Positions 1 to 27,368 of a stretch of 27,368 nt of DNA are shown in pieces (the stretch's first letter is position 1; every line of letters begins with the position of its first letter). The position numbers and the translations under genes are program-made. Below the pieces are notes generated by a model. That model had not been told where the DNA came from. It did not search any database and saw only the letters and a list, made by a program, of their open reading frames with translations. This DNA comes from a virus: positions 1-27,368 of the IMG/VR virus record IMGVR_UViG_3300025585_000141. One strand, given 5' to 3'.

Positions 1-171
1 CGTGACGAGGCGATCAACGGTAAGCCAGCAGCACCTGAGCCTGTGGACAACTCGCCTCCGACTCGGGCTGAGATGGAGCAAAAGGCGCGGGAACTGAAGA
101 TCAAGTTTGACGGTCGCACGACGGATCGGAAACTGTTAGGATTGATCGAGTCCGCAATGGGGTCGGTATGA
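1..171 (+). CDS. Partial phage protein with C-terminal HeH/LEM-like helical domain
   Basis: Only the last 56 residues of this gene are in the window; the frame is open from base 1 and stops at 171. A proline-rich linker (PAAPEPVDNSPP) leads into a helical segment (TRAEMEQKARELKIKFDGRT...LLGLIESAMG) that resembles the small HeH/LEM/SAP-type helix-extension-helix domain often found at the end of phage head-region proteins, which can contact DNA or other proteins. It precedes the gp4 homologue with an ATGA stop-start overlap, so it is the 3' end of the head operon. In P22 the gene before gp4 is the coat gene; this tail does not look like coat protein, so it is more likely a small extra protein between coat and gp4. 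The identity of the upstream part cannot be judged. Confidence 0.75.
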   Translation, partial: RDEAINGKPAAPEPVDNSPPTRAEMEQKARELKIKFDGRTTDRKLLGLIESAMGSV

Positions 172-650
172 GTTACACAAAACGCCAGTTTGTCGAGGCC
201 GCCTTCGAGGAAATCGGACTGGCGGCTTATGTGTTTGATCTGTCCCCTCAGCAGATGGAGTCTGCGGTGCGCCGTCTTGATACCATGATGGCTGAGTGGA
301 ACGCCAAGGGTATCCGTCTGGCATACCCGCTGCCGTCCAGTCCGCAGGATAGTGACATTGACGCTGAAACGACGGTGCCTGACAGCGCTAACGAAGCGAT
401 CATCTGCAATCTTGGTGTCAGGCTGGCTCCGTCCTATGGCAAGCAAGTGATGCCTGAGACGAAGGTGACGGCAAAGATGGCTTACAACACGCTGCTTGCG
501 CGTGCGACAATGCCTATGGAGCAACAGATGCCTGCGTCCATGCCATCTGGCTCTGGCAATAAGCCTTGGCGTGTTTACGACGATCCATATCTGCGTCCGC
601 CGTACTTCCCGGTGGACTCTGGGCCTGAAGGCCCGCTGGAGTACAACTGA
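168..650 (+). CDS. P22 gp4-like tail accessory factor / head completion protein
   Basis: A 160-residue protein of the P22 gp4 family (P22 gp4 is 166 aa). In P22, gp4 binds as a ring under the portal, closes the filled head, forms the platform for gp10, and has been reported to have muramidase activity. Family hallmarks visible: the helical N-terminus (QFVEAAFEEIGLA), the segment LDTMMAEWNAKGIR matching the family's MMAEW motif, the NLGVRLAPSYG helix matching NLA.RIAP.Y, and the MPSGSGN motif near residues 125-131, which matches MPTGSGN in P22. The start overlaps the previous stop (ATGA), supporting this ATG. Order gp4 then gp10 further on agrees with the P22 plan, though two or three small genes are inserted between them here. 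Function is by homology. Confidence 0.88.
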   Translation: MSYTKRQFVEAAFEEIGLAAYVFDLSPQQMESAVRRLDTMMAEWNAKGIRLAYPLPSSPQDSDIDAETTVPDSANEAIICNLGVRLAPSYGKQVMPETKVTAKMAYNTLLARATMPMEQQMPASMPSGSGNKPWRVYDDPYLRPPYFPVDSGPEGPLEYN

Positions 651-1102
651 TGCCTACGATTAATCAACTGCCGACTCTGGCGACGGTTTCATCCGGCGAT
701 CAGTTGCCGGTCTACACGCCCAGCAACGGTGATGCTCGCAAGATGAGCATTGGCTCACTGCTGACGTTCTTCCAGTCATCGTTCGCCTCGCCTACGATGT
801 CGGTGCAGTATGCGACGCCTGGGACTGGCTTCAACGTCACTGTGGCGACCAACAGCACGCAGGCATGGTTGCTGATTCAGCCTGCTGGAACGCTGGCAAC
901 TGGCACTGTGACGCTGCCGCTCAATACCAGCATCCTTGATGGTCAAGAGGTGCTGGTGACGACGACCCAGCAGATCACCTCGTTCACGCTGGGCCTGAAT
1001 GGCGCTGCGGCGGCCTATGGTGATCCGACGACGCTGGCCGCAGAAGATTTCTTCCGTATGCGGTACTACTCCGCGACGAATTCTTGGTACAGGATCGCAT
1101 AA
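650..1102 (+). CDS. Small beta-rich virion-type protein, unknown role
   Basis: A 150-residue protein that starts on the last base of the gp4 stop (TGATG), so it is probably translationally coupled. The N-terminus (MPTINQLPTLATVSSGDQLPVYTPSNGDARKMSI) is of a type frequent at the beginning of small phage structural or adaptor proteins, where a short segment docks to the virion. The rest is rich in Thr, Ser, Val and Gly with alternating hydrophobics, suggesting a beta sandwich, and ends in FFRMRYYSATNSWYRI, a typical closing strand of phage decoration or fibre domains. No catalytic motif is visible. Its place between gp4 and gp10 implies a virion component; a decoration or tail-adaptor protein is the best guess. 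No specific family was recognised. Confidence 0.7.
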   Translation: MPTINQLPTLATVSSGDQLPVYTPSNGDARKMSIGSLLTFFQSSFASPTMSVQYATPGTGFNVTVATNSTQAWLLIQPAGTLATGTVTLPLNTSILDGQEVLVTTTQQITSFTLGLNGAAAAYGDPTTLAAEDFFRMRYYSATNSWYRIA

Positions 1103-1401
1103 TGGCTATTCAAGCACCGTTTCAGGCACAACGAGGTGCCAATCAGGTCGTCACTCCCGGCGCTGCTTCGGCATCTGTGACGATTGCGGAGTTCCCCAAG
1201 TCTGTGCGGCTGGTCAACAGCGGCGCAAACATCTGCCACGTTCGCATCGGTCAGGGCGCTCAGACCGCCACGACGGCCGACTCGCCTGTTCTGCCCAACA
1301 GCGAACTCATCCTGCATCGTCAGGAAGGCGAGAACACTGTGGCGTACATCTCTGCCTCTGGCACGACGCTGCACATCCAGACGGGCGAAGGCGGCATCTG
1401 A
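1102..1401 (+). CDS. Small structural beta protein, unknown
   Basis: A 99-residue protein starting at the TAATG overlap with the previous gene. A TTG 18 bases further upstream is in frame, but the coupled ATG gives MAIQAPFQAQRGANQVV and fits the start-stop overlap habit of this operon. The sequence has runs of alternating hydrophobics (VTPGAASASVTI, KSVRLVNSGANICHVRIG, NSELILHRQ, NTVAYISASGTTLHIQTG), the pattern of a small all-beta domain. Comparable about 100-aa proteins occur in the tail region of many podoviruses and are usually left unnamed. It resembles in layout the 111-aa protein encoded at 3859-4194, so both may be small beta-sandwich accessory proteins of the virion. No enzyme motif, signal peptide or membrane segment is visible. 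Confidence 0.7.
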   Translation: MAIQAPFQAQRGANQVVTPGAASASVTIAEFPKSVRLVNSGANICHVRIGQGAQTATTADSPVLPNSELILHRQEGENTVAYISASGTTLHIQTGEGGI

Positions 1402-1661
1402 TGGCCAAAGACCCAAGGCTTGAGCGAGCCGGGGTCAGCGGCTACAACAAGCCAAAGAAAACACCGAGTCACCCGACCAAGAGCCACGTTGTTGTGGCGA
1501 AGGTTGGCGATCAGGTCAAGACCATTCGATTCGGTCAGCAAGGCGTCAGCGGCTCCCCAGACGGGTCTGCCAGGAACAAAGCGTTCAAGGCCCGCCATGC
1601 GTCCAACATCGCCAAAGGCAAGATGAGCGCAGCGTACTGGGCGGACAAGGTGAAGTGGTAA
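1401..1661 (+). CDS. Conserved small basic phage protein (KKTPSHPTKSHVVVAK type)
   Basis: An 86-residue, strongly basic protein beginning at a TGATG overlap with the preceding stop. The frame stays open upstream, but the coupled ATG (MAKDPRLERAGVSGYNKPKK) is the natural start. Key parts: KKTPSHPTKSHVVVAK, KTIRFGQQGVSGS, FKARHASNIAKGKMSAAYWA and a terminal DKVKW. I recognise this pattern as a small conserved protein found in many podoviruses, including marine ones, usually close to structural or packaging genes. Its function is, to my knowledge, unknown. The charge and the many Lys/Arg/His residues would suit a DNA- or nucleoprotein-associated role inside the virion, but that is inference. It directly precedes the gp10-like gene, 3 bases away. 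Confidence 0.8.
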   Translation: MAKDPRLERAGVSGYNKPKKTPSHPTKSHVVVAKVGDQVKTIRFGQQGVSGSPDGSARNKAFKARHASNIAKGKMSAAYWADKVKW

Positions 1662-1664
1662 CCC

Positions 1665-3077
1665 ATGCAAATCCCCATCGTCAGCGGCATCTACACTGAC
1701 CAAGGCCCGGACCTTCGCAGTAGTTACCCGGTCAACATGATGCCTGTGCCCAAGACGCAAGGCATCAGCACCGGCTACTTGCGTCCCGCTGACGGGCTTG
1801 TCGAGATCCTGACAGGGCCAGGCGTTGACCGAGGCGGCATCCTGTGGAATGGCGTGATGTACCGCGTCATGGGCAGCAAGCTGGTCAGCATTTCCGACAC
1901 CAACGTACTAACCATTCTGGGTGATGTCGGAGGATCGACAGGCTTAGTCGTGATGGACTACTCCTTCGACCATCTCGGCATTGTCTCCGACGGTGAAATT
2001 TACTTCTGGGACGGCACGACGCTGACCATCGGTAACTACCCGGCGGTGACCATCGGGTACATCATCGACTTCTGCTTCATCGACGGTCGCTTCATGATCA
2101 CCGATGGCGAGCGGCTGTTCTGCACTGACATCGGCGATCCGTTCACGATTGGCGCTTTTGCTTTCACTGAGCCGGTGGCCGACCCTGATCCAGTTGTCGC
2201 CATCATTCGACTCAGGAACGAGGTCTACGCGCTCAATCAGTACACCGTTGAGGTGTACGAGAGCATCACGAGCAACGTGCCTTTCCCGTTCCAGTTGATC
2301 GACGGGGCACAGATCCAGAAGGGCGCCATCGGCACTCAGGCTTGCTGCGTATTCCTTGAGGCGCTGGCGTTCATGGGTGGCGGTCGCAACGAAGCGCCAG
2401 GCATCTACATCGGCACCAACGCTGTTGCCAACAAGATCAGCACGCAAGAGGTCGATGAGATCCTTGCCACCTATACGACAGCGCAACTGGCTCAGGTCAA
2501 ACTGGAGGCACGAAACCTCAAGGCCCAGCAGTTGCTCTACGTCCATCTGCCTGATCGCACCCTCGTCTACGACGCCGCATCGAGTCAGGCTATCCAGCAG
2601 CAGGTCTGGTCCGAGTTGACCAGCAGCATTGACGGCTATGCTCAGTATCGCGCTCGCAACTTCGTCTGGGCATACGACAAGTGGATGGTGGGCGACACGG
2701 CCAGCAGCAAGATGGGCTATTGCGTTGACAACATCTCGACGCACTGGGGCGACACCGTGCGATGGGAGTTTGGCACCACGATTGTCTACAACAAAGGCAA
2801 GGGTGCTCTGTTCCATCAACTCGAACTTGTGGCGCTGACTGGCCGCGTGGCGCTCGGCAAGAACCCGTGGATCAGTACATCGTATTCATACGACGGTCAG
2901 GCGTGGAGCCAGGACCGTGCGATCCAAGTGGGCACGACCGGGCAGACGCAAAAGCGCCTTGTGTGGTTCCAACAGGGCAACATGCGGAACTGGCGCATCC
3001 AGCGGTTCAAGGGTGACAGTCAGGCGCACCTGTCGTTCGTGCGTCTGGAGGCTCAGATTGAGGGGCTGAATTACTGA
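1665..3077 (+). CDS. P22 gp10-like packaged DNA stabilization protein (tail hub)
   Basis: A 470-residue protein close in length to P22 gp10 (472 aa). In P22, gp10 forms a hexameric ring below gp4 and holds the needle and tailspikes, keeping the packaged DNA inside. The N-terminus MQIPIVSGIYTDQGPDLRSSYPVNMMPVP contains the family's SYPVNMM.P motif; the body shows repeated beta-propeller-like strands (GILWNGVMYRVMGSKLVSI, DHLGIVSDGEIYFWDG, INDFCFIDGRFMITDGERLF-type segment, LRNEVYALNQYTVEVYE). The C-terminus carries the WSQDRAIQVG...RLVWFQQGNMRNWRIQRFKG stretch typical of propeller closure. It starts 3 bases after the previous stop and ends in a TGATG overlap with the needle-slot gene. Assignment by similarity and gene order is secure; structural details are inferred from P22. 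Confidence 0.9.
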   Translation: MQIPIVSGIYTDQGPDLRSSYPVNMMPVPKTQGISTGYLRPADGLVEILTGPGVDRGGILWNGVMYRVMGSKLVSISDTNVLTILGDVGGSTGLVVMDYSFDHLGIVSDGEIYFWDGTTLTIGNYPAVTIGYIIDFCFIDGRFMITDGERLFCTDIGDPFTIGAFAFTEPVADPDPVVAIIRLRNEVYALNQYTVEVYESITSNVPFPFQLIDGAQIQKGAIGTQACCVFLEALAFMGGGRNEAPGIYIGTNAVANKISTQEVDEILATYTTAQLAQVKLEARNLKAQQLLYVHLPDRTLVYDAASSQAIQQQVWSELTSSIDGYAQYRARNFVWAYDKWMVGDTASSKMGYCVDNISTHWGDTVRWEFGTTIVYNKGKGALFHQLELVALTGRVALGKNPWISTSYSYDGQAWSQDRAIQVGTTGQTQKRLVWFQQGNMRNWRIQRFKGDSQAHLSFVRLEAQIEGLNY

Positions 3078-3859
3078 TGGCCTCGAACAAACTCAATCTG
3101 ACACGCGATGAACTCGCGTCTTTTCTGAAGAATCACCATCAGATTCGTCAGTTTGAGCGGCTGTTTGCCGATGTCGAACAACTTGAGCCAACGACCCTAG
3201 ATGATCTGGCCCTGTCTGGCGATAACGCAGCGCAAAAGGCTGTGCAGGCCATTGATGGGCTTGAGGCTCAGAAGCAGGAGCTTGAGGTTACGGTGGCTGC
3301 GCTTGAGGCTAAGGTCAATCAGGCTGTCGGCGCGTTGTCTGCCATCAATGACCAGTTGTCGATGCTGATGCAGGCACCGCCTCCTCGTGAGTTCAAGCGG
3401 TCGCGTTATGGGTCGTTCTACGACACGACAACGCAAACGGCGGCGGCGATCAACACAGCTACGGCTATCACGTTCAACACCACTGATCTGAGCCACGGCG
3501 TTAGCATTGGGACGACGACATCCCAAGTGATTGTGGATACGCCTGGAATTTATAATTTCCAGACATCTATCCAGTTGGATAGCACTGTCTCTACATCAGA
3601 ACAATTCTATTTGTGGTTCCGAGTCAACGGAGTTGACGTAACCAATTCAGCGTCACAAGTCAGGATTCAGGGCAACAATGCGGAGATTTTTGTTGCTTTG
3701 AATTTATTTTTTGACTTGAAAGCCGACGACTACGTTGAACTGATGTATTCAGTCAGTAGCACTGCGGTGCAATTGCTGGCCTCCGGCGCGGTGTCACCGC
3801 ATCCTGGCATCCCGTCTGTCATTCTGACGGTTGCAAACAATATTCAAGGGGTTCAATAA
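3077..3859 (+). CDS. Needle-slot (gp26 position) protein: coiled coil plus C1q/TNF-like knob
   Basis: A 260-residue protein in the position where P22 carries the tail needle gp26. Residues about 1-50 are a polar helical N-terminus (ELASFLKNHHQIRQFERLFADVEQLE); residues about 60-98 form a strong heptad coiled coil (AIDGLEAQKQELEVTVAALE then KVNQAVGALSAINDQL). After a PPP hinge and RSRYGSFYDTTTQTAAA, residues about 120-255 look like a C1q/TNF-type jelly roll (GSFYDTTTQT..., TPGIYNFQTSIQL, EQFYLWFRVNGV, DDYVELMYSV). This is the layout expected of a trimeric fibre with a globular knob, as in phage Sf6, whose needle tip has a TNF-like fold. The DNA of the knob half is clearly more AT-rich than the coiled-coil half, hinting at domain exchange. 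Direct homology to gp26 is not evident; it could instead be a fibre attached elsewhere. Confidence 0.72.
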   Translation: MASNKLNLTRDELASFLKNHHQIRQFERLFADVEQLEPTTLDDLALSGDNAAQKAVQAIDGLEAQKQELEVTVAALEAKVNQAVGALSAINDQLSMLMQAPPPREFKRSRYGSFYDTTTQTAAAINTATAITFNTTDLSHGVSIGTTTSQVIVDTPGIYNFQTSIQLDSTVSTSEQFYLWFRVNGVDVTNSASQVRIQGNNAEIFVALNLFFDLKADDYVELMYSVSSTAVQLLASGAVSPHPGIPSVILTVANNIQGVQ

Positions 3860-4194
3860 TGGCAGTCGTCGCAAAAGTTCTTGTTCCTCCGTTGCAGTTG
3901 GTGACTGCTGCGACCACTCAGTACACGGCAACTGGTGTCAAGGCGATCATTGACAAGGCGACCGTGACCAACACAGACACGGTGAATCGGTCGTTCAATG
4001 TTCACATTGTCACCAGTGGCGGGTCTGCCAACAACGGCAACCTCGTGATCGACACCAAGACTGTGGTGCCGAATGAAACCTATCTGTGCCCTGAGTTGGT
4101 GGGGCAGGTTCTGGATGCGGGTGACTTCATCAGCACGACGGCCAGCGCAGCCACTACGCTGACCTTTCGGGTTTCTGGCCGAGAGATTGCGTGA
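3859..4194 (+). CDS. Small beta-sandwich phage protein, unknown
   Basis: A 111-residue protein starting at a TAATG overlap with the needle-slot gene. The sequence is made of short beta strands: ATTQYTATGVKAIIDKATVT, SFNVHIVTSGGS, NLVIDTKTVVPNETYL, ATTLTFRVSGREIA. Proteins with this pattern (an opening TQYT strand, TNTD.VNRSFNVHIV, and a final FRVSGREI) are common in phage tail regions, where they are annotated as hypothetical or structural. It may be an accessory virion protein, possibly a partner or cap of the fibre encoded before it. No catalytic or membrane features are visible. It is the last of the tightly coupled run; an 80-base gap follows, which I inspected and found no gene in. Confidence 0.72.
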   Translation: MAVVAKVLVPPLQLVTAATTQYTATGVKAIIDKATVTNTDTVNRSFNVHIVTSGGSANNGNLVIDTKTVVPNETYLCPELVGQVLDAGDFISTTASAATTLTFRVSGREIA

Positions 4195-4274
4195 CGCAGT
4201 TTGCTGTGGCATAGTGCGGACACTGAGCGCCGGGGCATTCCAGTGGCCCAAACTCGTCCTTTTCGGATAGTCCC

Positions 4275-4727
4275 GTGAGCGATTGTGAATACTGGCTGCG
4301 CCAGAATTTCCAACAGGTGTTCGATCTTCCTGCACCAGCCGTTGATTGGCTGTTGATGCTGTGGAACGCCATTCAGGTTTTCGATGATGTGGCCGATGGC
4401 GATGCCGTCAAGCCTGCCGACCTGAACGCCGCGATCTGGCAAACGCTGGTCGCTATGCCAGCAAACTCCTTTTTCATGCAGCACTCGGCGACCTTGCTGC
4501 CCGTTGTCGCGTCCATGATCCTCAAGTGGCATGGGGCCAACGAGGCAGAGCAGTGCAAGCAACACGACGCGAAGTCGTTCGTGTGGCGAGCGGGTTATTA
4601 CGATGTGGTTCTGATGGTCGTGCAGTGCTGCAAGGGTAATCAGTTTGCGACCGAAAACGCAGCCAAAGTCATGCGCCTGTACGGCGAGGACTTCGACCAG
4701 TACATGAAGGAATTTCGAGATGCCTAA
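4275..4727 (+). CDS. All-helical conserved phage protein with FDDVADGD motif, unknown function
   Basis: A 150-residue, largely helical protein with a GTG start (GTGAGCGATTGT), preceded by an 80-base gap and no strong ribosome site. Conserved-looking blocks: WLRQNFQQVFDLP, WLLMLWNAIQVFDDVADGD (residues about 25-43), MPANSFFMQHSATLLPVV, LKWHGANEAEQ, AKSFVWRAGYYDVVLMVV and VMRLYGEDFDQYMKEF. I have the impression this family recurs in podoviruses beside ejection-protein genes, but it has no known function that I can name. The DDxxD-like acidic motif inside a helix recalls the metal-binding motif of isoprenoid synthases, but a second acidic motif is missing and the protein is half the normal size, so I do not call it an enzyme. 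It overlaps the gp7-like gene by 8 bases. Confidence 0.78.
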   Translation: MSDCEYWLRQNFQQVFDLPAPAVDWLLMLWNAIQVFDDVADGDAVKPADLNAAIWQTLVAMPANSFFMQHSATLLPVVASMILKWHGANEAEQCKQHDAKSFVWRAGYYDVVLMVVQCCKGNQFATENAAKVMRLYGEDFDQYMKEFRDA

Positions 4728-5445
4728 TCCAGCGGTAGCCCTTATTGGTGGTGCATCCACACTGTTGTCGTCCAGAGCGCAAAGTAGCGCAGCCAAGTCT
4801 GCCGCAGGAGCGCAGACTCAAGCTGCCCAGATGGGCATTGATGAGCAGCGGCGTCAGTTCGACGTTATGCAGGAGTTGCTCGCTCCCTATGTTCAGGGAG
4901 GAACAACAGCGTTTCAGGCTCAGCAGAACCTGCTTGGCCTTGGCGCCCCCGGTACGCAAGAGGCTGCGATTCAGGCTCTCGAACAGTCGCCAGGCTTTCA
5001 GTACCTCGCTCGTCAGGGTGAGAACGCCATCATCCAGAACGCCGCTGCAACGGGTGGTCTGCGTGGTGGCAATCTTCAGGCAGCACTGGCTCGGTTCCGT
5101 CCTGCGCTGCTGCAACAGCAGATCCAACAGCAGTTTGCTAATCTTGGCGGCCTGGCCCAGTACGGTCAGGCTTCTGCTGTTCGCACTGGCGCAGGCGCAC
5201 AGGCTGCTGGTACAAACATCGGCAATCTGCTTCAGCAGCAGGGTGCTGCTCAGGCTGGTGGCGCACTTGCTGCTGGTGCTGCACGAGCACAAATGTTTGG
5301 ACTTCCTGCTCAAGTTGCAGGATACATGCAAGGCACGGGTGGATCTATGTTTGGTGGCACTCAAGCGCCCGCTCCTATTATGGCTGCCACTCCTGTACCG
5401 TTTGATGCGGCTGCCGGAACTGGCGTCTATGGAGGTATGTTGTAA
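4720..5445 (+). CDS. P22 gp7-like DNA ejection protein
   Basis: A 241-residue protein rich in Ala, Gln and Gly. In P22, gp7 is one of three ejection proteins (gp7, gp20, gp16) released from the head into the host envelope to help DNA pass through. Typical features visible: an N-terminal Gly/Ala-rich stretch (AVALIGGASTLLSSRAQSSA), a helical segment DEQRRQFDVMQELLAPYVQGG, and the family's PGFQYLARQGENAIIQN followed by AAATGGLRGGN. The C-terminal half is low-complexity Ala/Gln/Gly with QQQ runs. The start overlaps the previous gene by 8 bases. Position just before the 441-aa and 665-aa ejection candidates matches P22 order. The Gly-rich N-terminus may be a pro-peptide-like or membrane-active region; that is inference. 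Confidence 0.82.
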   Translation: MPNPAVALIGGASTLLSSRAQSSAAKSAAGAQTQAAQMGIDEQRRQFDVMQELLAPYVQGGTTAFQAQQNLLGLGAPGTQEAAIQALEQSPGFQYLARQGENAIIQNAAATGGLRGGNLQAALARFRPALLQQQIQQQFANLGGLAQYGQASAVRTGAGAQAAGTNIGNLLQQQGAAQAGGALAAGAARAQMFGLPAQVAGYMQGTGGSMFGGTQAPAPIMAATPVPFDAAAGTGVYGGML

Positions 5446-6770
5446 TGGTCGCACCATTCAATTACGCGCTCAACGTCGCCTCGCCCTTCGAGCAGGCAGT
5501 GCAGGGTTTGAAACTCGGCGCTACCCTGCAAGACATGGAAACGGCGCGTGCGGCAAACCAGCAAGCCATTGCTCTTAAGGCGGCGCAGGAAAGAGAAATT
5601 CAAGCCAAACTTGATGCACAGAATCGGCTTGCTACCGCCGCTGGATCATTGATTGACAAGATCCGCGCTGGTAATGCTACGGCTTCTGACTTTGCAGAGT
5701 ATCGACTGATTGCTCCTAAAGATCAGTCCGAAGCGGCCATGCGGGTCTGGGAGGGTATGAGCAAAGATCAGCAGCAAAACTCCTTGAGTTTTGGCCTGCA
5801 AGCTATGGCTGCACTTGGCAGTAAAGATCCCCAAGTTGGCATTGATATTCTGGAAAGGCGTGCAGAAGCAGAGCAGGCCGCAAATCCTCAAATGGCGCAG
5901 GCGTGGAAAACTGCGGCAGAACTTGTCAAGTTAGATCCTGCAAATGGCATTTTTGCCGCAGGTTCAATTATTGCTGGCCTGCCTGGCGGCGACAAAGCAC
6001 TTGAGGCATGGCAGAAAAATCAAGATGAGCGCAGGGCCGCAGCGTTGGCGCCGTTCAAGCTACGCCAAGAAACTGCCGACGCTATCATCAAAGAAGCGCA
6101 GTCCAAGTTCGCTCCTGATAAGTTTGGCGCTGAACTGGATCTGACAAAAGCTCAGATTGAGCAAGCCAGAGCCGCTCGGCGTGCATCTGATGCTGCTGCG
6201 GCCAAGTCTGGTGCAGAGGCCACTCGCGCTGAAGCAGAAGCAAGGCAAATCTCTGCTGGAGTCATCCCGGCTGACAAGCGCCCAGAAGCAGAATCCAAGT
6301 TCCGCGCAGAATACAACAATCTGACCAAGGGCTATCAAGAAGTAAAATCTGCATATGGTCGTGTTCTTGCATCAGAGGATAGCGCCGTAGGAGATTTATC
6401 GCTTATCTTTGGCTACATGAAAATGCTTGACCCAGGCTCTGTGGTGCGCGAGGGCGAATTTGCAACAGCACAGAACGCTGCTGGCGTGCCAGAGCGTGTG
6501 CAAAACATCTATAACAGAGTGATCAGTGGCGAGCGTCTTTCTGCAAGCCAACGTAAATCGTTTAAGGGGCAAGCGGACGGATTGTTTAAGCAAGCTGGTC
6601 AGCAAGAAAGCACCGTTCGCACAGGCATTGAGCGGATTGCTAGGGGCTATGGACTCAACACAGCAAACATCTTCTTGGAGCCTGTAGAGTCTGCACCGAC
6701 TGCACCAACGCCTACAAAGCCACAGCAAGCTCCTGCGTCTGGTCAGCGAAATGTCACGGTGGATTACTAA
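5445..6770 (+). CDS. gp20-position DNA ejection / internal virion protein
   Basis: A 441-residue, mostly helical protein starting on a TAATG overlap with the gp7-like gene; P22 gp20 in the same place is about 470 aa. The N-terminus (NYALNVASPFEQAVQGLKLG) and the long Ala/Gln/Glu helices (METARAANQQAIALKAAQER; DLTKAQIEQARAARRASDAA) are typical of ejection proteins, which form long helical tubes. A better-conserved block near residues 320-370 reads DLSLIFGYMKMLDPGSVVRE then GEFATAQNAAGVPERVQN, which I recognise from internal virion or injection proteins of many phages. The C-terminus is a Pro/Ala/Thr tail (APTAPTPTKPQQAPA). No enzyme motif is visible. The assignment relies on order, size and the conserved block rather than on direct likeness to P22 gp20. 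Confidence 0.75.
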   Translation: MVAPFNYALNVASPFEQAVQGLKLGATLQDMETARAANQQAIALKAAQEREIQAKLDAQNRLATAAGSLIDKIRAGNATASDFAEYRLIAPKDQSEAAMRVWEGMSKDQQQNSLSFGLQAMAALGSKDPQVGIDILERRAEAEQAANPQMAQAWKTAAELVKLDPANGIFAAGSIIAGLPGGDKALEAWQKNQDERRAAALAPFKLRQETADAIIKEAQSKFAPDKFGAELDLTKAQIEQARAARRASDAAAAKSGAEATRAEAEARQISAGVIPADKRPEAESKFRAEYNNLTKGYQEVKSAYGRVLASEDSAVGDLSLIFGYMKMLDPGSVVREGEFATAQNAAGVPERVQNIYNRVISGERLSASQRKSFKGQADGLFKQAGQQESTVRTGIERIARGYGLNTANIFLEPVESAPTAPTPTKPQQAPASGQRNVTVDY

Positions 6771-6771
6771 C

Positions 6772-8769
6772 ATGCCGTACTCCATCACTACCAAAGATGG
6801 CATCACAATCAACAACATTCCTGATGATGTTGCTCCTGACTCGCAAGAGCTAAAAGAAAGGGTTTCGCGTATCAGAGCGGGTGGCGGTGCGGCTGCGTTA
6901 GAGGCCCCTAGCGGCCCATCAACAACGGCAACAGGATTGATTGGTGCGATTACCAGAGGAGCGGCGATTCCTGCTGCTGGCGCTGCTGCTGGAGCGGCAT
7001 TGGGCGCTCCATTTGCTGGAGTTGGCGCAATTCCTGGTGCTATTGCTGGTGCTGGCGCGGCAACTGCAACGCAGTTTTTTGGCGATCCGATCATCGGGTT
7101 AGTCAATCGAGTGCTCGGCACAAATTACGCATCTCCCACTCAAGCAATGGAGCAGATGCTGACTCGCATTGGTGTGGCACAGCCTCAAACAGAAGCAGAA
7201 AAAATTGTGCAGGCTACCGCAGCAGGCGCATCAGGCGCTGGTGGCACTGCCGCACTTGGTCGAACACTTCAAACAGGTGCAGGCCAAGCCGCTCCTGTGA
7301 CTAGAGAAGTCGGGCGTATGCTGGCTGCACAACCTGTCACACAAGCTGCGGGTGGAGCAATGGCAGGAGCGGCAGCGCAGGCAGCACAAGAAATGGGTGC
7401 CGGACCAATCGGGCAACTTGGCGCCGCGTTGGCTGGTGGTGTTGCTGGAGCCACGCTTGCAACGCCAAGGCGCGTGACTCCTGGTTTATCGCAAACTACT
7501 CAAGAGGCAACACAACGCGGCATATCTGTGTTGACTTCTGATGTCGCTCCTCCAGAAACATTTATGGGGCGCACTGTTCAGCAAATTGGAGAGCGCGTCC
7601 CTCTGGCTGGCACTGGCCCTGTACGAGTTGCGCAACAGCAATCTCGCATTGCTGCTGTGCGTGATGTGTTGCGTCAATATGGAGCAGATGATGCTGCTGG
7701 TGTTAGCGATGATGTAATGCGTGACCTTGCCGCAAAGCGGTCTGCTGACTTGAACAAATACACAGGAGCCAAAAGCGATGTGATCAATCGTCTTGATGCA
7801 AAAGGCATTGTTCCTGTTAACAATGCGACGCAAGCGATTGATACGCAAATTGCTGAACTTCAAAGCCTGCGGTCTGAGCAGTATTTGCCAGTCATCAGAG
7901 TGCTTGAGGACTGGAAGTCATCACTACAAAACCAGAGTCTCGCTAACATTGAAAAACTGCGCAAGCAAGTCGGAGAATCGTTTGCCGCACCTGAACTAGC
8001 ATCAATCCGAGATACTGGTCAAAAGGCTTTGTCCAAAGTTTACGGTCCGCTCAAGCAAGACATGGAGGATTTCATTACCCAAGTTGGCGAGCGCAGAGAT
8101 GTGACAAAGTGGAAAGTTGCTGATAAGCGATTGGCTCAGATGGCTGGCGAACTAGACATGGGCACATTGAAGTCTGTGCTTCGTTCTGGCTCTGTTACTC
8201 CTGAAGATGTAAATAAGCTAATTTTTAGCAAAAAGCCAAGCGAGATCAGGCAACTTTACAGTGATCTGACTCCTGCTGGCCGAGCAAGCGTTAGAACTGC
8301 TGTCTTGTCGCGTGCAGCGTCAAGCGCACGCTACAACTTGGAAGATGGAACTGTTGCATTTAGTCCAGAAAAATTTAACGCTGAAATTCAGCGTCTACAA
8401 CCGCAAATCGGTGTGTTTTTCAAAGGAGATGATCTGAAACAAGTTGAGGGATTGTCTAAGGCTCTGACACTGACTCGACGCGCCGGGCAAGCTGGTGTTG
8501 CAACCGCGACTGGCCAGCAGGCTGTGCCGTTTGTTGCTGGCAGTTTTCTGGTGGATTTGTTGGGGTCGTTCGGCGCATCACTTGCCGCTGCCGGTGGCGT
8601 TGGGTTGACTGCTAGAATTTACGAATCAGGGCCGGTAAGAAATCTCATGTTGCAACTTGGACGGGCCGCTCCTGGTAGCGCAGAAGAAGCCGCGATTTCT
8701 AAGCGATTGATTGCTGCCATCCAAACTCAGGCAGAATCTCAACAGTCGTCGCAAGAACTGGAAAGGTAA
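6772..8769 (+). CDS. gp16-position DNA ejection protein with glycine-zipper segments
   Basis: A 665-residue protein. I choose ATG 6772, two bases after the previous stop, because GGTGGA lies about 8 bases upstream and MPYSITTKDGITINNIPDD is the usual start of this family; a frame-open ATG at 6751 would add seven residues inside the previous gene. The N-terminal motif (ITINNIPDDVAPDSQELKER) is common to phage injection or internal virion proteins. Residues about 55-120 and 190-230 hold Gly/Ala zipper stretches (AAIPAAGAAAGAALGAPFAG; GGAMAGAAAQAAQEMG) able to insert in membranes. The middle is helical (residues about 300-480), and residues about 570-620 again carry a hydrophobic Gly/Ala segment (FVAGSFLVDLLGSFGASLAA). 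Third in the ejection trio, it matches the P22 gp16 slot and size (609 aa in P22). Role in forming the envelope channel is inferred. Confidence 0.77.
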   Translation: MPYSITTKDGITINNIPDDVAPDSQELKERVSRIRAGGGAAALEAPSGPSTTATGLIGAITRGAAIPAAGAAAGAALGAPFAGVGAIPGAIAGAGAATATQFFGDPIIGLVNRVLGTNYASPTQAMEQMLTRIGVAQPQTEAEKIVQATAAGASGAGGTAALGRTLQTGAGQAAPVTREVGRMLAAQPVTQAAGGAMAGAAAQAAQEMGAGPIGQLGAALAGGVAGATLATPRRVTPGLSQTTQEATQRGISVLTSDVAPPETFMGRTVQQIGERVPLAGTGPVRVAQQQSRIAAVRDVLRQYGADDAAGVSDDVMRDLAAKRSADLNKYTGAKSDVINRLDAKGIVPVNNATQAIDTQIAELQSLRSEQYLPVIRVLEDWKSSLQNQSLANIEKLRKQVGESFAAPELASIRDTGQKALSKVYGPLKQDMEDFITQVGERRDVTKWKVADKRLAQMAGELDMGTLKSVLRSGSVTPEDVNKLIFSKKPSEIRQLYSDLTPAGRASVRTAVLSRAASSARYNLEDGTVAFSPEKFNAEIQRLQPQIGVFFKGDDLKQVEGLSKALTLTRRAGQAGVATATGQQAVPFVAGSFLVDLLGSFGASLAAAGGVGLTARIYESGPVRNLMLQLGRAAPGSAEEAAISKRLIAAIQTQAESQQSSQELER

Positions 8770-8775
8770 CCAGCA

Positions 8776-10977
8776 ATGTCCGCTCTGTCCGTCAATCCCC
8801 CGTTCCCTATCTTTTTCGACATTGACGGGCAACCGCTCGATGCCGGGTACATCTACCTCGGTGTGGCGAATCAAGACACCGAGGCCAATCCGATCCAAGC
8901 GTACTGGGACGCTGCGCTGACGGTTGCAGCGACGCAGCCGATTCGCACGAGGGGTGGCTTCCCGGTGAACGCTGGCGTACCGGCGCGGGTGTACGTCAAC
9001 AGCGACTTCTCGATTGTGGTCAAGAACCGCAACGGGTTCCAGGTGTTCTCCTCGCCCACCTGCACTGATCGGTTCAACGATGCCGTGGTGCAGGTTGACT
9101 CGTCTGATGTCACGTTCCTCCAAGCCGGCACCGGAGCAGTCACGCGCACCGCTCAGGCGAAGATGCGGGATGTGGTGAGCGTCAAGGACTTCGGCGCTGT
9201 TGGTGACGGCGTGGTGGATGATACGGCGGCGATTCAGGCGGCGATTGATGCAATGCCAAACGGAAGCGCTTTGTCTTTCGTTGGGAATGCAACCTACAAA
9301 GTCACGGCTCCAATTGTCGTGCCACCTAATCTCACAGGGTGCGTATTTTTAGGGAACGGCGCGACCATCCGTGCGTATCACAACGGTGATGGCTTGGTGA
9401 TGATCGCCACCAACCAGAACTTCAGCCGACACAAGGTCTATGACTTGACCATCAAAGGCCCGAATGTTTCCTATCCCAACAATCCTGGAGAGTTGGCTGG
9501 AACCAGCACTGGCGCTGCTCTCAAGATGGGATACGACGACACCAGCAACACGGTGGCGGGCTATCTGACTTCGTTCTACAACTGCACGTTCACCAACTTC
9601 AACAAAGGCGTCTACCTGCAGGCCACCATCCTGGTGAACTTCTACGGTGGCTATATCTCATTCAACCAGTACGGCGTCTATGTCGATGGCGGCCAGACCA
9701 ATGCCAACACGTTCTATGGTGTTGGCATCCGAGAGAACCGCGTTTTCGGTGTGTACTCGTCAGGCCGGACTGGAGGATCACTTTCCAACGCCACACACAA
9801 CGTATTCCACAGTTGCGAGATCGAAACCAACATCCCTTACGACGCGTCGGCTGGCGGCTACCCAGCCACGTTTAACGCGGCGTTAGGTCACGGAATTAAG
9901 CTCTGGAACAGCTACGACTGGATCTTCGATTCTTGCTACCTTGAGAACCACAACTACTCGGTGTTACTTGATGGTTCGGCTGACGACAACAGGTTCAAGT
10001 CGTGCCGATTTGACGGCGGTGGTGTCGGAGGTGTTCGCCCAGGTAGTGTTGTAATTGGCGGGGCGAATTGCAATAACAACGTTTTCATCGACTGCAAAAT
10101 GGTCGATTACGTTGGCTACGCAGCGGGAACATTACAGATACTAAGTTCCACCAGCCAATATAACCAGTTGATCGACTGCATTGGGTTTAGCTTTAACTCA
10201 GCAAACCTGCTTGCATGGCCTCATATTGAAAATCACCGCAAAGCTCAGGGCAATGCAGGCAACGGGCAGCAATTTGGTGCATTGGTAGTTCCTCCGCAGG
10301 GGCTGATCAACAACCCAATAAGCGGAACTGATCCTGGTCAAATCAACGGTATTGGTACTGCCTCCGCGACACTAAACGCCTTTGGTGTTGGCGAGGCGTT
10401 ACTTGGCAATCAGATCACCGGCGCGACCACGATCACATCAATCAGCAACATGCGCCCTGGGCAGTTGCTGGTGGTGAGTAACTACCAAATTGCGTACCCG
10501 GTAACGATTCAGTCCTCTACTGACGGAACAAGTGGAATTGTTCTGGTTGATAGGCAAAACGCGGTTTTGTCTGCCTATGGAGATAGCATCACTTTTTACT
10601 GCATGGCTATCGGTCGCGTTATTGAAGTCGGTCGCAGCCTTGCAAATAGCGTTTTGACCGTTTCATGGACGCCTTCATTTGTGAGAAGCGGTGGAAGTAC
10701 TCCCGCTCAGACTTCTACAGGTAGGTACACGAAGATAGGCAATCGTGTCGATTTTTGGTTTGAGTGTACTTTCAGCTCAGGCCCACTCACCGATTCTTAT
10801 TACTCAACCGATTTCCCATTTCAACACTACGACACTTCTGCAATTGTTGGTTCGGCAATGGATGCCACAAGCAAAGCATTGTACGCAGTTGAAGCTGTAA
10901 CAGTGAGTAGGTTGAGAGCGCACGTTACCTCAAGCGTAACTACCTTTAGCGGATCGGGTACGCTATTAATAGCGTGA
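8776..10977 (+). CDS. Tailspike 1: P22-type head-binding domain plus right-handed beta-helix
   Basis: A 733-residue receptor-binding protein. Residues about 1-115 are the P22 tailspike N-terminal head-binding domain (SVNPPFPIFFDIDGQPLDAG, YIYLGVANQDTEANPI, YWDAALT, TRGGFPVNAGVPARVYV), which anchors trimers on the gp4/gp10 tail hub. A linker with TGAVTRTAQAKMRDVVSVKD leads to a pectate-lyase-type beta-helix beginning at FGAVGDGVVDDTAAIQAAID (residues about 138-157) and running past residue 480 with many short repeats (VFHSCEIETN, WIFDSCYLENHNYSVLLDGS). The C-terminal about 200 residues form a further beta domain. Such spikes bind and often cleave O-antigen or capsule; the catalytic residues cannot be picked out by eye. 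The start is six bases after the previous stop. The second half is AT-richer, as expected for exchanged receptor-binding modules. Confidence 0.9.
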   Translation: MSALSVNPPFPIFFDIDGQPLDAGYIYLGVANQDTEANPIQAYWDAALTVAATQPIRTRGGFPVNAGVPARVYVNSDFSIVVKNRNGFQVFSSPTCTDRFNDAVVQVDSSDVTFLQAGTGAVTRTAQAKMRDVVSVKDFGAVGDGVVDDTAAIQAAIDAMPNGSALSFVGNATYKVTAPIVVPPNLTGCVFLGNGATIRAYHNGDGLVMIATNQNFSRHKVYDLTIKGPNVSYPNNPGELAGTSTGAALKMGYDDTSNTVAGYLTSFYNCTFTNFNKGVYLQATILVNFYGGYISFNQYGVYVDGGQTNANTFYGVGIRENRVFGVYSSGRTGGSLSNATHNVFHSCEIETNIPYDASAGGYPATFNAALGHGIKLWNSYDWIFDSCYLENHNYSVLLDGSADDNRFKSCRFDGGGVGGVRPGSVVIGGANCNNNVFIDCKMVDYVGYAAGTLQILSSTSQYNQLIDCIGFSFNSANLLAWPHIENHRKAQGNAGNGQQFGALVVPPQGLINNPISGTDPGQINGIGTASATLNAFGVGEALLGNQITGATTITSISNMRPGQLLVVSNYQIAYPVTIQSSTDGTSGIVLVDRQNAVLSAYGDSITFYCMAIGRVIEVGRSLANSVLTVSWTPSFVRSGGSTPAQTSTGRYTKIGNRVDFWFECTFSSGPLTDSYYSTDFPFQHYDTSAIVGSAMDATSKALYAVEAVTVSRLRAHVTSSVTTFSGSGTLLIA

Positions 10978-11006
10978 TTTTTAACTGTTCAATACATTCG
11001 CTGACC

Positions 11007-11213
11007 ATGTTCAATAAACTCAAAGGCTCTTTCTACAGCAAGACCAGCAACGCGGCCATCGTCGTCGCGGTCATTGGAGTCCTTGAGCAGTTGGCCCCTG
11101 GCCTGCTGCAGTCCGTCATCCCTGCTGACTATTCCGGCTTGGCGCTGTCGGGCATCGGCGTCGCCTTCTGGCTCCTGCGCTGGGTTACATCGAAACCTCT
11201 TGACCTCAAGTGA
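11007..11213 (+). CDS. Small membrane protein, holin-like
   Basis: A 68-residue protein at the head of the lysis cassette. Start ATG 11007 gives MFNKLKGSFYSKTSNAAIVV; a GTG at 10974 overlaps the tailspike stop (GTGA) and would add 11 residues, so the start is not certain. Two hydrophobic segments are visible, at about 16-33 (AAIVVAVIGVLEQLAPGLLQ) and about 42-58 (SGLALSGIGVAFWLLRW), with a Lys-rich start and end (KPLDLK). The SKT.N start followed by two hydrophobic stretches resembles small membrane proteins encoded in other phage lysis regions. It might be a pinholin-type or accessory holin. Which of the three membrane proteins here is the working holin cannot be read from sequence. Confidence 0.7.
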   Translation: MFNKLKGSFYSKTSNAAIVVAVIGVLEQLAPGLLQSVIPADYSGLALSGIGVAFWLLRWVTSKPLDLK

Positions 11214-11215
11214 TC

Positions 11216-11374
11216 ATGTCTGACATCGAGAACAAATTGTCTACACACGAAGCCGTCTGCGCCGAGAGATATACGGGCATCAACGCCCGCCTGAAGCGCC
11301 TTGAGACTATCCTCATCGGCTCGGCCGGTGCAATCATCCTGTTGCTCCTGAGCGTGGCGCTGAAGATCAGATGA
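11216..11374 (+). CDS. XhlA-like small lysis-associated membrane protein
   Basis: A 52-residue protein: MSDIENKLSTHEAVCAERYT, then GINARLKRLETILIGSAGAI, then a hydrophobic stretch ending LLLLSVALKIR. It starts 2 bases after the previous stop and its own stop overlaps the endolysin start (ATGA). The plan, a short amphipathic helix with RLKRLE followed by a single membrane segment at the C-terminus, is that of the XhlA/haemolysin-related proteins of phage lysis cassettes, which act together with a holin and endolysin. The HEAVCAERY...RLKRLE pattern is common in proteobacterial phages at this place. It may act as a holin partner or antiholin; which one is not decided by the sequence. Confidence 0.72.
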   Translation: MSDIENKLSTHEAVCAERYTGINARLKRLETILIGSAGAIILLLLSVALKIR

Positions 11375-11850
11375 ACTTCGACCAGGCCATCCGCGAACTG
11401 CTCCACCACGAAGGGTCGTACTCGGATCACGGTGCCGACCCCGGTGGTCGGACCATGTACGGCATCACTGAATTGGTGGCACGCGAGGTAGGCTACCGGG
11501 GCAACATGAACGAGTTGCCTCTCGATCTCGCCAAACGGATCTACCTCGAACGCTATTGGAAGCCGATCAGCGCCGACGATCTGCCGCCTGCCGTCCGCTA
11601 TGCCGTGTTCGACGCAGCGGTGAATTCAGGTGTCGGTCAGTCGGTCATCTGGCTCCAGCGGGCGCTCGGCGTACAGATGGACGGCATCATCGGCCCGGTG
11701 ACGATCCGCGCGGCCTACGCCGCTGACCCGTACCTGCTGCGGGCCAAGATCCTCGCCACTCGGCTCAAGTTCATGACCAACCTCTCCACCTGGCCGTCCT
11801 TCGGTCGCGGTTGGGCACGGCGCATCGCGCACCTGATGGAGATGGCATGA
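11371..11850 (+). CDS. Endolysin, GH108 muramidase with PG-binding domain
   Basis: A 159-residue endolysin. Residues 1-85 match glycoside hydrolase family 108 (lysozyme-like, N-acetylmuramidase): the LLHHEGSYSDHGADPGGRT motif, with Glu14 as the catalytic acid, followed by MYGITELVAREVGY and the LPLDLAKRIYLERYWKPI segment. Residues about 80-155 match the PG_binding_3 part (YAVFDAAVNSGVGQSVIWLQ, GVQMDGIIGPVTIRAA, RLKFMTNL), which ends in FGRGWARRIAHLM. The protein cuts peptidoglycan glycan strands at the end of infection. There is no signal peptide, so it needs a holin to reach the wall. It overlaps genes on both sides by ATGA, forming a translationally coupled lysis cassette. Confidence 0.93.
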   Translation: MNFDQAIRELLHHEGSYSDHGADPGGRTMYGITELVAREVGYRGNMNELPLDLAKRIYLERYWKPISADDLPPAVRYAVFDAAVNSGVGQSVIWLQRALGVQMDGIIGPVTIRAAYAADPYLLRAKILATRLKFMTNLSTWPSFGRGWARRIAHLMEMA

Positions 11851-12248
11851 ACCCGTTGATGCTAGGGACTGTGCTCGAAGTGGGCAAGACGCTGCTAGAC
11901 CGCTTCGTGCCTGATCCCTCAGCCAAGCAAGCCGCTGAGATGGAACTGGTTCGGATGGCCGCTGATGGTGAACTCAAGCAAGTCATCGCGCAGCTTGAGA
12001 TCAATGCGCGAGAGGCGCAGCACCCCTCGATCTGGACCAGTGGGTGGAGGCCCGCATTTGGTTGGTGCGGTGCAGCAGGGTTCGTTTACGCTACCATCGT
12101 GCAGCCGGTGCTGGCGTGGGTCGGTGCGATCAAGGGCTGGCCTGCGCCGCCCGAACTGAATTTGGATCTTCTGTGGGTTGTTATCACCGGCCTGTTAGGT
12201 ATCGGTTCGATGAGAAGTTTTGAAAAGCTCAAAGGCGTAGCCAAGTAA
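11847..12248 (+). CDS. Holin of the 3TM superfamily
   Basis: A 133-residue protein starting at the ATGA overlap with the endolysin stop. Residues 1-60 are a charged amphipathic helix (GKTLLDRFVPDPSAKQAAEM...REAQHPSIW); the motif TSGWRPAFGWCGAAGFVYAT at about 64-83 and the final SMRSFEKLKGVAK are characteristic of the 3TM holin family (Holin_3TMs). Hydrophobic segments lie at about 69-88, 87-95 and 106-123 (LDLLWVVITGLLGIG). It would form the inner-membrane lesion that releases the endolysin. With the small proteins at 11007-11213 and 11216-11374, the cassette has three membrane proteins for one endolysin. The second tailspike gene starts 9 bases later. Confidence 0.87.
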   Translation: MNPLMLGTVLEVGKTLLDRFVPDPSAKQAAEMELVRMAADGELKQVIAQLEINAREAQHPSIWTSGWRPAFGWCGAAGFVYATIVQPVLAWVGAIKGWPAPPELNLDLLWVVITGLLGIGSMRSFEKLKGVAK

Positions 12249-12257
12249 AGGACAATC

Positions 12258-13841
12258 ATGTCTGCTCTGTCAGTCAATCCCCCGTTTCCGATCTTCACTG
12301 ACTCGGACGGCACTCCGCTCGAAAACGGCTACATCTGGATCGGCCAGGCCAACCTCGATCCGCAGGGCTACCCGATCAATGTGTACTGGGACGCCGCACT
12401 GACCCAGATCGCAGGCCAGCCGATCCGCACGATGAACGGATACCCCGTTCGCAATGGCTCACCCACAACCCTGTACGTCAACGCCGACGACTACAGCATT
12501 CGGGTGCAGAACAAGAACGCTGCGACGTTGTACAACCTAGGGTCTGCCGCCGCCGATGTTGGCAACATTTCATCGTCGCTGATCACGTTCGTTCAGTCTG
12601 GTACTGGTGCGGTGACGCGCACGGTGCAGAGCAAGTTGCGCGATACCGTGAGCGTCAAGGACTTCGGGATTGTTGCAGACGGGGTTACAGATAGCACTTC
12701 AGCGCTAACTGCGTTGATGACATCTTTTTCATCCTCGGGCTTTAGGGGTGTCGTGGACATCCCTTATGGAACAAAATTTAATGTGGCGACTGTTTGGGCG
12801 GCAGTCCCTGTCGGCGTCATTTTGCAGGATAACTCCAGCATAAACTGGGGCCAGCCTCCAAGCTACAAAAACAAATTTCTTGTCACTTATTCTGGAGACA
12901 GTGTAAGCGACGATACGCAAGAAATTATTGCAAGTCCTCATCATCCAGCGTTGATGCTGTTGAATATGGGGACAGATGTTAGCGTTGCTGCTGCAAGCCG
13001 GTACGCAACTATTTTGCAGGGTGTAGGTAAAGATTACGCTGGAGATCCGCTGCTTGGATGGCTCTGGCAGTTTGCGAAAGACCCGAGCGCAAACCAGTGG
13101 CGAACCTCAATGCGCCTACAAACACCGTACAACGTAGCGATAAAAAATCCTCAACCGTGGGCTGCGTCCACCGTTTATGCAGCTAATGCTTATTGCGTAA
13201 GCGACGGTGGAAAAATCTACACGACGGCCGCTGGTGGAACTTCGGGGTCTACCGCGCCAACGGGAACTGGCGGATCTATCAGCGATGGGGGCGTAACTTG
13301 GAGTTATGTCCAAGCGGCACTCGCGTTAGATTCAACTCGTTTTGATTGGTTTGAGGATGGAAAGTCTGGGCAGTACGCGCCGAGCGCCGGTATTGCTAGG
13401 CACACTCAATCTGCTGGCTTGAAGTCTTGGTATTTGGAAATTGATGACTCAACGGGAACAATTACGGCAAGAGATGTAACTCGGGGTCTAAACATTTTTT
13501 CTGTATCGACTGATGCAGGACTAGAAATCGGAACAGCGACATCGCCTAATCGGGTTTCTATTACTGGAACCGGGCCTAACGCTCCAGTTACTGGTGCTGG
13601 GAAGGTCGAAAATGGTGGAGCAACCAACATGAGCACAATGGTTCCGCCTGCTGGACGAACCAAAATGATCGTGAGTTTGCGGTTCGACAACAGCAACACG
13701 ACCGTGGTGCATGGCACTGGAACAAATAATTTGACCCTTAAAGGCGGCGTGAATGTAACACCCTCAGTCGGTCAGTTCATGACTTTTGAATACGACTCGA
13801 CATTGAGCACTCGCTGGTTTGAGGTGAGCAGAAGTTTTTGA
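12258..13841 (+). CDS. Tailspike 2: P22-type head-binding domain with chitin-binding-like module
   Basis: A 527-residue receptor-binding protein with AAAGGACA ribosome site upstream. Residues about 1-110 are a second P22-type head-binding domain, closely parallel to that of tailspike 1 (SVNPPFPIFTDSDGTPLENG, YIWIGQANLDPQGYPIN, YWDAALTQIAGQPIRT), and the same linker TGAVTRTVQSKLRDTVSVKD is present, but the following beta-helix start (FGIVADGVTDSTSALTALM) is short and degenerate. Residues about 295-355 form a small carbohydrate-binding-like module (WAASTVYAANAYCVSDGGKI, then YTTAAGGTSGSTAPT, GGVTWSYV), similar to chitinase-type modules in phage fibres. The C-terminal part is Thr/Gly-rich beta. 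No catalytic site can be named. Two spikes sharing an anchor suggest either two receptors or a branched spike set. Confidence 0.87.
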   Translation: MSALSVNPPFPIFTDSDGTPLENGYIWIGQANLDPQGYPINVYWDAALTQIAGQPIRTMNGYPVRNGSPTTLYVNADDYSIRVQNKNAATLYNLGSAAADVGNISSSLITFVQSGTGAVTRTVQSKLRDTVSVKDFGIVADGVTDSTSALTALMTSFSSSGFRGVVDIPYGTKFNVATVWAAVPVGVILQDNSSINWGQPPSYKNKFLVTYSGDSVSDDTQEIIASPHHPALMLLNMGTDVSVAAASRYATILQGVGKDYAGDPLLGWLWQFAKDPSANQWRTSMRLQTPYNVAIKNPQPWAASTVYAANAYCVSDGGKIYTTAAGGTSGSTAPTGTGGSISDGGVTWSYVQAALALDSTRFDWFEDGKSGQYAPSAGIARHTQSAGLKSWYLEIDDSTGTITARDVTRGLNIFSVSTDAGLEIGTATSPNRVSITGTGPNAPVTGAGKVENGGATNMSTMVPPAGRTKMIVSLRFDNSNTTVVHGTGTNNLTLKGGVNVTPSVGQFMTFEYDSTLSTRWFEVSRSF

Positions 13842-13902
13842 TGACCCCAGCCCAGCGCATTACATCATCCGATAAACCATGACCGACTTACCATAACCAC
13901 CC

Positions 13903-14040
13903 TCACCTCAACAGCACAATAATCATCACCGCCGCCCAGTACATCAGGACGATCAGAGCCAGAATCCTGACGTCCTTGTTGTACCTGGGCGGATGATCGC
14001 GGCCCTGGCGGCAGGTGCCTTCGTCGCAACAGTTATTCAT
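13903..14040 (-). CDS. Small Cys-rich single-TM protein
   Basis: A 45-residue protein read from ATG at 14040: MNNCCDEGTCRQGRDHPPRY, then NKDVRILALIVLMYWAAVMI and a final IVLLR. The frame stays open further upstream, but this ATG overlaps the end of the nuclease gene (8 bases) and yields the known CxxG.CRQGRDCP-like N-terminus seen in many small phage proteins, followed by one membrane segment. It is the last gene of the long minus-strand operon. Its function is unknown; such proteins are usually nonessential accessory factors. The 61 bases between it and the tailspike end (13842-13902) contain no gene and no clear intrinsic terminator. Confidence 0.6.
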   Translation of the reverse strand: MNNCCDEGTCRQGRDHPPRYNKDVRILALIVLMYWAAVMIIVLLR

Positions 14041-14377
14041 TATTCTCTGACTCAATGATGATCTGGCGCTTTGCATCTTCTGCACCTCTGGCCACAAAGC
14101 ATTTGTAGCCGTTCAGTTCAAGGTAAGACATCCAGTCTTTCTGCTCTGGGCTAACCGAGCCGCCTTTGATGCGCTTCATCTCGATCCAAAGCCCCCAGGC
14201 TGGGATGAACAGGTCTGGTACGCCTGCTGATACGCCTTCAGCCTTCAAGCGTCCTGCGGTGGCCTTGCTTCTGGCCCCGCCATTGGGGATAGCCATGATC
14301 CTGACGTTCGGCCAGCACTGACGGAACCAGCGCACCACTTCTCGTTGTTCTTCGTGCTCAAGTGGCATGCGGTCCAT
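14033..14377 (-). CDS. VRR-NUC domain nuclease
   Basis: A 114-residue stand-alone VRR-NUC (PD-(D/E)XK superfamily) nuclease. Motifs: HEEQREVVRWFRQCWPN at the N-terminus (conserved E), IPNGGARSKATAGRLKAEGV, the catalytic GVPDLFIPAWGLWIEMKR where D (in PDLF) and E-x-K (IEMK) form the active site, and SPEQKDWMSYLELNGYKC with the conserved Q. Single-domain phage members of this family cut branched or flap DNA, and may act as Holliday-junction resolvases. Start ATG at 14377 overlaps the MazG-like stop (TGATG); a second in-frame ATG three codons later (MPLEHEEQ) could also be used. Placed after the helicase and MazG genes, it likely serves late replication or recombination. Confidence 0.92.
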   Translation of the reverse strand: MDRMPLEHEEQREVVRWFRQCWPNVRIMAIPNGGARSKATAGRLKAEGVSAGVPDLFIPAWGLWIEMKRIKGGSVSPEQKDWMSYLELNGYKCFVARGAEDAKRQIIIESENNE

Positions 14378-14685
14378 CAGGACTCTTTCACAAAGACGCC
14401 ATCAGACCGGAGCGTGCCTTTCCTGTCCTTGATCTGGTCAAACGCTGCGGACAAACAGCCGACGAGATTCACGCCATGCAGGCGTGCGCCGATGATCAGG
14501 GTCACAAGGATGTCCCCATAGGCGTCTATGGCCTCACCAAGATCATCACGGTGCAGGGCACTGATCAACTCGCCCAGTTCCTCGTGCGTCTTGATGGCTT
14601 GCGCCATGGCGGTGCTGTTGGGAATGATCTGGCGATCACGCGCCCACTGAATGACCGCGGCTTCGAGTTCGTTGTATGTCGTCAT
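14377..14685 (-). CDS. MazG-like nucleotide pyrophosphohydrolase
   Basis: A 102-residue all-alpha NTP pyrophosphohydrolase. The family's metal-binding motif is visible: KTHEELGELISAL (ExxE) at about 32-44 and GEAIDAYGDILVTLI (ExxD) at about 50-64. Such enzymes hydrolyse nucleoside triphosphates to monophosphates and pyrophosphate; phage versions may clear modified nucleotides or lower the alarmone ppGpp in the host. Start ATG 14685 has a good ribosome site (GGAG, 6 bases upstream). A 36-base gap separates it from the helicase gene upstream, and it overlaps the nuclease gene by one base. Length and motif are complete. Confidence 0.88.
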   Translation of the reverse strand: MTTYNELEAAVIQWARDRQIIPNSTAMAQAIKTHEELGELISALHRDDLGEAIDAYGDILVTLIIGARLHGVNLVGCLSAAFDQIKDRKGTLRSDGVFVKES

Positions 14686-14721
14686 TGCTGCTCCGTTTTT
14701 TAGTTACAAGGGAAGTGAAAT

Positions 14722-16320
14722 TTACCACTGCCTACGCACAACCCGATGGAACTTTCCATCGCGCTTGAACTCAATCTGATGCGGTGGTGATGCGTTGCTC
14801 ATGCTAACCGCCAGATAGTCCAGACCTTCGTCCTCGCTCATGCTGACTTCGTAGTTGATCGTTGCTCCTGCGTGTCTGGCCATTGCCATCAACTGTTCCA
14901 TCGCTCTCTGGCCAGCATAGCCTTGATGAAAGATCGGCAGATACTCAGTAATTGGCTTGTCTGACAGACTGCCGTAGTAGGTGCAGGACAGCATCTGCTT
15001 GCCTGACGCTTTGCTGATGTGTTTGCGCCAGTTCCAACTGCTCACATCCATGTCCTGTCCCTCGAGACCCATGATGTCGTCTTGGCGCAATTCCAACTTC
15101 TTGCGCTCAGGCTTTGGAAACTCACTGCCACAAGCAGGGCACTCCGACACAGCAATGGCACACAACTCCCCGCAGGCATCGCAGACTTTGACTGGTGCCT
15201 CGCCATTGCCTTCGCCAGCCTTCTTGGGCGGCTGCACCGCAGTGATCGGCCCATGCGTAGCCACCACACCGGCAAAGTCCAGCACTAGGCAATGATCAGT
15301 GTGGCTCTTGACCCGCATTCCTCTGCCTGCCATCTGGACGTACAAGCCAGGCGACATCGTTGGCCTGAGCATTGCAATCAGATCAATCTCTGGGTAGTCA
15401 AACCCAGTCGTCAGCACATTGGCGTTAGTTAGTGCTCGCAACCGCCCTGCCTTGAAGTCATCAAGGATTTTCTCGCGTTCTTTCTTTGGCGTCTCGCCAG
15501 TCACGCACTCTGCCGACACGCCATGCTCGCGCAGAACTTCAGCAATGTGCTGTGCGTGTTGTACGCCTGCACAGAAAAAAAGCCATGCTTTTCTTTCCTC
15601 AGAAAGCAGGATGACATCACGCACCACCTTCTGATTGTTGTCATCCGTATCGACAGCGGCTTGCAGTTCTGATTCGATGAACTCTCCGCCTCGCTTATGC
15701 ACGCCAGAAGTGTCTAGCTTGGCCTTGGTGACTTTGCTGCGTAGCGTGGCCAAGAAACCTTTGTAGATCAGTTCTTCAATGCTGACTGGCTCAATCAAAG
15801 CGTCGAATAGCGCAGGTTTGTCAGTGATCAAACCATGCCCTAAGCGGTACGGCGTTGCCGTAAGCCCCACAATCCGCAACGATGGATTGATTGTTTTGAG
15901 TTCTGACAACAGTTGCCGATAGCCGCCTTCCTGCTTGTGCGAAACGGTATGAGCCTCGTCGATGATGCAGATGTCAATGTGTCCAAGCAAATCAGCTTTG
16001 GTTCGGATGGACTGGATGCCTGCGAAGGTGATCGGCTCGCCAAGTTGGCGTTTGCCAACGCTTGCAGAGTAGATGCCCATTGGAGCGCCAGGCCAGTGCA
16101 GGCGCATTTTTTCAGCGTTTTGCTCGATCAATTCTTTGACATGCGTGAGCATCAGGATACGAGTCTCTGGCCAGTTTTGAAGCGCGTCTTTGCACAGCGC
16201 CGCGATGATGTGGCTCTTCCCTGACCCGGTGGGCAGCACCAAGCATGGATTGCCTGCGTGACCTGCCTCAAACCACTCATAGAGTTGGTCGATAGCTCTT
16301 TGTTGATAATCTCTAAGCAT
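14722..16320 (-). CDS. SF2 DEAH-box helicase with zinc-finger insertion
   Basis: A 532-residue superfamily 2 helicase of the SSL2/UvrB-like or type III restriction fold. Motifs: LRDYQQRAIDQL (Q-motif region), Walker A LPTGSGKS at about 29-36, DEAH at 121-124, TATP at 154-157, LTTGFDYP at about 303-310 and the arginine-finger motif QMAGRGMR at 329-336. A zinc-binding CxxC...CxxC group lies at about 380-397 (CDACGELC, CPACG). The C-terminal about 130 residues are an extra, unnamed domain (WNWRKHISKASGKQMLSCTY, then later DYLAVSMSNASPPHQIEF). It likely unwinds branched DNA in phage replication or recombination; phages with Sak4-like recombinases often carry such a helicase. The ribosome site before ATG 16320 is weak and a strong hairpin lies just upstream. 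Confidence 0.92.
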   Translation of the reverse strand: MLRDYQQRAIDQLYEWFEAGHAGNPCLVLPTGSGKSHIIAALCKDALQNWPETRILMLTHVKELIEQNAEKMRLHWPGAPMGIYSASVGKRQLGEPITFAGIQSIRTKADLLGHIDICIIDEAHTVSHKQEGGYRQLLSELKTINPSLRIVGLTATPYRLGHGLITDKPALFDALIEPVSIEELIYKGFLATLRSKVTKAKLDTSGVHKRGGEFIESELQAAVDTDDNNQKVVRDVILLSEERKAWLFFCAGVQHAQHIAEVLREHGVSAECVTGETPKKEREKILDDFKAGRLRALTNANVLTTGFDYPEIDLIAMLRPTMSPGLYVQMAGRGMRVKSHTDHCLVLDFAGVVATHGPITAVQPPKKAGEGNGEAPVKVCDACGELCAIAVSECPACGSEFPKPERKKLELRQDDIMGLEGQDMDVSSWNWRKHISKASGKQMLSCTYYGSLSDKPITEYLPIFHQGYAGQRAMEQLMAMARHAGATINYEVSMSEDEGLDYLAVSMSNASPPHQIEFKRDGKFHRVVRRQW

Positions 16321-16336
16321 TTTCTTTCAATTGTTA

Positions 16337-16362
16337 GTGCCGGGGATTACGCGCCCCGGCAC
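16337..16362. other. Strong GC-rich stem-loop between two minus-strand genes
   Basis: Perfect 9-bp inverted repeat GTGCCGGGG / CCCCGGCAC with an 8-base loop (ATTACGCG). It lies in the 68-base gap between the end of the zinc-ribbon gene (16389) and the helicase start (16320), both on the minus strand. Neither side is followed by a run of T, so it is not a standard intrinsic terminator; it could stabilise an mRNA end, attenuate transcription or hold back translation of the helicase gene. Confidence 0.6.
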
Positions 16363-16388
16363 GCGATCAGATCACAACGACAGGAGAG

Positions 16389-16589
16389 CTAGGCGTCGCT
16401 CTGACTGCCTCCGTTATCGCACGGTGGGCTGGCTTCAATCGTCAATGTAGATTCTGGCACTTCCAACGTCGTCCAGTGCATTCCGCAGTTGTCGCAACGC
16501 CGACGCCTGCGTGGCCATCCATACGGGCCTGTGCGCGTCTCTGTGACCTTCGAGCGTGTGTGCTCACACGCGGGGCAGGCTAGGCTCAC
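16389..16589 (-). CDS. Small zinc-ribbon protein
   Basis: A 66-residue protein with GTG start overlapping the previous stop (GTGA). Two Cys pairs, CPACEH at about 5-10 and CDNCGMHW at about 32-39, are separated by a basic stretch (GPYGWPRRRRR), the plan of an NrdR-like or Ogr-like zinc ribbon; the sequence SKVTETR.GPYG..RRRRCDNCG.HWTT.E also resembles the zinc-ribbon of NrdR. It probably binds DNA or RNA, but the NrdR ATP-cone is absent, so this is not NrdR itself. The C-terminus is acidic and Ser-rich. It ends 27 bases before the stem-loop that precedes the helicase gene. Confidence 0.72.
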   Translation of the reverse strand: MSLACPACEHTRSKVTETRTGPYGWPRRRRRCDNCGMHWTTLEVPESTLTIEASPPCDNGGSQSDA

Positions 16590-17260
16590 TGGAGAGTCTC
16601 CGTGACTCGATAGTCTTTGAACACAACTCCTTTTGATGCGTCTCCAACCTTGCAGGGCTTAACCCAGACACGCTTGCCGGTTGCCTTGATGAGCCTCCAA
16701 TGACCTCGGCGATCGTGCAGCCTGGGGCTGGCGTGCGTGCCACCCTGCGGCTCAGACTTGCCGACCCATGGACCGATCTCGACGGTGTGCCAGTCGAATG
16801 CCACAGGACTCTTGCCCTTTGCCGCACGCTTGCGATTGATGAAGGTGTCCTTGACCAGGGGCATGTGTGCCTCAGACTTGCGCTCGGACAGCTTGATCAG
16901 CGTGGCGCAGACCATCCGAAACGCAGGACGCACATCTGCCTGGTCGATCATCGGGCCATCCTTGCGGTAGTACCGCAGCCCTTCGTCAGTCTTGATGTAA
17001 GCGAACGGCTCCATGTACTTGCCATGCCACATCGATGCACCGGCCACCGTCACACTGTCCGTGCCCTGCGTCAGCCAGAGCGCAAAGTCTTTGCCATCCT
17101 GGTCGTATCCAACGATGCCAGTGCGCGGGAATGGCAGATTGAGCACCAGGTCCACCGGCACCTGGCCACCGTCCCACCGCTCCATCGGACCAACGTCGAA
17201 CCACATGGCGGTCTCAGGCTCAGGGGCCATGCGGACCGCTTTCTGAATGAGTGGGGTCAT
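16586..17260 (-). CDS. Conserved phage protein of unknown function, 224 aa
   Basis: A 224-residue protein without a family I can name. Visible parts: an N-terminal PETAMWFDVGPMERW followed by a beta-rich region (PVDLVLNLPFPRTGIVGYDQ), a helical middle (RPAFRMVCATLIKLSERKSE), and a basic C-terminal section with RRGHWRLIKATGKRVWVKPC and KVGDASKGVVFKDYRVTETL. The final HWR...KRVWVKPCKVGD..KG.VFKDY block is one I have seen in unnamed proteins of Burkholderiales phages. Overlaps on both sides (ATGA upstream, GTGA downstream) tie it to the operon. The basic C-terminus could contact nucleic acid; nothing points to a definite activity. Confidence 0.8.
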   Translation of the reverse strand: MTPLIQKAVRMAPEPETAMWFDVGPMERWDGGQVPVDLVLNLPFPRTGIVGYDQDGKDFALWLTQGTDSVTVAGASMWHGKYMEPFAYIKTDEGLRYYRKDGPMIDQADVRPAFRMVCATLIKLSERKSEAHMPLVKDTFINRKRAAKGKSPVAFDWHTVEIGPWVGKSEPQGGTHASPRLHDRRGHWRLIKATGKRVWVKPCKVGDASKGVVFKDYRVTETLQ

Positions 17261-17505
17261 TCCAACACCTCGCGCCCGTCAATTCGGGCCTTGATTTCCT
17301 CAGCCATTGCTGCGTCGCGCAGCTTGGATGGGTTGGTCTTGCGAAACACTCGGACGGCGATGGCGCAGAACGTCTCGATGTGCGCCATGTGCTCTTCTGT
17401 GCGCGGGTCAACTACTCGGCTGCCGATCCCGAGTTCGTCTCGAATCCAGCCGATGGATGTCATCAGGTCGGCCACCACGCCTTCCAGTTCAGCTTTGGCT
17501 CTCAT
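17257..17505 (-). CDS. Small helical protein, unknown
   Basis: An 82-residue, mostly helical protein with no family I recognise: MRAKAELEGVVADLMTSIGW, IRDELGIGSRVVDPRTEEHM, AHIETFCAIAVRVFRKTNPS and a charged end. Start and stop both overlap neighbours by ATGA, so it is read as part of the operon between the HTH protein and the 224-aa protein. No membrane segment, zinc site or catalytic motif is visible. Confidence 0.65.
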   Translation of the reverse strand: MRAKAELEGVVADLMTSIGWIRDELGIGSRVVDPRTEEHMAHIETFCAIAVRVFRKTNPSKLRDAAMAEEIKARIDGREVLE

Positions 17506-17831
17506 ATCCAGCTCGCTGCGATGTCACGGCGGATGGTGGGTTTGTACTCCAGTCGTGCCAGCTCGCGGGCTTTCGCTTCCCGGCGTCGGCGGTTCTTTTC
17601 TTCAGCGGTGATCGGCAGCGGTCGGGGTGCATCGGTCTTGCCCAGGCCGAAATAAGCCACCGGTTTCACTCCAGTGCGCTCATACCGGACGATGCAGATC
17701 CTGGCAGTGCCGCGCAGATGCTTGATCACGTTGTTCGCAGTCGAGCGTGAGGTGCCAAGACCGGCACGGATCTGCTCGGTCGTCATCGGGCCATCTCGCA
17801 GCAGGTCGAGTGTGCGGTCGCTGAGGCTCAT
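17502..17831 (-). CDS. Small HTH (winged-helix-like) protein
   Basis: A 109-residue basic protein. I place the start at ATG 17831, preceded by a strong GGGGGA site 5 to 6 bases upstream and overlapping the stop of the 58-aa gene (ATGA); the frame is open further up but would run over that gene. Residues 1-50 form a helix-turn-helix (DRTLDLLRDGPMTTEQIRAG then LGTSRSTANNVIKHLRG), the type in MarR/winged-helix regulators and in phage control proteins where GPMTTEQI..GLG.S..T..N.I..L marks recognition. The rest is basic (EEKNRRRREAKARELARL). It may act as a modulator of early or late expression, or as a DNA-binding accessory; the target is unknown. Confidence 0.77.
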   Translation of the reverse strand: MSLSDRTLDLLRDGPMTTEQIRAGLGTSRSTANNVIKHLRGTARICIVRYERTGVKPVAYFGLGKTDAPRPLPITAEEKNRRRREAKARELARLEYKPTIRRDIAASWI

Positions 17832-18004
17832 TGATTCCCCCTTGCGCGGATGGCATCGGCAAAGACCTCGCGCCCTTTCAGCTTGATCCGCTCGCACAGC
17901 TGGGCGCATTGCTCTCGCTCGACCTCTACAGCCTTCCTGACCGCCACGCAGATCGGTCGATCGCACAGCGGGCTGCATGTGTGGATGTCGTCGTCGCGGG
18001 TCAC
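17828..18004 (-). CDS. Small Cys-containing phage accessory protein
   Basis: A 58-residue protein with GTG start overlapping the previous stop (GTGA) and a stop overlapping the next start (ATGA). Sequence in short: MTRDDDIHTCSPLCDRPICV, AVRKAVEVEREQCAQLCERI, KLKGREVFADAIRARGNQ. The EREQCAQLCE...FADAIRARG part is a recurring motif in small accessory proteins of proteobacterial phages and prophages. Four cysteines in the first 19 residues plus two in the helix could bind metal. Function unknown. The perfect fit of both overlaps is the main support that it is real. Confidence 0.68.
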   Translation of the reverse strand: MTRDDDIHTCSPLCDRPICVAVRKAVEVEREQCAQLCERIKLKGREVFADAIRARGNQ

Positions 18005-18339
18005 TTGTTCTTCTCCTTCAGCGCGGCCTCGATGGCGCGGGCAAATGCGTTGTAGTCGTTGGTTGCATTGAAAGCGTCCCCAATCTCTTTATCCGTCAGC
18101 CCACGCCACTCGCGGCGGGGTGGGGCGGTGTAGAGGGGCACGGGATTAAAGACCTTATCCTGAGGCTTCAACCGGAAGTAGCGGTGGCCTACACCGTTGG
18201 TGTGCATCCACGCCACCGGCTCCTGCTCCGGCTGCGCCAGCGCGGCGCGAAGGGCGTCTTGGGCTTTCAGGACATAGTAGGGTTCGCTTAAACCGTCCAG
18301 CGCCTCCAGCGCCTGCTGCGCGGCATCTCTCAAGTTCAT
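18001..18339 (-). CDS. Accessory protein with PVAWM...PLYTAPP module
   Basis: A 112-residue protein of mosaic type. Residues 1-35 are a helical LRDAAQQALEALDGLSEPYY repeat-like head; residues about 38-75 carry the PVAWMHTNGVGH...PVPLYTAPP module common to Ea22/Eaa-like accessory proteins of phages; residues about 76-112 (REWRGLTDKEIGDAFNATND, FARAIEAALKEKN) are a second shared module. Such proteins are assembled from exchangeable pieces and are not known to have a defined role. Overlaps ATGA upstream and GTGA downstream. Confidence 0.77.
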   Translation of the reverse strand: MNLRDAAQQALEALDGLSEPYYVLKAQDALRAALAQPEQEPVAWMHTNGVGHRYFRLKPQDKVFNPVPLYTAPPRREWRGLTDKEIGDAFNATNDYNAFARAIEAALKEKNK

Positions 18340-18521
18340 TTTCTTTTCCTCGGCAGTGGCGACCAGGCCACGAAGTTACTGTCGGTCATCCATTCACCAA
18401 ACACAGCCACACCCCCACTGGTCAAGATCAACAACTTGACCCCGCGAGGCGGTGGCTCCTGCTCAGGATCGCGCCAGTAGACCTCGCCGCTGGCGGCGCT
18501 CATGTTGCGGTTCTCAGTCAT
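18336..18521 (-). CDS. DUF551-like small protein
   Basis: A 61-residue protein starting in an ATGA overlap with the methyltransferase stop. The pattern [29 protein letters not shown] and a final [10 protein letters not shown] follows the short DUF551-type domain (a proline-rich P..G..vL.L..GG...G.W......AW.PLP layout) found in many phage accessory proteins. Its function is unknown. The overlap supports the methyltransferase frame as the one used in the operon. Confidence 0.73.
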
Positions 18522-19182
18522 AGGTAGGCTTCAATAAAGGCTTGCGCGACTTGCGGGACGATGGCGTTACCGTAGGCGCGCAGTCGTCCCACTCGATTGG
18601 TAACCCCATGAGCCAGCGGCTGAACGCTGGGTTCAACTGGGCGCGATTTTCCGTCGGCACATCTGATAAGGACTGCGCTCGCCCAATAAGAACCATAACC
18701 GGATCGTTTTGTTTCTTGTTCGGATTCCAACGAAACGCCGACAAATCTGAGTCGTTTGGCAGTGGGCACGTTGGAGTCGGCCACCCAGTAGAGTCGCTGT
18801 CGGATGTGCGGCGCGCCGACGCCCGCAGCGCACAGATCGGCTGCCCCGCTGGCGTAACCCGATCCTTCCAAGTCAGCTTGTACAAGGTCGAGCCAAGCAA
18901 GGCCGTCTTTGCTTGCAACCTGCTCGCCAAAGACGACTGGAGGGCGACACTGGCTGATGAGCCAGTGGAACGCGGGCCAAAGGTGCCGCTCGTCATCAAA
19001 CCCAACGCCTTTGCCTGCCGCGCTGAAAGGTTGGCATGGGCAGGATCCAGTCCAGACGGGCTTGTCGTCAGGCCAACCGGCGAGTCGCAATGCCCGGCTC
19101 CAGACTCCGATGCCTGCAAAGAAGTGACACTGGGTATACCCGGCAAGTTCAACTGGTTTGATATCTTCAATTGATCGCTCAT
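18514..19182 (-). CDS. Overprinted frame: 222-aa LTWKxRxTPxGR family protein inside the methyltransferase gene
   Basis: A 222-codon open frame, shifted one base relative to the methyltransferase and almost fully contained in it, from ATG 19182. It encodes [69 protein letters not shown] and [21 protein letters not shown] recognise this as a family widely present in phage proteomes, usually hypothetical or labelled methyltransferase. Each of its conserved blocks lies exactly over a conserved methyltransferase block (for example [14 protein letters not shown] over [14 protein letters not shown]). So two well-populated families may be two readings of the same DNA. Whether this frame is translated is not shown: it has no clear ribosome site, and the operon's stop-start overlaps follow the methyltransferase frame. 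It may be a true overlapping gene or a long-lived annotation shadow. Confidence 0.35.
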
Positions 19183-19273
19183 CCACTATTCCAGGTGCAA
19201 TATGCCCTGCCGCAATAAGGTTTCTCAACCACTGTGCGGCATATGGGTCGATCTCGTTATAAAAGGCGGTCAC
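18518..19273 (-). CDS. Dcm-type DNA cytosine-C5 methyltransferase
   Basis: A 251-residue methyltransferase with GTG start overlapping the previous stop (GTGA). It transfers a methyl group from S-adenosylmethionine to C5 of cytosine. Motifs: FFAGIG at about 51-56 (I), GSCPCQPFS at about 76-84 (IV, catalytic Cys80), VVFGEQVAS at about 113-121 (VI, EQV for the usual ENV), [13 protein letters not shown] at about 153-165 (VIII) and YGNAIVPQ at about 234-241 (X). The EID-type piece normally after motif I ([20 protein letters not shown]) comes before it here, a reordered subfamily common in phages. The target-recognition region is very short (about 60 residues), so its target may be short or it may be degenerate. 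Protection from host restriction is the likely use. A second long frame overlaps it. Confidence 0.92.
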
Positions 19274-19380
19274 CGTCTGCTCCTAACGCCATGCGCCTTC
19301 TCGATAAGCCTGGCGAACCGGAACGGTTGCTGCTTGGCTTGGTGCCAGAGTTCCGACAGTTCGGCATCAGTGAGGGGCAT
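19270..19380 (-). CDS. Very small protein, MPLTDAELSELW type
   Basis: A 36-residue protein read from ATG 19380: MPLTDAELSELWHQAKQQPF, then [16 protein letters not shown]. The ribosome site (GAGAGAAG) lies in the previous gene and its stop overlaps the methyltransferase GTG start. The LTDAELSELW.QA......FARLIE part is a short helical motif that often appears at the start or end of phage accessory proteins. The frame is open for 34 codons further upstream, over the 51-aa gene, but that part looks like a shadow. Confidence 0.55.
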   Translation of the reverse strand: MPLTDAELSELWHQAKQQPFRFARLIEKAHGVRSRR

Positions 19381-19522
19381 CTCTACTTCTCTCTTTGTTG
19401 GCTCGGTCTTTTCGCTGTTGCTCGCTGACTCGCTCAAGATCAATCTCCTCGACAACTTTCTGGAACTCCAGACACTGAGCACATTTGTAGCACTGGGCGT
19501 CGCATCTCCTGTAAACCTTCAT
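19367..19522 (-). CDS. Small Cys-rich protein
   Basis: A 51-residue protein read from ATG 19522: MKVYRRCDAQCYKCAQCLEF, then QKVVEEIDLERVSEQQRKDR and a charged tail. Four cysteines in CDAQCYKCAQC at about 7-17 could bind zinc; the rest is a long charged helix. It starts on the last base of the previous stop (TGATG) and overlaps the 36-aa gene by 14 bases. No family recognised. Confidence 0.55.
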   Translation of the reverse strand: MKVYRRCDAQCYKCAQCLEFQKVVEEIDLERVSEQQRKDRANKERSRDAPH

Positions 19523-19710
19523 CAAATCACCCCGGCCACCAGCAAGGCCAGCGTCATCACTGCAATCACAACCACAGCCGCAAACACCTGACCATCAGTC
19601 ATCACTGGATCAGGCTCTTTGATCCTGGCATATGGACCAAACGCAGTCTTGAGCGTTCTCGGAAACTTGCCAGTGCGCTCGTAAAATGTCTGTCTGTAAT
19701 CGTTGCTCAT
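19522..19710 (-). CDS. Small C-terminally anchored membrane protein
   Basis: A 62-residue protein from ATG 19710, which has a GGAG site 8 bases upstream; the frame runs 13 codons further up into the next gene's end but that start lacks support. Residues 1-40 are polar (MSNDYRQTFYERTGKFPRTL, FGPYARIKEPDPVMTD), and residues about 42-62 are a membrane segment (GQVFAAVVVIAVMTLALLVA). The FYERTGKFPRTL...FGPYA part resembles unnamed early proteins of other phages. Function unknown. Confidence 0.65.
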   Translation of the reverse strand: MSNDYRQTFYERTGKFPRTLKTAFGPYARIKEPDPVMTDGQVFAAVVVIAVMTLALLVAGVI

Positions 19711-19720
19711 GTTGCTCTCC

Positions 19721-19942
19721 TCAAAATGGTGCTGGTTCAAAATCATCATCAGAACTCTTGTCCTGACGCTTGATCGGATTTGCTATCCGCTTCAGATTCT
19801 CAACTGGCAAAGCAAACCGCACAGGAAACGGCCACCCATCTGGCGACGGCGCACTGCACCAAGCCTGATGGCCATCCACAGACTCAACACGCAAGGCCTG
19901 CTCAATGCCTTTGTGACGCACAAAGTCCCCTGGCCTGATCAT
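19721..19942 (-). CDS. Small SH3/KOW-like protein
   Basis: A 73-residue protein whose ATG overlaps the nuclease stop (ATGA). The start MIRPGDFVRHKGIEQALRVE then SVDGHQAWCSAPSPDGW and PFPVRFALPVENLKRI forms a short beta-barrel-like pattern (G-D-x-V-x-h...V..v....v.V......LkrI), like small SH3/KOW modules in phage accessory proteins. The C-terminus is acidic (DKSSDDDFEPAPF), reminiscent of the acidic tip of single-stranded DNA-binding proteins. Its place right after the nuclease fits a partner in recombination, but this is inference. Confidence 0.68.
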   Translation of the reverse strand: MIRPGDFVRHKGIEQALRVESVDGHQAWCSAPSPDGWPFPVRFALPVENLKRIANPIKRQDKSSDDDFEPAPF

Positions 19943-20976
19943 CCGACAATCCTCCCGTCAAATGCTGCTCTCAGTTGTTTAACAAACTCAGGCGGGTTAG
20001 CACAAGCCAACGGGTTGCCAACAATCTCTCGACTGCCAAACACCGTCGCATCCGGTTCGCCGTTCGCTACAGCCTGATCATCAATCAAAAACACCGCAGT
20101 CCACTGGTCGCGGGGTTCAGCCATTTTCCACGGAACAAGATCAAAATGCAAGACATGGCTATCACAGCCCTGTTGCTGCCAGTCAACAGGTATGCCATCC
20201 GAATCATGCCTCTCGCATCTCCAAGAGCCATCCTCCTTGGCCGTGCTGTGAGCGCAAGTCCTGCAGTTCACTTCCTTGGTTAACTTGCTGCCATGACATA
20301 GATCATGCGCTGCACAAAACTTGCACTGATACCACGACGGATCAGAACTGATCGGAGGCGGCATACGATCCTCTAGCGTCAGACGCTTGCCTCGCTCCAG
20401 ATATTTCTGGGCGACTTCTTCGTCAAACCTAACCCGCTCGGTGTATAGCCTGTCGTCGTCTTTGCAGACCGCGACGTACAAGGCTCGCTCAATCTTCATA
20501 CCAAGCATGTACAACTGCATCTGGACGAAGTGTTGTGGCTTGGACTTCTCCACGCCGTGTTTCTCCAAGTCATCAAATGACTTCTTGCTGTGCGTCTTGA
20601 TCTCCAAGATATGCTTGGTCTTTTCTGCTCCAGGCACTCCGGCATGAATGATTCCGTCCACATGGCCACCAATGTGACCACCAAAGTCACAGCGGCTTTG
20701 CTGCGCTCCGGTGGCCCGCACATCCATGCCAATGGCCCGCAGGTCAGACACGACCGTTGCTTCCTCGTTCTGCCCACGACGAAACACCCGCAGGATTCGA
20801 CCGGGGAACTGCTCGATCACAGCCCAGCGAAATGACAGCCAGAGCCATCTGTCGCATGGATGGCCCAGAACAGAAGCTCCCATGTAGACACGAGACTTGT
20901 CTTTTCTAGACTTGTTTTCGTGAAATATATCTACAAGTTCTTGTAATTTATGGTTTGTTTGAGGAATTTTGCTCAC
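19939..20976 (-). CDS. Fe-S PD-(D/E)XK nuclease, Cas4/RecB-like, with extra Cys-rich domain
   Basis: A 345-residue nuclease with GTG start overlapping the IbrA-like stop (GTGA). Active-site motifs of the RecB/Cas4 fold: E71-E72 helix, GGHVDGII with D107, HILEIKTHS with E125 and K127, and FVQMQLYM with Q151/Q153. Four cysteines placed as in Cas4/AddB iron-sulphur nucleases are present: Cys41 (GHPCDRW) and CKFCAAHDLC (218, 221, 227). After these, a second Cys/His group (CRTCAH, CERHD, GCDSH, residues about 237-273) forms another putative metal site of a type found in phage versions. The expected role is end-resection of DNA for recombination, likely with the Sak4-like ATPase and DUF669 protein. 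An exonuclease of this kind without CRISPR genes nearby is not a CRISPR-adaptation protein. Confidence 0.88.
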   Translation of the reverse strand: MSKIPQTNHKLQELVDIFHENKSRKDKSRVYMGASVLGHPCDRWLWLSFRWAVIEQFPGRILRVFRRGQNEEATVVSDLRAIGMDVRATGAQQSRCDFGGHIGGHVDGIIHAGVPGAEKTKHILEIKTHSKKSFDDLEKHGVEKSKPQHFVQMQLYMLGMKIERALYVAVCKDDDRLYTERVRFDEEVAQKYLERGKRLTLEDRMPPPISSDPSWYQCKFCAAHDLCHGSKLTKEVNCRTCAHSTAKEDGSWRCERHDSDGIPVDWQQQGCDSHVLHFDLVPWKMAEPRDQWTAVFLIDDQAVANGEPDATVFGSREIVGNPLACANPPEFVKQLRAAFDGRIVG

Positions 20977-22193
20977 GACAAGGCCTCATTTTTTTTGTCT
21001 TTTTTTATTTTTAAATACTTGTTGTAAGCATCGCTTTTAGGTTGTGTAAGGCCAAGACCTTTGCACCACCAGTCGTTACGCAACAAGACTTTTGCCATAC
21101 GACGCCACGACGGAACCCAATACTTTTTTTCTAATTCCCGTGGCGCGTAGTCTGGAATGCCGTTTCTGTACCCTCGCTTGTGCCATCCAAGCAACCATTC
21201 GCTGAACCGCTTTGTGTAGTGATCTCTAGTCACGGCGGGCATGGTCGCAAGCAGCAGGTTCGTAAAACTGCGCCAAGTGTGACCAGGAGGCAACGTTACT
21301 TTCTGGTAACCGTTGATGTTTCCGCTCTCTTCAATGTACAGCGCTCCCGAATTTGCACCATTGACGCGAGCAATTAACTTTCCCCACGTTTGCGGCTCAA
21401 TCAAGTGATACAGCCATAGGCCGCGCCTTTGATCGTCGCCGTATGGTTGACACAAACGCATCTGATGCAACGACACCCCTGCCAGTTGCATGCGGTCATA
21501 CACTTCGTTGTGAGGCTTGCTTGGAAATGCCGAGTGATACTTCCAGATGTCAGTTACATGCCAGTCATAGATCGGATAGACGTTGTACACGCTGTCCGTT
21601 ACTTTTGTCGTCCATCGCTTGCCGAAATGAGTTTCCTTGTCCCAGACAGCGATTGTTCTGAATCGGTTCAAAGACTCATCGGCACGGATTCCGATAAACG
21701 CCGCAGTGTTACGTCCATTCGCGTACCACACAGCGAACAGTTCGATGAACTCCTCAAACTCCATTTTCGGGTGAAAGAAGTCAAAAAATTTTGTGTCGCT
21801 GATAACCCCATTGCTATTCGGCATAGGGCGAACCCAGTCATCCTTGCGCTCTGGATCCCAAGCGCACCATACGGGTTCGTAGTTGCTGACGGCGTTTCGT
21901 AACTTGATTGGCAAGCATACCCAGTACGGCTCTATGTTGTTCTTGTAAAGCTCCAGCATTTCTTCTGCATGCTTGATTGTCAAGTTGTACTGTGCTTCCA
22001 AGTCGATTAGCAGCACGCCAACCTTGCGGTTGCGCCTGATTGCTTCATCCATAACCAAGTGCATCATAACGCTGGAATCTTTTCCAGCAGAGAAGCTAAT
22101 GTAAATAGCCTCAAAGTGATCAAAGACATATCTAATTCTGTCTTTTGCGGCTTGAAGTACGGTGACACCAATGCGCTTTTTGATGGATGACAT
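20973..22193 (-). CDS. IbrA-like protein, PAPS-reductase/ATP-pyrophosphatase family with DUF3440
   Basis: A 406-residue protein. I choose ATG 22193, one base after the IbrB-like stop, giving MSSIKKRIGVTVLQAAKDRI; a start at 22262 would overlap the upstream gene by 68 bases. The PP-loop SFSAGKDS (residues about 33-40) marks the PAPS reductase/ATP-pyrophosphatase superfamily (usual SGGKDS). The DUF3440-type part follows: LIDLEAQYNLTIKHAEEM, WVRPMPNS, FIGIRADESLNRFRTI, YPIYDWHVTDIWKYH, and the WLLGWHKRGY..GIPDYAP block. IbrA with IbrB in Escherichia coli ECOR-9 is linked to expression of the eib genes; the chemistry is not known to me. Cys-containing active-site residues cannot be assigned. The gene is AT-richer than most neighbours. 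Confidence 0.87.
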   Translation of the reverse strand: MSSIKKRIGVTVLQAAKDRIRYVFDHFEAIYISFSAGKDSSVMMHLVMDEAIRRNRKVGVLLIDLEAQYNLTIKHAEEMLELYKNNIEPYWVCLPIKLRNAVSNYEPVWCAWDPERKDDWVRPMPNSNGVISDTKFFDFFHPKMEFEEFIELFAVWYANGRNTAAFIGIRADESLNRFRTIAVWDKETHFGKRWTTKVTDSVYNVYPIYDWHVTDIWKYHSAFPSKPHNEVYDRMQLAGVSLHQMRLCQPYGDDQRRGLWLYHLIEPQTWGKLIARVNGANSGALYIEESGNINGYQKVTLPPGHTWRSFTNLLLATMPAVTRDHYTKRFSEWLLGWHKRGYRNGIPDYAPRELEKKYWVPSWRRMAKVLLRNDWWCKGLGLTQPKSDAYNKYLKIKKDKKNEALS

Positions 22194-22194
22194 A

Positions 22195-23295
22195 TCAGTA
22201 AAGCTCCGCTTCAGTACGTCCGCCAGCTTGATCGTAAGTAACGGTTTCTCGGCCGTTGGCAATCAGCCACTTGTTTAAATACTCAAGTGCAAGATTGTCC
22301 GCATTGTTGCGCTGATCTTTGCTTAACAGGTTATATCCGCCTCGGCATCCGGAAGGAATTCCAAGAGCCTGAGCAACGCTTGCCTGGCCAAGCCAAGCAA
22401 TTCTGTTCATTCTGTCGTTTGTTAGATTGTGTTCGCACGAGTGCTTCCATTCTGATGTAACCACGCGCAAAGCTGCACTAAATCTGTCAATGTCAGACAA
22501 AAAATCTTTATATAACTCCTCTCCCTGCTCTTGTGTCATTCCGTTTGGACACCTCTCGGCAAAAAATCCTGCGCGATAGCATTCCCACTTGTTCCACTCG
22601 TGGAACACTCGACCTTTATCGTCCGATTCAAAGTCAGGAATAACGTCGTTGATTACTTCTCCTATAACTCCGTCTCCACCTTTATCAACTTCCCAAGCCT
22701 CTGAAAATTCTTGATCTTTGAATGCCTCTGCAAGTCCTGTAATCTGACAAAGACGAAGCACCTCGTCTGCATCCATGCCTAAGTTTTTTGCTATTCGTTC
22801 ATCAGACCAATTGCGGCGCTTAAGTTCAATCACAATGTCAGACATTGCTTCTACTTTGTGCTTGCCTCGTGCTCTGTTGTGGCGAATGGTTGCTGCCATT
22901 CGGTCACTTTTGTCAGACTGAGATTCTCGAATACGAACAATTGGCAAGTACCCATGTACCCGACTGGTAATGTCATGGCATTCTTTGCCAACGCGGTGCC
23001 GGTGGAATCCATCTATTACCTCAAACCCAATTTCATCAGGAACAGCAACAATGGGCTGCGTGTATCCATCAGCATCAATAGACACTCGCAAAAGTTCCAT
23101 TTCAGGAGGTGCCACGCTATTTGGGTTGTAATCGTTTGCGTGAACTGTTTGATTCTTAACCCACAATACACAATCCACTGGCTCTGACTTAAATGGACTA
23201 ATTTCGTGCAACTTTATTTTTATCTGATTAATTGCATCGACTCGCTCATCTAACGGAAGGCTATACAATTTTTCAATTAAAGATTCTATTTGCAT
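22195..23295 (-). CDS. IbrB-like ParB-domain protein with C-terminal extension
   Basis: A 366-residue protein with strong ribosome site (AAGGAG, 5 bases from ATG 23295). Residues about 40-125 form a ParB/Srx-like domain: WVKNQTVHANDYNPNSVAPP, EMELLRVSIDADGYTQPIVA and EVIDGFHRHRVGKE. Then TIRHNRARGKHKVEAMSDIV and the HTH-like NWSDERIAKNLGMDADEVLR. This is the pattern of IbrB. Residues about 225-366 are an additional domain (WNKWECYRAGFFAERCPNGM, FSAALRVVTSEWKHSCEHNL, MNRIAWLGQASVAQALGIPS, ending in a charged tail) that I have seen as a separate protein in other phages; the fusion is unusual to me. The N-terminal 35 residues are helical. IbrA follows in an operon pair. Confidence 0.85.
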   Translation of the reverse strand: MQIESLIEKLYSLPLDERVDAINQIKIKLHEISPFKSEPVDCVLWVKNQTVHANDYNPNSVAPPEMELLRVSIDADGYTQPIVAVPDEIGFEVIDGFHRHRVGKECHDITSRVHGYLPIVRIRESQSDKSDRMAATIRHNRARGKHKVEAMSDIVIELKRRNWSDERIAKNLGMDADEVLRLCQITGLAEAFKDQEFSEAWEVDKGGDGVIGEVINDVIPDFESDDKGRVFHEWNKWECYRAGFFAERCPNGMTQEQGEELYKDFLSDIDRFSAALRVVTSEWKHSCEHNLTNDRMNRIAWLGQASVAQALGIPSGCRGGYNLLSKDQRNNADNLALEYLNKWLIANGRETVTYDQAGGRTEAELY

Positions 23296-23309
23296 GATTA
23301 CTCCTTGTT

Positions 23310-23343
23310 AATCCCACTCTTGTTATCAAACAAAAGTGGGATT
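23310..23343. other. Long hairpin between the DUF669 and IbrB-like genes
   Basis: Inverted repeat AATCCCACT / AGTGGGATT (9 bp, perfect) that continues after one mismatch into TTGTT / AACAA around an ATCA loop, giving a 15-position stem. On the plus strand it is followed by TTGCTTTT, on the minus strand (the coding direction) by no T run. It lies between the DUF669 stop (23350) and the IbrB-like start (23295). It may end or attenuate minus-strand early transcription before the IbrB-IbrA pair, or protect an mRNA end; direction is ambiguous. Confidence 0.6.
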
Positions 23344-23349
23344 TTGCTT

Positions 23350-23832
23350 TTACTTCTTCATCCAAGGCGGCGTCTTGGCACCAGCACTCGGTGCAGCAGC
23401 AGGCTTGCTCGGTGCAGGAGCGGCTTGGCCAGACAGCGACTTGAAGCCACGCACCTCATTCTGCGCTGCGTACTGCTCCGTCGCAGGCCGGATGTCCAAC
23501 TTGATCGTCAACTGCCCACCGATCAACTGGTCCGTGTCCGTCACCCGGCTCAGACCAATCGCACGCATGATCTCGCCAAGTTGCTGACGACCAATCTCCT
23601 CGGCCTTGGTGCTGGCGTTCTTGATGTTCAGATTGCCAAACACCGTCCGCCCCTGATGCGTCGGGCCAGTGATGTCGTACCGAACGCGGATGTACTCGCC
23701 ATTGCCGTCTTTGGTCGGCCGCACTTCAGCCTGATTGATCGTTGCCGAATACCAGCCAGCCGGAAGCGGCTCGTACATGCCAGACGACTGCGGAAGTTGT
23801 GCGGCTTCAAAAGCCTGTGAAAGTTGTGCCAT
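23350..23832 (-). CDS. DUF669 single-stranded-DNA-binding-like protein
   Basis: A 160-residue protein of the DUF669 family, which is linked to phage recombination and thought to act as a single-strand-binding protein. Visible parts: PLPAGWYSATINQAEVRPTK, GNGEYIRVRYDITGPTHQGR, TVFGNLNIKNASTKAEEIGR, GEIMRAIGLSRVTDTDQLIG and KLDIRP. The C-terminus is an Ala/Pro-rich linker closing with PPWMKK, reminiscent of the PPF/PPW tips of SSB tails that recruit partners. It lies after the 132-aa gene (3-base gap) and before the IbrB-like gene, in the typical order ATPase, small protein, DUF669. Start ATG 23832 is preceded by AAGGAGCAATGACAA, which includes an AAGGAG motif. Confidence 0.9.
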   Translation of the reverse strand: MAQLSQAFEAAQLPQSSGMYEPLPAGWYSATINQAEVRPTKDGNGEYIRVRYDITGPTHQGRTVFGNLNIKNASTKAEEIGRQQLGEIMRAIGLSRVTDTDQLIGGQLTIKLDIRPATEQYAAQNEVRGFKSLSGQAAPAPSKPAAAPSAGAKTPPWMKK

Positions 23833-23835
23833 TTG

Positions 23836-24234
23836 TCATTGCTCCTTGGTAGGTACAAATTTGAATGAAGGACGCCCAGGCTTGGCAGTGATTGCGCCAG
23901 CCAACGGGCCAGTGATTGCATCGTCAGCCTGCTTCCAGGCCGTCATGTTCAGTTCAGGCTTCCAGCGAAACAGGCTCGAGAGGTGATCCATCAAGCCATG
24001 CTCTGCCGCCAGTTCCTGAACCTTGTCTGCATCAACCGTTCGATTGATGCGCGACTCCACTTTCATCTGCGAGCCATCAGGCATCTTGATCGTCGAGGTG
24101 CCTTCCACCTCCTCCTTGATGCCAGCCAGCGCCTTGATCTTGTCCTCAATCTCGCGGCGCTCATCCTTGGCCGAATCCTCGACGTTCTTCGCCACGCACC
24201 AGTCCGAGATCAGTTGCTTCATCTCATCAGTCAT
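23836..24234 (-). CDS. Conserved small phage protein between ATPase and DUF669
   Basis: A 132-residue protein from ATG 24234, overlapping the ATPase stop (ATGA); the frame runs upstream over the ATPase gene, but the coupled start and MTDEMKQLISDWCVAKNVED are natural. The N-terminal half is a charged helix with NVEDSAKDERREIEDKIKAL, then GTSTIKMPDGSQMKVESRIN and the second half with LMDHLSSLFRWKPELNMTAW and KPGRPSFKFVPTKEQ. I recognise this arrangement (ATPase, this protein, DUF669) in many phages of proteobacteria. Possibly a partner of the recombinase; function unknown. Confidence 0.78.
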   Translation of the reverse strand: MTDEMKQLISDWCVAKNVEDSAKDERREIEDKIKALAGIKEEVEGTSTIKMPDGSQMKVESRINRTVDADKVQELAAEHGLMDHLSSLFRWKPELNMTAWKQADDAITGPLAGAITAKPGRPSFKFVPTKEQ

Positions 24235-24908
24235 GCCACACCCCCAATCTTGCGAATGATCAGTCCGAGATCCGGCGCTTCCCACTTGCCCAACTTTCCA
24301 GACCGATCCTTGGCCAGCCACAGTCCATCCGAATCACACATCAGAGCACGCTGCGTGCCGCCATCAGCATCCTTCTCGACCCTGAGCGCCAGCACCTCGT
24401 CGAAGAAGTAAGGCAGCATCTGACCCGTCTTGTTACCAGGCATGCTTGGCGCATACAGCATCCGACCCATCTCGTCCTGACTCTTTTCCAACTTCGCACT
24501 CATGTAGACATGCTTACCCGGCAGGTCACGAAACGACCGAATCAGATCCGTCATCTGCTCCTGCATCGCGCCATAAGCCTGCCTCGGGTCTTTGGTGGCT
24601 TTCTTCTCGGCGTTCAGCACCACCTCAGCAATCTCGCTGATTGAGTCAATTGCTACCGACTCGAAGTGCTTGGCCTCAGCAGATTCCGTCAGCCAGGTGT
24701 AAGCCTCATGCAGACTGGCCATGTCGTTGATCTCAATGAACGGCACATCCGCATCTTGAATCGACAGCAGGCCACCCTCCGCAGACAACACAATCGGCGT
24801 CGGCAAGGTGGGGATGAGACTGGTCTTGCCAGCCCCAGCCTGACCATAGACCAGCAGCTTTGTGCCGCTGGCATGCAGGCTCTTGGTAGTTCTCAGGTTA
24901 ATTGCCAT
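24231..24908 (-). CDS. Sak4-like phage AAA ATPase (AAA_24)
   Basis: A 225-residue RecA-fold ATPase, first gene of the minus-strand operon. Start ATG 24908 has GGAG 5 bases upstream; longer in-frame starts would run across the divergent control region. Walker A YGQAGAGKTSLI (22-29 core), Walker B VAIDS (85-89), and downstream KHVYMSAKLEKSQDEMGRML...PYFFDEVLAL are as in the AAA_24/Sak4 group, single-strand annealing recombinases that depend on an SSB-like partner. The DUF669 protein and small protein downstream would be those partners. It is likely needed for recombination-linked phage replication. Similar proteins are also annotated simply as phage nucleotide-binding proteins. Confidence 0.9.
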   Translation of the reverse strand: MAINLRTTKSLHASGTKLLVYGQAGAGKTSLIPTLPTPIVLSAEGGLLSIQDADVPFIEINDMASLHEAYTWLTESAEAKHFESVAIDSISEIAEVVLNAEKKATKDPRQAYGAMQEQMTDLIRSFRDLPGKHVYMSAKLEKSQDEMGRMLYAPSMPGNKTGQMLPYFFDEVLALRVEKDADGGTQRALMCDSDGLWLAKDRSGKLGKWEAPDLGLIIRKIGGVA

Positions 24909-24947
24909 GTTTGCTCCATCTGCGCCTTCGGCCATTCCGTTCGCGCA

Positions 24948-24965
24948 GTGGTTGAACTCTACCAC
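24948..24965. promoter_or_regulatory. Near-palindromic operator candidate
   Basis: GTGGTTGAACTCTACCAC agrees with its own reverse complement at 14 of 18 positions, with five perfect outer pairs on each side. It lies in the 111-base space between two divergent operons, overlapping the -35 of the plus-strand promoter candidate and the -10 of the minus-strand one, so a repressor bound here could block both. The HTH protein encoded at 25020-25208 is the natural candidate to bind it. No second copy was seen nearby. Confidence 0.45.
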
Positions 24966-24980
24966 AAGAAAATGTAGTAT
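24952..24980 (+). promoter_or_regulatory. Candidate sigma-70 promoter for the HTH/primase unit
   Basis: TTGAAC (4 of 6 of the -35 consensus) and TAGTAT (4 of 6 of the -10 consensus) with the ideal 17-base spacing, about 40 bases before the ATG at 25020. Moderate by eye; no extended -10. Overlaps the operator candidate. Confidence 0.4.
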
Positions 24981-24985
24981 TGCAA
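24956..24985 (-). promoter_or_regulatory. Candidate sigma-70 promoter for the long early operon
   Basis: On the minus strand, TTGCAA (4 of 6) is followed after 18 bases by TAGAGT (4 of 6), the latter about 48 bases before the ATPase start at 24908. It faces the plus-strand promoter over the same DNA, so the two would compete. Support is by consensus match only. Confidence 0.33.
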
Positions 24986-25019
24986 CACCCGAAGCAATTT
25001 TTCGCACAGCGAGCCAGAA

Positions 25020-25208
25020 ATGATGACCTTGGAGCAGATACGAAACGCCTTGTCAGACCGCATGCCTGCCAAGGTTGCCGAGGCCACCGGGCTGCACTAC
25101 AACACGATTCGAGAAGTCAGAGACAACCCGGAGGCAAACCCGACGTACAAGGTTCTTCTGGCTCTGTCGAATTACTTTGAAGGCCGCAGCAATGACAACC
25201 AAGGCTGA
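25020..25208 (+). CDS. Small HTH regulator (Cro-like candidate)
   Basis: A 62-residue protein: MMTLEQIRNALSDRMPAKVA, EATGLHYNTIREVRDNPEAN, PTYKVLLALSNYFEGRSNDN. A helix-turn-helix is visible (MPAKVAEATGLHYNTIREVR), followed by PTYKVLLALSNYFE, the pattern of small Cro-like or transposon-repressor-like HTH proteins. Two adjacent ATGs (25020, 25023) could start it; the ribosome site is weak. It lies first in the plus-strand replication unit and overlaps the primase gene by 17 bases. It may repress its own promoter and the divergent operon through the palindrome at 24948-24965. An analogous gene next to a Prim-Pol is common in phages. Confidence 0.78.
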   Translation: MMTLEQIRNALSDRMPAKVAEATGLHYNTIREVRDNPEANPTYKVLLALSNYFEGRSNDNQG

Positions 25209-27081
25209 GGCAGCACTCATCTACGCATCTTGGGGCTGGCACGTTCTGCCAGTCGTCCCCAATGGCAAAGTGCCTGCCACACAGCACGGGGTAAAAGACG
25301 CTACAACAGACCAAGAGCAGATCGCTCGCTGGTGGATGCAGAACCCGGACTTCAACATCGGCATCGCTGCCGGTGAGCGCTCAGGCATCGTTGTCTTTGA
25401 CGTAGACCCTCGCAACGGAGGCGACTCGTCTTGGATCAAATGGGTTGATGCAAACGGCCAAACCCCAGATGGGGCCATGCAGATGACCGCAGGCGGTGGC
25501 GAGCACCACATCGCTTTTTATGATCCAGAGATCCGGTCCTGCAAACTCTCTGATGGCGTTGACCTGCTCTCAGATGGCCGCTACTTCGTCGCTTACCCTT
25601 CGACCATTGAAGGCCGTGGTTATGAATGGGAAGCCTCGTCAGATCCGTTCGTAGGCATTGCACCGTTCTCTATTCCTGACAAGTGGATGCAGTCCTATCG
25701 GGCCATGCGAAGGCCTGAAAGCAAGCAAGAAGTTGCCTCAGGCGGTGGCCTCATACAAGGCAGTCGCAACAACGGATTGACAGCACTAGGCGGATTTATG
25801 CGCCGAGGTGGAATGACAGAGGCAGAAATCATGGCCTCACTGTCAGTGGCCAACGAAACCAGATGCGAGATTCCGCTGCCATCGTCAGAACTGGCGCAGA
25901 TCGTTCGTTCAGTCGGCCGATACGAGCCAGAAAGCGACATTGCAGCCGCAACAAGCATCGGCTTTGAGGCCGCAGAGGCAATCCTTGCAGCAACGCAGGC
26001 CGAAACGCAAGAATACTATTTCACCAGGGCAACCTCTTACCTGAGCCAGCCGGCTCCGCTGCGCTGGATCATCAAAGGATGGATGCCGGACAGTGGCGTG
26101 AGCATGGTCTATGGCGAGTCAGGCTCTGGCAAAACCTTCATTACGCTAGACATGGCATGCCACATCGCTTCCGGCCTACAATGGCATGGCCACAAAACCA
26201 AGCACGGTCTAGTAGTCTATATGGCAGGCGAAGGTAACTACGGACTGCGCCAGCGGGTTACAGCCTGGTGCAAGGCCCACGGCGTCCAGAATCTTGACAA
26301 TCTGCTGATCTCAAACAAGGCCATCGACATCGACAGTCCAGCAGCAGCCGCACAGATCATCAACGCAGTGCGAGAAGTCACGCAAGAAGATGCAGTGGCA
26401 ATCTTCATCGACACCGTGAACAATCACATGAGCGGTGACGAAAACAGCGCCAAGGACACTCGCAACATGCTCAACGCATGCAACATTGTGGCCAGAGCCA
26501 TGAACTCCAGCGTGTGCCTCAATCACCACACAGGCCACGCCGCCGAATCCAAGCAAAGAGCCAGAGGATCAAGCGCATGGAAAGCATCTCTCGACGCATC
26601 ACTGCTCGTCTCAAAGAACAACGACAGCATCGAGATTTCCTGCACCAAAATGAAGGACGCAGAACCACCAGAGCCATTCTTCGGCAGACTTGATTCAGTT
26701 CCTCTCGGCTGGATTGATGAGGACGGCGAAGAAATAAAAGGCGCAGTGTTTGCAATAGAAGAAAACCCACCAGAAAAACAAGACAAAAAAGAATCAGAGA
26801 TTCACAAAGACATTCGAAAATTCACAAACGCATGGTGGCACTCAGGCGCAGAAGAACGAGAGAAAAAACCATACGTTTCCAGAAGCGCATTGCTTGACTA
26901 TTTAATTTCCAATGAAGGCCTGACAGAATCAACAGCAAAAACTTACGCGCAGGAAAGCAAAAAAGGCAGACTCATTTATAACCTTCTGACATCACAAATC
27001 GTCACCTCATTTCAGCACGGTTGGATCGTGTCAGACAACACAACAGCCTCGACAATGATGCTCCAACGTGGCTCTAAGTAG
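25192..27081 (+). CDS. Bifunctional primase-polymerase / RepA-like helicase
   Basis: A 629-residue replication protein from ATG 25192, overlapping the HTH gene by 17 bases; the frame is open 39 codons upstream but that part is the shadow of the HTH gene. Residues about 1-165 are a Prim-Pol domain: WGWHVLPVVPNGKVPAT, the catalytic FDVDPRNGG with D70 and D72, and GGGEHHIAFYD with the conserved His. Residues about 185-245 look like a primase C-terminal helical domain (GSRNNGLTALGGFMRRGGMT). Residues about 290-490 form a RepA/AAA_25 helicase: Walker A YGESGSGKT (307-315), Walker B AVAIFIDT (401-408), and VCLNHHTGHA. The C-terminal 120 residues are charged. It would unwind and prime phage DNA, probably at the repeats that follow the gene. 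Confidence 0.93.
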   Translation: MTTKAEAALIYASWGWHVLPVVPNGKVPATQHGVKDATTDQEQIARWWMQNPDFNIGIAAGERSGIVVFDVDPRNGGDSSWIKWVDANGQTPDGAMQMTAGGGEHHIAFYDPEIRSCKLSDGVDLLSDGRYFVAYPSTIEGRGYEWEASSDPFVGIAPFSIPDKWMQSYRAMRRPESKQEVASGGGLIQGSRNNGLTALGGFMRRGGMTEAEIMASLSVANETRCEIPLPSSELAQIVRSVGRYEPESDIAAATSIGFEAAEAILAATQAETQEYYFTRATSYLSQPAPLRWIIKGWMPDSGVSMVYGESGSGKTFITLDMACHIASGLQWHGHKTKHGLVVYMAGEGNYGLRQRVTAWCKAHGVQNLDNLLISNKAIDIDSPAAAAQIINAVREVTQEDAVAIFIDTVNNHMSGDENSAKDTRNMLNACNIVARAMNSSVCLNHHTGHAAESKQRARGSSAWKASLDASLLVSKNNDSIEISCTKMKDAEPPEPFFGRLDSVPLGWIDEDGEEIKGAVFAIEENPPEKQDKKESEIHKDIRKFTNAWWHSGAEEREKKPYVSRSALLDYLISNEGLTESTAKTYAQESKKGRLIYNLLTSQIVTSFQHGWIVSDNTTASTMMLQRGSK

Positions 27082-27083
27082 GG

Positions 27084-27163
27084 TGGGACAAATGGGACAA
27101 GGACAGGACAAATGGGACTTTTGTCCCACGGACAAGGCGTCGGCAGACTGGGACAAATGGGAC
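27084..27163 (+). repeat. Three direct repeats of GGACAAATGGGAC (iteron candidates)
   Basis: Exact 13-base copies at 27086-27098, 27106-27118 and 27151-27163; the first and third extend to TGGGACAAATGGGAC. Start-to-start distances are 20 and 45 bases. Further partial units (GGGAC, GTCCC) lie in between on both strands. Each copy contains GGGACAAATGGGAC-like doubled halves (two GGAC boxes), so a protein may contact two half-sites per copy. Confidence 0.85.
27113..27128. other. Short hairpin TGGGAC/GTCCCA with T4 loop
   Basis: Six-base perfect stem TGGGAC...GTCCCA around TTTT at 27119-27122. It uses the end of the second direct repeat. No downstream T run on the plus strand, so not a clear terminator; it may be an origin structure or a processing site. 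Confidence 0.5.
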
Positions 27164-27181
27164 ACACTCCCTTAGGAGTGT
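27164..27181. other. Hairpin ACACTCC/GGAGTGT directly after the third repeat
   Basis: Perfect seven-base stem with loop CTTA; with the GGGAC and GTCCC around it a longer bulged stem is possible. It follows the third direct repeat without a gap. No T run follows, which argues against an intrinsic terminator. Confidence 0.5.
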
Positions 27182-27229
27182 CCCAAAAGTCCCAGCAACG
27201 ATGTGCAACTTTCGATCCTACGGGTATCC

Positions 27230-27238
27230 TGTGGATAA
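27230..27238 (+). promoter_or_regulatory. Perfect DnaA box (TGTGGATAA)
   Basis: TGTGGATAA is the exact reverse complement of the consensus DnaA box TTATCCACA. It lies about 67 bases after the last direct repeat and 20 bases before the DUF3310 start. A single 9-base match could be chance in a genome, but its position beside the repeats and the primase-helicase makes host DnaA recruitment plausible. Confidence 0.5.
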
Positions 27239-27258
27239 CTTTGTGAGGAACCACTAAC

Positions 27259-27368
27259 ATGACAGGTGATGCTAAGTTGATTGCCAACGACACCCAGGTC
27301 GGCGGGGATCACTACAAGCGCAAGGCAATTCAGCCGTGGGATTTTATTGCAGCCAATGGCATCGGATA
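27259..27368 (+). CDS. DUF3310 protein (partial, N-terminus)
   Basis: The first 36 codons of a gene running off the window: MTGDAKLIANDTQVGGDHYK, then RKAIQPWDFIAANGIG. The VGGDHYKRKAIQPWDFIAANGIGY motif is the hallmark of DUF3310, a small domain very common in phage replication regions (sometimes called SaV-like or nucleotide-kinase-like), whose function is not known. A GAGGAA ribosome site lies about 10 bases upstream of ATG 27259. It follows the origin-like gap. Confidence 0.88.
   Translation, partial: MTGDAKLIANDTQVGGDHYKRKAIQPWDFIAANGIG

Follow-up and report, generated by a model that had tools for sequence, protein, structure and literature searches.

A C5-methyltransferase gene with an open reading frame nested in its +1 frame

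The window, that is, the whole stretch of 27,368 nucleotides analysed here, is a 27-kb phage record from IMG/VR that carries head, tail-spike, helicase, Cas4-type exonuclease and primase genes. Its minus strand encodes a C5-cytosine DNA methyltransferase (hereafter alpha, or the Dcm ORF), and a second open reading frame (hereafter beta, or ORF2) is nested in the +1 frame of this gene. The features of the two frames are as follows.

18518..19273 (minus strand): alpha (Dcm) ORF, C5-cytosine DNA methyltransferase, 251 aa, GTG start
19280-19284 (minus strand): AGGAG 5' of the alpha GTG start, at a spacing of 6 nt
19079..19123 (minus strand): alpha motif I, by alignment to M.HhaI
19010..19048 (minus strand): alpha motif IV with the catalytic Cys (PCQ), by alignment to M.HhaI and the class I alignment
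18917..18931 (minus strand): alpha motif VI, FGEQV, by alignment to M.HhaI and the class I alignment
18770..18817 (minus strand): alpha motif VIII, by alignment to M.HhaI
18524..18580 (minus strand): alpha motif X and C-terminal helix, near-invariant columns; helix 240-250 has a pLDDT >90
18514..19182 (minus strand): beta (ORF2), nested in the +1 frame of the Dcm ORF, 222 aa, ATG start
18814..18957 (minus strand): ORF2 helix-hairpin core, residues 76-123, near-invariant columns and the best-predicted part of the model
18769..18783 (minus strand): ORF2 WPTPT motif, residues 134-138, start of the putative recognition region
18580..18639 (minus strand): ORF2 motif IX-like segment, residues 182-201, by hhalign to in-frame monomers

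Alpha matches Pfam PF00145 (E = 9.6e-12) and PHROG 363 (E = 1.9e-82), and carries the hallmarks of a C5-methyltransferase, namely motif I, the PCQ of motif IV, motif VIII and the GNA of motif X. ORF2 matches PHROG 1008 (E = 2.6e-24) and PHROG 31772 (E = 7.4e-14), both of which differ from the PHROG of alpha, and the same two families were matched by the ORF2 of all 62 class A1 members tested. Searches of Pfam and NCBIfam returned no family for ORF2, and searches of PDB sequences with ORF2 profiles returned nothing meaningful. An earlier note, made from the letters of the window, had described a 222-codon frame in the +1 frame of the Dcm gene, quoted blocks of its sequence and recognised in it a family known from phages. 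The frame is indeed there, the quoted blocks are all present in ORF2, and the two PHROG matches bear out the claim of a known phage family.

We noted that motif VI of alpha reads EQV, which is invariant in the class I alignment; most C5 enzymes have ENV. Elsewhere in the window, a PAPS reductase-like gene (PHROG 2302, 20973-22262, minus strand) adjoins the gene for a Cas4-domain exonuclease (PHROG 1990, 19939-20976, minus strand).

Stop codons are depleted from the +1 frame of the overlap

Relatives were gathered from IMG/VR with Dcm-frame peptides only, so that the sampling was blind to ORF2. In all 80 loci obtained in this way, the longest +1 open run spans most of the gene and begins by Dcm codon 38. 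Stop codons were counted in 63 Dcm-frame-selected representatives with <80% nucleotide identity, and compared to a null of synonymous shuffles that preserved each protein and its codon counts. Across the overlap core (16,518 codons in the 63 genes), two +1 stops were seen versus 218.6 expected; the lowest count in 400 shuffles was 181. The two stops sit at codons 231 and 233 (window-equivalent numbering), right where ORF2 ends. Outside the overlap, +1 stops were at or above expectation (115 versus 89.5 and 72 versus 39.8), and the +2 frame showed no depletion (742 seen versus 637 expected). One of the two frames is broken at a handful of loci (L119, L138, L152, L158 and L210).

Both frames are under selection

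Position 3 of a Dcm codon is position 2 of an ORF2 codon, hence a change that is silent in Dcm almost always changes the ORF2 protein, and synonymous constraint is directly interpretable. Four-fold degenerate Dcm sites differed at 50% outside ORF2 (codons 1-28, near saturation) versus 20% in the core. This contrast held in 35 of 38 independent Dcm-selected pairs (p = 7e-8), and in 85 of 94 pairs with all loci included. In the overlap, the third base is frozen at Val119 (GTT, 79/79), Leu130 (CTT, 60/60) and Ala221 (GCT, 67/67), while outside the overlap codons 10-28 use all four bases. The mean pairwise identity of ORF2 was 0.695 versus 0.352 expected of a shadow, with 38 of 38 pairs above every shuffle. 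From motif VIII to motif X (window codons 169-206), ORF2 had an amino acid identity of 0.81 versus 0.72 in the Dcm frame. Dcm position 1, equivalent to ORF2 position 3, takes 44% of the substitutions in this part of the gene versus 17% outside the overlap (p = 2e-28). Here ORF2 is the leading frame and the Dcm frame is the passenger.

Dual coding is thus established at the level of selection. The earlier note had left two options, a real and widespread overlapping pair or a frame shadow, without proposing a function for the second frame; the tests for purifying selection that it proposed were run here, and their outcome decides for the former. Genes with many second-frame stops and an intact Dcm, which it had named as the sign of a shadow, were looked for among the Dcm-selected relatives and not found. 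The shadow reading, in which an untranslated ORF2 merely mirrors Dcm conservation in GC-rich genomes, draws on single GC-rich genes, in which such an open frame is nothing exceptional: the length of ORF2 was reached in 12 of 500 synonymous shuffles of the window gene alone, which is moderately unlikely, and at some other loci >70 of 500 shuffles reached the observed open length. However, stop depletion is limited to the +1 frame within the overlap, four-fold sites are constrained, ORF2 identity is double the shadow expectation, and the nested +1 frame also occurs in genes of 39-50% GC; on stop depletion, four-fold constraint, ORF2 identity and the substitution shift we rejected the shadow reading, which has next to no chance of being correct. 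The selection tests settle that a large phage family lying on Dcm genes, suspected of being a database artefact, is real.

Alpha holds the catalytic motifs and ORF2 a putative motif IX

The AlphaFold2 (AF2) model of alpha has a mean pLDDT of 77.7, with values >90 across most of the catalytic domain, and its closest fold is M.HhaI (Z = 14.1, rmsd 2.5, 161 residues aligned of 327). The pLDDT is <50 at residues 175-195 and 216-235, which underlie the putative recognition region and motif IX of ORF2. The alpha profile aligns to in-frame actinophage enzymes over motifs IV-VIII only, and an HMM of motif IX, built from canonical single-chain enzymes, found no match at the expected place in class I alpha members. 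By the HMM, the profile alignment and the low-confidence segments of the model, alpha does not hold motif IX and a recognition domain in its own chain, which suggests one part of a "split" enzyme rather than a complete single-chain member.

We also noted that codons 1-90 of alpha and of its class I relatives look locally permuted, with motif II-III-like sequence before motif I (FFAGIGVW). M.HhaI residues 3-32 align to positions 37-66 of the alpha profile and residues 71-181 to positions 70-176, with residues 33-70 between them unaligned; the fold match of alpha starts at M.HhaI residue 34.

In ordinary C5 enzymes, the motif IX/recognition side contacts DNA, determines specificity, and sits between motifs VIII and X. 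The 490-aa gp16 of prophi91-1 contains motif I, PCQ, motif VIII, an LPTP array, NPRLAxxFSEWMxGWPxGWVT and GNGVVPQQ in one chain. In such actinophage enzymes, the part from the LPTP array to motif IX is matched by the ORF2 profile (E = 1.1e-5) and, more strongly, by the class II ORF2 profile (E = 2.2e-10). These matches cannot be shadows because the actinophages read this region and the catalytic domain in one frame. The WPTPT motif is present in repeats in longer ORF2 relatives, and aligned with the in-frame LPTP repeats of the actinophage enzymes.

The motif-IX HMM matched the C-termini of 26 of 27 class II ORF2 proteins at a domain E<1 (best E = 4.3e-7, EWLMGFPDNHTDL against ERLMGFPDnHTky), with zero matches to reversed ORF2 decoys. 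Among class II alphas, it matched only that of L296, where motif IX has moved into frame 0. The window's own ORF2, which belongs to the diverged class A1, gave no match to this HMM. ORF2 of class A1 is a homologue of that of class II (hhalign E = 1.5e-30), and the assignment of a putative motif IX to the window's ORF2 rests on the class II relatives and the in-frame monomers. A first motif-IX regular expression missed 27 class II genes; those read by eye have variant forms of the motif, and this group has one +1 stop versus 116 expected. Modelled alone, ORF2 is poorly predicted (pLDDT 62, pTM 0.25), with residues 101-120 at about 90; a fold search with this model found no significant match, and the model is too weak for any conclusion. 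Collectively, the selection tests and the alignments show that both frames are conserved as proteins, with the predicted motif IX and LPTP/WPTPT region located in ORF2 and not in frame 0.

A Shine-Dalgarno (SD)-like sequence with an ATG or GTG in the ORF2 frame was found in 47 of 63 genes versus a null mean of 10 and maximum of 19 (~5-fold the expectation). The ORF2 start of the window has just a weak GGA upstream.

The two frames probably encode subunits of one split enzyme

We consider it very probable, from sequence comparison and predicted structure, that both frames encode subunits of one split C5-methyltransferase. Frame 0 would supply the AdoMet-binding catalytic domain with motifs I-VIII and X, lacking a canonical motif IX and an ordered recognition domain, and the +1 frame would supply a small protein that combines the helix-hairpin core with motif IX and at least one WPTPT repeat. 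As the enrichment of SD-like starts suggests, translation of beta probably begins at an internal ATG of its own. Alpha and beta would be expected to come together as a single active methyltransferase of the phage genome, with protection against restriction as its probable purpose. If true, Dcm alone is an incomplete enzyme in these phages, hence specificity predictions and cloning from the annotated gene alone would fail.

The in-frame actinophage enzymes contain nothing that corresponds to the N-terminal hairpin part of ORF2. Moreover, another class of phage Dcm genes with an in-frame motif IX also has a selected, unrelated nested +1 ORF (described below); a nested ORF can thus exist without being the source of motif IX. 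Both observations would fit a real overprinted protein that has a separate job, for example in anti-restriction or regulation, and is no subunit of Dcm. Nevertheless, the recognition region and motif IX are the parts of in-frame enzymes to which the C-terminal half of ORF2 aligns, and exactly these parts are missing from alpha; we therefore regard a separate job as unlikely. Less likely still is programmed +1 frameshifting, which would join the Dcm start to ORF2 in one fused chain, with no separate subunit. In Mycobacterium phage Ochi17, where both frames are interrupted, apparently by one shift, an ORF joins ORF2-like sequence to the C-terminal part of Dcm, and the frame-0 motif IX of L296 is a comparable case; the two frames can thus be joined by indels. 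The strong enrichment of SD-like internal starts, together with +1 stops before the ORF2 start in most genes, makes frameshifting a very improbable explanation.

A C5-methyltransferase split into two subunits, as we favour for alpha and beta, is an architecture already known, with M.EcoHK31I as its prototype; M.EaeI is similar to M.EcoHK31I. In the window and its relatives, the small gene is read from within the large one in a shifted frame, and the small gene of M.EcoHK31I, reportedly described by Lee, Kam and Shaw in 1995, is likewise said to be nested in the large gene in another frame. M.AquI is not known to have a nested frame. A published account describes M.EcoHK31I as two polypeptides, the large one with motifs I-VIII and X and the small one with motif IX, and places its predicted recognition domain in the large subunit (PMC3404938). 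According to the same account, M.AquI is a C5-methyltransferase of two subunits; its split falls within the variable region, and the small subunit holds both motif IX and motif X (PMC3404938). On this description, the phage pair resembles M.EcoHK31I in having motifs I-VIII and X in a large chain and motif IX in a separate small chain, on the phage side as judged by sequence and predicted structure. By contrast, the middle region of the phage pair is conserved mainly in the ORF2 frame, whereas the recognition domain of M.EcoHK31I is assigned in that account to the large chain. M.EcoHK31I is a bacterial type II restriction-modification enzyme, whereas the genes here are those of phages. M.AquI shares the two subunits but has motif X with motif IX in the small subunit, while motif X is in alpha here.

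The single chains of actinophages (prophi91-1 gp16 and relatives) have the same content, in the order motif VIII, LPTP repeats, motif IX and motif X; they differ in that the LPTP array and motifs IX and X are in the catalytic frame, with the +1 frame open only over motifs IV-VIII. We noted that two actinophage Dcm genes (L504, 1403-1936; L242, 785-1291) have a long open +1 stretch (SETWPKTGYMSDGRAYELP..., with LLPTP repeats) before the frame-0 LPTP array, as if the array had changed frame. Another protein hidden in a phage methylase gene is the ShiLan domain, an HNH endonuclease in an out-of-frame ORF (PMC11855218). The ShiLan domain is a homing insertion with an HNH nuclease, whereas ORF2 is a candidate nested subunit.

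A second nested ORF in another class of phage Dcm genes

Dcm genes of another class (L336, L333 and L340-L418), which have their own in-frame motif IX, carry a different +1 ORF of 120-150 aa, here called type B.

L336, 1293-1676: type B nested ORF over motifs VI-VIII, LSPKACEGILRRA type
L333, 1293-1658: type B nested ORF over motifs VI-VIII, same type
L340-L418: type B nested ORF over motifs VI-VIII, same type

The sequence type of these ORFs is LSPKACEGILRRAxRRGKxLPxxL. Among 18 representatives, there were four +1 stops versus 61 expected, and four-fold divergence was 5% in the overlap versus 18-23% elsewhere in those genes. The type B ORF matches PHROG 16143 only, and hhalign found no profile similarity between it and ORF2 of class A1 or class II; homologous Dcm genes thus do not automatically yield similar shadows. 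By eye, a W..SG....G..W resemblance between type B and ORF2 can be seen, which we do not claim as similarity. We lean towards +1 overprinting of phage C5-methyltransferase genes being general, with at least two unrelated products (a motif IX/recognition subunit and the type B protein).

Upon reading L320 in full (ORFs at 992-1543, 1197-1646 and 1609-2313), we noted that Dcm frame 0 ends just past motif VIII; the recognition domain and motifs IX and X resume in a third frame, and the type B nested ORF bridges the gap. The other loci in L319-L326 were likened to L320 by gene length. This layout could be a split gene, or the effect of assembly or an indel.

Distribution and annotation of the nested frame

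The same +1 nesting was found in phages of Lacticaseibacillus, Paenibacillus, Synechococcus, Salmonella (Seunavirus) and Escherichia (N15, K1ind1 and HC6), in human-gut phages, and in bacterial genomes, mostly of Proteobacteria. Ninety-one class II representatives have six +1 stops versus about 470 expected. Searches of plasmids with ORF2 returned only genes named "DNA cytosine methyltransferase" or hypothetical.

PHROG 1008 and 31772 are annotated as "DNA methyltransferase", with no stated mechanism. GenBank records mostly name Dcm alone, and a few name both frames: the nested +1 ORF is entered as "Mte8-like protein" in K1 phages (K1ind1) and as "g62 internal gene" in phage Lily, in each case at the position that ORF2 occupies in Dcm. 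In the literature searched, we found no description of the Dcm overlap in phages, nor of how the PHROG 1008 and 31772, Mte8-like and g62 entries relate to the overlapped gene or to selection on it. The spread across phages of diverse bacteria, the poor annotation and the second nested ORF are likewise not described in that literature.

With same-strand overlaps of about 200-430 codons across very divergent phages, these genes form a rich dataset on the evolution of overlapping genes. Gene callers usually retain one frame, at times the wrong one. In Synechococcus phage Sc-Yong805-2 (L245, 867-1958), the GenBank entry lists the nested ORF (952-1881) as a hypothetical protein and lacks the complete Dcm ORF that surrounds it.
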